64,000 nucleotides of DNA, from NCBI RefSeq assembly GCF_000372845.1, contig NZ_KB889963.1:1794146-1858145 (forward strand), written 5' to 3'. The translations under genes were made by a program, and so were the position numbers. This DNA is from Methylocystis rosea SV97. Its GTDB lineage: Bacteria; Pseudomonadota; Alphaproteobacteria; Rhizobiales; Beijerinckiaceae. This document shows positions 1 through 64,000 of this stretch, piece after piece. Each line of letters begins with the position of its first letter. Position 1 is the first letter of the stretch. Below the pieces are notes generated by a model. That model was not told the origin of the DNA. It searched no databases and was given only the letters and a program-made list of their open reading frames with translations.

Positions 1-335
1 ATAAGCTCGTTCTGCGTGGCGTCCATATCGAGGATTAGTTGGGGAAGCTCATGGGCGATGCGGTTCCGATATTTTCGTATCTCTTGAATCGCATCCATCT
101 CGTCAGCGCTGATCGCGTCGAAGTGGTCTCGAAGATACAGCAAACTCGCCTCAAACACGTCTCTGTGCCGCGCCAGCACGTCATGCTCATAGGTTTTGAA
201 GGGCAGGCCGGGACCAAAAAAAGTATTGGCATAGAAGTTCTTGACCCTCTCGATCACGAGTTTTTTTAGTAACTCGAACGACAAGAGGATGAGGCCTGCG
301 TGTGATAGATGTTCCCGAACATCTTCGGGCTTCAT
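1..335 (-). CDS. HEPN-domain-like protein, C-terminus cut by window edge
   Basis: An open frame runs leftward from an ATG at 335 and is still open at base 1, giving at least 111 residues. It is rich in helix-forming residues. Near residues 92-100 it carries RKYRNRIAHELP, which matches the R-N-x3-H (Rx4H) motif of HEPN domains. HEPN proteins include RNase toxins (usually paired with an MNT nucleotidyltransferase) and small accessory proteins of phage defence. Whether a partner gene lies to the left cannot be seen. Its place directly upstream of pyrH is unusual, because tsf is normally there. The family call rests on one short motif plus helical character, so the function is uncertain, but the frame looks truly coding. 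Confidence 0.6.
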   Translation of the reverse strand, partial: MKPEDVREHLSHAGLILLSFELLKKLVIERVKNFYANTFFGPGLPFKTYEHDVLARHRDVFEASLLYLRDHFDAISADEMDAIQEIRKYRNRIAHELPQLILDMDATQNEL

Positions 336-773
336 GTGCTCAATTCTGGACGATGTCAAATTGCAAGCCTTTGTTTGTTGGGGAATTTGGCTGTGTATAT
401 TACCACCTGATCTTTGCCGATGCCGAGGCTTCTACGATGGGGTTCCATGAAAACGGTTAGATGTTAGCTTTCTATAGGTTGGCCATCCGGACGCGACCGA
501 GGAAAGTGGAGTGTGTTCAAGACGGTTGCCCTAAAAAAAGATGAATGAGCAATTCTTGCAAGTTGCAGTTTTGGGTGCGCCTACGACAGAGGCTTTGAGC
601 TTCCGATAGTGCCGTGCGGAACACGGCGGCAACAGCAGTTAGGCCCGTGGGCTAAGGTTTTTGTTTGGGGCTTTGGCCCGCTTGCGCCTGTGCGTCACGA
701 CTGCCTCACTTGCGGGCGCCGCTCGGCGTCCGTAAGAAGAACGCGCCCCGCCTCAGTCAGCGAGATCCGCCTC
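336..773. other. Gene-poor leader between HEPN gene and pyrH
   Basis: About 440 bases hold no convincing gene. The part near 336-600 is clearly more AT-rich than the core genes. A short hairpin (GCCGTG at 611-616 with CACGGC at 622-627) lies in the middle. The promoters of both the leftward HEPN gene and the rightward pyrH operon should lie here. No tsf remnant was recognised. Confidence 0.5.
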
Positions 774-1502
774 ATGTCCGACCTCACGTCGACGCGACGA
801 TTCAAGCGTGTGGTCGTCAAGCTGTCCGGGGAAGCCCTGCAGGGGTCGGCGCCGCACGGGCTTGACGCCGTCACGCTCGCCCGCATCGCCGCCGACCTCG
901 CGACCGCCGCGGACGCGGGGCATGAGATCGCCGTCGTCGTCGGCGGCGGCAATTTCTTTCGCGGCATCAAGGGGGCCGACACCGGCATCGAGCGCGCGCG
1001 CGCCGATTCGATCGGCATGCTGGCGACGGTGATGAACGGGCTGGCGCTGGAGCAGGCGGTCGAAGGTCAGGGGCGGCAGGCGCGCTGCCTCTCCGCCGTC
1101 ACCATGCCGTCCATATGCGAGTCCTTTTCGCGCCGCGCCGCCCTGCATCATCTGGCCAAGGGACGCGTCGTCATTGCGGCCGGAGGCACCGGCAATCCCT
1201 TCTTCACGACGGACACTGGCGCGGTGTTGCGCGCCGCGGAGCTCTCCGCCGACGCGGTGCTCAAAGCTACTCAGGTCGACGGCGTCTACACCGCCGATCC
1301 CAAGCGCGATCCGACCGCGCAGCGCTACGACCGTTTGAGCCATGACGAGGCGATCGCCAGAAACCTGGCGGTGATGGATACGGCGGCCTTCGCGCTCGCC
1401 CGCGAGAATAAGATCCCAATTCTCGTCTTTTCGATCGCCGAGGCCGGCGCCATCGACATGGCGCTTTCCGGTCGGGCGCGCGCCACCCTCGTAGCGCCGT
1501 AA
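774..1502 (+). CDS. pyrH: UMP kinase
   Basis: This 242-residue cytoplasmic enzyme phosphorylates UMP to UDP with ATP in pyrimidine nucleotide synthesis. It has the amino-acid-kinase fold: KLSGEALQG near residue 14, VGGGNFFRG near 55, AAGGTGNPFFTTDT near 134 and DGVYTADPK near 168. All are typical of the hexameric bacterial UMP kinase, and the length is the family norm. The ATG at 774 is chosen because the family begins 10-15 residues before the KLSGEAL motif; the frame stays open upstream to 609 but that part has no family character. It is followed by frr after 171 bases, the usual order. Confidence 0.97.
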   Translation: MSDLTSTRRFKRVVVKLSGEALQGSAPHGLDAVTLARIAADLATAADAGHEIAVVVGGGNFFRGIKGADTGIERARADSIGMLATVMNGLALEQAVEGQGRQARCLSAVTMPSICESFSRRAALHHLAKGRVVIAAGGTGNPFFTTDTGAVLRAAELSADAVLKATQVDGVYTADPKRDPTAQRYDRLSHDEAIARNLAVMDTAAFALARENKIPILVFSIAEAGAIDMALSGRARATLVAP

Positions 1503-1673
1503 GCCCCTTTCGCGCACGACGAGAAATCGTGCAATAAATCCTGCGCCGCGGAGCCGCAGCGCCGGCGAGGGCGGCGGCGTGCGCCTTTTCGACGCGCCAC
1601 ATTGGAAAACATAAGAAGCCGAGCCGCGCGAGTGTTCGTGAGAGCGGCGACAGATCAAAGACAGGTTGTGAAC

Positions 1674-2234
1674 ATGGCGGAAATTTTTGACCTTGCGGAT
1701 ATGAAGCGCCGCATGCAGGGCGCGGTCGCGACGCTCAAGCACGAATTCGGCGGGCTTCGCACGGGACGCGCCTCGACGAGTTTGCTCGATCCGATTCATG
1801 TGGAAGCCTATGGGCAGGTTTCGCCGCTCAATCAGGTCGCCACCGTCAGCGTGCCCGAGCCGCGTCTTCTTTCGGTGCAGGTGTGGGACAAGGCGCTGGT
1901 CATCGCCGTGGACAAGGCGATCCGCGAGGCCAATCTCGGTCTTCAGCCGACCGTTGAAGGTCAGAACTTGCGCATACGCATGCCGGAGCTGAACGAACAG
2001 CGCCGCAAGGAACTCGTCAAAGTCGCGCATAAATACGCCGAGGAGGCGCGGGTCTCCGTGCGCCACGTGCGCCGCGACGGCCTCGACATTCTCAAGAAGT
2101 TGCTAAAGGATCACGCGATTCCCGAGGACGACGAGAAGCGCCACGAACAAGAGGTGCAGAAAGCGACGGACGAGACGGTGAAGGAGATCGACGCCGCGCT
2201 CGCCGCCAAGGAAAAGGAAATCATGCAGGTCTAG
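1674..2234 (+). CDS. frr: Ribosome recycling factor
   Basis: This 186-residue protein works with EF-G to split post-termination ribosomes. The sequence is full length. The characteristic region [20 protein letters not shown] lies near residues 27-46 and the helical second half has [20 protein letters not shown]. The ATG at 1674 has an ACAGG ribosome-binding site about 8 bases upstream and gives the usual family N-terminus ([14 protein letters not shown]). The gene sits between pyrH and uppS, as in most alphaproteobacteria. Confidence 0.97.
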
Positions 2235-2286
2235 GAAGCTGAGACGTCGCCTGGCGCAGCTCCCCATGGCCATTCGGAACCCGAAT

Positions 2287-3066
2287 ATGACGGAAAGCGA
2301 CATTCTGGAGGCGCAAACGAACGCGCAGCGCGCGCGCGCGGCGCCGCGTCATGTCGCGCTGATCATGGACGGCAACGGTCGCTGGGCGGCCAAGCGGGGC
2401 TTGCCGCGATTCGAAGGGCACCGGCGCGGCGTCGAGGCGCTGCGTCGCACGGTGCGGGCGGCGATCAAGCTCAACATCGGCTATCTGACCGTCTATTCCT
2501 TCTCGGCGGAAAACTGGTCGCGCCCGCGCGAAGAGGTGGAAAGCCTCCTCTCGCTGCTGCATCGCTTCATCCGCAACGATCTGGCGGAGTTGCACGCCAG
2601 CAATGTGCGCGTGCGGGTCATCGGCGCGCGCGCCGAGCTCGCGCCCGACATCTCGGACCTGCTGCGCGAGGCCGAGCAGATGACGCAGGCGAACTCCGGG
2701 CTCACGCTCGTCGTCGCGTTCAACTATGGCGCGCGGCAGGAGATCGCGGCGGCGGCCCGTGCGCTCGCGGAAATGGTGGCGCAAGGCCGACTGACGCCCG
2801 AGGAGATCGACGCCGACGCCATCGCGCAGCGGCTGGACACGGCGGACATTCCCGATCCCGACCTGATTATTCGCACGTCGGGCGAGCAGCGGCTGTCGAA
2901 TTTCCTGCTATGGCAGGCGGCTTACGCCGAGTTCGTCTTCTTGCCGATTCTTTGGCCCGATTTCGACGAGGGGGCGCTGGCGGCCGCGATCGCCGAATAC
3001 GCCCATCGCGATCGGCGCTTCGGCGGGCTTGAAGCCGCGGCGCGCAGCGCCAAGACCGCTTCATGA
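2287..3066 (+). CDS. uppS: Undecaprenyl diphosphate synthase (cis-prenyltransferase)
   Basis: This enzyme condenses eight isopentenyl units onto farnesyl diphosphate to make undecaprenyl diphosphate, the lipid carrier for peptidoglycan and O-antigen. The catalytic MDGNGRWA motif is near residue 27, followed by [10 protein letters not shown], and [14 protein letters not shown] lies near 195. The ATG at 2287 is preferred because GGAA lies 8 bases before it; an in-frame ATG at 2266 would add 7 residues but lacks a good ribosome-binding site. The end overlaps cdsA by 4 bases, so the two are translationally coupled. Confidence 0.95.
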
Positions 3067-3941
3067 CGGCGGATCGAAGGGACATAAGCAGCGCCGGGCA
3101 ATCTCCCGGAAAGCCGTCTGCCGGAGGCTTCGCCGACCTTGGTACGCGCGTCGCTTCCGCCGCAGCGATGGTCATCGCCGCGCTCGGCGCGCTCTATCTT
3201 GGCGGCGACGTCTTTGCGCTCTTCTGGCTGGTGGCCGCTTTCGCGGTGAGTTGGGAGTGGCAGAACCTGATCGGCGGCGAAGGTCGCGCCGCCAGGATCG
3301 CCGTCGGTGGAGCAGCGGTCGCCGCCGCAATGGCGTTCGGACGCGTCTCCATGCCCGGCGCCGCCGCGCTCGCGATTGCGCTCCTTGCCCTTGCAGGCGC
3401 AGCGCTGGCGGGGGCCGAGCGTCGGCTTTGGGCGGCGACGGGCGTCGTCTACGCCGGCGCGCTCGCCTTCTCCGTATGTCTCTTGCGCGAGTCCGCCGAT
3501 GTCGGCGCGCTCGCGATCGCCTTCCTGTTCGCCGTGGTCTGGGGCACCGATATCTTTGCCTATTTTGGCGGCAGGCTGATCGGCGGACCCAAGCTTTGGC
3601 CGCGCGTCTCGGCGGGGAAGACATGGTCCGGCACGATCACCGGCGTCCTCTGCGGCGCATTCCTTGGTCTCGTCGCAGTTTACCTCGGCGCCGGCCCGCA
3701 ACTTGCGAACTGGCGTGTGTTCCTGGTCGGACTGGCCGCCGCCGCCTTTTCGCAAGTCGGCGATCTTTTCGAATCTTCGGTCAAGCGCCGCTTTGGGGTG
3801 AAGGATTCGAGCCAGCTTATTCCCGGCCATGGCGGCGTCATGGATCGGCTCGACGGCTTCATCTTCGCCAGCGCCTTCGCGGCGGCGGTGGGCCTGCTGC
3901 GCGGCGCGCCATCGGTGGCGGCCGGTCTTTTCTTCTGGTAG
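3063..3941 (+). CDS. cdsA: Phosphatidate cytidylyltransferase
   Basis: This integral membrane enzyme converts phosphatidic acid and CTP to CDP-diacylglycerol, the precursor of all phospholipids. The 292-residue protein has several hydrophobic segments. Near its C-terminus it has the CDP-DAG synthase signature, a run of [20 protein letters not shown] followed by VMDRLDGF. The first 25 residues are hydrophilic and probably cytoplasmic. The start overlaps the uppS stop in an ATGA, and dxr follows after 10 bases, so all three are in one operon linking lipid and isoprenoid synthesis. Confidence 0.95.
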
Positions 3942-3951
3942 GGCGGAGCCA

Positions 3952-5199
3952 ATGGCATTAGCAAACGGACAGATTCACGCGCACGCCCCGGCCCAGCCGC
4001 GGGCGCCGGTCCCGCGCCGCATCGTGCTGCTGGGCGCGACGGGCTCGATCGGCCGTTCGACGGTCGACCTTCTCGAACGCGATCCGGAAGGGTTTTCGGT
4101 GTCGGCGGTGGCGGGCGGCCGCGATGTCGAGGCGCTGGCGCGCGTCGCCCGCGCGGTCAGGGCTGAATTCGCCGCGATCCGCGACGAGAGCGCCTATGCG
4201 GCGCTCAAGGAAGCGCTCGCCGGGACCAACACTCAGGTCGCCGCGGGTCGCGAGGCAGTCATCGAGGCCGCGCTGCGCGACGCCGATCTCGTGGTCTCCG
4301 CCATTGTCGGCGCCGCCGGCGTAGAGCCGACCTACGCCGCGCTCGCAGCCGGCCGCGACGTGGCGCTCGCCAATAAGGAATGTCTCGTCTGCGCCGGCGT
4401 GCCCTTCATGCGGATGGCGGCGGAAATGGGCGTGCGGCTGCTGCCGATGGACAGCGAGCACAACGCCATTTTCCAAGCGCTTGGCGGCGAGGACGCCTCC
4501 CGCATCGAACGCATGATCGTCACGGCCTCCGGCGGCCCCTTCCGCACCTGGAGCAAGGAGCGCATCTCCGAGGCGAGCGTCGAGGAGGCGCTCAACCATC
4601 CCAATTGGGCGATGGGCCCGAAAATAACCGTCGACTCGGCCGGCATGATGAATAAGGGGCTCGAACTGATCGAGGCTCATCATCTCTTCGGCATTCCGGC
4701 GGAAAAGCTCGAAGTCGTGGTCCATCCGCAGTCGATCATCCACGGCCTTGTCGCCTTTTCCGACGGCTCGGTGACCGCGGGAATCGCCGTGCCGGACATG
4801 CGCACGCCGATCGCCCATTGTCTGGGCTATCCTGATCGGCTGACGACCCCGACGCCGCGCCTCGATCTGGCGAAAATCGCCACCCTGACATTCGAAGCCC
4901 CTGATTTTGATCGGTTTCCTGCGCTGAAACTGGCGCTCGAGGTTCTGCGCGCCGGCGGCGGCCTGCCGACCGTGCTCAACGCCGCCAATGAAATCGCCGT
5001 CGAAGCCTTCCTCGATCGCCGCATTTCCTTCGACGGAATCGCTCGCCATGTGGCCGAGGCCTGCGAGGCCGCTTTGCGCGATGGAACCGCAAATGCGCCC
5101 GCGACAGTTGAGGATGCCCTCGCGGTGGACCATATTGTCAGAGAAAGATCACGATCGGCCTTGGCCGGGCGTGCCGCATCAGGCATGCTGCTTCAGTGA
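3952..5199 (+). CDS. dxr: 1-deoxy-D-xylulose 5-phosphate reductoisomerase
   Basis: This is the second enzyme of the non-mevalonate (MEP) isoprenoid pathway. It rearranges and reduces DXP to 2-C-methylerythritol 4-phosphate with NADPH. The 415-residue protein has a NADPH-binding loop LLGATGSIGRSTVDLL near residue 26, the metal/substrate motif MDSEHNAIFQ near 167 and SGGPFRTW near 190. The ATG at 3952 has GGCGGAG just upstream and gives the family length; the frame is open further left inside cdsA, but that part is a shadow. It supplies precursors for the upstream uppS. Confidence 0.96.
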   Translation: MALANGQIHAHAPAQPRAPVPRRIVLLGATGSIGRSTVDLLERDPEGFSVSAVAGGRDVEALARVARAVRAEFAAIRDESAYAALKEALAGTNTQVAAGREAVIEAALRDADLVVSAIVGAAGVEPTYAALAAGRDVALANKECLVCAGVPFMRMAAEMGVRLLPMDSEHNAIFQALGGEDASRIERMIVTASGGPFRTWSKERISEASVEEALNHPNWAMGPKITVDSAGMMNKGLELIEAHHLFGIPAEKLEVVVHPQSIIHGLVAFSDGSVTAGIAVPDMRTPIAHCLGYPDRLTTPTPRLDLAKIATLTFEAPDFDRFPALKLALEVLRAGGGLPTVLNAANEIAVEAFLDRRISFDGIARHVAEACEAALRDGTANAPATVEDALAVDHIVRERSRSALAGRAASGMLLQ

Positions 5200-5254
5200 T
5201 CATGGCGCGCGCCGCCGACAGGGTTGGCGCAAGCGAGACCTGCGAGACAGCGCT

Positions 5255-6409
5255 TTGCTAGACCTCCTGACGACCTTCGCCTTTTATCTCATCCCCTTCG
5301 TGCTCGTTCTCACGCTGGTCGTGTTTGTGCACGAATTTGGGCACTTCATCGTCGGCCGCTGGTGCGGCGTGAAGGTGGACGCCTTTTCCATCGGCTTCGG
5401 ACCGGAGCTGTGGTCTCGGGTGGATCGTCTCGGCACGCGCTGGCGCATCGCCAGCATACCGCTCGGCGGCTATGTCAGCTTCCATGGCGACGCCAACGCC
5501 GCCAGCGCGCCGGACCCCGAAGCGGTGCGCGCGATGCCCGAGAGCGAGCGCGCGGTGACCTTCGCGGCGCAGTCGGTATGGAAGCGCGCCGCCATCGTGT
5601 TCGCCGGTCCTTTTGCGAATTTCATTCTGGCGATTGCGATTTTCGCAATTCTCTTCGGGGTTTATGGGCGGACGGTCTATGCGCCGCGCGTCGGTTCGTT
5701 GACGCCTGGCGGGGCTGGCGCCGCTGCGGGCTTCATGGCCGGAGACCTGGTGCTGACCGTCGACGGCGCGCCGGTCGACTCCTTTTCGAATCTGCAGGAA
5801 ATCGTTTCGAGTTCGGCCGACAAAAAACTCGTTTTCGTGATTCAACGCGGCGATGAGCAGCTGACGCTGCCGGTCGTTCCCGCCCTGCGCGAGGTTGAGA
5901 GCGCGATCGGCAAAATCCGAATCGGCATGTTGGGCATTCAGGCGTCAAAGGCCGCAGCCGACATCCGTCGGGAACGCTACGGACCTGCCGACGCGGTGGC
6001 GATGGGCGTGCAGGAAACTTGGACGGTCGTGCGCCGCACCGGAAATTATATCGGCGGACTCATCACCGGACGGGAGAGCGCCGATCAGCTCTCCGGACCG
6101 ATTGGCATCGCGCAAGTCTCGGGGCAAATGGCGCAGGCGGTCTCCAAGGTCGGCATCGCGCCGCTGTTGAGCCTCATCGCGATTCTCTCAGTCTCGATCG
6201 GCCTGCTCAATCTTATGCCTGTGCCGCTGCTTGACGGCGGACATTTGCTGTTCTTCGCGATTGAGGCGGCGCGCGGCCGCGCGCTCAACGAGCGCGCGCA
6301 GGAAGTCGCCTTCCGAGTGGGTCTCGCGATGGTCGGCGCGCTGATGATTTTCTCGACCTATAACGACATCGCGCGGCTCATTCACAAGCTCACCGGCTCA
6401 GGCTCCTAG
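5255..6409 (+). CDS. rseP: Site-2 zinc metalloprotease, RseP/MmpA family
   Basis: This is an inner-membrane protease that cuts transmembrane anti-sigma factors and leftover signal peptides. The zinc motif HEFGH is in the first membrane segment near residue 25, a single PDZ domain lies in the middle (about residues 130-210), and NLMPVPLLDGGH is near 318-329. No ATG fits: the frame runs back through the end of dxr without ATG or GTG at a sensible place. The TTG at 5255 gives 384 residues, the normal length, but has only a weak ribosome-binding site. It lies 55 bases after dxr and 413 before bamA, the common order in the group. Confidence 0.93.
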   Translation: MLDLLTTFAFYLIPFVLVLTLVVFVHEFGHFIVGRWCGVKVDAFSIGFGPELWSRVDRLGTRWRIASIPLGGYVSFHGDANAASAPDPEAVRAMPESERAVTFAAQSVWKRAAIVFAGPFANFILAIAIFAILFGVYGRTVYAPRVGSLTPGGAGAAAGFMAGDLVLTVDGAPVDSFSNLQEIVSSSADKKLVFVIQRGDEQLTLPVVPALREVESAIGKIRIGMLGIQASKAAADIRRERYGPADAVAMGVQETWTVVRRTGNYIGGLITGRESADQLSGPIGIAQVSGQMAQAVSKVGIAPLLSLIAILSVSIGLLNLMPVPLLDGGHLLFFAIEAARGRALNERAQEVAFRVGLAMVGALMIFSTYNDIARLIHKLTGSGS

Positions 6410-6521
6410 AGCGCTTCCAAGATCATTTGGAATCAGGTGATCGATAGGAATCGCTCCAAATAAAAATGCTGGAGCAGGTTCTCATCGAAAAAATCCGTCA
6501 ACTTCTTCGGATCTGCTTTAG
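6407..6521. repeat. Degenerate copy of a rhizobial intergenic repeat (GAGCGCTTCC family)
   Basis: The segment starts on the rseP stop codon with TAGAGCGCTTCC. It continues through TTGGAATCAGGTGATCGA, GGAATCGCTCC and CATCGAAAAAATCCG to TTCTTCGGATCTGCTTTAG. This succession is the layout of a repeat seen between genes in many Rhizobiales genomes, recognised here from memory. The outer GAGCG...CGCTC parts can pair. A second, truncated copy starts at 12775. The repeat provides the end of the rseP transcript and may act as an RNA-stabilising or terminating structure. Confidence 0.6.
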
Positions 6522-6822
6522 CGCACGCAGCCGCTGCAACGACGTGACGTGCAGTACGCCGTGTAAGCGCGCGATTCCTGTCGTAATTTGGACATGATGA
6601 CGTTTGCGGCGCCACGTCTTAACCATGCGCTGACCATGAATCGTGGCTTTAACGTCACGCCTTCGACAAATTGCGGCAACAACATTTATTCTGCATTTGC
6701 AGGGTCGGGTAAACCTTGTAGAAGGAATCGCTCAACGCTGGCGAAGCGCCGATCGTCGGCGCATTTACATGAGTTTCGTGCCGCGGCCCGGGCGGCGACG
6801 TTGCGACGAGGACCTGCACTAC

Positions 6823-9132
6823 ATGCGCTCTATCAGCGGCATTTGGAAATCATCGTTCCTGTTCGCGGTTGTGGCCGCTCTGCTGGCGTTTAGCGTTCCG
6901 GCGTTCGCCGCGCCCGACATCAATCGCATCGCGTTCGAGGGCAACAGCAAGGTCAAGACTGACATCTTGCAGGAGCAGGTGCGCTCGCGCGCCCGCACAG
7001 AATTCAACCCGCAGATGGCCGAGGCCGACGTCGCGCGATTGACGGAAGTCTATCGCCGGTCGGGACGCGCTGCGGCGAAAGTGAGCTTTCGGACGGTTGA
7101 TCTGCCGAACGGACGCGTCGACCTGGTCTTCAGCATCGTTGAAGGCGACAAGACCGGCGTTAAGGAGATCCGTTTCATCGGCAATGAGGTCTACTCCACA
7201 CGCCGTCTTGTCGGCATGATGGAGACGACGGAAATGAACTTCCTGTCGTTCCTCAAGACAAGCGACGTTTATGATCCCGACCGTATCGCCGCGGACCTCG
7301 AACTCATTCGTCGATTCTATCTCAAGAACGGCTACGCCGATTTCCGCGTGATCAGCTCCGACGTGCAGTTCGATCCGGCGGCTGGCGGCTACATCATCAG
7401 CATCGTCGTGAACGAAGGCCCGCAGTATCGGGTGTCAACGGTCAGCGTCGAATCCCATCTTCCCGACGTGGACGGCGCCGCGTTGAATGATTTGCTGCGG
7501 CTTGCGCCGGGCGACGTCTACAACGGCGACGCGGTTGAGAAGACCGTCGAAGCGCTGACCCGCGAAATCGCCCGGAAGGGCTATGCCTTCACCCAGGCGC
7601 GCCCGCGCGGCGAACGCAATCCGGCCGATCAGACGGTCGCGATCCAGTTCCTGCTCGAGGAAGGACCCCGGGTCTACATTGAACGCATCAACATTCGCGG
7701 CAACACGCGCACGCGCGACTACGTCATCCGCCGCGAGTTCGATATCGGCGAGGGCGACGCCTATAACCGCGTCCTGATCGACCGCGCCGAACGCCGGCTG
7801 AATGGCCTCGGCTATTTCAAGAAGGTGAAAATCACCAATGAGCCGGGCTCAGCGCCGGACCGCGTGATCCTGAACGTCGACGTCGAGGACCAGCCCACCG
7901 GCAACTTCGGCATCTCTGGCGGTTATTCGACCAACCAGGGCTTTATCGCCGAAGTGTCGGTGTCGGAAAGCAACTTCATGGGTCGCGGCCAAGCGGTTCG
8001 CCTTTCGGTGCAGGGCGGCCAGATCGCCCGCGGCGTGACGTTCAGCTTCACCGAGCCTTATTTCCTCGACCAGCGCATCGCCGCCGGCTTCGACGTCTTC
8101 GTGCGTCAACAGGACGCTTATAACTACTCGATCTACAGCTCGACGTCCTACGGCGGCACGTTGCGCTTCGGCATCCCGATCACCGAAGAGCTCAGCTTCT
8201 CGCCGCACTACTCGATCTATCAAACGACGATCTCAATCCCGAACGACAAGAATCGTCCTTACAACGACTGTTTGGTGCCGGTGTTGGGCTACACGCCGGG
8301 GTTCAGTCCCTTCATGCCGACGACGAGCCTCTTCGTGAACTGTCAGTCGAACGGCGAGGCGTCGCTCGCGATCAAGGAGTCGCAGGGGGGGCTGCTGACG
8401 TCGCTCGTCGGCTATTCGCTGAACTACAGCACCATCGACAACTTCAAGAACCCGCATAACGGCTGGCTGGCGACGCTCAATCAGGACGTTGCGGGTCTTG
8501 GCGGCGGCACGCGCTATCTGCGCACGACCGGCGACATTCGCTACTTCCGTGAGATTCCCTATATCGACGATGTGGTCGGCATCGCCCGTCTGCAGGGCGG
8601 CGATCTGTCGACCTTCGGCGGCTACAAGCCGCGCATTCAGGACAACTTCAACCTCGGCCCCAGCCTGGTGCGCGGCTTCGCGCCGGGCGGCATCGGCCCA
8701 CGCGACTCGAACGTTCTGACGAGCTTCAACAACAATCGCGGCAACTCACTCGGCGGCTCCAACTATGTTGGCGCATCGCTCGAAGTTCAGTTCCCCTTCT
8801 GGTACCTGCCCAAGGATCTGGGGCTGAGAGGGGCGGTCTTCGCCGACGCCGGTTCGCTATGGAATTTTAGCGGTAAGACGAACTACGCCAACAATCTGCC
8901 CACGATTCCCGGCGTGACCTGCATCGGCGCCTATACGCCGGAGGCGGGCTTCGGGCAGGGCAATTGCGTTGTGCCGAATGCCAACTCCTTCAGGGTTCGG
9001 TCGTCCGTGGGCGCCTCGGTGCTTTGGAATTCGCCGATGGGGCCGATCCGCTTCGACTATGCGGTCGTGACCTCGAAGGCGAAAGAGGATATCACTCAGA
9101 ACTTCCGGTTCAGCGGCGGCACCAACTTCTGA
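6823..9132 (+). CDS. bamA: Outer-membrane protein assembly factor BamA
   Basis: BamA is the essential core of the BAM complex that folds and inserts outer-membrane beta-barrels. From the ATG at 6823 the protein has 769 residues: a signal peptide (basic start, hydrophobic core, cleavage after PAFA near 29), five POTRA domains to about residue 350, and a 16-strand barrel. The barrel's loop-6 VRGF motif is near residue 615 and the C-terminal residue is Phe, the BAM recognition signal. The frame is open 60 codons upstream, but only the start at 6823 exposes a normal signal peptide. It leads into the lpxD-fabZ-lpxA-lpxB group. Confidence 0.96.
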   Translation: MRSISGIWKSSFLFAVVAALLAFSVPAFAAPDINRIAFEGNSKVKTDILQEQVRSRARTEFNPQMAEADVARLTEVYRRSGRAAAKVSFRTVDLPNGRVDLVFSIVEGDKTGVKEIRFIGNEVYSTRRLVGMMETTEMNFLSFLKTSDVYDPDRIAADLELIRRFYLKNGYADFRVISSDVQFDPAAGGYIISIVVNEGPQYRVSTVSVESHLPDVDGAALNDLLRLAPGDVYNGDAVEKTVEALTREIARKGYAFTQARPRGERNPADQTVAIQFLLEEGPRVYIERINIRGNTRTRDYVIRREFDIGEGDAYNRVLIDRAERRLNGLGYFKKVKITNEPGSAPDRVILNVDVEDQPTGNFGISGGYSTNQGFIAEVSVSESNFMGRGQAVRLSVQGGQIARGVTFSFTEPYFLDQRIAAGFDVFVRQQDAYNYSIYSSTSYGGTLRFGIPITEELSFSPHYSIYQTTISIPNDKNRPYNDCLVPVLGYTPGFSPFMPTTSLFVNCQSNGEASLAIKESQGGLLTSLVGYSLNYSTIDNFKNPHNGWLATLNQDVAGLGGGTRYLRTTGDIRYFREIPYIDDVVGIARLQGGDLSTFGGYKPRIQDNFNLGPSLVRGFAPGGIGPRDSNVLTSFNNNRGNSLGGSNYVGASLEVQFPFWYLPKDLGLRGAVFADAGSLWNFSGKTNYANNLPTIPGVTCIGAYTPEAGFGQGNCVVPNANSFRVRSSVGASVLWNSPMGPIRFDYAVVTSKAKEDITQNFRFSGGTNF

Positions 9133-9214
9133 TGATCGGAGACGATCGCCGGGCGAACCGCGCCCGGCGGACGGCTGAAGGCTTGGCTTGGGCTGCCGCG
9201 CTGGATTTTGTAGC

Positions 9215-10285
9215 GTGAGCGCCGCGGCCTTCTTTCCCTTGGCGCGACCCGCCCCTTTGAGCGAAATTGCGCAGATCGCCGGGGCCGAGATTCGCGGCGG
9301 TCCTGACGGCGCGCAAGCGTCGGGCGAGCTTGCGCCGCCGCCCCTTATCATCGGCGTGGCCACGCTCGATTGGAGCAGGCCGGGCGACCTCTGCTTCTAC
9401 GACAACCCGCGTTATCGCAAGGCCCTCTTGGAGTGCCGAGCGACCGCCTGCTTCCTGCGCGCGCGCCATCTTGATCTGCTGCCCAAGTCCGTCGTCGCGC
9501 TCGTGGTCGACGATCCGCAGCGGGCGATGACGCTCGCGGCCGCGCATCTCTTTCCGGACGCGCTGCGGCCCGGCTCCTTATTCCAATCCAGCGGCGTTTC
9601 TCCGGGAGCGGCGGTGCATCCGCAGGCGCGACTCGAACCAGGCGTGGTGGTTGATCCCGGCGCCGTGATCGGGCCGGGCGCCGAGATCGGCGCCGGAACG
9701 ATTATCGGGCCGCAGGCGGTGATCGGTCCGAATGTGCGCATCGGCCGCGACTGTTCAATCGGCGCGCATGCGAGCCTCACCCATTCGCTGATCGGCGACC
9801 GCGTCGTCATTCACCCGGGGGCGCGGCTTGGGCAGGATGGCTTCGGCTTCGCGCCAACGCGCCAAGGTTATCTCAAGACGCCGCAGGTCGGTCGCGTGAT
9901 CGTGCAGGACGATGTCGAGATCGGCGCCAATACGACGATTGATCGAGGCGCGTCGCGCGACACGATCATCGGCGAGGGAACCAAAATCGATAATCTCGTG
10001 CAGATCGGCCACAATGTGGTGATCGGCCGTTTTTGCGCCATCGTCGCCCAATCGGGCGTAGCCGGCTCCTGTGAGATCTGCGATTTCGTCTCGCTTGGCG
10101 GACAATCCGCCGTCGCCGGCCACCTCACGATCGGCGAAGGCGCAGCGGTTGCCGCCAAATCCGGGGTTATGCGCGACCTGCCGGCGGGGGCGCGGGTCGG
10201 CGGCGCGCCAGCGCGCCCATTGCGGCGGTTCTTGCGCAGCGCGGCGTTGCTCGACCGACTCGCGCGCAAGGACAAGCCGACGTAA
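9215..10285 (+). CDS. lpxD: UDP-3-O-(3-hydroxyacyl)glucosamine N-acyltransferase
   Basis: This is the third lipid A enzyme. It transfers a 3-hydroxyacyl chain to the 2-amino group of UDP-3-O-acylglucosamine. It has an N-terminal uridine-binding domain (about residues 1-100), then a long left-handed beta-helix of hexapeptide repeats such as [14 protein letters not shown], and a short helical tail. The catalytic His is in [12 protein letters not shown]. There is no ATG: GTG at 9215 gives 356 residues and the usual N-terminus; a TTG at 9188 is the alternative. It lies 82 bases after bamA. Confidence 0.94.
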
Positions 10286-10353
10286 GACAAGCCGACGCGA
10301 AAACAAGCAAGAACTGGGATGGCGCTCGCCATGCCCTCGAGGAGGAGGAAAAA

Positions 10354-10818
10354 ATGCCCGAGGCCGCGGCCGGCGCGACTCTGGAGAGCGCCGACATTAT
10401 GCAGATCATGAGCCAACTGCCGCATCGGTATCCGTTCTTGCTGGTCGACCGAATCTTCGACATTCGCGGCGACGAATCATGCGTCGGCGTGAAGAACGTC
10501 ACGGTCAACGAGCCGCAGTTTCAGGGGCACTTTCCCGAGCGTCCGATTATGCCCGGCGTCCTGCTCATCGAGGCGATGGCGCAGACTGCCGGAGTCATCG
10601 CCATCCGCGCGCTGAAAGGCGCGGATCGGTCGCGTCTCGTTTATTTTGTCACGATCGACAATGCGAAATTCCGTAAGCCGGTGACGCCGGGCGACCGTGT
10701 CGAATTCCACATGGCCAAAACCGCGCAGAAGCGAAACATCTGGTGGTATTCTGGGCGCGCGTTGGTCGACGGCGCGCTGGTCTGCGAGGCGCAGATCAGC
10801 GTCATGATGGGCGGCTAG
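10354..10818 (+). CDS. fabZ: 3-hydroxyacyl-[acyl-carrier-protein] dehydratase
   Basis: FabZ removes water from 3-hydroxyacyl-ACP in fatty acid elongation and competes with LpxA/LpxD for the same acyl chains. The 154-residue hot-dog-fold protein has [11 protein letters not shown] near residue 28, the catalytic His in [10 protein letters not shown] near 59 and the catalytic Glu in LLIEAMAQ near 73. A strong purine-rich ribosome-binding site (GAGGAGGAGG) precedes the ATG. It is 68 bases after lpxD and 22 before lpxA. Confidence 0.96.
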
Positions 10819-10840
10819 CGTCGACGCGGCGAGTGCGACA

Positions 10841-11638
10841 TTGAGCCCTTCGGTTCATCGGTCCTCTGTGGTCGAAGACGGCGCGCGGCTCGGCGTCGGC
10901 GTCGCCATTGGCCCCTTTTGCCATATCGGCGCCGGCGTCGAGATCGGCGACGGCGCGACTCTCCACTCCCATGTGGTCGTCGGCGGCGTTACGCGCATTG
11001 GCGCGCGCGCGAGGATTTTCCCCTTCGCCGCCGTGGGACTGCCGTCGCAGGATATCAAGGCTGCGCTCGCGGAAGGCGTGCTGACGATCGGCGAGGGATG
11101 CGTCATTCGCGAAGGCGTGACCATCAATGCAGGCGTGGGCCAGGGCACGTGTATCGGGGCGCGCTGCGTCTTTCTTGCCTCTTCGCACGTCGCTCACGAC
11201 TGTCGGCTGGGCGACGACGTGATACTGTCCAATCAGGTTCTGCTGGGCGGCCACGTCGAGATCGGGGACCATGCGATGATCGGCGGCGCGACGGCGGTGC
11301 ATCAGAATGTGCGTATCGGCGCGCATGCCTTCGTCGGCGGCCTCTCGGGCGTCGAAGGCGACGTCATTCCCTTTACGCTCGCGTCGGGCAACCGCGCCCA
11401 TCTTTTCGGCCTCAACCGCGTCGGCCTGCAGCGGCGCGGTTTTGCGCCGGAGCGCATCGAGCGGCTACGCCGGGCGTATCGCCTGCTCTTCGCGCAAGAG
11501 GCGCGCGCGCTGAGCGAACGCATCGACTGTCTGTCGCGAGATTTCGCCGGCGACGCCGACATTGCGGCGATCGTCGAATTTCTGCGGGCGCCCTCGACGC
11601 GGCCGCTTTGCGCGCCTCGCGCGCGCGCCGAACCATGA
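10841..11638 (+). CDS. lpxA: UDP-N-acetylglucosamine O-acyltransferase
   Basis: LpxA starts lipid A synthesis by adding a 3-hydroxyacyl chain to UDP-GlcNAc. The 265-residue protein is a left-handed beta-helix of hexapeptide repeats (residues about 1-190) with a helical C-terminal domain. The catalytic His is in SSHVAHDC near residue 119. The start is a TTG at 10841, just after fabZ; no ATG is available near the expected N-terminus. Its stop overlaps the lpxB ATG, so the two are coupled. Confidence 0.94.
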   Translation: MSPSVHRSSVVEDGARLGVGVAIGPFCHIGAGVEIGDGATLHSHVVVGGVTRIGARARIFPFAAVGLPSQDIKAALAEGVLTIGEGCVIREGVTINAGVGQGTCIGARCVFLASSHVAHDCRLGDDVILSNQVLLGGHVEIGDHAMIGGATAVHQNVRIGAHAFVGGLSGVEGDVIPFTLASGNRAHLFGLNRVGLQRRGFAPERIERLRRAYRLLFAQEARALSERIDCLSRDFAGDADIAAIVEFLRAPSTRPLCAPRARAEP

Positions 11639-12777
11639 GCGCGCCGCGCATCTTCCTTGTCGCTGGCGAAGCCTCTGGCGATCAACTTGGCGCAGCGCTG
11701 ATGCGGGCTTTGCGCGCCGCGCGTCCGGAGACCGTTTTTTCCGGCGTCGGGGGCGAGGCGATGGCGCGCGAAGGCCTCGTTTCGCTGTTTCCGCTAGAAG
11801 ACATCGCGGTGATGGGCCTCATTCCCGTCTTGGCGCGGCTGCCGCGCCTTGTCCGGCGCATCGCACAGACGGCGCGGGCGGTCGCCGATCAGGCGCCGGA
11901 CTGTCTCGTCATCATCGACGCGCCGGATTTTACCCATCGCGTCGCGCGCCGGGTGCGGGCCGCCCGACCTGACCTGCCGATCGTCGATTACGTCAGCCCG
12001 ACCGTATGGGCGTGGCGGCCCGGCCGCGCGCGCGCGATGCGCGACTATGTCGATTGCCTGCTGGCGCTGCTGCCCTTCGAACCGCAGGCGCATGCTCGCC
12101 TTGGCGGGCCGCGATGCGTCCATGTCGGCCATCCGCTCGTCGAGCGGCTCGACGAGCTGACGCGGCCTTCTCACGATCGCGGCGTGGCGCGGTCGCTGCT
12201 CGTTCTGCCCGGGTCGCGTCTTGCGGAAGTGCGGCGCATGACGCCGATCTACGGCGAGGCGCTCGAACTGCTTTTGCGCGAACGCGCGGACTTCGAGGTC
12301 GTCATTCCTGTCGCGCCGAATGTTGAGAAGACCTTGCGACGCGAACTGCGGGGATGGCCGTTGACGCCGCGTCTGATTGGCCAGGCGGAGAAATTCGCCG
12401 CGTTTCGAAATGCGCGCGCCGCACTTGTGACGTCCGGCGTCGCGACGCTGGAGCTGGCGCTCGCCGGCGTTCCCATGGCTGTCGCCTATAAGGTCTCGCG
12501 CGTCGAATCGCTGCTGCGCTTTCTCGTCAAAGTCGAATCAATCGTGCTGCCCAATCTCATCATCGGCGAGAATAGTGTGCCGGAATTCCTGCAGGAGGCG
12601 GCGACGCCGCGCGCGCTCGCCGAGGCGCTGAGGCCGCTCTTGCGCGAGAGCGTGGCGCGCGAAGCGCAGCTCGCAGCCTTCAAGCGCGTCCGCACGCGCC
12701 TGCTCGAGACAGGCCGGACGCCGAGCGCTCGGGCGGCTGACATCATCCTGGAATATGCGTCGCGCGGTCGCTCTTAG
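11635..12777 (+). CDS. lpxB: Lipid-A-disaccharide synthase
   Basis: This family GT19 glycosyltransferase joins UDP-2,3-diacylglucosamine and lipid X to make the lipid A disaccharide at the inner face of the cytoplasmic membrane. The 380-residue protein begins IFLVAGEASGDQLGA and contains YVSPTVWAWRPGRA and LLVLPGSRLAEVRR, all characteristic. The ATGA overlap with lpxA is notable because most alphaproteobacteria have lpxI (DUF1009) between them. The UDP-diacylglucosamine hydrolase step must therefore be encoded elsewhere, as LpxH, LpxG or a distant LpxI. Confidence 0.96.
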   Translation: MSAPRIFLVAGEASGDQLGAALMRALRAARPETVFSGVGGEAMAREGLVSLFPLEDIAVMGLIPVLARLPRLVRRIAQTARAVADQAPDCLVIIDAPDFTHRVARRVRAARPDLPIVDYVSPTVWAWRPGRARAMRDYVDCLLALLPFEPQAHARLGGPRCVHVGHPLVERLDELTRPSHDRGVARSLLVLPGSRLAEVRRMTPIYGEALELLLRERADFEVVIPVAPNVEKTLRRELRGWPLTPRLIGQAEKFAAFRNARAALVTSGVATLELALAGVPMAVAYKVSRVESLLRFLVKVESIVLPNLIIGENSVPEFLQEAATPRALAEALRPLLRESVAREAQLAAFKRVRTRLLETGRTPSARAADIILEYASRGRS

Positions 12778-12790
12778 AGCGCTTCCGGGA
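12775..12790. repeat. Fragment of the GAGCGCTTCC intergenic repeat
   Basis: TAGAGCGCTTCCGGGATC begins on the lpxB stop codon, exactly as the longer copy begins on the rseP stop at 6407. Only the first arm is present before the convergent ssb stop at 12791. Confidence 0.4.
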
Positions 12791-13294
12791 TCAGAAAGGA
12801 ATGTCGTCGTCGAGTTGGTCGGAGAGCTTGCCGGCGGGGGCGGGACGCCGCTCGGTGGGACCGCGCTCCATCGGCGAGGAGCGGCCAAAGGATCCGCCGC
12901 TCTGGCTATAGCCGCTGTCGTAGTCGCCCTCGCTGCGTCCGCCCTTGCTGTCGAGCAGAGTCAGCTCGCCGCGAAAACGCTGCAACACGACATCGGTCGC
13001 CTTGCGCTGATTGCCGTCCTTGTCGGTATATTCGCGGGTCTGCAACTGGCCCTCGAGATAGATTTTTGAGCCCTTGCGGCAGTATTGCTCGGCGATCTTC
13101 CCGAGATTTTCGTTGAAGATCGACACATTGTGCCACTCGGTGCGATCTTTGCGCTCGCCGGTGTTTTTATCGCGCCAGGACTCGGTGGTCGCCACCGAGA
13201 AGGAGACGACGCGATCGCCGGACGGCAGCGTCCGCACCTCCGGATCGCGGCCGAGATTGCCGATCAGGATCACCTTGTTGACGCTGCCCGCCAT
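12791..13294 (-). CDS. ssb: Single-stranded DNA-binding protein
   Basis: SSB coats single-stranded DNA in replication, recombination and repair. The 167-residue protein begins MAGSVNKVILIGNLGRDPEV, has the OB-fold in residues 1-110, a Gly/Ser-rich linker, and ends in DDDIPF, the acidic tip that recruits partner enzymes. The ATG at 13294 is chosen from the conserved N-terminus; an open upstream stretch has no family character. It converges on lpxB with 13 bases between. An alphaproteobacterial SOS box lies about 120 bases upstream, at 13416-13430. Confidence 0.96.
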   Translation of the reverse strand: MAGSVNKVILIGNLGRDPEVRTLPSGDRVVSFSVATTESWRDKNTGERKDRTEWHNVSIFNENLGKIAEQYCRKGSKIYLEGQLQTREYTDKDGNQRKATDVVLQRFRGELTLLDSKGGRSEGDYDSGYSQSGGSFGRSSPMERGPTERRPAPAGKLSDQLDDDIPF

Positions 13295-13415
13295 GTCGCT
13301 CTCCGCTTGCTTTGACGCGTGGCACTCTAGTGCAAAGGCCGGTCCTGGGGCGCGCCGGCTCGGATTGTCCACAGATGATGTGGTTGCGCCTCTCGACCCC
13401 GGAACGTTCGATTTT

Positions 13416-13430
13416 TGTTCTAGCAGCGGT
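13416..13430 (-). promoter_or_regulatory. LexA (SOS) box upstream of ssb
   Basis: The sequence is GTTC, seven bases, GTTC, the direct-repeat LexA site of alphaproteobacteria (GTTC-N7-GTTC). It lies in the 207-base gap between ssb and the dctA stop, 121 bases before the ssb ATG, so damage control of ssb is expected. No such site was seen in front of uvrA at 15730-15853. Confidence 0.65.
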
Positions 13431-13501
13431 CGTAAGATCGCGCAAGCACAGCGGAATTTTGTTCTCTTTTTCCGAAGCTTAGCGCTTGCGGGCCTCTGGC
13501 C

Positions 13502-14812
13502 TCACTCCGTCGTGACGCCGATCGCGACATCGGAAGGATCAATTTTGCGTGCGAGCCCTGCGGTCAGCCGCGCGCGGTCCAGCTCGCCCTCCCAGGCGGC
13601 GACCACGATGGTGGCGACGCCATTGCCGATAAAGTTCGTCAAGGCTCGGCACTCGCTCATGAATTTATCGACGCCGAGGACAAGCGACATGCCCGGCGCC
13701 AGTTGCGGATCGACCGCCATCAAGGTCGCCGCCAGAGTGATGAATCCCGCGCCGGAAACGCCGCTCGCGCCCTTCGACGTCAGCATTGCGACGATGAGGA
13801 TGGTCGCCTGATGGGAGAGATCGAGCTCGACGCCCATCGCGCGCGCGATGAACAGCGTCGTCAGCGTCATATAGATGTTGGTGCCGTCGAGATTGAAGGA
13901 ATAGCCGGTCGGCACGACGAGTCCGACGACAGACTTCGAGCAGCCGAGCCATTGCAGCTTCTCCATCAGAGCGGGCAGGGCGCTTTCCGATGAGGACGTG
14001 CCGAGCACGATGAGCAGCTCGTCGCGCAGATAGGCGATTAGGCTGAAGATGTTGAAGCCAGCCGTGCGCGCAATGGCGCCCAGCACGAAGACGACGAAGA
14101 GCCCGGCCGTGAGATAGAACAGACCGACGAGTCCGGCGAGCGACAGAAGCGCGGCTGAGCCATATTTCGCGACCGTATAGGCCATGGCGCCGAAAGCGCC
14201 GATCGGCGCCGCCTTCATGATGATGGCGATGACCCCGAACATGGCGTGGCCGACGTCGTCGATGATCACCCGCAGCGCGCGGCCGCGCTCGCCGAGCGCT
14301 AAGAGCGCGAAGCCGAAAAGCAGCGAGAACAGCAGAACCTGTAAAATATCGCCCTTGGCGAAGGCGCCGATCGCGCTGTCGGGAATGATGTCGAGAAGAA
14401 AATCGACGCCGCCGCGCTTTTCCGCGAGCGCCGTATATTTGGCGATGGCGGAAGGGTCGGGCTTTCCGGCGAAGCCGGCGCCGACCTGCGCAAGATTTCC
14501 GATCAGCAGGCCGAGCGCGAGGGCGAATGTGGAGACGATCTCGAAATAGAGGAGCGCCTTGAGCCCGACGCGGCCCACTTTGCGCGCGTCCTCGATATGG
14601 GCGACGCCGGAGACGACCGTGCAGAAAATGATCGGCGCGATCGCCATCTTGATGAGCTTGACGAAGCCGTCGCCGAGCGCCTTCACCCAGTCCTGCGCGG
14701 CGGCGTGCGGCGCCAGCCAGCCGAACAGCGCGCCAAGCGCAATGGCCGCGAGCACCTGGACATAGAGGTGGCGGTAAAGTGGCTTGCGGGTAGCGGAGGG
14801 ATTGGCGGTCAT
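13502..14812 (-). CDS. dctA: C4-dicarboxylate transport protein DctA
   Basis: This inner-membrane symporter takes up succinate, fumarate and malate with cations. The 436-residue protein has the DAACS fold with about eight membrane helices and two re-entrant loops. The loop motif [11 protein letters not shown] (near residue 276) and [15 protein letters not shown] (near 309) mark DctA rather than glutamate carriers. The ATG at 14812 gives the usual N-terminus ([20 protein letters not shown]). No dctBD regulator genes lie nearby. It separates ssb from uvrA, which are often divergent neighbours in this class. Confidence 0.93.
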
Positions 14813-14884
14813 GAGGGGATTGGCGCCTGCTGCGCGTAACGGGAGCAACGCATACTTTAGTATCACCTTTCGCGTCGAAACCGC

Positions 14885-14970
14885 CCGTCATTGCGAGCGA
14901 AGCGAAGCAATCCAGCCGTCCACCGCCGCCTCTGGGTTGCTTTGTCGGCTGCGCCTCCTCGCAATGACGG
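14885..14970. repeat. Palindromic intergenic repeat (CGTCATTGCGAG family)
   Basis: An 86-base imperfect palindrome starts CCGTCATTGCGAGCGAAGCG and ends CGCCTCCTCGCAATGACGG. The outer 12 bases are perfect inverted arms. This sequence class is scattered between genes in many alphaproteobacteria. It lies between the dctA promoter and the VapC stop and could form a strong hairpin in either transcript. Confidence 0.7.
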
Positions 14971-14993
14971 CGGGGGATTTCCAAAGCGCATCG

Positions 14994-15416
14994 CTAGCGC
15001 GCTTCGAACGGATTGACGACGGCGATGTCGAGATCGACGAAATCCGCAACATTGCGCGTCGCGAGCGTCATTGCGTGGGCGGCGGCGATGCTCGCAACGA
15101 TCGCGTCCATGACGGCGAGCGGGTTGCCTCGCATTTTGCGTCTAGCGCGCAAACGGGCGAAGGCGTGCGCCGCGCGTTGATCAAACGCCAATATGCGGCC
15201 AGCGAAAATCTCCTCTTCGATCGCGTCGCAGGCTTTGGTCAAAACATCCTTCTTTCGCCCCTCAGGCAGCAGCGCCAGACCAAAACGAAGCTCCGCGATG
15301 ACTGGCGTCGCGATGAAGAAATCGAGCTCAGAATAGGAGTCCATCCAGCGCCGCACGTTACCGTCGCCCATCGGCTTCATCATTTCAGAGACGATGTTCG
15401 TGTCGAGCAAGATCAT
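14994..15416 (-). CDS. vapC: VapC/FitB-type PIN-domain toxin
   Basis: This 140-residue PIN-domain protein is expected to be an RNase toxin that cuts a tRNA or rRNA. It begins MILLDTNIVSEMMKP with the first acidic residue (Asp5). The second is in PVIAELRFGL, the third in NPLAVMDAIVAS, and a fourth is likely in the TRNVADF region. It overlaps the upstream antitoxin gene in an ATGA, the typical coupling of such pairs. The FitB-like motif spacing and the RHH antitoxin suggest the FitAB/VapBC subgroup. The target cannot be read from sequence. Confidence 0.9.
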   Translation of the reverse strand: MILLDTNIVSEMMKPMGDGNVRRWMDSYSELDFFIATPVIAELRFGLALLPEGRKKDVLTKACDAIEEEIFAGRILAFDQRAAHAFARLRARRKMRGNPLAVMDAIVASIAAAHAMTLATRNVADFVDLDIAVVNPFEAR

Positions 15417-15676
15417 TCGAAATCTGGCGGGGCGCGGTCGCTTTGATCACGAGGCTGAATGAAATCGTCCGTCCAATCTTCTTGCGACACGAGACTTTTG
15501 AGCCGCGTTCCAAGTCCTCCGGCCGCTCGGGCGCGCTCTGGCCGGACAGCCTGAGACAAAGCGCGTTCGAGCAACAATTTCGCCTGGCTCGAAATGCTGC
15601 GCTTATGCCCGTGCGCTAGATCCTCGATCTGGCGCTTCATTTCCGGGGGAACGTCTCTCAACAGAATGTCAGGCAC
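15413..15676 (-). CDS. vapB: VapB/FitA-type ribbon-helix-helix antitoxin
   Basis: From the GTG at 15676 the protein has 87 residues: an N-terminal ribbon-helix-helix DNA-binding part (PDILLRDVPPEMKRQIEDLA) and a C-terminal region that should wrap the toxin. GTG is chosen over more upstream positions because GGAGG lies 6 bases before it and FitA proteins start MPDILLRD-like. It precedes and overlaps vapC. Three GATATC sites directly upstream form a likely self-regulation operator. Confidence 0.85.
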   Translation of the reverse strand: MPDILLRDVPPEMKRQIEDLAHGHKRSISSQAKLLLERALSQAVRPERARAAGGLGTRLKSLVSQEDWTDDFIQPRDQSDRAPPDFE

Positions 15677-15690
15677 GCCAGCCTCCGCAT

Positions 15691-15728
15691 TTGATATCAA
15701 TGATATCGCTATGCGGGCGCGATATCAA
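15691..15728 (-). promoter_or_regulatory. Operator of the toxin-antitoxin operon
   Basis: Three GATATC cores lie at 15693, 15702 and 15721. ATGATATCGC (15700-15709) and GCGATATCAA (15719-15728) form an inverted repeat with 9 of 10 bases matching, and the first core adds a further half site. The cluster begins 15 bases upstream of the antitoxin GTG, where a FitAB-like complex would block transcription. Confidence 0.6.
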
Positions 15729-15853
15729 GGCTGACATTGCAAGCGAGCTGATCGAGCATCGGATGAGCTTCAGATGGATTTATGCGGCGGCGCGTGGCAT
15801 TTGCCTTGCTCAGCGCCTAAATGACGCTTCCACTCTCCTTCCGGCCTTTGTGA

Positions 15854-18853
<3,000 letters not shown>

Positions 18854-18881
18854 AAAGCCCGTCGCGGCCACGTCTCTCCTC

Positions 18882-18917
18882 AAAAAAAGGCCGCCTCGCA
18901 GCGCATGCGAAGCGGCC
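18882..18917 (-). terminator. Rho-independent terminator of clpA (possibly shared with uvrA)
   Basis: GGCCGC-C-TCGCA (18889-18900) pairs with TGCGA-A-GCGGCC (18906-18917) around a 5-base loop, with one mismatch. Seven A residues at 18882-18888 become a U-tract after the hairpin for leftward transcripts from clpA. It lies between convergent uvrA and clpA. Confidence 0.75.
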
Positions 18918-18951
18918 CCTGTTTGTTGTGCGGCGCGCGCCCGTTAGGCGT

Positions 18952-21390
18952 TTAGCTCTTCAACGGCGCCGGACGTTCGTCGCGTTCCGCATCAGCAGCG
19001 CGAATCGCCGAATCATCTCCGGATGCGGCTTCCTCCGCCGCGCGCTTCTTGCCGGCCTCGAAGATATCGCGCTCAGGCCGCGGCAACACCGGACCCTCCG
19101 GGAAGACGAAGCCCAGCGACTTCGTTCCGCTATCGTCGCCGACGACGACGACGCGCACGGCGCCGCCGTTCTTCAGACGGCCGAACAGCACCTCGTCGGC
19201 GAGCGGCGTCTTGATGTGCTGGTGAATGACCCGCGACATCGGCCGGGCGCCCATGGCTTCGTCATAGCCGTGCTCGACGAGCCAGCTGCGCGCTTCGTCG
19301 GTGAGCTCGATGGTGACGTTGCGGTCGGCAAGCTGCGCTTCGAGCTGCATGATGAATTTGTCGACGACGCGCTTGATGACGTCGACCGGCAGATGACCGA
19401 AAGGCACGATGGCGTCGAGACGATTGCGGAACTCCGGCGCGAACAGCCGATTGATCGCTTCGCTGTCGTCGAGATCGCGGCGCGTGCGCGTGAAGCCGAT
19501 CGGCGTGCGGGCAAGATCCTGCGCGCCGGCATTCGTCGTCATGATGAGGATGACGTTGCGGAAGTCGATCGTCTTGCCGTTGTGGTCGGTCAGCTTCCCG
19601 TGATCCATCACCTGCAGCAGGATGTTGTAGAGATCGGGATGCGCCTTCTCGATTTCGTCGAGCAGCAGCACGCAATGCGGATGCTGGTCGATGGCGTCGG
19701 TCAGCAGTCCGCCCTGATCGAAGCCGACATAGCCGGGAGGCGCGCCGATCAACCGGCTCACCGTATGACGCTCCATATATTCCGACATGTCGAAGCGCAC
19801 GAGCTCGATGCCGAGCGATGTCGCGAGCTGGCGCGCGGCTTCCGTCTTGCCGACGCCGGTCGGTCCGGAGAAGAGATAGCAGCCGATCGGCTTCTCCTGG
19901 TCGCGCAGACCCGCCCGCGCGAGCTTGATCGCCGACGTCAGCGCCGAGATCGCCTTATCCTGCCCATAGACGACGCGCCGCAGCGTCTCGTCGAGATGCG
20001 CGAGAACTTCGGCGTCGTCCTTGGAGACGGTCTTCGGCGGGACGCGCGCCATGGTGGCGATCGTCGTTTCGATCTCTTTTAGTCCGATGGTCTTTTTGCG
20101 CTTGTTTTCCGCGACCAGCATCTGCGCCGCGCCGGTTTCGTCGATCACGTCGATCGCCTTGTCCGGCAGCTTGCGGTCGTGAATATACCGCGCCGAGAGT
20201 TCCACCGCCGCCTTCAGCGCGTCGTTGGTGTAGCGGATCTTATGGAACTCCTCGAAATAGGGCTTGAGCCCCTTCACGATTTCGATCGCGTCGGGGATCG
20301 AGGGTTCGTTGACGTCGATCTTCTGGAAGCGGCGAACGAGCGCGCGGTCCTTCTCGAAATACTGCCGGTATTCCTTGTAGGTCGTCGAGCCGATGCAGCG
20401 CAGAACGCCCTGCGCCAGGGCGGGCTTCAGAAGGTTCGAGGCGTCCATCGCGCCGCCCGAGGTGGCGCCCGCGCCAATCACCGTATGGATCTCGTCGATG
20501 AAGAGAATCGCATTCTTGTGATTCTCGATTTCCTTCACGACCTGCTTCAGGCGCTCTTCGAAGTCGCCGCGATAGCGCGTGCCGGCGAGCAGCGCGCCCA
20601 TATCGAGCGCGAACACCGTCGCGCCGGCGAGAACCTCCGGCACTTCGTTCGAGACGATCTTACGCGCGAGGCCTTCGGCGATCGCGGTCTTGCCGACGCC
20701 GGGATCGCCGACGAGCAGGGGATTATTCTTTTGCCGGCGGCACAGGACCTGAATCGTGCGCAGCACTTCCGGCTCGCGGCCGATCAGCGGGTCGATGCGG
20801 CCGTCGCGCGCCTTCCTGTTGAGATTGACGCAATAGGCCTCGAGCGCGCCTTCCTTCTTGCGGCTCTCGCCGTCGCGGCCCTCGCGGCCTTCGCTGCGCT
20901 CGCCGTCGTCCTCGACGCCGCGCGGGCTCCGGCTGGCGTCCGAAAGTCCCGGACGCTTGGCGATGCCATGGCTGATGAAATTGACGGCGTCATAGCGCGT
21001 CATGTCCTGCTCCTGCAGGAAATAGACGGCGTGGCTTTCGCGCTCGGCGAACAGCGCGACAAGAACATTGGCGCCGCTGACGTCTTCGCGGCCGGACGAT
21101 TGGACGCTGATAATCGCCCGCTGCACGACCCTCTGGAACCCGGCGGTCGGCTTGCATTCATCCGCGTCTTCGTTGACGAGGTTGTCGAGCTCACGATCGA
21201 TGTAGTCGCGCAGATTCTTGGTCAGCACGTCGAGATCCACGGAACAGGCGCGGAGCACCGCCGACGCGTCGACGTCCTCGACGAGACTCAGCAGCAGGTG
21301 CTCGAGCGTCGCATATTCATGGTGCCGCTCCCGGGCGGAGGCGAGCGCACGGTCGAGGGTCTGCTTGAGATTGCGCGAGAAGGTCGGCAT
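18952..21390 (-). CDS. clpA: ATP-dependent Clp protease ATP-binding subunit ClpA
   Basis: ClpA unfolds substrates and feeds them to ClpP. The 812-residue protein has the double Clp N-domain (residues 1-145) and two AAA+ modules, with Walker A motifs [13 protein letters not shown] near residue 228 and [13 protein letters not shown] near 508. The ClpA-specific [20 protein letters not shown] lies in the first module. A Glu/Arg/Ser-rich insert separates the N-domain from AAA1. It follows clpS by 9 bases on the same strand, so adaptor and unfoldase are co-transcribed. Confidence 0.96.
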
Positions 21391-21399
21391 GCGCTCGTC

Positions 21400-21756
21400 C
21401 TATTTCTTTTCCATGATGCATTGCAGAGGATGCTGATGCTTCCTTGCAAAATCCATGACCTGGGTGACTTTGGTCTCAGCGACCTCGTAGGTGTAAACGC
21501 CGCATTCGCCGACGCCGTGATTGTGAACGTGGAGCATGATGCGCGTGGCTTCCTCCACGGATTTGTTGAAATATTTCCGCAGCACGATCACCACGAACTC
21601 CTGCGTCGTGTAGTCGTCATTCAACAAAAGCACCCGATACATATTGGGCTTGCGCGTCTGAGGACGCGTTCGCGTGACGAGGGCGGTTCCGGCCCCGGGA
21701 CCGACGTCGCCTCCCTTGCGCGGCTCCTTGGCCGCTCGCGGCGCATTGGCCGCCAT
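21400..21756 (-). CDS. clpS: ATP-dependent Clp protease adaptor ClpS
   Basis: ClpS binds N-degron substrates and the ClpA N-domain. The folded part contains [17 protein letters not shown] and [20 protein letters not shown], both diagnostic, after a flexible N-terminal extension of about 40 residues needed for delivery. The ATG at 21756 gives 118 residues; a GTG at 21783 would add 9 and cannot be excluded. It lies just upstream of clpA in the usual pair. Confidence 0.94.
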
Positions 21757-21783
21757 CGCTAGCGTTAAGTCCTCCGCCGCCAC

Positions 21784-22023
21784 GTCTTCACCCTTTCGAT
21801 CCTTTTCATGTAGGTCGTTACAGTGGTTCTTTTAGGGTCGCCTCGCAGAATCTGGGCCATTTCCACGGTGAGGGAAATCAAGAATATCGCTAGTTTTGAG
21901 CTTTCCCTCCGGCTTGGCAAGGGGTCGCGCGGCGCGCCGTCGCCGAGTTTTGTCGAAAGCTGCATCAATAAAAAATTTACCTACGCAAGATTAGCGTCAC
22001 ACCGCTAACCTTCAGGCTCTCAA
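21784..22023. other. Intergenic region upstream of clpS
   Basis: About 240 bases with a lower GC content than the flanking genes. It should hold the leftward clpS promoter. No conserved site or RNA was recognised. Confidence 0.4.
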
Positions 22024-22380
22024 GTGCGTCGAACCGTCGAGCATCGCCGTTTAAGCCAACCCCGCGCCGGACTTCCGGCGGGCGTTTGGAGTCTCGCGGC
22101 GCTGTCGATCGCCGCTTGTTTGTGCAGCGTGCTCGGCGCCAAGTTGCTCTCAAATATGTTTGAGCCTCCAGAAGCGCTAGCGCCCGCGGGCTTTTCCCGG
22201 GGATCAGGAGCCGATCTGCCCGGTCTTGCCAAGGCGGCGCCGCAAACCGAGGCGCCGGCGCCGACCGGACAACGCGAGGCCGACATCGACCGTTTGCCGA
22301 CAGGTGCGATCCCGGACAGGCGCAAAGGACGGAAAGCGTTAACGCCTTGCGGCGAAGCTGGCGAAATCGCCGATCATTAG
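22024..22380 (+). CDS. Hypothetical membrane-anchored protein
   Basis: A GTG-started frame of 118 residues. It has a basic N-terminus (MRRTVEHRRLSQ), one hydrophobic segment near residues 20-42 (WSLAALSIAACLCSVLGAKL), and then a Pro/Ala/Gly-rich tail. No family was recognised. The layout fits a single-pass protein with a disordered periplasmic tail, but such frames arise by chance in GC-rich DNA and the ribosome-binding site is weak. It stands alone, between clpS on the other strand and the helicase gene. Confidence 0.4.
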   Translation: MRRTVEHRRLSQPRAGLPAGVWSLAALSIAACLCSVLGAKLLSNMFEPPEALAPAGFSRGSGADLPGLAKAAPQTEAPAPTGQREADIDRLPTGAIPDRRKGRKALTPCGEAGEIADH

Positions 22381-22467
22381 TTTTTTTGCGACCAACCCTC
22401 GTGTGCGCGGCCCGACAGGCGCATATATTTATTGACAATCTGGCGATTGCCCTTAAAGCATTCCCGT

Positions 22468-22517
22468 GGCTATCGCCCGCGCTTCTTTGCGGCGGACCGT
22501 CGGCGGGCCAGATAGCC
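22468..22517 (+). promoter_or_regulatory. Long hairpin in the leader of the DEAD-box gene
   Basis: GGCTATCGCCCGC (22468-22480) pairs with GCGGGC and GATAGCC (22503-22508, 22511-22517): 13 base pairs interrupted by a 2-base bulge. It lies about 105-155 bases before the helicase ATG in an otherwise empty 242-base leader (22381-22622). A possible -35 TTGACA lies at 22432-22437. Long structured leaders are usual for cold-inducible RNA helicase genes, so a regulatory role is plausible but inferred. Confidence 0.45.
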
Positions 22518-22622
22518 GTTGCGGCGACGACGGCGACTTCTCTCAACAATCCACGCGCGCTTCTTTACGGCTAGCGCGCAAGCGGAATTTCCGCACATGC
22601 GAGCCGTAATTCAGGATAATTA

Positions 22623-24203
22623 ATGACATTCGAAGAACTGGGCCTTTCCCAAAAGGTTCTCGCAGCCGTCCAAACGTCCGGCTATACGACCCCCACGCCA
22701 ATTCAGGCGCAGGCTATTCCACCCGCCCTGCAGGGGCGCGACATTCTCGGGATCGCCCAAACGGGCACCGGCAAGACCGCCGCCTTCACCCTGCCGATGC
22801 TGAGCCGTCTCGAAAGCGGCCGGGCCCGCGCCAGAATGCCCCGAACCCTTATTCTCGAGCCGACGCGCGAACTTGCCGCGCAGGTCGAAGCAAGCTTCGC
22901 CAAATACGGCAAGAACCATCGTCTCAACGTCGCGCTGCTGATCGGCGGCGTCGCCTTCGGCGAGCAGGAAACCAAAATCATGCGCGGCGCCGACGTGCTG
23001 ATCGCAACGCCGGGCCGTCTGCTCGACTTCTTCGATCGCGGCAAGCTGCTGCTTACGGGCATCGAAATTCTCGTCATCGACGAGGCCGACCGTATGCTCG
23101 ACATGGGCTTCATTCCCGACATCGAACGCGTCTGTAAGTTGGTGCCGTTCACGCGGCAGACGCTCTTCTTCTCTGCGACCATGCCGCCGGAAATCACGCG
23201 GCTAACCGAAGCCTTTCTGCATAATCCGATCCGTTGCGAAGTCTCGCGCGCCGCGACGACGGCGACCACGATCCGGCAAGTTCTCGTTGCTTCGCGAGGC
23301 CATGCCGACAAGCGTGAGACGTTGCGCAAGCTCATTCGCGACGCCGATAACTTCAAGAACGCGATCATTTTCTGCAACCGCAAGCGCGACGTGGCGACCC
23401 TTCATCGCTCGCTCGTCAAACACGGCTTTTCCGCTGGCGCCCTGCACGGCGACATGGATCAGCTGGCGCGGATGGCCTCGCTCGACGCGTTCAAGAACGG
23501 CGATGTGTCGCTGATCGTGTGTTCGGATGTGGCGGCCCGCGGCCTGGACATTCCGGACGTGAGCCATGTGCTCAACTTCGACGTCCCGACTCATAGCGAA
23601 GATTACGTGCACCGGATCGGCCGCACCGGCCGCGCCGGCCGGTCGGGCGTGGCGATCACGCTCGTCACCGGCGACGACATGAAATACATCGACCAGATCC
23701 AGAGCCTGATCGGAAAGGCGATCGATTGGGAGGGGCCGGGCTTCGACGCCTTGCCGCCGCCCATGGAGACGAGCCCGCAAGAGCGCCGCGGCGAGCGGGC
23801 CGAACGCGGCCCGCGCCGGGAGCGCGGACGCCGGCCAGTCGCCGCCGAGGGCGAAGCGCGCATTAACCGCCGGCCAGCCGCCACCGAACGCGAAGCGCCC
23901 GTCACCCGCCGGCCAGCCGCCGTCGAGGGCGAAGCGGGCGCGCACCACCGCCGGCCAGCCGCCGAACGCGAGGCGCCCGTCAGCATGGGCCGGACGCGCG
24001 GCGGCCGCGCCAAGGCGGAGGGAGAAAGTCTCCGGCCTCCGGCCTATGGGGCGCCGGCCGGGGCGCCTGTCGCAGACCGTCGTGAGCGCCGCCCGCGCCA
24101 TCATGAAGACGATGGGCCGCCCGTCATTGGACTGGGCGACCACGTGCCGTCTTTCCTGCTGCGCCCGGTGGCGCTGAGGCCGGCGAAAGTCGGCGAAGAA
24201 TAG
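22623..24203 (+). CDS. rhlE: DEAD-box ATP-dependent RNA helicase, RhlE-like
   Basis: The 526-residue protein unwinds RNA duplexes in ribosome assembly or mRNA decay. The helicase core shows the Q motif FEELGLSQKVLAAV...PTPIQAQAIP, Walker A AQTGTGKTAAF near residue 48, PTRELAAQ, DEAD as VIDEADRMLDMGF, SAT as FFSATMP, and HRIGRTGRAGR near 340. After about residue 380 the tail is Arg/Glu/Ala/Pro-rich and contains four copies of a 13-14-residue unit (RRPAAxExEA). Basic tails of this kind give nonspecific RNA binding. Its long structured leader hints at post-transcriptional control. Confidence 0.92.
   Translation: MTFEELGLSQKVLAAVQTSGYTTPTPIQAQAIPPALQGRDILGIAQTGTGKTAAFTLPMLSRLESGRARARMPRTLILEPTRELAAQVEASFAKYGKNHRLNVALLIGGVAFGEQETKIMRGADVLIATPGRLLDFFDRGKLLLTGIEILVIDEADRMLDMGFIPDIERVCKLVPFTRQTLFFSATMPPEITRLTEAFLHNPIRCEVSRAATTATTIRQVLVASRGHADKRETLRKLIRDADNFKNAIIFCNRKRDVATLHRSLVKHGFSAGALHGDMDQLARMASLDAFKNGDVSLIVCSDVAARGLDIPDVSHVLNFDVPTHSEDYVHRIGRTGRAGRSGVAITLVTGDDMKYIDQIQSLIGKAIDWEGPGFDALPPPMETSPQERRGERAERGPRRERGRRPVAAEGEARINRRPAATEREAPVTRRPAAVEGEAGAHHRRPAAEREAPVSMGRTRGGRAKAEGESLRPPAYGAPAGAPVADRRERRPRHHEDDGPPVIGLGDHVPSFLLRPVALRPAKVGEE
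23830..23984 (+). repeat. Four tandem ~40-base coding repeats in the helicase tail
   Basis: CGCCGGCCAG(T/C)CGCC recurs four times at about 39-42-base spacing, encoding RRPxAxExEA followed by variable residues. The units differ by a few substitutions and small length changes, so copy number is likely to vary between strains. Confidence 0.75.
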
Positions 24204-24268
24204 GTCTTCCAGCAAGGCTTGCCTGGTCAAAGGCTTGCCCGATCAGGCAAGCCCGCGCCGCAGCGGCC

Positions 24269-24703
24269 TCATCCTTCGAACGGCGCCATGGCGGCGCGAA
24301 TTTTCTCCGCCTGTTCCGCGAGCTTTGCATCCTCGGCCATGGTCCCCGGAGGGCGCAAGGCGACGCCTTCCCAACGCGGCAGCAGGTGGAAGTGCAGGTG
24401 ATAGATCACCTGTCCGCCGGCGCTTTCGTTGAATTGATGCAGAGTCAGGCCATCCGAGGCAAAGGCCTTTTCGATCGCCTTCGCGACATGCTGCACGCGC
24501 TTGATCAATTGGCCGAGCGTTTCCGGCGAGACGTCGAGGAGGCCGCGCGCGCCCTCCTTCGGAATCACCAGAACATGGCCCTCGGCGCGCGGCATGATAT
24601 CCATAAACGCCAGCGAGACGTCGTCCTCGTAGACCTTATGCGCAGGGATTTCTCCGCGCAGGATCTTGCCGAAAATATTATTGGGATCATAGGCGACGGC
24701 CAT
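24269..24703 (-). CDS. HIT family nucleotide-binding protein (Hint type)
   Basis: This 144-residue protein has the histidine-triad motif HLHFHLLPRW near residue 101, after the usual beta-sheet (NNIFGKILRGEIPAHKVYED...HVLVIPKEGARGLLDV). Hint proteins hydrolyse aminoacyl- and amino-AMP compounds; the natural substrate in bacteria is mostly unknown. It is 166 bases downstream of pheA on the same strand and may have its own promoter. Confidence 0.92.
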   Translation of the reverse strand: MAVAYDPNNIFGKILRGEIPAHKVYEDDVSLAFMDIMPRAEGHVLVIPKEGARGLLDVSPETLGQLIKRVQHVAKAIEKAFASDGLTLHQFNESAGGQVIYHLHFHLLPRWEGVALRPPGTMAEDAKLAEQAEKIRAAMAPFEG

Positions 24704-24869
24704 GGGCTGTTCCCTTCGAGCGCTTGCTCCTGAAAATCATTTTGGCCGTTCCGACGGGCGCTTGCGTCTCGAAGGACGTCGCTCATGGCGCGAACGAAGC
24801 GTCGCTTGGGGCGACAGTCCGTTCCCGCTGAAGAAGGCCGGCAAGGAAAGCAATTGCGCTTGAGGCCTG

Positions 24870-25733
24870 TCAATCCCCAAAGGCGAAGGCGCGGATATTG
24901 GTGAGGCGGAAATCGCTCGCGGGATAAACGCCGAGAATCTCCACTTCCTTGGAGAAGAACTGCAGTTCTTCGAGCGCCCGCGCCATCGCCGGCTGCTTGG
25001 GATGTCCGTCGGCGTCGGCGAGGAAGCGCGTCGCGGCGAATTCGCCGTCAACCATGTAGCTTTCGAGCTTGGTCATGTTGACGCCATTGGTGGCGAAGCC
25101 GCCGAGCGCCTTGTAGAGCGCGGCCGGCACGTTGCGCACGCGAAAGATGAAGGTGGTGATGGTCGAACCCGCGTTCGGCGCCGCCCATTGCTTGGTCTTC
25201 GACAGCACGATGAAGCGCGTCGTGTTATGCGCCTCGTCCTCGATATTCTCCGCCAGCACGTCGAGATCGTAGATGTCGGCGGCGAGTCGCGGCGCGATCG
25301 CGGCCTTTGTCGGATCGCCCCATTCGGCGACTTCGCGGGCGGCGCCGGCGGTGTCGCCGGCGGTATGCGCCGCGAGGCCGAGTTCGCGGATGGCGCGGCG
25401 GCACTGACCCAGCGCATGGACATGGCTGTAGACGCTCTTGAGCCCCTGCCGCGTCGCGCGCCTGGGCGCCATCAAATGGAAATGGATCGGCAGGAAGTGC
25501 TCGCCGACGATATGCAGACCGGAATGCGGCAGGAAATGATGAATGTCGGCGACGCGTCCGGCGATGGAATTTTCGATCGGGATCATGCCGAGCACGGCGC
25601 GCCCCTCGGTCACCGACGCGAAGGCGTCCTCGAAGCTCGCGCAAGGAAGCGGCGTCAGTTGCGGATAGGCCTGACGGCAGACGAGGTCGGAATTCGCGCC
25701 GGGCTCTCCTTGATAGGCGATATATTGCGTCAC
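24870..25733 (-). CDS. pheA: Prephenate dehydratase
   Basis: This monofunctional enzyme turns prephenate into phenylpyruvate in phenylalanine synthesis. The 287-residue protein has the PDT domain (residues 1-180, beginning YIAYQGEPGANSD, with NSIAGRV) and a C-terminal ACT domain for feedback by phenylalanine (about 200-280, with the ESYMVDG region). GTG at 25733 is chosen because it overlaps the kdsB stop in GTGA and gives the family N-terminus. No fused chorismate mutase is present, as is usual in alphaproteobacteria. Confidence 0.94.
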   Translation of the reverse strand: MTQYIAYQGEPGANSDLVCRQAYPQLTPLPCASFEDAFASVTEGRAVLGMIPIENSIAGRVADIHHFLPHSGLHIVGEHFLPIHFHLMAPRRATRQGLKSVYSHVHALGQCRRAIRELGLAAHTAGDTAGAAREVAEWGDPTKAAIAPRLAADIYDLDVLAENIEDEAHNTTRFIVLSKTKQWAAPNAGSTITTFIFRVRNVPAALYKALGGFATNGVNMTKLESYMVDGEFAATRFLADADGHPKQPAMARALEELQFFSKEVEILGVYPASDFRLTNIRAFAFGD

Positions 25734-26476
25734 TTTGGGTCCTGTTCGCACGCCGCGGCGCGCAGCGCGGTCAAATCGCGTTCCGTATCCACCGATGGGG
25801 CGCCTTTGTCCAGCAGCGCGGCGTCGATGCGCATGCCGGCCTCGAGCGCGCGCAGCTGCTCAAGCCCTTCGCGCAGTTCAAGCGGGGAGGGCGGCAGCGA
25901 TACGAATCGTTCCAGAGCGGCGCGGCGAAAGGCGTAAACGCCGATGTGCTTCAATCGCGGTCCATCGCCATGAGGGGCGGGCGCTCGGGTGAAGTAAAGC
26001 GCGCGAACCCGACCAGGCGCGAGCGGAGCTCCCACGAGCTTGACGGCGTTGGGATCGCCCGCGTCTTCGGCGCGCGCCGGGCAGGCGAGGGTGCCGATGT
26101 CGACGGCCGGATCGTCGAGAAGCGCGAGCGCCGCTTCGAGCGCTCCGTCAGCAAGCAAGGGCTGGTCGCCTTGTAGATTGACGGCGGCGCCATGCCGGCC
26201 TTGCGGGTCGAGCGCCCGCAAGGCTTCGCCGATGCGATCGCTGCCGCAGACGTGAGCGTCGCGCGTGAGCGCCGCGTGTCCGCCGACCGACTCGATCGCG
26301 CGCGCGATCTCAGGAGAGTCGGTCGCGACCACGACAGGTCCGAGCGCCGCGGCGCATGCGCGCTCCCAGACATGGACGATCATGGGCCGACCGTCGATGT
26401 CGGCGAGCGGCTTGCCGGGCAGACGCGTCGAGCGCAGACGCGCCGGAATGATGACGATCGGCGCGAGCGCCTGCAC
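25730..26476 (-). CDS. kdsB: 3-deoxy-manno-octulosonate cytidylyltransferase
   Basis: KdsB activates Kdo with CTP to CMP-Kdo for the LPS inner core. The 248-residue protein starts with the nucleotide-binding IIPARLRSTRLPGKPLADI and has NLQGDQPLL near residue 101, then the C-terminal dimer part. It lies between a lipoprotein gene (4 bases upstream) and pheA (overlapping), so the three are probably one transcript. Confidence 0.95.
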   Translation of the reverse strand: MQALAPIVIIPARLRSTRLPGKPLADIDGRPMIVHVWERACAAALGPVVVATDSPEIARAIESVGGHAALTRDAHVCGSDRIGEALRALDPQGRHGAAVNLQGDQPLLADGALEAALALLDDPAVDIGTLACPARAEDAGDPNAVKLVGAPLAPGRVRALYFTRAPAPHGDGPRLKHIGVYAFRRAALERFVSLPPSPLELREGLEQLRALEAGMRIDAALLDKGAPSVDTERDLTALRAAACEQDPK

Positions 26477-26480
26477 GGCG

Positions 26481-26894
26481 CTAATAGGCGTTGCTATCCT
26501 CGGCCATCCAGCCCTTTTCGCTCTTCACGAAATGAAGCGTTCCTTCGCTCGTGTGCACTTCGGCCTTGATGAATGTCCGGTCGTTGTCGAGGCCGAGAAA
26601 GGCGCATGTTCCGCGCTCGCGCTCATCAGCGCATTTGGCTTCAAAACCCTCGGGAAACAGAATTTCAGCCTCATACATCAATTCGTAAGCGTCGACGTTC
26701 TCGCGCTTCACTTCGCGGCCCTGCACCTTCTTGAAGGACACGAGCTTGGCGTCCACGCCATTCTTCTCCAGAAGATTGCGCAACACCTTCGCGCCCGTGG
26801 CGTCGCCGGGCATATGATCGCCGCAAGCGGAAAGCGTCAGGGCGATCGAGACGCCGGCCACGACGCCGAGAACAAAGCGGAATCCAGAAGCCAT
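26481..26894 (-). CDS. Hypothetical lipoprotein
   Basis: The 137-residue precursor has a signal peptide and a lipobox LTLSAC at residues 19-24, so Cys24 should be lipidated. The mature part begins GDHMPGDATGAKVLRNLLEK and contains the pair CADERERGTC, which could form a disulfide. No family was recognised. It has no Asp at position +2, so Lol sorting to the outer membrane is likely. It sits 4 bases before kdsB; the start is the ATG at 26894 with GGAG upstream. Confidence 0.8.
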   Translation of the reverse strand: MASGFRFVLGVVAGVSIALTLSACGDHMPGDATGAKVLRNLLEKNGVDAKLVSFKKVQGREVKRENVDAYELMYEAEILFPEGFEAKCADERERGTCAFLGLDNDRTFIKAEVHTSEGTLHFVKSEKGWMAEDSNAY

Positions 26895-27109
26895 CTACTC
26901 CTCCGGCGCCGCGTTCATCGCAGCGCGATGTTATTTGTTTCGATATCGCACAAACGCTTCACAACTCAGCGTCTGTGAAATTTCATATCAGATAGTTGCA
27001 TTTTTGTGCAGCCGGAGTAACGTGACTGCGCCAAATGAGTTGCGCGTCTGGCGGCGTCGAAGGGCCTGTAAGAAGACCCATGGCGTGCGTAAGCGTTTGA
27101 TGCGTATTC

Positions 27110-27275
27110 GGCACAACTTCGAATACCCTGCGGAGTGCTCAGGTCCGCCGCATCTCCTGGGTCCGTGGGGTTGGCCGACTGGCGGTGGTTGGAGTGGCCT
27201 CCTTGAAGCCATCGTCAGTCGGCCGCCTTCCCCAAAGCGGTTTCTTCTCCAGCCAAAAATTCTCGAAGCGTCCCC
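27110..27275 (+). ncRNA. Candidate 6S-like structured RNA
   Basis: This 490-base gap between the lipoprotein and rpmG has no credible gene, but 27110-27275 folds as one long rod. CTTCGAAT (27117-27124) closes with ATTCTCGAAG (27259-27268). A strong apical helix GGCCGACTG (27173-27181) pairs with CAGTCGGCC (27216-27224) and continues with CGGTGG/CCATCG and GGAG/CTCC. A loose middle part lies between. Length (about 165), rod shape and the 5' ACCCTGCGG element resemble alphaproteobacterial 6S RNA as I remember it. The neighbourhood is not the usual zapA one, so this is only a candidate. Confidence 0.45.
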
Positions 27276-27330
27276 CTGCGGCGACGCTCCTCCTGGCTAG
27301 ACCAGCGGTTGTGACGAACGCCTCGACAGG

Positions 27331-27388
27331 GCGCGCGCGTTATCTGCGCGCGCTTGCGGCCAGGCGCGCGCGTTATCTGCGCGCGCTT
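27331..27388 (-). repeat. Two 25-base hairpin repeats at the end of rpmG
   Basis: An identical 25-base sequence (GCGCGCGCGTTATCTGCGCG then CGCTT) is present at 27331-27355 and 27364-27388, a period of 33. Each copy is self-complementary (GCGCGC arms around GTTATCT). The second copy overlaps the last two bases of the rpmG stop codon, so the rpmG mRNA ends in two tandem GC hairpins. There is no U-tract. Confidence 0.75.
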
Positions 27389-27554
27389 ACTTGATCTTGG
27401 TTTCCTTGAATTCCACGTGCTTGCGCACGACGGGATCGTATTTCTTGAAAACGAGCTTTTCCGTCTTCGTGCGCGCGTTCTTTTTCGTCACGTAGAAATA
27501 GCCCGTATCCGCCGTGGACAGGAGCTTGATCTTGATCATGGCGGACTTGGCCAT
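27387..27554 (-). CDS. rpmG: 50S ribosomal protein L33
   Basis: The 55-residue protein reads [20 protein letters not shown] at its start and ends FKETKIK. It has the L33 pattern [23 protein letters not shown] but lacks the zinc-binding cysteine pairs, so it is the zinc-free form found in many proteobacteria. In Rhizobiales rpmG is often near topA and rnr; here an unknown plus-strand gene lies between. Confidence 0.95.
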
Positions 27555-27923
27555 CGCTCATCCCAGTCTATCAGAGAAATGAAATCGTCCCGGTCGCTGA
27601 GCGCGCCGGGAGCGAATTGGCCGGCAACATACGTGCGGTGCGAACGATGTCAAGAAGGCGCGCGGGGCCGACCTGAGTCGAGTGCGATTCGCGCCTCGTC
27701 AAGAGGATGCGGCAAAGAACAGCCATAATTTTGTTGGTTAATCCACAAGAGGAGCAGCGTAGGGCCGGAACGACTCCGGCGAATTGCGCGGCAATACTCG
27801 GGCGGGGAGAAATATCTCGTAAGTAGCTGGTGCTGGCGCGCGCCGTCGAGCGCAGAGCCTGCATGTATCGTCGTGAAGAAGTACTTCCTTCGCCTTCACG
27901 CGAACGCGCTTGGAGTGAGTAGT
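27555..27923. other. Divergent intergenic region between rpmG and the unknown gene
   Basis: About 370 bases without a supported gene. The rpmG promoter (leftward) and the promoter of the gene at 27924 (rightward) must be here. An AT-richer patch lies at 27720-27745. Nothing else was recognised. Confidence 0.4.
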
Positions 27924-28931
27924 ATGAGCGTAACACTCGAAAAGCGGCGCAAAGTCGCGGAGTTGGAGAATTTTGAACGGCGGATACTCCAAGAGAAGCG
28001 GCGCCTCTTAAGAGAGCTCGAAAGCTTGGAGAGGCCCTTCCGCAACACGCGCGCGATGGGCTGGATCAAGGATTTTTCGAGCGACGTCGCTGGCGAGTGG
28101 CGCGCGGTCCAGGGCGCCGCGTCGTTCAGAGCGCCGATCTGGTTTTATGTCGTCGCCGGGGCCATCCTGCTGGGAGGCGTCGTCGTCGCGACTCTCGCGA
28201 TGAGAGGCGCGCCCGCGCCGCGCGCCGATGGCGCGACGCTGCGTCAAGTGGAAACGCCGACGACGCCTGTGCGGATCGAGCAGCCGACGCCGGCGCCGGA
28301 GCAGGCGCCCGTGACCGAGGCCGCACAGGCCGCCGACGTCGCGCCATCCTCGGCGCTTACCGTTAGCGTCCCGCCGGACACAATTGCGTCTCCGACGCCG
28401 CCGACGCCCGACTCCAAGGAGCTAAAACAGCGGCTTCTGGAAGCCCAGGCCGCGGCGGAGCCCTTGCCCGAGCCGCTGCCGCCGCCTCCAAAAACCGACG
28501 TTCCTGCCGCCGCGCCGGCGCTCGGCGCCGCGACGGTCCCGCCGCTCGATGCGGCGCTGCCGAACACCGCCTTCGACGACGCGCCGCCAATTGATGCGGC
28601 CGCGACGGCGGAGCCGGGCGACGAGGCGCCAGCGGCGCGGACCGCGGCGCGCGAAAGTCAACGCCAGGACGCGCCCGCCGACGAAGGCCGCCGCGCCAAA
28701 TGCTTCGTCAAGATAGATGGACGGGTTCTCTTCGAGCGCAGCTGCATGCTCCGCCAGCCCAGGCGCTCAACGCTGACGCTCAACGCCGGAGACGACGCGC
28801 TTGTTCTGACGCAAGATCATGGACGGACGTGGACGGCGAGCCTCGGCGGCCGCAGCCTCGGCAAGGTCTATAGGACAGGCGAGTGCTGGGGCCGGCGCCG
28901 ACAGGTCTTCATCTGCGCGAGGGGCGCGTAA
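27924..28931 (+). CDS. Hypothetical single-pass membrane protein with coiled coil and Cys-rich C-terminal domain
   Basis: From the ATG at 27924 (GGAG 8 bases before it) the protein has 335 residues. Residues 1-40 are a charged coiled coil (EKRRKVAELENFERRILQEK). One membrane helix follows at about 72-95 (IWFYVVAGAILLGGVVVATL). Then come about 150 residues rich in Pro, Ala, Asp and Glu, and a compact C-terminal domain of about 75 residues with four cysteines (CFVKIDG, SCML, ECWG, FICARG). The layout is cytoplasmic coiled coil, helix, long spacer, folded periplasmic domain. No family was recognised. It converges on rnr with a 12-base gap. Confidence 0.75.
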   Translation: MSVTLEKRRKVAELENFERRILQEKRRLLRELESLERPFRNTRAMGWIKDFSSDVAGEWRAVQGAASFRAPIWFYVVAGAILLGGVVVATLAMRGAPAPRADGATLRQVETPTTPVRIEQPTPAPEQAPVTEAAQAADVAPSSALTVSVPPDTIASPTPPTPDSKELKQRLLEAQAAAEPLPEPLPPPPKTDVPAAAPALGAATVPPLDAALPNTAFDDAPPIDAAATAEPGDEAPAARTAARESQRQDAPADEGRRAKCFVKIDGRVLFERSCMLRQPRRSTLTLNAGDDALVLTQDHGRTWTASLGGRSLGKVYRTGECWGRRRQVFICARGA

Positions 28932-28943
28932 AGCGCGCGGGGC

Positions 28944-31274
28944 CTACCGATTCTTCTTCGCACGCGCTGACGGCCGGCGATCCTTTGGTTTGGCGCTCGC
29001 CCGCGGCGGCGCGCGGCGTTCGCCGCCGCTCACGACTTCGAAGCGCAAGGCGCCGGCGATCGGCGCCGCCTCGATCAGCTTCACTTCTATAATATCCGCC
29101 AGCCGGTAGCTGACGCCGGAGCGCGAGGTGAGCGCATGGGCGGCCTCGTCATAGGCGTAATATTCACGGCCCAGCGTCGCCGCCGGCACGAATCCATCGG
29201 CCCCTGTCTCGGCGAGGCGCACGAACAGACCGGATCTCGTGACGCCGGAAATGCGCGCCTGAAAACGCGCGCCGATCTGGTCGGCGAGATGATGCGCGAT
29301 GAGCCGATCGACGGTCTCGCGCTCCGCCGCCATGGCGCGCCGCTCGGCGGCCGAGATGCGGGCGGCGATCTCCGCAAGTTCGCCAACCGGCATTTCCGGC
29401 AAGGCGCCTTCGCCGAATTTCAACGCACGAATCAGCGCGCGATGCACGATCAGATCGGCGTAGCGGCGAATCGGCGAGGTGAAATGCGCGTAGCGGCGCA
29501 GATTGAGGCCGAAGTGCCCGTAATTCTCATGCGTATATTCAGCCTGCGCCTGCGTGCGCAGAATGATCTCGTTGACGATGTTCTCGTGCTCCAGGCCCTT
29601 CACGCGACCCAGAATCACATTGAAATGCGCGGGGCGCAGCGCTTGGCCCTTGGCGAGCTTGACGCCGATCGTCGCGAGAAATTCCGAGAGCGCCGAGACC
29701 TTTTCGCGCGAAGGTTCGTCATGCGCGCGATAGATCAGCTGTTGGCGATGCTGCTCCAAGGTTTCGGCCGCCGCGACATTCGCCAGAATCATGAATTCTT
29801 CGATCAGCCGATGCGCTTCGAGCCGCGGCGGAATGATGACGCGGTCGAAGGAGCCGTCTTTCTTCAAAAGGATCTTGCGCTCGGGCAGATCGAGATCGAG
29901 CGGCGCGCGTAGACTGCGTGCGTGCTGCAGCGCTTCATGCGCGGCGTAAAGCGTCCGCAGCACCGGGGTGAGCAGCGGCTTCGTGGTTTCATCCGTGCGC
30001 CCCTCGATCGCGTCCTGCGCCTGCGCATAGGCGAGCTTGGCGTGCGAGCGCATCATCACGCGATGAAAGCTATGGTCGATCTTCCTGCCCTTGCTGGTGA
30101 CGCGCATGCGCACGGCGAGCGCCGGCCGATCTTCATTGGGCCGCAATGAGCACAGGTCGTTGGAGATGCGCTCGGGCAGCATTGGCACGACGCGGTCGGG
30201 GAAATAGACCGAATTGCCGCGCTCCAAGGCGTCGCGGTCGAGCGCCGAGCGCGGCGTCACGTAATGCGCCACGTCGGCGATCGCGACCGTCAGGACGAAG
30301 CCGCCGTCATTGTCCGGCGCACTGTCGGGCGCGGCGTGAACCGCGTCGTCGTGGTCCTTGGCGTCCGGCGGATCGATGGTGACAAGCGGCAGATCGCGCC
30401 AGTCTTCGCGGCCGTGCAGAGACGCGGGCTGCGCGCGCTCGGCCTCCGTTGTCGCCTCGGCGCGAAACACATCCGGAATGTCATGCGCGCGCAGAGCGAT
30501 GAGGCTGACCGCCCTTTCGCCCGTCACCGAGCCGAGCGTTTCGCGCACGCGGGCGCGCGGCGCGCCGAAGCGAGTCTTGCCGACGAGATCGATCGAGACG
30601 AGGTCGCCGTGCTTGCCTGCGCCGATGTCGGCGGCGGCGACGGCGAGTTCGCGTCCGGCCTGCTTCTTGTCGATCGGCTCGATGCGGCCGGCGCCATTCG
30701 CTTCGATATGCAGCACGCCGAGCACACGCTGCCGCTGGCGCGACAGGAGTTTGACGACGCGTCCGACATAGGGCGGCTCGTCCGGTCCGGCGTCGCGGTC
30801 GGGCTCGGCGCGCACCAGCGCGCGGTCGCCGACGCCGGGCAGGGGCTCGCCCGGCCGGGCCCGGCGCGGCGCGTGGATGCGGATGCGTGGCGCCGGCCCC
30901 AGTTCGTCCTCGTCCCATTCGACCGGCGCGGCGACCATCTCGCCGTCGCGGTCGCGCGCGATGATGTCGACGAGCGCCACCGGCGGCAGCGTCCCCTTGC
31001 GGTTCACGCGCTTGCCGCGCTTTTCCAGGAGGCCTTCATCCGCCATCTCGGCGAGCAGGCGCTTGATGGCGATGCGGTCGTCGCCGGCAGCGCCGAAGGC
31101 GCGGGCGATTTCACGCACGCCGATCTTGCGCGGGCCGCCCGCCTCGGTTTCGCGGGTGATGAAGGCCAAGATGTCTTCGCGAGAGGGCGTGTGTTTTGCT
31201 GTGTCGTCTTTCGCCAAGGGCTCGCTCAAAAGAGGCAATAAAATCGCCGTCGACGCGGCGGGCGTGCACTTCAA
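28944..31274 (-). CDS. rnr: Ribonuclease R
   Basis: RNase R is a 3'-to-5' exonuclease that degrades structured RNA. The protein of up to 776 residues has an N-terminal winged-helix region, cold-shock domains, the RNB catalytic domain with acidic motif TIDPPDAKDHDDAVHA, a C-terminal S1 domain (GARFQARISGVTRSGLFVRL) and a basic tail. The start is uncertain: TTG at 31274 gives the longest form, but TTG codons about 45-60 bases further in are possible, since the family usually starts shortly before PSREDILAFI. It follows topA by 85 bases, probably in one operon. Confidence 0.93.
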   Translation of the reverse strand: MKCTPAASTAILLPLLSEPLAKDDTAKHTPSREDILAFITRETEAGGPRKIGVREIARAFGAAGDDRIAIKRLLAEMADEGLLEKRGKRVNRKGTLPPVALVDIIARDRDGEMVAAPVEWDEDELGPAPRIRIHAPRRARPGEPLPGVGDRALVRAEPDRDAGPDEPPYVGRVVKLLSRQRQRVLGVLHIEANGAGRIEPIDKKQAGRELAVAAADIGAGKHGDLVSIDLVGKTRFGAPRARVRETLGSVTGERAVSLIALRAHDIPDVFRAEATTEAERAQPASLHGREDWRDLPLVTIDPPDAKDHDDAVHAAPDSAPDNDGGFVLTVAIADVAHYVTPRSALDRDALERGNSVYFPDRVVPMLPERISNDLCSLRPNEDRPALAVRMRVTSKGRKIDHSFHRVMMRSHAKLAYAQAQDAIEGRTDETTKPLLTPVLRTLYAAHEALQHARSLRAPLDLDLPERKILLKKDGSFDRVIIPPRLEAHRLIEEFMILANVAAAETLEQHRQQLIYRAHDEPSREKVSALSEFLATIGVKLAKGQALRPAHFNVILGRVKGLEHENIVNEIILRTQAQAEYTHENYGHFGLNLRRYAHFTSPIRRYADLIVHRALIRALKFGEGALPEMPVGELAEIAARISAAERRAMAAERETVDRLIAHHLADQIGARFQARISGVTRSGLFVRLAETGADGFVPAATLGREYYAYDEAAHALTSRSGVSYRLADIIEVKLIEAAPIAGALRFEVVSGGERRAPPRASAKPKDRRPSARAKKNR

Positions 31275-31359
31275 CCGGACTCGGCATCACACATATAGGA
31301 CGCCGGCGGCAAAGTTGAAACGCTGCTTAAAGATCGGCGAAATTCGAGAGCGCGTTCCT

Positions 31360-34281
31360 CTACTTCGCCGCGGCTTTTTTCGTCGCCAGCTTTTTGGCGG
31401 GCGCCTTCTTGGCTGCAGCTTTCTTTGCGACCGTCGGCGCGACCTTCACGGGCTGCGATTCATCAAAAGGCGCCTCGTCGCTGTCTTCGATTTTCTTCTT
31501 GGCGTTGGTCGGCGCCTTCTTACCGGCCGCTTTCTTGGCCGGCGCTTTTTTCGCCGATTTCTTCGGCGCGCCGCCCTTGGCTTCGATCAATTGCAGGGCC
31601 TCTTCGAGCGTCACGTCGTCGGCCGAGGCGCCCTTGGCCAGCGTCGCGTTGATTTTGCCCCAGTTGACGTAAGCGCCGAAGCGGCCGGGGCGCACCGTGA
31701 CCTTGCCGCCCTCGGGATGCTCGCCCAGCAAGCGTCCCCCGCCGCCCGTCGCGCCGCCGCCGGCGGCCTTCTCGGCGAGAAGCTCGAGCGCCTGTTCCAG
31801 CGTCAGCGACGCCTGATCGATGGCGCGTGGGATCGTCGCATTGATCTTGCCCCAGTTCACATAAGGACCAAAACGGCCTGCCTTGACGGTCACCGATCCG
31901 CCCTGGGGGTGATCGCCCAGCACGCGCGCCGGCTCCGCCGGACCGCGCGAGAAACGGGAGCCCCCGCCGCCCGACTCCTTTTGCACGATGAGATCGATGG
32001 CGCGGTTGGCGCCGATGCTCAGCACGTCGTCGTCGCGGCCGATATTGGCGTAGGTCTTGCCATGCTGGACATAGGGCCCGAAGCGCCCGATGCCGGCGAC
32101 GATCGGATCGCCGCTCGTCGGATGTTTCGCGACTTCGCGCGGCAGCGCGAGCAGGGCGATGGCCTGCATCAGCGTCAGATCGTCAGGCCTGATGCTCTTG
32201 GGGAGCGACGCGCGTTTGGGCTTTTCGCCGCCTTCCTCCTGCTCGCCTTCCTGCACATAGGCGCCGAAGCGGCCATCTCGCAGCGTGACCTCCGCGCCCG
32301 TCTCGGGATTGACGCCCAGGACCTTCACGCCCGGCCTCGCCGCGTCGGCGGCGTCGCCCGTCGGCGGCGACAGGGTTCGCGTGTAGCGGCACTCGGGATA
32401 GTTGGAGCAGCCGACGAAGGCGCCGAACTTGCCGATCTTGAGCGAGAGCTGACCGCTGTTGCAGGCGGGGCAGAGGCGCGGATCGCTTCCGTCCTCCTTT
32501 GAGGGGAAGACATGCGGGCCCAGCAGCTCGTTGAGGCTGTCGAGCACCTCGCTGACGCGCAGATCCTTGGTGCCGTCGACGGCCGCCGAGAAATCTTTCC
32601 AGAAGTCGCGCAGCACCTGCTTCCAGTCGATCTCATTGTTGGAGACGAGATCGAGCTTTTCTTCGAGATCCGCGGTGAAGTCGAATTCGACGTAGCGGGA
32701 GAAGAAGCTTTCGAGGAAGGCGACGACGAGGCGTCCCTTGTCCTCGGGCACGAGGCGCTTCTTATCGATCCGCACATAGTCGCGGTCGCGCAGCACGGCG
32801 AGCGTCGAGGCGTAGGTCGAAGGGCGCCCGATGCCGAGTTCCTCCATGCGCTTGACAAGCGTCGCTTCCGTGAAGCGCGGCGGCGGCTCAGTGAAATGCT
32901 GGGTGGCGTCGATTTTTTCGCGCGCGCAGGGCTCGCCCTGGGCCATCGCCGGCAGGCGACCGCCGTCTTCGTCCTCTCCGTCGTCGCGGCCTTCCTGATA
33001 GAGCTCAAGGAAGCCCGGGAAACGAACGACCTGACCCGTCGCGCGCAGCTCGAGCGCGCGGGCGCCGGCTTTGGCGTCAATGTCGACGGTGGTTCGCTCC
33101 ATCTCGGCCGACTCCATCTGGCTGGCGATGGTGCGCGTCCAGATCAGCTCATAGAGCTTGGCCTGCTCGGGTTCGAGATATTTGGCCACTTCCTTGGGCA
33201 ATCGCGCCGGGTCGGTCGGGCGGATGGCCTCGTGGGCTTCCTGCGCGTTCTTGGCCTTCGTCGTATATTTGCGCGGAACCTTGGGAACGAAACGCTCGCC
33301 ATATTCCCGTCCGATCACGCCGCGCACGCTGGCGACCGCCTCGGGCGCCATGTCGACGCCGTCGGTTCGCATATAAGTAATGAGACCCGCCGTCTCGCCG
33401 CCAATGTCGACGCCTTCATAGAGTCTTTGGGCGATGCGCATGGTGATCGCCGGCGCGAGGCCGAGCTTTCGCGAGGCCTCCTGCTGCAGGGTGGAGGTCG
33501 TGAAGGGCGCGTAAGGGTGGCGCTTCACCGGCTTCGCTTCGACCGAGCGCACCACGAAGGCGGCGGTCTCCAGCGCCTTCTTGAAGTCCTCGGCCTCCTG
33601 ACCCGCGCCGATGTCGAGCCGCGAAATCTTCCTGCCGTCGGCGCCGACCAGCCGCGCCGTGAAGGGTTCGCCCGCCTTGGTCTTCAGATGGGCGACGAGC
33701 GACCAATATTCGCGGGCGACGAATTTCTCGATCTCGAGTTCGCGGTCGCAGACGAGGCGAAGCGCGACGGACTGCACGCGGCCGGCCGAACGGGCGCCGG
33801 GGAGTTTGCGCCACAGCACCGGCGACAGGGTGAAGCCCACGAGATAGTCGAGCGCGCGGCGCGCGAGATAGGCGTCGACCAGCGCCTGATCGATTTCGCG
33901 CGGATGCGCCATCGCCTCTTGGATCGCCGACTTGGTGACCGCGTTGAAGACGACGCGCTCGATCTTCTTATCCTTGAGCACGCGCTTCTTGTTCAAAATA
34001 TCCAGCAAGTGCCAGGAGATGGCCTCTCCCTCACGGTCCGGGTCGGTTGCGAGGATGACTTTGTCGGCGCCCTTCACCGCCTCGGCGATGGCGGCGACGC
34101 GCTTTGCGCCCTTGGCGTCCATCTCCCAGACCATGAGAAAATCCTGGTCGGGGTCGACCGATCCGTCTTTGGCGGGAAGGTCGCGAACATGGCCGTAGCA
34201 TGCCAACACATTGAAATTCTTGCCTAAATATTTGTTGATCGTCTGCGCTTTGGCCGCTGATTCGACGATGACGACATTCAT
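31360..34281 (-). CDS. topA: DNA topoisomerase I
   Basis: TopA relaxes negative supercoils by cutting one strand. The 973-residue protein begins MNVVIVESAAKAQTI (TOPRIM Glu), has DPDREGEAISWHL near residue 78, and the catalytic Tyr in YMRTDGVDM near 302. One four-Cys zinc ribbon (CPACNSGQL...CSNYPEC) follows, then four GRFGxYV-type C-terminal repeats. The last 70 residues are a Lys/Ala-rich tail like histone H1, containing a short acidic insert. The ATG at 34281 is preferred to one 18 codons upstream, since it gives the conserved N-terminus. Confidence 0.96.
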   Translation of the reverse strand: MNVVIVESAAKAQTINKYLGKNFNVLACYGHVRDLPAKDGSVDPDQDFLMVWEMDAKGAKRVAAIAEAVKGADKVILATDPDREGEAISWHLLDILNKKRVLKDKKIERVVFNAVTKSAIQEAMAHPREIDQALVDAYLARRALDYLVGFTLSPVLWRKLPGARSAGRVQSVALRLVCDRELEIEKFVAREYWSLVAHLKTKAGEPFTARLVGADGRKISRLDIGAGQEAEDFKKALETAAFVVRSVEAKPVKRHPYAPFTTSTLQQEASRKLGLAPAITMRIAQRLYEGVDIGGETAGLITYMRTDGVDMAPEAVASVRGVIGREYGERFVPKVPRKYTTKAKNAQEAHEAIRPTDPARLPKEVAKYLEPEQAKLYELIWTRTIASQMESAEMERTTVDIDAKAGARALELRATGQVVRFPGFLELYQEGRDDGEDEDGGRLPAMAQGEPCAREKIDATQHFTEPPPRFTEATLVKRMEELGIGRPSTYASTLAVLRDRDYVRIDKKRLVPEDKGRLVVAFLESFFSRYVEFDFTADLEEKLDLVSNNEIDWKQVLRDFWKDFSAAVDGTKDLRVSEVLDSLNELLGPHVFPSKEDGSDPRLCPACNSGQLSLKIGKFGAFVGCSNYPECRYTRTLSPPTGDAADAARPGVKVLGVNPETGAEVTLRDGRFGAYVQEGEQEEGGEKPKRASLPKSIRPDDLTLMQAIALLALPREVAKHPTSGDPIVAGIGRFGPYVQHGKTYANIGRDDDVLSIGANRAIDLIVQKESGGGGSRFSRGPAEPARVLGDHPQGGSVTVKAGRFGPYVNWGKINATIPRAIDQASLTLEQALELLAEKAAGGGATGGGGRLLGEHPEGGKVTVRPGRFGAYVNWGKINATLAKGASADDVTLEEALQLIEAKGGAPKKSAKKAPAKKAAGKKAPTNAKKKIEDSDEAPFDESQPVKVAPTVAKKAAAKKAPAKKLATKKAAAK

Positions 34282-34390
34282 TTCGTGATAATTCCAGGAG
34301 GTGCGCCGGCTTGGCGAGCGGCGGAAGATGGTCAAAATGGGCGCCCCCTGTCAAATTGACTAGTCCAGGGGCCGGAAGGAAAGCTGCGCC

Positions 34391-34876
34391 ATGGAAAAGC
34401 CGAGCAGGTCCCTGTCGGCCGCAGTCAAGGCGGTGGATGTCGCCCCTCGGGCCAAGCGCTCGAGCTATCCCGAGCCGTTCGCGGCGCGGGTTCGTGGCCG
34501 CGAGAAACGGTCGCTTGGCGACTTTTTTGGCCTGACCAATTTTGGCGTCAATCTCACGACGCTTGCCCGCGGCGCGCAGTCGGCGCTGAAGCATCGCCAC
34601 AGCCGGCAGGACGAATTCGTCTTTATCCTCGAGGGAGAGCCGACGCTCCTGCGCGACGACGAGGAGATACTCCTGCGCGCCGGCATGTGCGCGGGCTTCC
34701 CCGCGCAGGGCGCAGCCCACTGCCTCGTCAACAGAACCGAGCGCGACGTCGTCTATCTGGAAATTGGCGACCGGTCGGCGGGCGACGCGGCGACCTATCC
34801 CGACGACGACCTCGCTGCGGCGCTCGGCCCGGACGGCCACTGGATCATGACGCACAAGGACGGCCGTCCCTACTGA
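34391..34876 (+). CDS. Cupin-domain protein
   Basis: This 161-residue protein has a single cupin barrel. Motif 1 is KHRHSRQDEFVFILEGEPTL near residues 66-86 and motif 2 is FPAQGAAHCLVN near 103-115, with His, Glu and His available for a metal. Similar small cupins bind transition metals or act as sugar-binding or auxin-like proteins; the substrate cannot be told. It is divergent from topA with a 109-base gap that must hold both promoters. Confidence 0.85.
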   Translation: MEKPSRSLSAAVKAVDVAPRAKRSSYPEPFAARVRGREKRSLGDFFGLTNFGVNLTTLARGAQSALKHRHSRQDEFVFILEGEPTLLRDDEEILLRAGMCAGFPAQGAAHCLVNRTERDVVYLEIGDRSAGDAATYPDDDLAAALGPDGHWIMTHKDGRPY

Positions 34877-34954
34877 TGCGCGGACGCGCGAGCTGGCTTG
34901 CTCGCCATCACGCCCTCCTGTATGAGCGGTCGCACGCGGCGCACGCCGTGCTAA

Positions 34955-35025
34955 GGCCTCGTGGCGGAGTGGCTACGCAGAGGACTGCAAATCCTTGTAC
35001 GGGGGTTCGATTCCCTCCGAGGCCT
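34955..35025 (+). tRNA. tRNA-Cys (GCA)
   Basis: A 71-base cloverleaf: acceptor GGCCTCG (34955-34961) pairs with CGAGGCC (35018-35024), then discriminator T. The anticodon loop CTGCAAA carries GCA between AGGA and TCCT, and the T-arm is GGGGGTTCGATTCCCTC. CCA is not encoded. Confidence 0.96.
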
Positions 35026-35184
35026 CGCCTTTCTCACGCGAGAATTTGGCGCCATAATTTCAAGGCGCGCACTTAACGATAGCGCAGAAGAAGCAGGCCG
35101 CGCGGTCAATACGCGCTGCATTTGGGTTCGGTTTCTTCGCAGTTGCGGTATAGTTGGGGCGACATCACATCGAAGAGGGTAACG

Positions 35185-35388
35185 ATGCTGAATGCGTTGA
35201 TTGCGGATGCGCAGGCGCGGCTGGACCAGGCGCGCCGCGAGTTGAAATCCGCCGTTCTTGATTTCGACGTCTCGGATGACAGGCTTCTGGAATTGCGGGC
35301 GTCGGCGCGCCGCGTCTACGACGAACTCAGCGCACTCGACCGCAAGAAGCTGAAGCGAGGCTTTTTAGGCTTTTTGAAAGTCTGGTGA
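35185..35388 (+). CDS. Small hypothetical coiled-coil protein
   Basis: From the ATG at 35185 (GAGGG 6 bases before) the protein has 67 residues, MLNALIADAQARLDQARREL at its start and GFLGFLKVW at its end. It is almost fully helical and highly charged, so a coiled coil is likely. No family was recognised. It lies 160 bases after tRNA-Cys and is followed by a 10-bp hairpin. Confidence 0.65.
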   Translation: MLNALIADAQARLDQARRELKSAVLDFDVSDDRLLELRASARRVYDELSALDRKKLKRGFLGFLKVW

Positions 35389-35423
35389 TCGCTATGCGGC
35401 GCGTCGGCTCTTTCGTCGGCCGG

Positions 35424-35456
35424 CGCGCGCTCCATAATTAATTTTAGGAGCGCGCG
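35424..35456 (+). terminator. Perfect 10-bp hairpin with AT-rich loop
   Basis: CGCGCGCTCC (35424-35433) pairs perfectly with GGAGCGCGCG (35447-35456) around the 13-base loop ATAATTAATTTTA. It lies between the two small unknown genes. A T-run after the stem is missing, so this may be a stabilising hairpin or weak terminator. Confidence 0.5.
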
Positions 35457-35485
35457 TTCATCGCGCCGCAGAACGAGGTCGCCAA

Positions 35486-35779
35486 ATGATTAGTCCTGAA
35501 ACGCCTCCCGGCGCCGAGGTAGTTTGCGTAGACGCGACTGCGGGCCCCTATGGCCGTTGCGAGGGCTTGGCCCGTGGCGTTATTTACACGGTTGCGCGGA
35601 TCGCCCGCGGCATAGATGGCGGTCACGTCGTCATTCTCGGCGAAGTTTCGCCCTGGCGGACTTATGCGCCGCCATGGGGCGTCGTTGAGGTTGGTTTTGA
35701 GCTTCGCCGCTTCCGCTATCTCGATATCCCCGACGAACTGACGAGGCTGCTGCACGAGACGCAGCTGGAGGACGTCTAA
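35486..35779 (+). CDS. Small hypothetical protein
   Basis: A 97-residue soluble-looking protein starting MISPETPPGAEVVCVDATAG. It alternates beta-type segments (GVIYTVARIARGIDGGHVVI) and has two cysteines (VVCVD and GRCEG). The pattern resembles short SH3-like or phage-borne conserved proteins seen in Rhizobiales, but I cannot name a family. It converges on the AsmA-like gene with a 10-base gap. Confidence 0.65.
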   Translation: MISPETPPGAEVVCVDATAGPYGRCEGLARGVIYTVARIARGIDGGHVVILGEVSPWRTYAPPWGVVEVGFELRRFRYLDIPDELTRLLHETQLEDV

Positions 35780-35789
35780 CCTTCCCGGG

Positions 35790-37751
35790 TCATCGCCCCG
35801 CGGGTTCCTTAGGGGGCGGCGGGTCCAGTCGCGGCAGCAGCGGAGCGGCCGCGTCGGAGCGACGGATGAAGGCTTGCGCGTCCAGCCCCAACGCCAATTC
35901 GTCCCAGGGGCCGGCGAGTTCGAGCGCGATGCCCGGCGCAGAGTCGGCGGTTTGTCCGCCGCTGTCGGCTTCGCGCGCGATGGCTTTAACTGCGAGGTGG
36001 CGCTCCGGGAGGCGCGCCGAGCCGCCGAAGGCAAGCGTAAAGCCGGGTCCGCGCGCGACGCCCTCGGAGATGTCCGCGACGCCGTTCTCTATCTTTACGG
36101 CGGCGCTTGCGGCGTCGAGCGTCGAACGGCCCGAGCGGATGTCAAACGCGCTCGATAGGGGCCGCGTCTCCAGTCGGCGGAGCGCTTTCTCAAGATCGAC
36201 GCCGGAGATCTCCCCGTCGACCAGAGCGACGCTGGCGCGCCCGTTCAGGTTTTGCATCAGCGTCGCCATTCGGTCGCCGACGCCGTCGACCGCGAGAGTC
36301 GCGTTAAGCGAGCCCGCCAGAACTGGTTTACCATAAGCGTCCCAGAGCAGCGGGCCCGCTTCGACCGCCGTCATTTGCGCATTGGCGCGCAGCGCCAGCC
36401 CGTCGGGCGACGGCGCGATGGAAGCCCGAAACTTGAGCCCGCCGCGATAGGCGTGCGCCTGCGTTATCGCGAACTCGGCGGCGCCGTCGCGCAACGTGAC
36501 TTCGATGGCGGCGTCTTCGACTTTCAGCCGGCCAAGTCTGGCATGGCCGACGGCGAGATGCAGATCGACGTCGGCGCCGGAGAGGTCCGGGAGATCGAAC
36601 GGCTGCTTGCTCCACTGTCCGTTCGCGGCGACAAGCGGCGGCGCGTCGGCGAGAAACGGCCGCAGGGAGAGGAACTCGCTTTGGATGGCCGCCGTCAGCG
36701 TCGGGCGGCCATCCTCCTTCTGAAGGTCGATATCGCCGCGAAATTCGTTTCCGTCGACAAATAGACGTGCGCCCTTGAAGTGCGCCTCTCCGGGCGCGAG
36801 CGTCGCTTGCGCGGAGAATTGCGCGTCAGTGAAGGGGCCGGGCAGGGGAGCGGCGACGCCAAAGAGCTGCAGCGCCTGTTGCACCGAAGGCGCGCTGGCC
36901 GCCGCGCGCCCCTCGAAGCGGGCGTTGGCGCCGAGTTGTCCCACGCCTTGCGCTTCAACCCGAAGGCTCTCGCCGTCAAGCCGGCCCGTCACGACGGACG
37001 GTTCTCCACGCAACAGCGCTCCTGGACGCGCGACCCAGAAGATCGCCTCGAGCCGTTCGCCGTTCAAATCGAACGCGCCCGTCAGCGCCGCCGCCTCGCC
37101 GATGCGGCGCCATTCAAAATTCGCGTTGATTCGCTCCAGCGCGTAGACGCGGCCGCGGTAGGTGATCCGAGCGTCGCCGTCGACGATCGACACCACCCCA
37201 AACCGCACATTATCGGCCGCCGCAGCTTCCAGCGTCGCCGGCTTTGCGGCGGCCGCTCGGGCGGCTACGCCGGCCACGCCGGCCGGCTTTTTGTCCAGAT
37301 CGATGCGGGCGCGCGGCCGGACGAGCTTCACCGAGGCGACTTTGAGGCGCCCCGCGATCAGCGGCAGAACGTCGACGTCGCCGCGAAGCTCGCTCGACTC
37401 GATGAGCAGCGCGCCATTCCGGTCGGCGAAAGCGACGCCTTGGACGGCAATGCTCGGACGCGGAAAGAGCGAGAAGCTCGTTCGGCCGCGCGCGGCGACA
37501 TAAAGCCCCGAAGAGCCTTGGAGCTGGTCGGCGACGGCGTCCATGAGAGCGCCGGGCGAGAACAGCCACGGCGCAACAACGGCGGCGATCGCCGCCAGGG
37601 TTGCCCCCGCCGCCAAGGACGTCGCCAATAGCCGAAGCGCAGCGCCTGAAGGGCGGCGCGCTTTCAGCGATGCGGAAGGCTTGTCGGTTATGGCGGAGGG
37701 CAGCAGCCGTGCTCCTGAAGCGAGTCTTCGGACGTCGCTTGTCGCGGCCAA
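35790..37751 (-). CDS. AsmA-family protein
   Basis: This 653-residue protein has one N-terminal membrane helix (about residues 40-66, RLLATSLAAGATLAAIAAVV) and a large, repetitive beta-rich periplasmic region, the AsmA/TamB-like layout. These proteins act in outer-membrane biogenesis, probably lipid transport between membranes. The C-terminal AsmA_2-like part has LDAASAAVKIENGVADI. The start appears to be TTG at 37751; there is no ATG before the membrane helix. It follows the response regulator gene after 30 bases on the same strand. Confidence 0.8.
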   Translation of the reverse strand: MAATSDVRRLASGARLLPSAITDKPSASLKARRPSGAALRLLATSLAAGATLAAIAAVVAPWLFSPGALMDAVADQLQGSSGLYVAARGRTSFSLFPRPSIAVQGVAFADRNGALLIESSELRGDVDVLPLIAGRLKVASVKLVRPRARIDLDKKPAGVAGVAARAAAAKPATLEAAAADNVRFGVVSIVDGDARITYRGRVYALERINANFEWRRIGEAAALTGAFDLNGERLEAIFWVARPGALLRGEPSVVTGRLDGESLRVEAQGVGQLGANARFEGRAAASAPSVQQALQLFGVAAPLPGPFTDAQFSAQATLAPGEAHFKGARLFVDGNEFRGDIDLQKEDGRPTLTAAIQSEFLSLRPFLADAPPLVAANGQWSKQPFDLPDLSGADVDLHLAVGHARLGRLKVEDAAIEVTLRDGAAEFAITQAHAYRGGLKFRASIAPSPDGLALRANAQMTAVEAGPLLWDAYGKPVLAGSLNATLAVDGVGDRMATLMQNLNGRASVALVDGEISGVDLEKALRRLETRPLSSAFDIRSGRSTLDAASAAVKIENGVADISEGVARGPGFTLAFGGSARLPERHLAVKAIAREADSGGQTADSAPGIALELAGPWDELALGLDAQAFIRRSDAAAPLLPRLDPPPPKEPAGR

Positions 37752-37781
37752 GGGCGGCGATATAGTGGCGAATGGCCGAGC

Positions 37782-38219
37782 CTAGCGCGCTTCGGCGCGC
37801 GACAGTTCGCTGCGGAGCGCGGTCAGGATCTCCTCGACGTAGAATGGTTTTTCGACCATGGCGTGCTCAAGATGCGCCTCGGGCAGTCCTGCGCGCCCGC
37901 ATCCCGTCGTGAAAATGAAGGGGCAGCCGCGGGCGGCGAGCGCGTCGGCGACCGGATCAATCCTTTCGTGGCCGATATTGACGTCGAGCAAAGCCAGATC
38001 GACTCCATCCTCGCGGGACAACCGCACCGCTTCGTCGACGCTGCGCGCCATCCCCGCGATAACTAAGCCGAATTCCGCGAGCGTCTCTTCCAGCGCCAGC
38101 GCGATATAGGGATCGTCTTCGACAATCAGCAGCCGTCGCCCGAGCAAAGGATCGCTCGTGCGCTGGGAGTCATCTCTCGGAGCGGCCGAAGACGAAAGGC
38201 CGGAGCTGGAAACCGACAT
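37782..38219 (-). CDS. Single-domain response regulator
   Basis: The 145-residue protein is one receiver domain with a Ser-rich N-terminal extension. Acidic residues are in LLIVEDDPYIALALEE, the phosphorylatable Asp in DLALLDVNIG near residue 80, and the conserved Lys in VEKPFYVEEIL. There is no output domain, as in CheY- or Sma0114-like regulators that bind a partner protein. No kinase lies next to it. The ATG at 38219 is used; the very long frame upstream is a GC-driven shadow. Confidence 0.88.
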   Translation of the reverse strand: MSVSSSGLSSSAAPRDDSQRTSDPLLGRRLLIVEDDPYIALALEETLAEFGLVIAGMARSVDEAVRLSREDGVDLALLDVNIGHERIDPVADALAARGCPFIFTTGCGRAGLPEAHLEHAMVEKPFYVEEILTALRSELSRAEAR

Positions 38220-38251
38220 GAATAAATGGTGGGGCGGAATGCCGCAGTTGT

Positions 38252-38653
38252 CTAGCTTTCGGGCGGCTTTTGCAGCGAATTTGCTGCGAACATGGCGAAC
38301 GCCGCCCAGACGGCCAGAGCGCACCAGCTCAGGATCGTCAGCCCGCCGCCGGTCGGCGCGGCGAAAGGAAACAGCCTTCCCGATAAAAAGACCCGGGCGG
38401 CAAGGTCGCCCGCGAACAGCGTGACCCCCGCCTGGAGCGCCAGCGCGATAGCGGCGAGCCATTTCGCCTTTGCTCGCGGCGTCGTGCGGATAAGCGCCGC
38501 GAGGCCGACGCCGGCGGCGGCGTGGATCATGAGAAATTGGCTTGCCGTGGCGAGAAAAGGACTCGCGTCGGCATGGGCCGCGGCGGCGGCGAGAGACACG
38601 CCGGCCGCTCCTTGAAGGGCGGCGATCGTCGCGATGGCGAACGACAGTCTCAA
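38252..38653 (-). CDS. DUF423 family membrane protein
   Basis: This protein of about 133 residues has four hydrophobic segments (e.g. LSFAIATIAALQGAAGVSLA, FAGDLAARVFLSG). Conserved DUF423 features are FLMIHAAAGVG and a Gly-rich loop APTGGGLTIL. Members (YgdD/YwdK) are small inner-membrane proteins of unknown function. TTG at 38653, with GGAG 8 bases before it, is the best start; a TTG 13 codons upstream is less likely. Confidence 0.85.
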   Translation of the reverse strand: MRLSFAIATIAALQGAAGVSLAAAAAHADASPFLATASQFLMIHAAAGVGLAALIRTTPRAKAKWLAAIALALQAGVTLFAGDLAARVFLSGRLFPFAAPTGGGLTILSWCALAVWAAFAMFAANSLQKPPES

Positions 38654-38981
38654 TGGCGAACTCCGTTTCGCGCCTCCGCTGGGCGTTCTCAACCTTAAGG
38701 AGAGTCGCAGGCGTCATCGCCAAATTATAGACATCGAGCAGAATCGACCAGCGTTCTTCATGCCGGATCGCCCCCTGCAGCCGTCGTATCGCAGACGGAT
38801 CGACATACCGGTGTCCAGGCTTTCGTTTCACTGCAACGGTTCTCGTCTGCATGAAAGGCGAGATCAGCTTTAGCGACGAGCGCGCGCGCAGCGGCCCAGC
38901 TTGGCGCGACATAAGGCGGCGCTCTCGCAAAGCCGGGCGCGCTTTCCTATATTGCCGCATGAAAGTTTGCGGGAGAGAAGA
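38654..38981. other. Divergent intergenic region
   Basis: A 328-base gap between the DUF423 gene and the M48 peptidase gene, which are transcribed apart, so two promoters are expected. No conserved site or gene was recognised. Confidence 0.4.
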
Positions 38982-40217
38982 ATGAGCGCAATGGGCGTCG
39001 TGATTTGTCTGGCGATCGCCGCCTCCGCTGGACTTGGCGTGTATCTGCGCATGCGGCAGACCGCGACGGTAGAGGCCCATCGCGATCAGGTGCCGCCGGA
39101 TTTCGCGCAAGAAGTCACGCTCGACGATCATCGCCGCGCCGCCGAATACACGATCGCAAAAACAAAATTTTCCGTCGCCGAAACGATTTTCGACGCCGCG
39201 ATGTCTATCGCGTGGTTGGCGCTGGGGCTCGCGCCGCTTTATGCGGCGATCGCCGCCTTCGTCGAACCGGGCCTCGTTCGCAGCGTTCTGTTCGTTCTCG
39301 TCTTCGGCGTGATCGGCAGTTTGATCGACATGCCCTTCGCCGCAGCGCGCGCCTTCTGGCTCGAAGACAGGTTCGGATTCAATCGGCTGACGCCGCAAAA
39401 GTTTCTCGTCGACCAAGCAAAGTCCGGCGCGCTGGAACTCGCCATTTCGACGCCCTTGCTCTTCGGCATGTTCTGGCTTCTGGGCGCCGCCCCCAACACA
39501 TGGTGGCTCATCGCCTATGTCGTCTTCATCGCCATCGCGATTGCGATGACAGTCATCTATCCGACCGTCATCGCGCCGCTCTTCAATAAATTTTCGCCGC
39601 TTGAGGACGGCGCCATGAAGCGGCGCATGGAGGCGCTGCTCGCCAGATGCGGCTTTGAGTCGAACGGCCTCTATGTGATGGACGCTTCGACGCGCTCCAC
39701 GCATGGCAACGCTTATTTCAGCGGCTTCGGCAAGGCCAAGCGCATCGTCTTTTTCGACACGCTGCTCGAGAAACATTCGCCGGACGAGATCGAGTCGATT
39801 CTCGCTCATGAACTCGGCCATTTCAAATTCGGCCATGTGCGGCAGATGCTGGCGCTGGCGGCCGCGATCGCCTTCGTTGGTTTCGCGGTGCTGTGGTGGG
39901 CCTTCGGCTCGGATGTCTTCGCCGGCTGGTTCGGACTGCCGAATGACTCCGGCGTGGTGCTTGTCGCGCTGCTGCTTGCACGAGAACCGATCTCGCATGT
40001 CCTGTCGCCCTTGCTCGCGTGGCGGTCACGCCGCGCGGAGTTCGAAGCCGACGCCTTCGCCCGCGATATCGTCGGCAAGGAGCCGATGATCTCGGCTTTG
40101 ACCCGGCTGACGCGCGACAACCTCGCAACGCTGACGCCCGACCCCCTCTACGCCACCTTCTATTTCTCGCATCCGCCCGTGCCGGTGCGGGTCGCGCAAC
40201 TGCGCGCCGCAGCGTAG
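38982..40217 (+). CDS. M48 family (Ste24-like) membrane metalloprotease
   Basis: The 411-residue integral membrane protein has about seven hydrophobic segments and the zinc motif HELGH near residue 276, with the third ligand in EFEADAFA near 350. The N-terminal half (ending SPLEDGAMKRRM) matches the CAAX-prenyl-protease-1 N-domain, so this is the Ste24-like rather than the HtpX-like branch. Bacterial members probably clear misfolded membrane proteins or process lipoproteins. The ATG at 38982 has GGGAGAGAAG just upstream. Confidence 0.93.
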   Translation: MSAMGVVICLAIAASAGLGVYLRMRQTATVEAHRDQVPPDFAQEVTLDDHRRAAEYTIAKTKFSVAETIFDAAMSIAWLALGLAPLYAAIAAFVEPGLVRSVLFVLVFGVIGSLIDMPFAAARAFWLEDRFGFNRLTPQKFLVDQAKSGALELAISTPLLFGMFWLLGAAPNTWWLIAYVVFIAIAIAMTVIYPTVIAPLFNKFSPLEDGAMKRRMEALLARCGFESNGLYVMDASTRSTHGNAYFSGFGKAKRIVFFDTLLEKHSPDEIESILAHELGHFKFGHVRQMLALAAAIAFVGFAVLWWAFGSDVFAGWFGLPNDSGVVLVALLLAREPISHVLSPLLAWRSRRAEFEADAFARDIVGKEPMISALTRLTRDNLATLTPDPLYATFYFSHPPVPVRVAQLRAAA

Positions 40218-40478
40218 CGGGCGCGAGGCTCGTCGGCCGGCACTTCGTCGCAGGCGCGATCCCTTCGCTGTGATCGACGACCGCGATAACGCTGTCGCAG
40301 TCGATGCCAACCCCTCGCGCGAAGCGCTTACGGCGACTGAGTCAATTGGGTCGGATTGATCTCGGGGGGATCAGCGGAACGCCAAGGCGCGGAGAGCCGA
40401 GCTTGCTGGCGATCTATGCCCGTGCGAATGAAAGCATCGCCGTTGGCGGTCGCCGAGGTGGAACCAAGAGGTCGGAGC
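40218..40478. other. Intergenic region before the molybdenum hydroxylase operon
   Basis: About 260 bases after the M48 gene. It should contain the promoter of the operon that starts at 40479 (or at the ATG at 40428). No recognised operator. Confidence 0.35.
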
Positions 40479-43256
40479 GTGAAGGCTTCTCGACGCGAGT
40501 TCGCCAAATTGGTCACCGCGAGCGGCATTGCGCTCAGCCTGTCGCGTCTTGCCCTAGCGAATGAACCTGAATTCGCCGCACGCGAGACGCTGCCCGGAAG
40601 ACAGCGCTGGAATCCGGCCGCCACGGGCGCAGGCCGGATTGATGGAGTCGCCAAAGTCACAGGGGCGAAGCTGTACGCGTCCGATTTCCGCGCCGCGGAT
40701 CTCCCGGGATGGCCGACGCATACCGCGCACGCCATGCTCATCCGGACGGCGAACGCCACGCATATCTACGAGGGCGTCGATCTCGCGCGCATGAGCGGCG
40801 CTTTGAAACCCTCCGTGATAATTACCGCAGCTGATCTCGCGCGCATCGGCGCTCGCGTTCCTAAATTCTATTCAGGCGACCTGTTCTGCCCGGTTGGCAA
40901 GACGCCCTTGTATCTCGGTCAGCCGGCGGCTCTGTTGATCTATGAAAGCTTCGACAATTTCGATCAGGCGCGGCGGCTTGCCTTACGCAACGAAACGCTT
41001 CTGAAATTCGGCGCCGAAACGGGTCCCGTCGTCGAGCGCGACTACGGCGCGTTTCGATTCACGCGCGTCGCCGGCGCGACGCCTGACGCGCCCGACGTGT
41101 ACTCGCCAGTCAAGGATGGCTGGGTCAGTCCAGGGTTCTTTCAAGACGGGGGCGGCCCAATATGGGCGCGGCTCCCCGTGCCGACAGGGGCAGCCTACGC
41201 CAATGCGGCAAGCTACGGCGAAGAGATCCGCGCCGAACTTGAGGCCGACACTCCAAATCTTCTCGTTCTCGACCGCGAATTCGAGACCCAATCCGTTGAT
41301 CCAATGTTTCTCGAGCCCGAATGCGGTCTCGCCTGGTATGATGCTGAGCGCAAAAACCTCGAACTCGTTCTCGGCGTGCAGTCGCCGTACGACGCCGCAA
41401 CCTCCGTCGCAACTCTGCTGGGCAACGCCCGCGCCAACTTCAAGCCGGCGCATATCAACGCGCACTTCGCTTATATGGGCGGCGGATTTGGGGGACGCGA
41501 CCACACGCCATTCCCGCTTTACGTTGCGCTGGCGGCGATGTTCCTTCCCGGTCGCCCCGTGCGGCTCTCCCAAGATCGTTATCAGCAGTTCCAGGGGGGA
41601 ATTAAGCGGCATGCGTTCAAGATGCGCACACGCATCGGCGTCGATCGAGCGACAGGCAAAATTTCCGCCTTCGCCGCTGACCATGTGCTGAATGGCGGCG
41701 GCCTCGCCAATTATTCGGCGAGCGTGGCGGCGGTTTCCGCCAATGCCGCGATAGGCATCTACGATGTTCCAAAAGTCGACGTCACCACAGTCGCGCTGCA
41801 TTCACGCGGCGTGACGGCCGGGTCGATGCGCGGCTATGGCACGCTGCAGACGATGACGGCGCTGGAAGTGTTGATTGACGAGGCGGCGTCGACGCTGGCG
41901 ATTGATCCGATCGAATTTCGCCGACGCAACGCGCTGAAGACCGGCGGTCGGACGATGGCGGGGAACACGTATGACGTCGTGGTTCGCACGCCCGAGATCC
42001 TCGACAGACTCGAGAAGCATGCGATCTGGCGACAGCGCGCCGAAGAGAAAGCGCGTGGGCGGCGCCCAGGGAGTGTTGTCGGCACGGGCGTGGCTTGCGT
42101 CACCAAGGATTACGGCAGTGGCGCCGACACTTCTTTGTCGTCAGTTGAGGTCGACCCAAAGGGTCGGATCTCGATCCGCTGCGATCACGTCGAGATGGGG
42201 AACGGCATAGGGACGGCGCTTGCGAACCGAGTCGCGGCCCATCTCGGCGCCGTGGCCGACGAAGTCGCCGTCGCGGAAGTCGACCGTTTCGCCGCGCTCG
42301 GGCTCGTCACCTCCGGCGACCCTTACACGATGGACCAGGCGACGCAGGACGCCGCGCAACGCGATCCGCGCTGGGTTCCGGCGATAAGTTCGCCAACCAG
42401 TTCCTCGATTGGCGCGCACGTCGGGACTCATTCGGCGTCCGAAGCCGCCCGCGTCATATATCGGTTCGGCTTGTGGCCCGCGGCGCTCGAACTGTGGGGA
42501 CTCGCGCCAACCGATCCGAGAGCCGCGAATTGGGACGCGGCGCGTTGGGAGCAGGGGCGGCTGGTGATGCCGGCGCTGAGAGCCTTGCCGCTATCGGAAA
42601 TCGCCGCAAGAGCCCATGCGCGTAAAGGCGTGACAGCGGCGATGGCGCACAGCTTCTCGCGCTGGTCATGGTCGAAAGCGACCTTTGCGATCGGCGGGCA
42701 AGAGTGGACGGCGGAAATTGATGCGCTGGCGGTGCGAAAAGGCTCAGGAAAATTCGTTCGCTTAGATCGCGCCGACGTCAAATACCCGCCCACCGTGTTC
42801 AACCGGATCGGGACCTCCTACACATCGTTGTGCGGCGCGCTGGTTCGTGTCGAGATCGAACGCGACACCGGCGCCTTGCGCATCGACCGGGCATATACTG
42901 TCCTCGAATGTGGTCGCGCGCTGACGCCCGAAATCGTTCTTGGCCAAGCGCAGGGCGGTTTCGCGATGGGCGTCGGCTACGCGCTGCTCGAATCGCTGCC
43001 GCTTTACGAAGATGGTCCCGGCAACGGGCAATGGAATCTCGGGCAGTACCTGATCGCGCGCGGGTCCGACCTGCCTTTGCAAGCGCTCGAGATCGAAATA
43101 TTGCCCCCGCTGCCGAACGATCCGCCAAAGGGCATGGCTGAGGTCGTTATGATTCCCATCGTTCCCGCGTTGTTAAACGCGATCTTCGACGCGACGGGGC
43201 GTCGCTTCCACGCCTTGCCGGTGACTCAACAAGAGCTCAAGGGAGCGCTCACGTGA
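40479..43256 (+). CDS. Tat-exported molybdopterin-binding hydroxylase large subunit (xanthine dehydrogenase family)
   Basis: This protein of about 925 residues binds the molybdenum cofactor and should hydroxylate an aldehyde or N-heterocycle. It begins with the twin-arginine motif SRREFAK followed by a hydrophobic stretch ending SRLALA, so it is exported folded. Cofactor motifs are YMGGGFGGRD near residue 333, SMRGYGTLQ near 448, and GMAE near 884, whose Glu matches the catalytic base of the GVGE motif. GTG at 40479 has AGAGG 7 bases before it; ATG at 40428 is the alternative. The stop overlaps the 2Fe-2S gene. No FAD subunit or XdhC chaperone lies nearby. Confidence 0.88.
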   Translation: MKASRREFAKLVTASGIALSLSRLALANEPEFAARETLPGRQRWNPAATGAGRIDGVAKVTGAKLYASDFRAADLPGWPTHTAHAMLIRTANATHIYEGVDLARMSGALKPSVIITAADLARIGARVPKFYSGDLFCPVGKTPLYLGQPAALLIYESFDNFDQARRLALRNETLLKFGAETGPVVERDYGAFRFTRVAGATPDAPDVYSPVKDGWVSPGFFQDGGGPIWARLPVPTGAAYANAASYGEEIRAELEADTPNLLVLDREFETQSVDPMFLEPECGLAWYDAERKNLELVLGVQSPYDAATSVATLLGNARANFKPAHINAHFAYMGGGFGGRDHTPFPLYVALAAMFLPGRPVRLSQDRYQQFQGGIKRHAFKMRTRIGVDRATGKISAFAADHVLNGGGLANYSASVAAVSANAAIGIYDVPKVDVTTVALHSRGVTAGSMRGYGTLQTMTALEVLIDEAASTLAIDPIEFRRRNALKTGGRTMAGNTYDVVVRTPEILDRLEKHAIWRQRAEEKARGRRPGSVVGTGVACVTKDYGSGADTSLSSVEVDPKGRISIRCDHVEMGNGIGTALANRVAAHLGAVADEVAVAEVDRFAALGLVTSGDPYTMDQATQDAAQRDPRWVPAISSPTSSSIGAHVGTHSASEAARVIYRFGLWPAALELWGLAPTDPRAANWDAARWEQGRLVMPALRALPLSEIAARAHARKGVTAAMAHSFSRWSWSKATFAIGGQEWTAEIDALAVRKGSGKFVRLDRADVKYPPTVFNRIGTSYTSLCGALVRVEIERDTGALRIDRAYTVLECGRALTPEIVLGQAQGGFAMGVGYALLESLPLYEDGPGNGQWNLGQYLIARGSDLPLQALEIEILPPLPNDPPKGMAEVVMIPIVPALLNAIFDATGRRFHALPVTQQELKGALT

Positions 43257-43768
43257 CGACTGTGCGCATGAGGATCAATGGACGCGCATATGGCCCGGTG
43301 AAGGTGCGCGACGAGCTGACCATGAATGACTTCTTGCGCGAGAGCCTTGGGCTCACCGGCACCAAGTTTGGCTGCGGCGCCGGGCAGTGCCTCAGTTGCG
43401 CAGTGATCATCGACGATCCGGACGGGACGAGCCACACCAGTCCAACCTGCATCGTTCCGGCGACGAGCTTCAACGGGAAATCCATTCGTACCGTGGAAGG
43501 CCATGCGACGAACGGCGAACTCACTACGCTGCAAAGATCGTTCATCGACCATTTCGCATTCCAATGCGGCTATTGCACAGCCGGCTTCTTGAACGAGGGA
43601 CAGGTTCTGCTGGAGCGTCTGGCGAAGACGCCGGTGGCGCGCGCCGATCTCGAGAAAACGATCGCGGACGCGTTTGACGGACATCTGTGCCGCTGCACCG
43701 GCTACTTCAAATATCACGAGGCTATGCGCGCCGTCGTTCTCGCCGATCCGGGACGATATCTGACGTAG
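43253..43768 (+). CDS. 2Fe-2S subunit of the molybdenum hydroxylase
   Basis: This 171-residue small subunit carries two 2Fe-2S clusters. The plant-type site is [14 protein letters not shown] plus PTC (residues 41-63) and the second site is QCGYCTAGF...LCRCTGY (about 103-143). It passes electrons from molybdenum onward. GTG at 43253 overlaps the large-subunit stop (GTGA). It has no signal peptide and is probably carried through Tat with the large subunit. The next gene, a c-type cytochrome, is the likely acceptor. Confidence 0.93.
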
Positions 43769-43813
43769 CGAAACGGCGTTTCGCATGAGTGCGGCGCAGG
43801 AGGGGGACCGAAG

Positions 43814-44401
43814 ATGAAATTTGCGGTTCTCGCAGCGGTCGTGGGGCTAATGACATGCGTGACGTCCGACTGCCGATCGGCGACGCTTGCAGCCCCAGAA
43901 AATTTTGCCGGCATCGGCGACGCCGCGGCGCGTTCCGCGGCTTTGTTTACCGAACTCGGCAAAGTCCTGACCAACCCGCGCTGCGTCAATTGCCATCCCG
44001 CCGGCGATCGCCCGCATCAGGGCGAACTGGGCCGGAGTCACCAGCCGCCGGTCGAGCGGGGACCGGATGGCCGAGGCCTCACGGCGATGCGCTGTCCGAT
44101 CTGCCATCAGGACGCCAATTTTGATCCCGGCCGCGTTCCCGGTCACCACGAATGGCGTCTCGCGCCGCGAGAGATGGGCTGGGAAGGCAAAACGCTCGGT
44201 GAGATCTGCGCGCAGATCAAAGATCAGGCGCGCAACGGCGGCCGTTCGCTGGAGGCGCTTGCACGCCACATTGGCGGCGACACGCTCGTAGGCTGGGCTT
44301 GGTCGCCCGGATTTGGTCGCCAACCCGCGCCGGGAACGCAGAAGGAGGCTGGGGCGCTCGTCGAAGCTTGGATCAACACCGGGGCAGTGTGCCCGAAATA
44401 G
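43814..44401 (+). CDS. Exported diheme cytochrome c, partner of the hydroxylase
   Basis: The 195-residue precursor has a signal peptide ([16 protein letters not shown]) and two heme-c motifs: CVNCH near residue 57 and CPICH near 94, with His/Met-rich sequence between. Cytochromes of this kind accompany IorAB-like hydroxylases and replace a FAD subunit as electron acceptor. It starts 45 bases after the 2Fe-2S gene with GGGGGACCG just before the ATG. Confidence 0.88.
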
Positions 44402-44513
44402 CGGAGGATAAGCGAACGGCGCGGCTTCCGGCGGCGATCGCACGATGTCCCCGCATCTATCGTCGTGACGGTCACCCTGCGCCTTTGCTGTCCTCATCTC
44501 ACTGGAGAGTCTC

Positions 44514-45626
44514 ATGATGCCCACCACGCTCGCGACAAGCCGTCTTCGCACGCTGCTGTCGTCGGTTGTCGTTTTTGGATTATCGGCTTCGCCCGCGTGC
44601 GCGACGGAGCTGCCAAGCTACTTCACAGGACTTGTCGGCGCCGAGACGGCCAGCCCCGCCGACATCGCCAACAAAAATGTGCTGCAGCTGAATACGACGA
44701 TGTTCCAGCTGTATGGCGACGCCGCGCAGATCTTCAAGAAAAACATCCTCGCGAAGCATCCGGTCATTCTCGGACTGTTTTCCGGCGCCGGCGGGCGATT
44801 TATCCTTTATCGCCCCGGCATGGCGCCGATTGAGGCGCCGCAGGCGCCGATCGTCTACCAGTTGTTGAAATCGGTTGGCCACAGCACCATGGCGTTGGCC
44901 GAAGTCGTCGTTCCCTATCTGAACAGTCCCAAGGACACGACTTGGCGCGGCGCCTTGGCGGCGTATAGGAGCCGCATGCGATCCGCGCTCGACACGCTTG
45001 ACGCGAGCGGCATGCAAAAAGACTGGCGAACAAACAATCGAAGCATTCTGCAGAACAATATCGCGTTCATGGACGAGTGTCTGAAGAACAACGCGATCTC
45101 AGCGGAAGGCCTGCAAAAATTCGCCAAGAAGCAGTCGCCGCTGCTGAAGAAAAATATCGCCTGGGCGGCGCAGACCCAGGTCGCTCATTGGATGGATGTC
45201 ATTGCCGGTTGGAAAGAGACGCTTGGCGCCGACTGGGACAAAACCTATGCGGCGAGCAATACGATCTATGTCGCGCGCCAGAACAATGTCCTGTTTAGCG
45301 TGCTCGCGCAGTTCTTCGGCCCTGAGGCCATCAATGATCGCCTGATGCTGATCGAGACGATATCCTTCACCACGACGCCCGACGATATGCTGGAATCGCT
45401 GACGCGCATCATCGCCGACCGCTCGGTGGGCGCCGCATTCTTCGGCGATTACCATCTCATGGATTTTGAATTGATGGGCGGAGACGCGCGTCAAGCGATC
45501 ATCGACGAAGACGCGAAGCGCAAGATGAATGTGGTGCTGCCGCCGCAAGTGCCGTTCGGCTCGCACCAATGGCCGACGCTGATCACGCCGGGGCCCGGCG
45601 CGAAGAGCTTGAGCGATCTTCCGTGA
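44514..45626 (+). CDS. Secreted protein of unknown function, linked to the hydroxylase cluster
   Basis: The 370-residue precursor has a signal peptide ending near SPACA (residue 30). The mature part is mostly helical, with NTTMFQLYGDAAQIFKKN, GAGGRFILYRPG, and several Trp, Gln and Asn-rich segments. It has no CxxCH, lipobox or transmembrane helix. I do not recognise a family. GGAGAG lies 7 bases before the ATG. It follows the cytochrome by 112 bases on the same strand, so a periplasmic role in the same process (substrate binding or maturation) is possible but unproven. Confidence 0.8.
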   Translation: MMPTTLATSRLRTLLSSVVVFGLSASPACATELPSYFTGLVGAETASPADIANKNVLQLNTTMFQLYGDAAQIFKKNILAKHPVILGLFSGAGGRFILYRPGMAPIEAPQAPIVYQLLKSVGHSTMALAEVVVPYLNSPKDTTWRGALAAYRSRMRSALDTLDASGMQKDWRTNNRSILQNNIAFMDECLKNNAISAEGLQKFAKKQSPLLKKNIAWAAQTQVAHWMDVIAGWKETLGADWDKTYAASNTIYVARQNNVLFSVLAQFFGPEAINDRLMLIETISFTTTPDDMLESLTRIIADRSVGAAFFGDYHLMDFELMGGDARQAIIDEDAKRKMNVVLPPQVPFGSHQWPTLITPGPGAKSLSDLP

Positions 45627-45726
45627 ATTCGACCCCCCAGCCGCGATCACGGCGCGAAATGTTCCTGAGTTTGCGGCGGGGGCCAGCTTCATTGCGCCAT
45701 GGCGAGTCGAACGCCACGGGCTACGC

Positions 45727-46686
45727 TCATCTCAGGCCAGCCGCCTGCAAAATGGCGTCGACGTCAGCCAGCCATACTGCGTCCTCCGACTTCAGGCGCA
45801 AAAGAACGCGCCGCAGCGCCAGGGCTCCGTCAGGCGTGCCGACGACAAATGGATGAATTCCGATGACCACAGTCGTGGCGCCTCGCGCGGGGTTGGCGCG
45901 AGCCTCAATGACCAGTTCCGATACATAGTCCAACCAGAGCGCCTCGATCTCTCGGGTCGTCTTCATCCGCGCAAGATATTGCCCCATGTCGACTGTAACG
46001 GTCGGATAGGGCAGCAGGATGAGCGAACCTTCCGGCGTCTTCAAACGTGAGATGATATCGGAATCCATCTGGTCGAGCGTGTAGGCGACGCCTTCGGCGG
46101 CCATCGCCCGCATCGTGTCGCGATTGGCGTAGACGCTCGGACTCGACCAGCCGGTCGGCTTGACGCCGGTAGCTTCGGCGATGAGATCCAATGTGCGGCG
46201 AATGTACGCCTTCTGCGCGGCGATCCCACTCCGGAGCGGCAACATGTGGGTCGTGTTGTTCATGCCGTGCGCGACGATCGGCGCGTTCGGCAGCATCGAA
46301 CGGAACTCCTTCCATACGGATGGGCGCCTGCCGAAAAATTCCGCGTTCACCACTACAGTGAGCGGCACGTGAAGTTCTTGAAATAGCCGGCCGACGCGGA
46401 CAATGCCCCAGTCGCTTGCATATTGACGGAACGCCTCGTTCACGAGGTCAGGATTGCGGGACGCAAGATCTGGGCGGAAGATCGGACCTTGGCCGAATCC
46501 GAACTCCTCCACGAAGAACGCGAAGCTGACCGCGACCTTTTTGCCGCCAGGCCAGGCGGCGGTGTGGATCGCTTCGCGCTCGAAACCGGTGACGCGATCA
46601 ATTGGATCTTGCGCACCGCTCTGGAGAGGAAGCAGAACGGCAAAAAAAAGCGCAACTCCGACAATAAATTTTCGGTTCCGTGAGAT
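45727..46686 (-). CDS. Exported polysaccharide-deacetylase-like protein, apparent ATC start
   Basis: The frame has a NodB-like core (KKVAVSFAFFVEEFG, PTGWSSPSVYANRDTMRA) and ends DVDAILQAAGLR. The first ATG/GTG/TTG is a GTG at 46512, which would remove the first strand of the fold. The open frame continues upstream into a clear signal peptide (SRNRKFIVGVALFFAVLLPL, then QSGAQ). The codon before it, at 46684-46686, is ATC with GGAG 7 bases away, so ATC is the best start and gives 319 residues. The first motif lacks the usual Asp (FVEEF in place of xFDDG), so activity may differ. It follows the kinase gene by 19 bases. Confidence 0.7.
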   Translation of the reverse strand: MSRNRKFIVGVALFFAVLLPLQSGAQDPIDRVTGFEREAIHTAAWPGGKKVAVSFAFFVEEFGFGQGPIFRPDLASRNPDLVNEAFRQYASDWGIVRVGRLFQELHVPLTVVVNAEFFGRRPSVWKEFRSMLPNAPIVAHGMNNTTHMLPLRSGIAAQKAYIRRTLDLIAEATGVKPTGWSSPSVYANRDTMRAMAAEGVAYTLDQMDSDIISRLKTPEGSLILLPYPTVTVDMGQYLARMKTTREIEALWLDYVSELVIEARANPARGATTVVIGIHPFVVGTPDGALALRRVLLRLKSEDAVWLADVDAILQAAGLR

Positions 46687-46705
46687 ATTGCACTCCGCCG
46701 GTTAG

Positions 46706-48076
46706 TCAGGCCGCCTTCGGGTTGTTAAATGACAGCTTGAACGTCGCCCCGCCGCCTGGCGTCGCCTCGACCCAGATGCGACCATTATGCGCCTCGATCA
46801 GCTCCTTGGCGATGGCCAACCCCAAGCCCGTGCCAGGGATCGAGTCATTCTTCCGCCAAAATGGCTCGAAGATGAGATCGCGATCCGCCTTCTCGACGCC
46901 GCAACCGTGATCGATCACTTCCAGCGTTGCGTTCTCGGCGACGCGAACATGTACCGTGCCGCCTTCCGGCTCGGCGCGAAGAGCATTGTCGATAACGTTC
47001 GAGATGACGGATTCAAGCGCCGGCCGATTCCCCTCTATAAGAACAGGCGCGCTGGGCGCGTCGAGAACGATCTGGCGCCGCGCCTTCAGCGCCAGAAGAG
47101 CTGCGTCCGCAATGATGGTTCTCGTCAACGCGACGAGGTCGATCGTGTGATCAAGCTTTGTCGATTGTTGATCGAGCCGCGCGGAAGCTAGCAGTTGCTC
47201 GACGATGTTGCGTATTCGCCAATGATCGCGTTTTAGATCATTCTTAAAGGTCGGCTCCTCAGGCGCATCAAGTCGCACGCCGAGCACATTAATGGGCGTG
47301 CGGAGTTCATGCGCCGCATTTGCCGTAAAACGCCGTTGTCGGGCGACGCCGGCGTCGAGCCGCGCCAAAGCGTCGTTTACCGCGTCGACGAGGGGTCCAA
47401 CTTCGCTCGATACGTCATTTGCATCGAGGCGTTGGTCCAGGCTGTTCATGTCGATTCGTGACGCCTGTACCGCCACGCGTCTGAGCGGCCTCAATCCCCA
47501 CCGCACGGCGAACCAGGCCGCGCCTGCCGACATCAAAATTGCCATGACCAGGTAGGCTGTCAACCAGCGCGTTTCCTCAATGGCGGCGTCGACAATGTCG
47601 CCCCAACGAAATTTCTGTCCGTAGACGGCGATGTGAAGGCGCCCGAAGGGAGTCCATTCTGGTTCCATAAGGCCCGCACGAATAGCGCTTGGATCGCCAG
47701 GCAGGATGAAATGCACATGGGTCGGGCTGATCTCGATGAGAGGCTTCAGCATCGCGATGAGCTCTGGCGAGGAACCGGCGATTGGGTCACGGCTCAGGCT
47801 TCGGAACGCCGCGAACTTCATAGTCGGCGCGCGCTTCAGATCTTCTAGCAGGTCCGGCGTCGGCCTGATCTCCAGCATTTTATCTTCATTCATCGCCAAC
47901 GATGCGATGATCTGCTTTTTTGCGCGAATCGCCGACAACTCATCGAGCGATGTGGCGAAAAATTCTACTCCCGTAAGGCCGATGCCGATCGTTACCAGCC
48001 AAGCGATCGGAAAGGCTATAATCTGTGCAACGAATAGACAGCCGACAATGCGCAATACGAGCGAATGCCGTCTCAA
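46706..48076 (-). CDS. Membrane sensor histidine kinase
   Basis: The 456-residue protein has two membrane helices (about residues 9-35 and 172-192) around a periplasmic sensor, a HAMP domain, HisKA with phosphorylated His in NAAHELRTPIN near residue 256, and HATPase_c with NVIDNALRAEP, DHGCGVEKADRD and GTGLGLAIAKEL. TTG at 48076 overlaps the regulator stop. It forms a pair with the OmpR-type gene; a deacetylase-like gene follows in the same transcript. Confidence 0.93.
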   Translation of the reverse strand: MRRHSLVLRIVGCLFVAQIIAFPIAWLVTIGIGLTGVEFFATSLDELSAIRAKKQIIASLAMNEDKMLEIRPTPDLLEDLKRAPTMKFAAFRSLSRDPIAGSSPELIAMLKPLIEISPTHVHFILPGDPSAIRAGLMEPEWTPFGRLHIAVYGQKFRWGDIVDAAIEETRWLTAYLVMAILMSAGAAWFAVRWGLRPLRRVAVQASRIDMNSLDQRLDANDVSSEVGPLVDAVNDALARLDAGVARQRRFTANAAHELRTPINVLGVRLDAPEEPTFKNDLKRDHWRIRNIVEQLLASARLDQQSTKLDHTIDLVALTRTIIADAALLALKARRQIVLDAPSAPVLIEGNRPALESVISNVIDNALRAEPEGGTVHVRVAENATLEVIDHGCGVEKADRDLIFEPFWRKNDSIPGTGLGLAIAKELIEAHNGRIWVEATPGGGATFKLSFNNPKAA

Positions 48077-48750
48077 TTGAACGGCTCCGTCGCCATATAG
48101 CCAACGCCGCGAATAGTGTGAATGGCGACGCCAGCGTTCAACAGGATGAGCCGTCGCCGCAAGCGCGACACCGCCATATCGAGCGTGTTGTCCTGAACGT
48201 CGTCGTGTGGAGAGAAGACCTCGTCGAGAAGAGTCTCGCGCGAAACCACACGATTGACGCGCCGCAGAAGAGAATCGAGCAGGACCAATTCCCGCCGGTG
48301 CAGCGTGACGATTCTGTTCGAGATACGGACGTCACGCGTCGTCGGGTCAAAAGATAGCGCGCCCACGACGATCGGCTTTGGCGCGCCGCTTCCCGGACGC
48401 CGAACGCAGGCCCGTATTCTCGCGACCAACTCCTCTCCCTGGAATGGCTTCGTCACATAATCGTCGGCGCCGAGATCGAAACTCGACACTTTGTCCGCCA
48501 TGTCGTCCATAGCCGTCAGCATCATGATACGAATGCCTGGCCGTAGTTCTCGCGCGAGCGGCATGAGCGACAGGCCATCGCCATCAGGAAGACGACGATC
48601 GAGCAGAAGGAGGTCGTAATTCGAGCCTTCGACGGCTTCTCGCGCAGCGCTCAGACAGCGGGCTTGATCAACGTCGAAACCGGCTTGGGCGACTAACGAC
48701 GCCGTCAAACGCGCCGCATCCAGCTCGTCTTCAACCAACAATATCCGCAT
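48073..48750 (-). CDS. OmpR-family response regulator
   Basis: The 225-residue protein has a receiver domain (MRILLVEDELDAARL, phosphorylated Asp in DLLLLDRRLPDGDGL near 52, Lys in DDYVTKPFQGEEL near 102) and a C-terminal winged-helix DNA-binding domain. Its stop overlaps the kinase start. The gene is divergent from the Cys-rich protein and TonB-receptor genes, which makes them likely targets. Confidence 0.94.
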   Translation of the reverse strand: MRILLVEDELDAARLTASLVAQAGFDVDQARCLSAAREAVEGSNYDLLLLDRRLPDGDGLSLMPLARELRPGIRIMMLTAMDDMADKVSSFDLGADDYVTKPFQGEELVARIRACVRRPGSGAPKPIVVGALSFDPTTRDVRISNRIVTLHRRELVLLDSLLRRVNRVVSRETLLDEVFSPHDDVQDNTLDMAVSRLRRRLILLNAGVAIHTIRGVGYMATEPFN

Positions 48751-48783
48751 GTGGGCGCCGCTCCCCTTCGCGCCGTCGATTAT

Positions 48784-48804
48784 CGAATTTGGTCGCTAAA
48801 TTCG
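48784..48804. promoter_or_regulatory. Inverted repeat in the divergent promoter region
   Basis: CGAATTT and AAATTCG form perfect 7-base arms around GGTCGCT, 34 bases upstream of the response regulator ATG, in the 201-base gap shared with the rightward Cys-rich protein and TonB-receptor genes. A candidate operator, function inferred from place. Confidence 0.35.
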
Positions 48805-48951
48805 CAAGACAGGACAGACCCCCGCGAACGGCCGGCTGTTGCCCGAAAGACACAGCGTTTCGAATTCGCGCCAAAATTTCTCGCGTCAGACCCATGTCAG
48901 GCGCATCAGTCCCACTTTGGCTATTTATTCTCCACCAGGCGAAGCACGGCG

Positions 48952-49398
48952 ATGATGCGGCAAATTCCACGCCATACGACAACGACGAACGAGAGCGCAC
49001 GCAGGCGCCTCGGACGCATCCGCGCGATCCTGCTCAGCCTTATCGCATTTGTCATGGCGATTCAGGGTATTGTTTTCGCCTCGTCCTGGGCGCGAAGCGC
49101 TTCTCATGCAGAGATTGCCGCAGTCTCGATCGCGGCCGTCGTCGATTGTGCGCAAGATGACACGCGCTCGCCAGCGAGCGACGGTTACCCGCATAAGTGC
49201 TCTTTGGCTGGGCTCTGTTGCTTGGCGAGTTGCGACGGACACGCGTCGTTTGGTCTCGCGGCAACGGCGTTTAGCCTAGCGTCGTGGAACCGATCGGGGG
49301 CTGATCCTGCTAAGCCGCGCGCTTCCGCACGCAGCCGACTCGCGCTTGCCGGTTGGGCGAGCGCCTGGTCCTCGCGCGCCCCGCCGCGGCAGGCCTGA
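48952..49398 (+). CDS. Small Cys-rich membrane-anchored protein (DUF2946-like)
   Basis: From the ATG at 48952 the protein has 148 residues. A basic N-terminus is followed by one membrane helix (LLSLIAFVMAIQGIVFASSW, about residues 30-50) and then a short exported part with HKCSLAGLCCLASCDGHA near 95-112. The layout and Cys/His pattern resemble DUF2946 proteins, which are often next to TonB receptors and may bind metals. That family call is from memory and weak. It lies 81 bases before the receptor gene. Confidence 0.6.
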   Translation: MMRQIPRHTTTTNESARRRLGRIRAILLSLIAFVMAIQGIVFASSWARSASHAEIAAVSIAAVVDCAQDDTRSPASDGYPHKCSLAGLCCLASCDGHASFGLAATAFSLASWNRSGADPAKPRASARSRLALAGWASAWSSRAPPRQA

Positions 49399-49479
49399 TT
49401 CGCGACTCGCGTCCTAAGCTCAACCTGCTTTTTCTTCTCGTCTGCTCGAGCGCCGTGACCGTCGCTCTGGAGTTTCTCA

Positions 49480-51837
49480 ATGAACTCGTCCGTTCTCCTG
49501 CGCGGCGTTTCCGCCGTCGCGCTGTTGCTCGCCTTCGCCTCTGAATGCGCCCGCGCTCAGCAAGCCTTGCCTACGATCAGCATCGGAGGGCGGCAGCGCC
49601 CGCCATCGACTCACGTGTCGGGACCACCAACGGGAGAGCCCGCAACATCCGATTCGGGTCCGTCCAATTTTCCGAGCGAGCCGAAGACGCCCGCTGAAGG
49701 CTATGTCGTAAACGACGCCATTACCGCCACTAAGACCGACATCCCAATCAGGGAAACTCCTGTGTCGGTAAATGTGGTCCCCAAGCAAGTGATGATCGAC
49801 CAAAACAATACAACGGTCCAGGAAGCGCTAGAGAACGTGCCGGGCGTGCGGTCCAACAACAATGAGGTGGAAGGTTACAACTTCAAGATTCGCGGCTTTC
49901 AGAGCCTCAATATCTATCGCAACAATCTGTCCTTCGGCAATGTCAACCCCGGCATGCTCGACACCGCCAATCTGGAGCGCATTGAGGTGCTCAAGGGGCC
50001 GGCGTCGATACTTTACGGACGCGCCGAGCCCGGAGGATTGATCAATCTGGTGACCAAGCAGCCGCTCGATCGGGCCCGCTACGTTGTCGATCAACAGTTC
50101 GGATCGTTCAACTGGTATCGCACGCAGTGGGATTTCACCGCTCCTGTCGCTGAAGTTCCAGGGCTCGCCTATCGCTTCTCGGGCGCCTATCAGAACAATG
50201 GCTCATTTCGCGGATTTTCGGGAGGTGGCGAGCGCGTGCTCGTCGCGCCGGTGGTAAGCTACCGTCCAAGCGCCTGGACCGAATTCACCTTAGAAGCACA
50301 GTATTCAGGTCTGAAGGCGCAAAGCGACGTCGGGATCCCGACAATCGGGCCGAGACCCGCGCCAGTCCCGTTGAGCCGCTCGTTCCAGGAGGCTAATGAT
50401 CCGCGCGACCGCTTCGAGAACTATCTAATCAGTTATAAACTCCGTCAGAATCTCAATGAGGATTGGAAGGTCACCAACCGCTTTCTTTACGCCGCCGCCC
50501 CCATTTTCGATAAGCCCAATATCACGCCGCTCTGCGTGACGCCGATGTGCGTCGACGCGGATGGGCGCACGCTGCAACGCATCGGGCAATACCAGTTCGC
50601 CTCCGCCCAGACATTCTCCACGAATATTGACCTAGAAGGAAAGTTTGAGGCGCTCGGCGGCAAACACACATTTCTGATGGGGCTCGATTATCTGAACACC
50701 TATTACGACTACTACTTCGCCAACGGCGCCGCCCTGTATCCCATAGACATTTTTTCCCCGATCTATGGAACGGTCCCGTCCTTTGCCTATTTCGATTCAC
50801 AAATTGGATCGGGAGGCAAATTTCATTCGTCTGTTCTCGCCAGACAAAAAGGGCTTTATGTCCAGGATTATGTCACATGGTTTGATCGTCTGCATGTGCT
50901 CGCAGGCGTGCGATACGACGTAGCGGACCTAACGATAGGAACATCTTCGAGCTTTGAGAACGGCGGCGGCGTTTACGATGCGAGCAAGGACTTGGCGATC
51001 GCCAGTCGACTTAGGTCGCCGACGGCCATCGACAGGGGTTGGAGTCCGCGCGCTGGCGTCGTCTACGATGTCCTTCCCCAGGTCAGCGTTTACGGCAGCT
51101 ACTCAAGATCCTTCGGCCAGAACAACGGCTTTACCGCCGACAGACAGCCTTTGGGGCCGCAGCGCGGCCTGCAATGGGAAGTCGGTCTGAAGGCCGAGCC
51201 TCTGCCGGGCCTGAGCGCCACGCTCGCCGTCTTCCAAATCACCAAATCCGGGGTGCCGACACGGGATTTCGCGTCATTGGCCCCGATCGCGCAGAAGCTT
51301 GCCGGATTGCAGCGCAGCCGCGGAATCGAGGTTGACGTAATCGGCCGCGTTACCGAACGCATGACCATCGTGGGCAACTACGCATTTATCGACGCGAAGG
51401 TTATCGCCGACAATCCGGTGAATCGATTGAACCCTTTTGGCTTTTTCGATGCCACGATCTTCGGAGAAGGTGGCGGCCTTCTCGGCAACCACCTCGATAA
51501 TGTGCCGCGCCATTCGGGCAAAATCTTTCTGACCTACTCTTTTGGCGACAACGGCCTCGGATTGCGTGTCGGCGGCGGCGTAACGGCCTCGACGCGGGCG
51601 TGGGGCGATATCCAAAATACCTTTGTGCTGCCGGGATGGGCGCGACTCGACGCCTTCGCGAGCTACGCGACGCTGGTCGAAGGCTATAAGCTCACGGCGC
51701 AACTCAATCTCAAGAACATCAATAACGCGCAGTATTTCACCGGTGTGGACGATTTCTTCAACTACAATGTTCCACCGCTGAATGCCATTCCCGCTAATCC
51801 CTTCACCGCGACTGGGCAGATCAGAGTGGAGTTCTAG
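49480..51837 (+). CDS. TonB-dependent siderophore-type receptor
   Basis: The 785-residue outer-membrane receptor has a signal peptide (to about residue 27), a Pro/Ser/Thr-rich linker, a plug domain (IPIRETPVSVNVVPKQVM, VPGVRSNN, IEVLKGPASILYGRAEPGG near 165-190) and a 22-strand barrel ending FTATGQIRVEF. The plug motifs match the FhuA/FpvA group for hydroxamate or mixed ferric siderophores. The substrate is not certain. It starts an operon with the PepSY protein (2-base gap). Confidence 0.93.
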   Translation: MNSSVLLRGVSAVALLLAFASECARAQQALPTISIGGRQRPPSTHVSGPPTGEPATSDSGPSNFPSEPKTPAEGYVVNDAITATKTDIPIRETPVSVNVVPKQVMIDQNNTTVQEALENVPGVRSNNNEVEGYNFKIRGFQSLNIYRNNLSFGNVNPGMLDTANLERIEVLKGPASILYGRAEPGGLINLVTKQPLDRARYVVDQQFGSFNWYRTQWDFTAPVAEVPGLAYRFSGAYQNNGSFRGFSGGGERVLVAPVVSYRPSAWTEFTLEAQYSGLKAQSDVGIPTIGPRPAPVPLSRSFQEANDPRDRFENYLISYKLRQNLNEDWKVTNRFLYAAAPIFDKPNITPLCVTPMCVDADGRTLQRIGQYQFASAQTFSTNIDLEGKFEALGGKHTFLMGLDYLNTYYDYYFANGAALYPIDIFSPIYGTVPSFAYFDSQIGSGGKFHSSVLARQKGLYVQDYVTWFDRLHVLAGVRYDVADLTIGTSSSFENGGGVYDASKDLAIASRLRSPTAIDRGWSPRAGVVYDVLPQVSVYGSYSRSFGQNNGFTADRQPLGPQRGLQWEVGLKAEPLPGLSATLAVFQITKSGVPTRDFASLAPIAQKLAGLQRSRGIEVDVIGRVTERMTIVGNYAFIDAKVIADNPVNRLNPFGFFDATIFGEGGGLLGNHLDNVPRHSGKIFLTYSFGDNGLGLRVGGGVTASTRAWGDIQNTFVLPGWARLDAFASYATLVEGYKLTAQLNLKNINNAQYFTGVDDFFNYNVPPLNAIPANPFTATGQIRVEF

Positions 51838-51839
51838 CG

Positions 51840-53045
51840 ATGCCGCGCGCGCTGTTCGTATGGCTGCATCGCTGGGCGGGATTGGCGATGGCGGGCTTCC
51901 TGATCGTGGTCGGCCTGACGGGAAGCCTGCTTGCGTTCTGGGGCGAGTTGAACCACTGGCTGACGCCGGAACTTTATCCCGCTCAACGCGCTGGGATAGA
52001 GCTCGACGCGGCGACGCTGGCGCGCCGCGCCGAATCCATCGTCCCGCAGGCGCGCGCAGCGACCGTCTACATGGGCCATCCAGGCTCGGTCTCGATCGGC
52101 ATGGAGGCGCGCGACGGCGCGTCGCCGCTCGATTTCGAATTTCTGCACCTCGATCCGGTCGACGGCCATGAACTCGGGCGCGTTACGTGGCATGGATTGC
52201 CGAGACGCAAGAACGACATCATGCCCTTCGTCTATGGCCTGCACATGTATCTCGCGATGAGCGGGATCGGCGACTGGATACTCGGCGCGGTGGCGCTCAT
52301 CTGGACGCTTGATTGTTTCGTCGGCTTCTACCTGACGTTGCCGGCGGGCGGCGAGCGTTCACGAAAAGGGTTCTTCGTCCGCTGGAAGCCGTCTTGGCTG
52401 ATCAAGCTCAAGAGCTCTTTCTATCGCGCCAACTTCGATCTGCATCGCGCGAGCGGTCTGTGGCTCTGGGCGATGCTGCTCGTCTACGCCTGGTCGAGCG
52501 TGTTTTTCACACTGCCGAATTTCTATACGCGCGCGACGCAACTCGTCCTCGATTACGAGGCGCCCGTCTGGGCGCAGGACGGAACGCCGCAGAATGATGC
52601 GCGCGCGCCGATGGAATGGGAAGCTGCGCAAGCGACCGGCGAGCGGCTGATGGCGGAGCAGGGGCGCCGACACGACTTTACGATCGAACGCCCGCTGGCG
52701 CTCTACAATCTGCGCGACAAGGGCCTTTACGAATATCGCGTGCGCTCGTCGCGCGACATCGGCGACAAGGCGGGTTCGACCTCGATCCTGTTCGATTCGC
52801 GCTCGGGCGAACTGAAGACCCTTAGCCTGCCCACGGGGCAACGCAGCGGAACGACGCTGACCACCTGGCTGGTCGAACTGCATATGGCTAATCTCTTTGG
52901 TCTTCCCTATCGCATCTTCGTTTGCCTCCTTGGCCTTGTCATTGTGATGCTCTCCGCCACGGGCGTTTACATCTGGTGGAAGAAGCGGGCGGCGCGGTTG
53001 GCGCATGAGCGGCGTACGGCGCCGCAGCCTGCGCCGGCGGAGTGA
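51840..53045 (+). CDS. PepSY-associated transmembrane protein
   Basis: The 401-residue inner-membrane protein has four hydrophobic helices (first at residues 8-40, WAGLAMAGFLIVVGLTGSLL; last near 350-378) and periplasmic PepSY-type domains between them. Such proteins are coupled to siderophore receptors and probably reduce ferric iron or release it from the siderophore in the periplasm. It is 2 bases after the first receptor gene and overlaps the next small gene in GTGA. Confidence 0.92.
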   Translation: MPRALFVWLHRWAGLAMAGFLIVVGLTGSLLAFWGELNHWLTPELYPAQRAGIELDAATLARRAESIVPQARAATVYMGHPGSVSIGMEARDGASPLDFEFLHLDPVDGHELGRVTWHGLPRRKNDIMPFVYGLHMYLAMSGIGDWILGAVALIWTLDCFVGFYLTLPAGGERSRKGFFVRWKPSWLIKLKSSFYRANFDLHRASGLWLWAMLLVYAWSSVFFTLPNFYTRATQLVLDYEAPVWAQDGTPQNDARAPMEWEAAQATGERLMAEQGRRHDFTIERPLALYNLRDKGLYEYRVRSSRDIGDKAGSTSILFDSRSGELKTLSLPTGQRSGTTLTTWLVELHMANLFGLPYRIFVCLLGLVIVMLSATGVYIWWKKRAARLAHERRTAPQPAPAE

Positions 53046-53416
53046 CGGCCTGCAGTTTTGATGCGGATGTGTTGTTTATTGCGATGGAGCGACAATTGGA
53101 TTTCGATTGTGCAAAGAAGGGAAGTCTTGTCCAGAATCTGCGCCGCGCGCTGCCGCTCTCGGCGCATCCTAAGCAGGCGCTCATCGGCTTTCTGCGGGAA
53201 CGCGGCGTCGTCACGCGCGGCGCGCCACGGCTCGTCGTCCTCGATATTTTCGACGCCGGCGCGGCGGGCGGCGTGATGTGCCGCTTCGCCATCGCCGAGG
53301 ATGGCGAGGCCTCAAGCTTCATCGCGCCGCTGGCGCAAGTCGCGCTTCAGCGCAGACATCCCGCCCGCTTGAGCGCCGGGCGTCGCCGGCAGGCGCCACC
53401 GCCTAGCGCGGAATGA
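53042..53416 (+). CDS. Small hypothetical protein coupled between PepSY and TonB receptor
   Basis: A 124-residue frame starting at GTG 53042 overlaps the PepSY stop (GTGA) and ends overlapping the next receptor ATG (ATGA). Overlap at both ends strongly suggests a real, co-translated gene. The sequence has no signal peptide and shows RLVVLDIFDAGAAGGVMCRF and FIAPLAQVALQRRHPARLSA. The last motif recurs in small proteins beside iron receptors, as I remember. No function is known. Confidence 0.7.
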   Translation: MTACSFDADVLFIAMERQLDFDCAKKGSLVQNLRRALPLSAHPKQALIGFLRERGVVTRGAPRLVVLDIFDAGAAGGVMCRFAIAEDGEASSFIAPLAQVALQRRHPARLSAGRRRQAPPPSAE

Positions 53417-55527
53417 AGGCGACGCTCGCCGCTCTGCTTTGCCTATGCGTCGGCGCCGCGCAGGCGCGCGCCGAGGAAGTGCGGGAGGAGGCGCGCAAGG
53501 AGAAACTGCAAAGCGACCACAAACAGCGCGATAAGGAAGAGACCGGCGCTACGGACGAGAGCAGGCCGCAAGGCAAGGAACAGAACAAGGAACGTAACAA
53601 GGAGCGCAGCCAAGTCGAGCGGCGCTCCGACGCGCCCAATGCGCAAACGCTGGGTCGTGACCAGAGTGGCGTCTATGTCAACGAACCGGCGACAAACTCC
53701 GCTTTTTCGCCGAGCTTCGTCATGCGGGGCTTTCCGGCCGGCGTGACGCTCTTTGACGGCGCGTCACATGGCTTCACCGCCCAGGACGTCGATCTCTCGA
53801 CTGTCGATCACGTCGAATTTTTCAAAGGTCCGAGCGCCATGCTGTTCGGCAAGGGGCTCGGAGGCTATGGCGGCGCGGCGAATTACATCAGAAAGGCGCC
53901 GACGCAGGAGAGGTTCGCGCGCGCCGCATCGACATTTGGCAGCTTCGCCGTGCGCCGTCTCACGGTGGACGTCAATACGCCGCTCAACGATGATAAGAGC
54001 CTGTTGTTTCGCCTCACCGGCTCGGCGCAGAGCTTGGGGAGCTTCGTCGATTTCGTGGGCTCCCGCACTTTTGACGTTGCGCCGATGATCGCCTTCACGG
54101 CCGACAACGGCGATCGGGCGACGTTACGCGCCGAACATAATGGCGCCCGGCGGGTGTGGCGCGATGGCGTGCCGGCCGATCCGGTCTTCCTGCACATCCC
54201 GCGCGAATTCTACGCTGGGCTTCCCGCCAATGAGCATGAGACGCCTTTCTTCGACGATCTCACCTTCAGCTATGAGCATGCTTTCAACGCCGACTGGAAG
54301 GTCGCCGCGGTCGTCGATTATTTTCTCTACGCCAGCCGCTGGGGCTGGTTCACCGGCTGGGGCTATGACGGTTTCCAGTCGGTCGTCTTCGGCAATCCGG
54401 TCCGCGCGCGGACCGCCAACCGCAGCTTCGACGCGCAATTGCGCTTAAATGGCCGCTTCGACACCGGCTTCCTGTCCCATACGGTGTTTCTCGGCCTCGA
54501 ACATTGGGACTTCTATTTCGGCTACAATAATGACGTCGCGCGCTATGAGGCGGCGCCGCTCAATATCTTCGCGCCCGTCTACTCGCCGGGCGTCAGTTAC
54601 GCCGGCGCCTTGTGGTCGAATGGCGTGGCGCGCGCTATCAGCCGCTCGGTCTACGGCCAGGACCTCATCGATCTCAACGAGAATTGGCGCATCCTGATCG
54701 GCGGGCGCTACGATCTCCTCGCCCAGCGCGAACGCGTGTTCGACCCGCTCGGGGCGCTGACCGGCGAGCCGACATCGAGTTTGAGCAAAGGGACCAGGGG
54801 CTATTTTTCGCCGCGCGCCGGCATTCTCTATCGGCCCGACGAAGAGACGCAGTTCTTCGCCGCTTACGGCAAATCGCTGATCCCCAACACCGGCGTGCGC
54901 ATTCAAAGCGGCGAAGCGCCGCCGCCGCAGCAGGACACCCAGTATGAACTCGGCTTCAGGCGCGAGTTTCTGGATCGCAAGATGAGTTTCGAAGTCGGGC
55001 TCTTCGACATCACCCGCGACAATGTCGCGATCCCCAATCCAGCCAATCCGAGCGGCTTCTATTCGGTCGTCACCGGCCAGCAGCACAGCCATGGCGTTGA
55101 GGTCAATCTCGGCGGCGAGATCCTGCCGAACCTCAAAATTAACGCCGCCGCCACTTTCCTGCATGCGCTCGTGTCGAAGGACGACAACATCCCCTCGCAA
55201 CAGGGCAGCGATCTTCTGGGCGCGCCAAGACGCGTCTATAGTTTTTCCGCCAGTTACGCCTTCGACACGGGCGAACTGAAAGGGCTCGAATTCGGCGCAA
55301 GCTACTATTACGCCAGCCGCCTCGAGGCGACGCTGCCCAACACCTACGGCTTCACCCTGGCGCCGCAACAGATGCTCGGCGCCACGCTCGCCTACAGCTT
55401 CAACGACAATCTCAAAATCGAACTCAACGCGGCAAATCTCACCAACCGCCCGAACTGGACCTCAAACGGCGCTCTCTTCCATGGCGAGCCAACGACCATC
55501 GCCGCCACCCTCATATGTAAATATTGA
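53413..55527 (+). CDS. TonB-dependent receptor with a highly charged N-terminal segment
   Basis: The 704-residue protein has a signal peptide (cut near residue 20) and then about 55 residues rich in Glu, Lys, Arg and Gln, unlike a normal TonB box and linker. The plug starts late (SFVMRGFPAGVTLFDG, VEFFKGPSAMLFGKGLGGYGG near 138-160) and lacks the early PxSVxV part. The barrel is complete and ends LICKY. It is the last gene of the receptor/PepSY/small-gene operon. The ligand is unknown; the short plug may mean an unusual mode of TonB contact. Confidence 0.9.
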   Translation: MKATLAALLCLCVGAAQARAEEVREEARKEKLQSDHKQRDKEETGATDESRPQGKEQNKERNKERSQVERRSDAPNAQTLGRDQSGVYVNEPATNSAFSPSFVMRGFPAGVTLFDGASHGFTAQDVDLSTVDHVEFFKGPSAMLFGKGLGGYGGAANYIRKAPTQERFARAASTFGSFAVRRLTVDVNTPLNDDKSLLFRLTGSAQSLGSFVDFVGSRTFDVAPMIAFTADNGDRATLRAEHNGARRVWRDGVPADPVFLHIPREFYAGLPANEHETPFFDDLTFSYEHAFNADWKVAAVVDYFLYASRWGWFTGWGYDGFQSVVFGNPVRARTANRSFDAQLRLNGRFDTGFLSHTVFLGLEHWDFYFGYNNDVARYEAAPLNIFAPVYSPGVSYAGALWSNGVARAISRSVYGQDLIDLNENWRILIGGRYDLLAQRERVFDPLGALTGEPTSSLSKGTRGYFSPRAGILYRPDEETQFFAAYGKSLIPNTGVRIQSGEAPPPQQDTQYELGFRREFLDRKMSFEVGLFDITRDNVAIPNPANPSGFYSVVTGQQHSHGVEVNLGGEILPNLKINAAATFLHALVSKDDNIPSQQGSDLLGAPRRVYSFSASYAFDTGELKGLEFGASYYYASRLEATLPNTYGFTLAPQQMLGATLAYSFNDNLKIELNAANLTNRPNWTSNGALFHGEPTTIAATLICKY

Positions 55528-55664
55528 GGTGGGATGGGCCGCATAGCATTTTGGCGCCGAATCAATCGTGCACGGGCCACAAGAGCGCGCCCCTGCGCAC
55601 GCTTGTCGCCGCATCAAGCAGGAACACGGCGGGATTTGGCATTCCCAGTTTTGTTCCGAAGTGG

Positions 55665-55737
55665 CGCGCCCAAGGGGATTCGAACCCCTGTTTTCGCCGT
55701 GAAAGGGCGACGTCCTAGGCCTCTAGACGATGGGCGC
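55665..55737 (-). tRNA. tRNA-Glu (TTC)
   Basis: A 73-base cloverleaf on the minus strand. Acceptor GCGCCCA pairs with TGGGCGC, then discriminator G. The anticodon stem-loop GCCCTTTCACGGC carries TTC, and the T-arm is AGGGGTTCGAATCCCCT. CCA is not encoded. It lies upstream of, and opposite to, the ABC-F gene. Confidence 0.97.
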
Positions 55738-55878
55738 GGCTGCGCGGCCGCATGGCGGCGGCGCGAGGGCGTGTATAGAGGCGCGGGCGGCGCAAGACAA
55801 GGCCGACCGGCGGCGCCAGATCGCCGCGCATGGCCTCGCGTTTGCACCCCTTGGGGCCAGGCCCTAAGCATCGCAGCA

Positions 55879-57738
55879 ATGCTCACGATCAACGATCTCG
55901 TCTACCGGCTCGGCGGCCGGCTGCTGTTCGACCACGCCGGGGTTTTCCTGCCGGGACGCTCCCGCGCGGGTTTCGTCGGCCGTAACGGGGCCGGCAAGAC
56001 CACGCTGTTCCGGCTGATCAGCGGCGAGATCGCCCCGGAAAGCGGCGCGATCTCGATTCCCGCCCGCACAAGGCTCGGGCGCGTCGAGCAGGAGGCGCCG
56101 GGCGGTCCGACGGCGCTGATCGACTTCGTGCTGGCGGCGGACCTCGAGCGCGCCGACCTGCTGGCGCGGGCCGAGGCCGCGCATGATGCGCACGACATCG
56201 CCGACATTCAGACGCGGCTCGCCGACATCGACGCCCATTCGGCGCCCGCCCGCGCCGCCGCCATCCTGCACGGGCTGGGCTTCGACGCCGCGGCGCAGCG
56301 CCGGCCGCTGTCGGAATTCTCCGGCGGCTGGCGCATGCGCGTCGCCCTGGCGGCGGTGCTGTTCGCGCAGCCCGACCTGCTGCTTCTCGACGAGCCGACC
56401 AATTATCTCGATCTCGAAGGCACCCTGTGGCTCGTCGATTATCTGTCGCGCTATCCGGCGAGCGTCGTCGTCATCAGCCACGACCGCGATCTGCTCGACG
56501 ACATCGCCACGCATATTCTGCATCTCGAGCGTGGAAAGCTGACGCTCTATAAGGGCGACTACTCCTCCTTCGAAAAGCAGCGGCGCGAGGCGCAGCTCCT
56601 CGCCGTCAAGGGCGCCAAGAAGCAGGAAGAGCAGCGCAAACACCTGCAGGCCTTCGTCGATCGCTTCCGCTCCAAGGCGACGAAGGCGCGCCAGGCGCAG
56701 TCGCGCTTGAAGCTTCTCGCCAAAATGGAGCCGATCGCGGCGATCGTGGACGATTCGGTCCTGCCGATCCGCCTGCCGTCGCCCGAAAAGCCGCTGTCGC
56801 CGCCGATAATCGCGCTGGAGAAAGCGGCGGTCGGCTATGGCGATCGAATCGTGCTGTCGCGGCTCACGCTGTCGATTTCGAACGACGATCGCATCGGCCT
56901 GCTCGGCGCCAATGGCAATGGCAAGTCGACCTTCGCCAAATTGCTTGGCGGGCGGCTGGCGGCTTGCAGCGGCGAGATGGTGCGCGCGCCGAAGCTGGAG
57001 GCGGGATTTTTCGCGCAGCATCAGGTCGATGATCTGAATGAGGGCGAGACGCCTTACGCCGTCTTCGCGCGGCTGATGCCGGGCGCCCCCGAGGCGCGCA
57101 TTCGCGGCCGCGCGGCGCAGACCGGATTTTCCGGCGCGCGCGCCGAAACCGTTATCGCCAAGCTTTCGGGAGGCGAAAAGGCGCGGCTGCTGCTCGGCGT
57201 CGCCACCTTCAACGCGCCGCATCTTTTGATCCTCGACGAGCCGACGAACCATCTCGACATCGACAGCCGCGCCGCGCTGATCGAGGCGATCAACGATTAC
57301 GAGGGCGCCGTCGTTCTGGTCTCGCATGACCGCTATCTGCTCGAGGCCTGCGTTGATCGCCTGTGGCTGGTCGACGACGGAACCGTGCGCGCCTTTGACG
57401 GCGATATGGACGATTATGCGCGGCAGGTGCTCTCGAAATCGCGCGATGAAGAGCCCAAGCGCATTCCCGTTGCGCCGGCGCAAGAGGGATCAAAGCAAGA
57501 GGCGCCGAAGCGCCGCGACGCCGGGCAGGCGCGGCGCAAGCTCGCCGCCGCCGAGGCGCGCGTCGAGAAATTCACGCAGCTTATCGCCCGCGTCGACGAG
57601 GCGCTCGCCGCGCCCGACGCTTTCGCGCGCAATCCGCAGGAGGCGGCGCGGCTGGCGTCGCAGCGCGAGGAACTCGCGCAGGCGCTCGCCGCCGCCGAGG
57701 AACAATGGCTGGAGCTGGCCGCCGAGGCGGAAGTTTAA
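55879..57738 (+). CDS. ABC-F family ATPase
   Basis: The 619-residue soluble protein has two ABC domains without membrane parts. Walker A motifs are VGRNGAGKTTLF near residue 34 and GANGNGKSTFAK near 343; signatures are LSEFSGGWRMR and KLSGGEKARLLLG; Walker B motifs are LLLLDEPTNYLDL and LLILDEPTNHLDI. A charged linker joins the halves, and an acidic, Ala-rich coiled coil forms the C-terminus. ABC-F proteins act on the ribosome; this one resembles Uup/YheS. The ATG at 55879 gives the normal N-terminus. Confidence 0.93.
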   Translation: MLTINDLVYRLGGRLLFDHAGVFLPGRSRAGFVGRNGAGKTTLFRLISGEIAPESGAISIPARTRLGRVEQEAPGGPTALIDFVLAADLERADLLARAEAAHDAHDIADIQTRLADIDAHSAPARAAAILHGLGFDAAAQRRPLSEFSGGWRMRVALAAVLFAQPDLLLLDEPTNYLDLEGTLWLVDYLSRYPASVVVISHDRDLLDDIATHILHLERGKLTLYKGDYSSFEKQRREAQLLAVKGAKKQEEQRKHLQAFVDRFRSKATKARQAQSRLKLLAKMEPIAAIVDDSVLPIRLPSPEKPLSPPIIALEKAAVGYGDRIVLSRLTLSISNDDRIGLLGANGNGKSTFAKLLGGRLAACSGEMVRAPKLEAGFFAQHQVDDLNEGETPYAVFARLMPGAPEARIRGRAAQTGFSGARAETVIAKLSGGEKARLLLGVATFNAPHLLILDEPTNHLDIDSRAALIEAINDYEGAVVLVSHDRYLLEACVDRLWLVDDGTVRAFDGDMDDYARQVLSKSRDEEPKRIPVAPAQEGSKQEAPKRRDAGQARRKLAAAEARVEKFTQLIARVDEALAAPDAFARNPQEAARLASQREELAQALAAAEEQWLELAAEAEV

Positions 57739-57758
57739 CTGATATGGCGTCAGCCTAC

Positions 57759-58151
57759 TCACTGGTTGGCTTTTTTAACCGTGAGGTCTGACGGCTTCAG
57801 CGAGAGAAACTTATCCGGCGTTTTCCATGTGCCTGGCAGATGCTTATTCGCCCATTTGCAAACGGCTTGCAGCACGGGCAGCAATTCGGCTCCTTTCTGC
57901 GTCACGGCATAGTCGTACCTGATTGGATGTTCCTGATAAGGACTCTTCTCGATAAGTCCGAATTCCTCCAATCGTAAGAGTCGATCTGTCAGCACGTTCG
58001 TCGGAATGCGTTCAGGGGATTGAGAGAAATCTCCAAACCGCGTTTTCCCCATTGCAAGATCGCGCATGATGACAAGCGTCCATCGGTCGCCAAAAATATC
58101 GAGAGCGGTGGCTATCGGGCATCCCGACCTGAGTTTTTTCAAGGCGCGCAT
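57759..58151 (-). CDS. HxlR-family transcriptional regulator
   Basis: The 130-residue winged-helix protein begins MRALKKLRSGCPIATALDIF, with a conserved N-terminal Cys11, then GDRWTLVIMRDL and SPERIPTNVLTDRL. HxlR proteins often sense aldehydes, quinones or thiol stress through that Cys. It is divergent from the GFA-type enzyme, and the perfect palindrome at 58163-58183 between them should be its operator, so it probably controls both genes. Confidence 0.93.
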   Translation of the reverse strand: MRALKKLRSGCPIATALDIFGDRWTLVIMRDLAMGKTRFGDFSQSPERIPTNVLTDRLLRLEEFGLIEKSPYQEHPIRYDYAVTQKGAELLPVLQAVCKWANKHLPGTWKTPDKFLSLKPSDLTVKKANQ

Positions 58152-58162
58152 CGTTGGCTGGC

Positions 58163-58183
58163 AGTGACTTGCAACAAGTCACT
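58163..58183. promoter_or_regulatory. Perfect operator palindrome of the HxlR regulator
   Basis: AGTGACTTG, three bases (CAA), then CAAGTCACT: 9-base perfect inverted arms. It starts 12 bases from the HxlR ATG and ends 46 bases before the GFA-gene ATG, in the shared 78-base promoter gap. Size and symmetry fit a dimeric winged-helix repressor. Confidence 0.75.
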
Positions 58184-58229
58184 TATCTAATCTGGTGCGG
58201 CATGAACGCACAATCGAGGAGGAAATCCA

Positions 58230-58652
58230 ATGCCGGGACCCTTCCAAGGCCGCTGTCTTTGCGGCGCTGTCCATTATGAATGCAACGCCGATCCCCTCAT
58301 GTCCGGTCATTGTCAGTGCGCTGATTGCCGCAAGAGCAGCGGGACGGGTCATAGCTCGCATCTCGCCGTTCCTCGCACCTCTGTGACCATATCGGGGGAC
58401 GTAACCGTCTACGACAAACCGGCTGACAGCGGGCATGTGGTCTCGCGCGCTTTCTGCCCTCGCTGCGGCGCGCCGATATATTCGCTAAACGACGCAATGC
58501 CCGATTTGATCTTCCTCAGGGCGTCGAGCCTCGACGATCTCGAGGTGTTCAAACCTCAAATGGTCGTTTACGCGAGCCGCGGCGCGTCTTGGGATATCTC
58601 CGATACAAATTTGCCGCGCTTCGAAAAAATGCCGCCTATGATGAAGGGCTAG
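58230..58652 (+). CDS. GFA/CENP-V family zinc protein
   Basis: The 140-residue protein has the GFA zinc-site pattern: RCLCGAVHYEC near residue 8, SGHCQCADCRKSSG near 25-38 and CPRCGAP near 76. The founder of the family (glutathione-dependent formaldehyde-activating enzyme) assists formaldehyde addition to glutathione, but most members have no shown activity. Divergence from an HxlR regulator, a known partner of aldehyde-response genes, makes an aldehyde role plausible. GAGGAGG precedes the ATG. Confidence 0.9.
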   Translation: MPGPFQGRCLCGAVHYECNADPLMSGHCQCADCRKSSGTGHSSHLAVPRTSVTISGDVTVYDKPADSGHVVSRAFCPRCGAPIYSLNDAMPDLIFLRASSLDDLEVFKPQMVVYASRGASWDISDTNLPRFEKMPPMMKG

Positions 58653-58658
58653 GCCCGA

Positions 58659-58988
58659 ATGGCGTCCGACCCCGCTCTTGTTGAACGACTACGAGCTGTT
58701 CTCGCGCGCCACCGGCACGTCGAAGCGCGCCGCATGTTTGGCGGCGCGTGCTTCACTCTAAACGGCAACATGTGCATTGGCGTCCACAACACGAACCTAA
58801 TTCTTCGTGTCGGCGAAACGCGAGCTAAGGAGTTACTGACCCGCGAAGGCGTCAAGCCCATGGACTTGACGGGCAAGGTTATGAAGGGATGGGCTACAAT
58901 ACTCCCCGAGGCCATTCGGACCGATGCTCAGCTTTCCAGCTATGCGCAACTCGCGGTCGATTTTATTGAAACGCTGCCGCCAAAATAG
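58659..58988 (+). CDS. TfoX N-terminal domain protein
   Basis: The 109-residue protein consists of a single TfoX N-terminal domain (ALVERLRAVLARH, EARRMFGGACFTLNGNMCIGV, GWATILPEAI). In gammaproteobacteria TfoX regulates competence with a second domain; single-domain forms are common and their role is unknown. It lies 6 bases after the GFA gene and is likely co-transcribed under HxlR control. Confidence 0.88.
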   Translation: MASDPALVERLRAVLARHRHVEARRMFGGACFTLNGNMCIGVHNTNLILRVGETRAKELLTREGVKPMDLTGKVMKGWATILPEAIRTDAQLSSYAQLAVDFIETLPPK

Positions 58989-59152
58989 TTCGTAAAGTGG
59001 GAGAAGGGGCAATAATCCGCGACGAAGGAGCGGTCGGCTCGGACCTTTAGGCCCAATGGCGCGCTCGGCGCTGGCCAGCACCAATGCGCCTCCACTGGAT
59101 CTATGGGCACGCGCGAGAAGGCCTATCCTTGATTGGCGAAGAGGACCAATCA

Positions 59153-59911
59153 ATGGACGGGACGGCGCATGCCACGCAACTGACGCAAGAGACCGATCGG
59201 CGCGACGAGCGCCGGCTGGCGGCCCGCGCTCTCGCGGGTGAAGAAGAGGCGCTGCGCCTCATCATGGCGGACAACAATCGCCGTCTCTACCGCATCGCCC
59301 GCAGCATCGTGCTCGATAGTCATGAGGCCGAGGACGTGGTCCAGGAGGCCTACCTGAAGGCTTTCACCCATCTCGACGAATTTCGCGGCGAGGCCGCGCT
59401 CGCCACCTGGCTCGCGCGGATCACGATCAACGAGGCCGCGGCGCGGCTGCGAGTCCGGCGCCGGGCGAAGCTCATTCATGTCTTCGGCGCGCAGAAAAGC
59501 GACTCGGACGGCGTTTTCTCATCACAGGCGAAAGACTGCGACGATCCCGAGAAATCTCTGGCCCAGCGCGAAATTCTGCGCCTCGTCGAGCAGGCGACCG
59601 AGAGGCTTCCCGAGGATTTTCGCCTGGTTTTCGTCCTGCGCGTCATTGAGGGGCTCTCCGTCGCCGAGGTCGCGCACATCCTCGAACTACGGCCGGAGAC
59701 CGTAAAAACTCGCCTGCATCGCGCCCGCCGTCTCATTCGCGACCAGCTGGAAAAGGACATCGGCCCTTTCGTCATGGAGGCGTTTCCTTTCGGAGGGGCG
59801 CGCTGCGCCCAAAGCGTGCGCGCCGTTTTGGCGCGATTGTCATCGCCACATAAAAATTCGGGAACCTTTTCCGCCCGCGTTCATCCAATGACCGTCACGC
59901 AGCAGTCGTGA
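59153..59911 (+). CDS. ECF-type RNA polymerase sigma factor
   Basis: From the ATG at 59153 the protein has 252 residues. Region 2 is NNRRLYRIARSIVLDSHEAEDVVQEAYLKAF with FRGEAALATWLARI; region 4 is LPEDFRLVFVLRVIEGLSVA followed by HILELRPETVKTRLHRARRL. An extra tail of about 50 residues (FGGARCAQSVRAVLARL) is seen in a Rhizobiales ECF subgroup. No anti-sigma gene is nearby. Its last codons reach into the leader of the heme-protein gene (stop at 59911, next ATG 59965). Confidence 0.9.
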   Translation: MDGTAHATQLTQETDRRDERRLAARALAGEEEALRLIMADNNRRLYRIARSIVLDSHEAEDVVQEAYLKAFTHLDEFRGEAALATWLARITINEAAARLRVRRRAKLIHVFGAQKSDSDGVFSSQAKDCDDPEKSLAQREILRLVEQATERLPEDFRLVFVLRVIEGLSVAEVAHILELRPETVKTRLHRARRLIRDQLEKDIGPFVMEAFPFGGARCAQSVRAVLARLSSPHKNSGTFSARVHPMTVTQQS

Positions 59912-59964
59912 GCGAAGTTGGCGCCATGCGCCCACAGGCGGTCGCCCGGGGCCGGGAGGAAGAG

Positions 59965-60501
59965 ATGACCAAGGGAATCAAGAGAAAGATTGTTATGGCG
60001 GTTGCGATGGTCGGCGGATTGGCCGGCGTGACGCTCGCCGCATCCGCCGAAAACGCCGCCCCGATCAAGGATCCCGAGATCGAGCGCACGCGGCAGCACA
60101 TCAAAATGCTCGATGACGTCTTCAAGACGGCCGTGGTGCTGATCGACGAAACTTACGTCAAACACCCGTCGGACCCATCCGCCGCGTCGGCGGCCAAGGC
60201 GCTCTTCGCCGCGATGAAAAAGAACGGCTGGTACGACGTCAGGCTGATCGGGCTGACGGACAAAGTCGGCGATCCCGACGACGAGCCTAAAGACGCCTTT
60301 GAAAAGACGGCGGCGAAAAGGCTGCGCGGCGGCGGCGAGCAGGCCTATGAAGAGATCATGGAAAAGGACGGCAAGCGCTATCTGCGCATGGCGACGGGGA
60401 TACCCGTCGTGTCCGAAAACTGCGTGATGTGCCATGCGCATTTCAAAGGCGACAAGGGCAATATCGGCGGTTTGTCCTACACCATGCCGGTGGTGAAATA
60501 G
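59965..60501 (+). CDS. Exported heme protein, DUF3365 (Tll0287-like) family
   Basis: The 178-residue precursor has a signal peptide (MTKGIKRKIVMAVAMVGGLAG, cut near ASA) and a PAS-like Tll0287 domain. One heme-c motif, CVMCH, lies near residue 152, followed by GNIGGLSYTMPV, the usual end of the family. It is likely a periplasmic redox or sensor protein. GGAGGAAGAG ends 6 bases before the ATG. It follows the sigma factor by 53 bases and is probably in its transcript; whether it signals to the sigma factor is unknown. Confidence 0.88.
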   Translation: MTKGIKRKIVMAVAMVGGLAGVTLAASAENAAPIKDPEIERTRQHIKMLDDVFKTAVVLIDETYVKHPSDPSAASAAKALFAAMKKNGWYDVRLIGLTDKVGDPDDEPKDAFEKTAAKRLRGGGEQAYEEIMEKDGKRYLRMATGIPVVSENCVMCHAHFKGDKGNIGGLSYTMPVVK

Positions 60502-60533
60502 GCCAGCGCCATCAAGCTAGGCAACAAAATGAA

Positions 60534-60566
60534 GAGGTCTCGACGCAGTGTCGAGGCCTCTTTTTT
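60534..60566 (+). terminator. Rho-independent terminator after the heme-protein gene
   Basis: GAGGTCTCGAC (60534-60544) pairs with GTCGAGGCCTC (60550-60560), 11 pairs with one G-T, loop GCAGT, followed by six T. Confidence 0.93.
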
Positions 60567-60605
60567 GACACCGGAGCACAGAAGGGCCGCCGGTGAGTCG
60601 ATCGC

Positions 60606-60929
60606 TTAGGGCAGCAGATCCTGAAATTCAGGATGTCTTTCCACATAATCCGCGACGAAAGCGCAATCGCCCTGAACCTTCAGGCCGCGGGCGCGCGCGA
60701 ATTCCAGCGCGTTGCGGATGAGCTCTGAGGCTACGCCCTGACCGCGCAGGCTTGGCGGCGTCTGCGTTGAGGTGAAGACCATCACGTCATTGTCGATGCG
60801 GTAATAGGCGAGCGCCGTCTCGCCGTCGATGTCGAGTTCGAAGCGACTGAACTCGGGATTGTCGCGTACGCTTCCCCAGGGATGTCTGTTCGCAGTCTCA
60901 CCTTTAGCCTTGCCCATAGCCTCGCTCAT
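60606..60929 (-). CDS. GNAT-family N-acetyltransferase (YjdJ type)
   Basis: The 107-residue protein is a short GNAT domain. The acetyl-CoA loop is [15 protein letters not shown] near residue 61. The C-terminal [18 protein letters not shown] matches the YjdJ/NATD1 group, which usually has this Cys and ERHPE motif. The substrate is unknown. It is divergent from proS. Confidence 0.9.
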
Positions 60930-61104
60930 GCCGGCCTCCTCAAGCGTTCATGATCCCGAAATGGGCGGGGCTCGGCTAAAAGGGAAGGCGCCTTCGGCTT
61001 GCGTTTTTGGCCACGCCGGGTTCAAAAGCTCCGCCCGCGCCGTTTTTCCGGGCGGCGAACGGGCTATGTTCGCCGCTCCTTCGATTCGCCCCACTGGATC
61101 CCAC

Positions 61105-62445
61105 ATGCGCCTTTCCCGCTATTTTCTGCCCATCCTGCGCGAGACGCCGAAAGAGGCGGAAATTGTCTCGCACAGGCTGATGCTGCGGGCGGGCATGATC
61201 CGACAGGAGTCGGCCGGCATTTACGCCTGGCTTCCGCTCGGGCTGCGGGTCTTAAACAAGATCAACGCCATTATCCGCGAGGAGCAGACCCGCGCCGGGG
61301 CCATCGAATGTCTGATGCCGACTATTCAGTCTGCCGATCTGTGGCGCGAGTCGGGGCGCTATGACGCCTATGGCAAGGAAATGCTGCGCATCGCCGACCG
61401 CCATGACCGCGAGATGCTCTACGGCCCGACTAATGAAGAGATGATCACCGAGATCTTTCGAGCCTTTGTGCGCTCATACAAAGATCTGCCTCTCAATCTC
61501 TTTCATATCCAGTGGAAGTTTCGCGACGAGGTGCGGCCGCGTTTCGGCGTGATGCGCTCGCGCGAATTCCTGATGAAGGACGCCTATTCCTTCGATCTCA
61601 CGGCGGAAGCCGGTCAGCACTCCTACAACAAGATGTTCGTCGCCTATCTGCGCACTTTCGCGCGCCTGGGCCTGACCGCCATTCCGATGGCGGCCGAGTC
61701 GGGCCCCATCGGCGGCAACAGCCACGAATTCATTATCCTCGCCTCGACCGGCGAGAGCGAAGTCTTTTGCCACAAAGATTTTCTGTCCTTCGCGCCGCCG
61801 CCCGCTTCGATCGACTTCGACGATGCGGCGGCGTTGCAGGCGGTCGTCGACAAATGGACCAGCCGCTACGCGGCGACGAGCGAGATGCATGACGCCGCCG
61901 CCTTCGCCGCGGTTCCCGAGGACGCGCGGGTCGCGGCGCGCGGCATCGAGGTCGGCCATATTTTCTACTTCGGAACCAAATATTCCGAACCGATGAGGGC
62001 CGTCGTCAACGGACCGGACGGCAAGGAGGTCGTCGTGCAAATGGGTTCCTACGGCATCGGACCGTCGCGCCTCGCCGCCGCCATTATTGAGGCGGGCCAT
62101 GACGACAATGGCGTCATATGGCCCGAATCCGTCGCCCCCTTCCATGTCGGAGTCGCCGATCTGAAAGTCGGAGACCCGGCGACCGGCAAGGTCTGCGCCG
62201 ATCTCGTCGAGCAGCTCGAGAACGCGGGACTGGACGTGCTGCATGACGACCGCGACGAACGTCCCGGCGCAAAATTCGCGACTCTCGATCTCATCGGTCT
62301 GCCCTGGCAGGTCCTGGTCGGGCCCAAGGGCCTCGCTGAGGGCAAGGTGGAGGTGAAGCAGCGCCGCACCGGAGAGCGGGAGCTTCTTGCGCCTCAGGAC
62401 GCCGTCACCCGCATCGTCGCCGCAATGAGACAGGCTCAGGCATGA
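61105..62445 (+). CDS. proS: Prolyl-tRNA synthetase
   Basis: The 446-residue class II enzyme charges tRNA-Pro. It begins [20 protein letters not shown], has [18 protein letters not shown] near 31-48, motif 2 around [21 protein letters not shown] (within about 141-160), and a C-terminal anticodon-binding domain ([11 protein letters not shown] onward). The long editing insertion of the enterobacterial type is absent, as is typical for alphaproteobacteria. The upstream open frame has no family character. Its stop overlaps the lolC start. Confidence 0.96.
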
Positions 62446-63722
62446 CCGAAGCGGCGCAACCGGCAAAAGGCGCCGGCGCCTTTTCGGCCTTCGAGCGGAT
62501 AGTGGCGCTGCGCTATCTGCGCGCCCGCCGCGCCGACGGCTTCGTCTCGGTCATCGCCGGCTTTTCATTCCTCGGCATCATGCTGGGCGTCGCGACTCTC
62601 ATCGTCGTCACCTCGGTGATGAACGGATTCCATCGCGAGCTGATGGACAAGATCATCGGCATCAACGGCCACGCCTTTTTGCAGGCGGTGGAGACTCCGT
62701 TCACGGACTGGGACCGGGTCTCCGCGAAGACGGCGAAGCTGCCCGGCGTCCAGCTTGCAATTCCCATGGTCGAGGGCGCGGCCGGCATATCGACTCAGTT
62801 CGGCCAATCGGGCGTGCTCGTGCGCGGCGTGCGCGAGAAGGACCTGACGCGGCTTCCCGGCGTGGCGGGCAACGTCAAGAGCGGCGCGCTCGCGGGATTC
62901 GATAAGGCCGGCGGCGTCGCCATCGGTCAGCGGTTGGCGGAGACGCTCGGCGTCGGCGTCGGCGACTCGGTCAGCCTGCTCATCGCCAAGGGGGCGCAGA
63001 CGCCTTTCGGGGTCGCGCCGCGCATCAAAGCCTACAAAGTCGTCGCGATCTTCTCTATCGGCATGTCCGAATTCGATAGCGTCTTCGTCTATATGCCGCT
63101 CACCGAGGCGCAGCTCTTCTTCAACAGGGAGAATGAGGCGACCGTCGTTGAAGCTTTCGTCACCGATCCCGAGAAGATGGACGATTTTCGCATCAACGTC
63201 GAAAAGGCGATCGACCGGCCGCTGATCATCACCGATTGGCGCCAGCGCAACAAGACGTTCTTCGACACGCTGCAGGTCGAGAAAAACATCCTCTTCATCA
63301 TTCTCGCTTTGATCGTCGTGGTCGCGGCCTTCAACATCATCTCCGGATTGACGATGCTCGTGAAGGACAAGACTCAGGATATCGCCATACTGCGCACGAT
63401 GGGCGCGACGCGAGGCGCGATCCTGCGCGTGTTCCTGATTATCGGAGCTTCGATCGGCGTCGTCGGCACACTGGCCGGCTTTGCGCTAGGTCTGGCGCTG
63501 GCGAAAAATCTCGACACCATCCGCCTCGGGGTTAATAAGCTTTTCGACGCCAATCTCTTCCCCGCGGAGTTTTATTTTCTCTCGCGGTTGCCGGCGATCG
63601 TCGACCCGCGCGAGGTGACGGCGATCGTGGCCATGACGCTCACGCTCGCCGTTCTCGCCTCGATCTATCCAGCCTGGAAAGCCGCATCGCTCGATCCGAT
63701 CGAAGCGCTGCGCCACGAGTAG
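62442..63722 (+). CDS. lolC: Lipoprotein-releasing ABC transporter permease (LolC/LolE)
   Basis: The 426-residue inner-membrane permease extracts lipoproteins from the inner membrane for LolA. It has four membrane helices (first near residues 30-55, [20 protein letters not shown]; the others after residue 280) with a large periplasmic domain between, and an FtsX-type C-terminal domain with [20 protein letters not shown]. One hybrid permease replacing the LolC/LolE pair is usual in alphaproteobacteria. It overlaps proS by 4 bases and precedes lolD by 5. Confidence 0.94.
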
Positions 63723-63727
63723 TCGCG

Positions 63728-64000
63728 ATGAGCGAGGCCGTTCTCGAATTCCGCAGCATCGCGCGCCACTATCGCGAGGGCGAGGCGCGGCTCGACATTC
63801 TGATGGACATCAATCTGTCCATCTACCCGGGCGAGACGGTCGCGCTGCTGGCGCCCTCTGGCGCCGGCAAGTCGACGCTCCTCCATATCGCCGGACTCTT
63901 GGAGCGCCAGGACGGCGGCGAAGTGCTGATCAAGAATGCGCCGACGTCGCGCATGTCAGACGCCGAGCGCACGCGTCTGCGGCGCGCCACCGTCGGCTTC
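63728..64000 (+). CDS. lolD: Lipoprotein-releasing ABC transporter ATPase LolD, cut by window end
   Basis: The first 91 codons of LolD are present. The protein begins MSEAVLEFRSIARHYREGEA and has Walker A LLAPSGAGKSTLLHI near residue 39, in which the first residue of the loop is Ala where most members have Gly. HIAGLLERQDGGEVLI follows, as is typical of LolD. The signature and Walker B lie beyond the window. Confidence 0.93.
   Translation, partial: MSEAVLEFRSIARHYREGEARLDILMDINLSIYPGETVALLAPSGAGKSTLLHIAGLLERQDGGEVLIKNAPTSRMSDAERTRLRRATVGF

Follow-up and report, generated by a model that had tools for sequence, protein, structure and literature searches.

A predicted exported, FAD-free molybdenum hydroxylase with a cytochrome c in Methylocystis rosea SV97, and its neighbouring secreted protein of an undescribed family

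An IorAB-like molybdenum dehydrogenase with a cytochrome c has been proposed as the deoxyribose dehydrogenase of P. simiae (PS417_10890/10885/10880), and a related set as the vanillin dehydrogenase of P. putida (PP_3621-3623) (PMC6365646). Cytochromes are used by several nicotinate dehydrogenases, according to PMC10331938, and the enzyme described in PMC5131310 contains FAD and made no use of cytochrome c.

A similar set lies in a 64,000-nucleotide stretch of the M. rosea SV97 genome, referred to here as the window. A previous sequence-only reading had described four genes in order on one strand, and their open frames were confirmed with exact positions, all on the plus strand. It had overlooked a fifth gene, which follows Sec in 10 of the 16 related loci and encodes an exported PuuE-allantoinase-like protein. 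The features are as follows.

40479..43256, plus strand: MoL, molybdenum-binding large subunit, 925 aa, Tat-type signal (SRREFAK), GTG start, PF02738 and PF20256
43253..43768, plus strand: FeS, small subunit with two [2Fe-2S] domains, 171 aa, no signal seen, PF00111 and PF01799
43814..44401, plus strand: Cyt, exported cytochrome c, 195 aa, two CXXCH motifs (CVNCH and CPICH)
44514..45626, plus strand: Sec, 370-aa secreted protein with signal peptide, from a family not described before, 16 relatives at 61-96% identity
45623..45668, plus strand: remnant of the 5' end of the PuuE-like gene, with a GTG that overlaps the Sec stop, aligns to the gene start in L013 and others
45719..46668, minus strand: inverted body of the PuuE-like gene (open frame 45727-46512), 91% identical to L013 12113-11164 in reverse

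FeS starts at a GTG and shares 4 bases with the end of MoL, and by Pfam the four-gene set is flanked by an M48 peptidase gene and the PuuE-like gene. Among Methylocystis relatives dN/dS is 0.04-0.24, which indicates purifying selection on each of the four genes. Promoter and terminator scans gave about the numbers expected from shuffled sequence (1 versus 1.4 and 7 versus 5.8), and the terminator scan found no terminator-like site in the gap between Cyt and Sec.

MoL matches PF02738 (E 8.7e-48, 163 bits) and PF20256 (E 3.9e-29, 102.5 bits; cut-off 27 for each), and FeS matches PF00111 (29.5 bits, cut-off 21) and PF01799 (73.5 bits, cut-off 30.3). With both large-subunit molybdopterin domains and two [2Fe-2S] domains, the pair is assigned by its domains to the xanthine oxidase family. 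PDB relatives of MoL include quinoline 2-oxidoreductase (1t3q) and 4-hydroxybenzoyl-CoA reductase (1rm6). The KGMAE motif of MoL aligns with KGMGE of 1t3q, and its glutamate is presumably the family's glutamate near molybdenum in position and role. The MoL frame extends open 5' of 40479, and the GTG there is taken as the start because the resulting Tat-type signal lines up with homologues. A loose RR motif was found in all 26 MoL homologues inspected. Motif and hydropathy were the basis for judging export, and at several loci the start codon is uncertain. Two CXXCH motifs are present in 25 of 26 Cyt homologues; in the exception, L020, the match begins past the first haem site. Cyt itself has no Pfam match above cut-off and no NCBIfam family at E 1. 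Across 397 genomes of the order, FeS and Cyt adjoin MoL in each of the 12 close homologues.

The domains, the Tat-type signal and the CXXCH motifs support the previous description of an exported, FAD-free molybdenum hydroxylase with a cytochrome. The locus was also said to be without XdhC, and the genome's single copy indeed sits elsewhere, at G000:C1:3198581, adjoining the only other MoCoBD_1 match. By its FAD-free make-up, Tat-type signal and neighbouring cytochrome c gene, the trio is classed as an IorAB-like dehydrogenase, and it looks like an FAD-free exported molybdenum hydroxylase of an already known kind. That the three enzyme genes are an undescribed system is not supported: their arrangement is in print for the proposed deoxyribose and vanillin dehydrogenases (PMC6365646). 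The set with Sec and the PuuE-like gene is rated an undescribed variant.

Sec, which the sequence-only reading could not place, belongs to no family above cut-off in Pfam, NCBIfam (none at E 1) or PHROGs, and did not prove to be a member of a known family found mostly elsewhere. Of 12 members of the Sec family, one matched DUF5624, at E 0.017 and below the cut-off, and the genome has no DUF5624 match. The best PDB profile match, to apolipoprotein A-I, reached only E 0.08 and was taken as chance. A model of full-length Sec has a pLDDT of 50.9, and one of the mature part has a pLDDT of 69.8 and a pTM of 0.69. Foldseek with the Sec model gave no match at E 0.001 against PDB and viral models. The top fold match is 4jx2, which is lpg1979, a putative secreted protein of Legionella pneumophila, at Z 14.6 over 269 aligned residues (next 10.2), where helical models with no true match typically reach about 14. 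This alignment, which mainly tests model residues 78-191, has an rmsd of 6.2 and 11% identity on a model of pLDDT 69.8. The dN/dS of Sec is 0.08-0.12 among Methylocystis relatives, and its residues K119, H123, Q222 and D302 are invariant. Neither Sec nor the five-gene set was found described in the titles and abstract beginnings of the open-licence PMC papers searched.

The association of Sec with molybdenum hydroxylases is real and is not exclusive. Among 14 Sec-bearing genomes of the order, Sec adjoins such an enzyme in nine, five times MoL-FeS-Cyt and four times a different, FAD-containing enzyme (type B), and in five it is beside neither. The possibility raised by the sequence-only reading, that Sec always neighbours this particular hydroxylase, is thus not borne out. 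Of 13 Sec loci, 8 have a molybdenum hydroxylase at most 3 kb from Sec, against 0 of 40 control regions from the same genomes (Fisher p 1.5e-6). A pattern scan placed 14 of 16 Sec relatives next to MoL-FeS-Cyt, in a count that was built on the window's own Sec and includes six near copies from Methylocystis and kin. Sec lies downstream, upstream (four loci of the order) or convergent (L018) to MoL-FeS-Cyt; given these several gene orders, the link survives rearrangement. When the phylum was scanned with a broader profile (A2), 4 of 398 genomes gave matches, all of them already known from the earlier searches, and the sole addition was a paralogue in the genome of the window.

It is rather improbable that Sec neighbours the hydroxylase, and travels with it, by chance or for historical reasons, without sharing a function with it. 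The genes beside neither enzyme type would fit that explanation, as would the wider Sec family, which has mixed neighbours. No MoL, FeS, Cyt or PuuE-like match was found near the distant Sec homologues (25-29% identity) of seven sampled genomes, one of these stretches being only 4.4 kb. Against chance stand the contrast with the control regions and the Sec tree, on which the two hydroxylase types occupy interleaved branches, 12 of 27 inner branches being weak.

The type-B loci also bear on whether Sec serves molybdenum hydroxylases in their maturation or as an extra subunit, as might be supposed from its place beside two kinds of enzyme with no adjacent XdhC. In all five type-B loci the Sec N-terminus is hydrophobic (maximum 12-residue hydropathy 1.60-2.36), whereas the FAD and Fe-S/Mo subunits have N-terminal hydropathy of 0.15-1.15 and no export signal was seen in them. 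Therefore, Sec is probably not a subunit of the type-B enzyme. The maturation reading was rejected mainly because these enzymes look cytosolic by sequence while Sec is exported; XdhC is also available in trans, and of the 12 genomes of the order that have a close MoL, five have Sec next to it, three have Sec elsewhere and four gave no Sec match. We regard a maturation or subunit role as improbable. Given that Sec stands beside two kinds of molybdenum enzyme, it may instead share their substrate, which is the best reading of the link.

The genomes that have MoL and no Sec match would also suit an enzyme that, like the two proposed dehydrogenases, oxidises aldehydes or sugars in the periplasm, with Sec and the PuuE-like gene serving other ends. 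The subunit logic and proposed export route are those of PS417_10890/10885/10880 and the related PP_3621-3623 (PMC6365646). However, Sec occurs near molybdenum hydroxylases far above control and in several gene orders, and the PuuE-like gene, where it follows Sec, does so directly 3'. We regard this reading as unlikely.

On the MoL tree, the loci with a PuuE-like gene fall into two clades apart from each other. The five genes stand in line in Methylocystis sp. L43 (locus L013), and Xanthobacter tagetidis (L026) also carries MoL, Sec and the PuuE-like gene. The window's copy is inverted and severed from its own start: its first start codon is at 46512, and the signal-peptide codons upstream contain no ATG, GTG or TTG. 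All six Methylocystis-type copies have a possible GTG start that overlaps the Sec stop. The L013 copy matches TIGR03212 (PuuE) at E 4.2e-18, and two copies score 57.5 and 65.4 bits, so far under the cut-off of 424.6 that the gene is not PuuE by that standard. The dN/dS of the inverted gene (0.12-0.22) is not clearly relaxed relative to relatives (0.10-0.27). Phase switching of the inverted segment is not supported, given that none of 26 inverted-repeat pairs was long and exact at both ends.

The presence of an exported PuuE-like amidohydrolase in the fullest cluster suggests, as the likeliest compound, a cyclic amide, ureide or N-heterocycle that would be hydroxylated and then ring-opened. At one locus (L079), a PF04199 cyclase, a TRAP transporter and a second molybdenum hydroxylase lie near the set, and on Agrobacterium pAt a distant Sec homologue follows a run that includes dihydropyrimidinase and ABC genes. 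Cyclic-amide hydrolases were not enriched within 8 kb of Sec in the 13 loci of the order sample: dihydropyrimidinase, isochorismatase-like, PuuE-like and NMT1 binding proteins were each found in 0 of 13, and a cyclase in 1 of 13. The published enzyme relatives oxidise deoxyribose and vanillin, not N-heterocycles (PMC6365646).

In the mechanism that we propose from sequence, MoL would carry its own cofactors and FeS out via Tat and oxidise a small molecule with water at molybdenum. Electrons would pass from the two [2Fe-2S] clusters to the two-haem Cyt and the respiratory chain, rather than to FAD or NAD. Sec would be a soluble periplasmic protein, neither subunit nor maturation factor of the enzyme, that binds the substrate or performs a step preceding or following the oxidation, and the PuuE-like amidohydrolase would open the ring of the hydroxylated compound. 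The overall view, of a periplasmic molybdenum hydroxylase with a cytochrome acceptor, Sec acting at the level of the substrate and a cyclic nitrogen substrate, has in our judgement an even chance of being right. It is a tentative and rather doubtful proposal that Sec founds an undescribed family of small-molecule enzymes or binding proteins supplying molybdenum hydroxylases, and that the five genes make up a wholly periplasmic oxidation and ring-opening of an N-heterocycle or cyclic ureide, with electrons passed straight to cytochrome c. If true, the periplasm of Methylocystis and other Alphaproteobacteria would be a place where a nitrogen compound can be oxidised and opened to yield electrons for respiration, in a use of molybdenum hidden by annotation. 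The unnamed Sec family would also gain a concrete handle in the hydroxylase's substrate and in the strains with an intact set.

The closest described systems share much with this locus. PS417_10890/10885/10880 and PP_3621-3623 are, like MoL-FeS-Cyt, two-subunit molybdenum enzymes without FAD, with a possible Tat signal on the large subunit and a cytochrome c gene in the putative operon (PMC6365646). Here, by comparison, MoL has 925 aa and comes first in order, Cyt is short with two haems, and Sec and the PuuE-like gene lie downstream; the likeness is one of subunit make-up. The fifth gene product resembles PuuE allantoinase and the polysaccharide deacetylase family, and unlike them it bears a signal peptide. 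Its match to PuuE allantoinase 3cl6 spans the whole domain: the Xanthobacter copy reaches E 1.8e-13 and the Methylocystis copy E 1.1e-12, the latter matching 3rxz best, at E 6e-15. Plasmid cytochromes annotated as 'Isoquinoline 1-oxidoreductase subunit', such as those of Paracoccus yeei and Ensifer canadensis, are 48-54% identical to Cyt among the 20 listed of 48 records. In the three plasmid loci inspected, the cytochrome adjoins (2Fe-2S) and molybdopterin-binding proteins, as Cyt does. The P. yeei and E. canadensis plasmids differ in having the order FeS-Mo-Cyt, a molybdenum subunit of about 715 aa and, in these stretches, no annotated Sec or PuuE-like gene.

The open-frame map of the window bears out the positions of the four open frames in the sequence-only reading, and its observation as a whole (frames, domains, and a signal peptide on a protein, Sec, that has no family) holds.

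Genes of the cluster in the window
40479-43256: MoL, molybdenum large subunit, GTG start, both molybdopterin-binding domains
43253-43768: FeS, two [2Fe-2S] domains
43814-44401: Cyt, cytochrome c, two CXXCH motifs
44514-45626: Sec, secreted protein with a signal peptide and no family match

MoL can be aligned to quinoline 2-oxidoreductase and 4-hydroxybenzoyl-CoA reductase, and the motif bearing the catalytic glutamate is conserved. A loose RR motif is present in all 26 MoL homologues examined. The nearest relatives of MoL are from Methylocystis, with 98% identity to that of locus L011; in another related locus, L014, the MoL match is broken across two frames. MoL at 68% identity or more is found in 12 of the 397 genomes of the order sample, counting the window's own, and is separated by a gap from the next match, at 42%. 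FeS and Cyt adjoin MoL in all 12 genomes. The Cyt family is broader than MoL (48/397 genomes), and its plasmid-borne relatives, which adjoin Fe-S and Mo subunits, are annotated 'Isoquinoline 1-oxidoreductase subunit'. The 3.9-Mb genome has one PF02738 match besides MoL, at 3196748, and near it a single XdhC match, at 3198581; therefore, the genome can supply a maturation factor in trans.

One scan with patterns built from the window's Sec retrieved 16 relatives, 14 of which adjoin MoL-FeS-Cyt; the exceptions are L017 and L021. In L017 (Methylocystis silviterrae FS), a deletion has taken out FeS, Cyt, the bulk of MoL and the beginning of Sec, such that at 9745-10885 the start of the MoL gene is fused to a truncated Sec. 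In L021 (Microvirga antarctica), the genes after Sec encode an FAD subunit and an Fe-S/Mo fusion subunit, the components of a different hydroxylase, which adjoins Sec at 7400-14633 of this locus and in L082-L085; in L083, an ABM-domain gene comes next after the set. A Sec profile matched 15 of the 397 order genomes, and 14 remained after exclusion of a weak match (G432, 55 bits). Sec adjoins MoL-FeS-Cyt in five of these, the FAD-type hydroxylase in four (G547, G388, G587, G674) and neither type in five (G727, G500, G658, G480, G399). Whether Sec always neighbours MoL, as had been asked, is answered in the negative: of the 12 order genomes that carry MoL, five have Sec next to it, three have Sec elsewhere (G480, G658, G727), and in four (G459, G673, G679, G707) the profile search found none. 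Association with Mo hydroxylases was compared with 40 control regions, taken at round positions of the 13 genomes that hold the Sec loci, excluding the window. Within 3 kb of the centre, 8/13 Sec loci have a Mo hydroxylase versus 0/40 controls (p 1.5e-6); at 8 kb, the figures are 8/13 and 1/40 (p 1.2e-5). These p values serve as a guide only, given that the genomes are related.

In the five FAD-type loci, a hydrophobic N-terminal stretch is present on Sec and on neither the FAD nor the Fe-S/Mo subunit. Sec is probably not a subunit of the Mo hydroxylase, because Sec would be outside and the FAD-type enzyme inside, where a substrate could be shared but not a complex. An obvious signal is missing from more distant homologues, one on the Agrobacterium plasmid pAt (L113) and one a paralogue that the window's genome carries at 7941-8816 of L122. 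This agrees with a function that involves small molecules and is not confined to one compartment. The paralogue lies at about 402 kb of G000:C1, near genes that, judged from their translations, look like nitrate assimilation genes. Besides M1, the residues Y67, P83, L98, K119, H123, A218, Q222, D302, F310 and L320 are invariant in 12 members of the wider Sec family, and K119, H123, Q222 and D302 sit in predicted helices. The top fold match of the Sec model is lpg1979 (4jx2), a secreted Legionella protein (Z 14.6 versus 10.2 for the next), which we take as a weak lead, as the rmsd is 6.2, the model is only fair and 14 is a typical best Z when a helical model has no clear counterpart.

Ten of the 16 related loci (L011, L013-L017, L022-L024, L026) have, next after Sec on the same strand, a gene for a PuuE allantoinase-like protein. 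It was not found in L018-L021 or L025, although in L019 only about 970 bases follow Sec. In the MoL tree, from which an identity and length filter removed L014, L017 and L021, carriers of the gene fall in two clades that lie apart. The encoded proteins have a signal-like N-terminus, and all six Methylocystis-type copies have a possible GTG start over the Sec stop; the L022 copy has in-frame stops in the sequence as read. In the window as assembled, segment 45719-46668 is inverted relative to its relatives, where the uninverted gene directly follows Sec. The inversion splits the gene, leaving its first codons at 45623-45668, and in the window no ATG, GTG or TTG precedes signal-peptide codons of the inverted part. 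Judged from the sequence, the PuuE-like protein is probably not exported in this strain. In L012, all that remains of the gene is a 58-base match; in the L017 deletion, the gene is retained. Three different lesions among the Methylocystis loci (inversion, reduction and deletion) speak for a trait that is dispensable.

PuuE is a ring-opening enzyme that acts on allantoin. In L079, genes close to the set encode a PF04199 cyclase, a TRAP transporter, an MmgE/PrpD protein and a second Mo hydroxylase, of two subunits. Two binding proteins of the NMT1 type are encoded in the L021 stretch, where a protein about 9 kb away from Sec scores below the cut-off for biuret hydrolase and RutB. On Agrobacterium tumefaciens pAt (L113, 1654-8957), the distant Sec homologue closes a run annotated as dihydropyrimidinase, SDR, DUF1445, 'heme-binding protein' and ABC genes. 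HbpS-like genes (PF03928) lie near clusters in L026 (12068-12556) and L092 (9939-10463); in the order sample, none of the 13 Sec loci has such a match nearby. Cyclic amides or ureides are a substrate class that we infer from single cases, with an even chance or less of being correct, because genes of this type are not enriched around Sec in the order sample.

No description of Sec with the PuuE-like gene was found in the open-licence literature, mostly judged on titles and the starts of abstracts; as far as these searches show, the two form an undescribed set within the literature surveyed. The sequence-only reading is upheld in part, for a hydroxylase that carries export signals, has no FAD subunit and is paired with a cytochrome, and for a secreted protein without a family; its view of the enzyme as an undescribed system is not supported. 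The MoL-FeS-Cyt enzyme is a new member of an already known kind, because a parallel has been published: a deoxyribose dehydrogenase proposed for P. simiae is likewise IorAB-like, suspected to be periplasmic and accompanied by a cytochrome c in its putative operon, and a vanillin dehydrogenase proposed for P. putida is its relative (PMC6365646).
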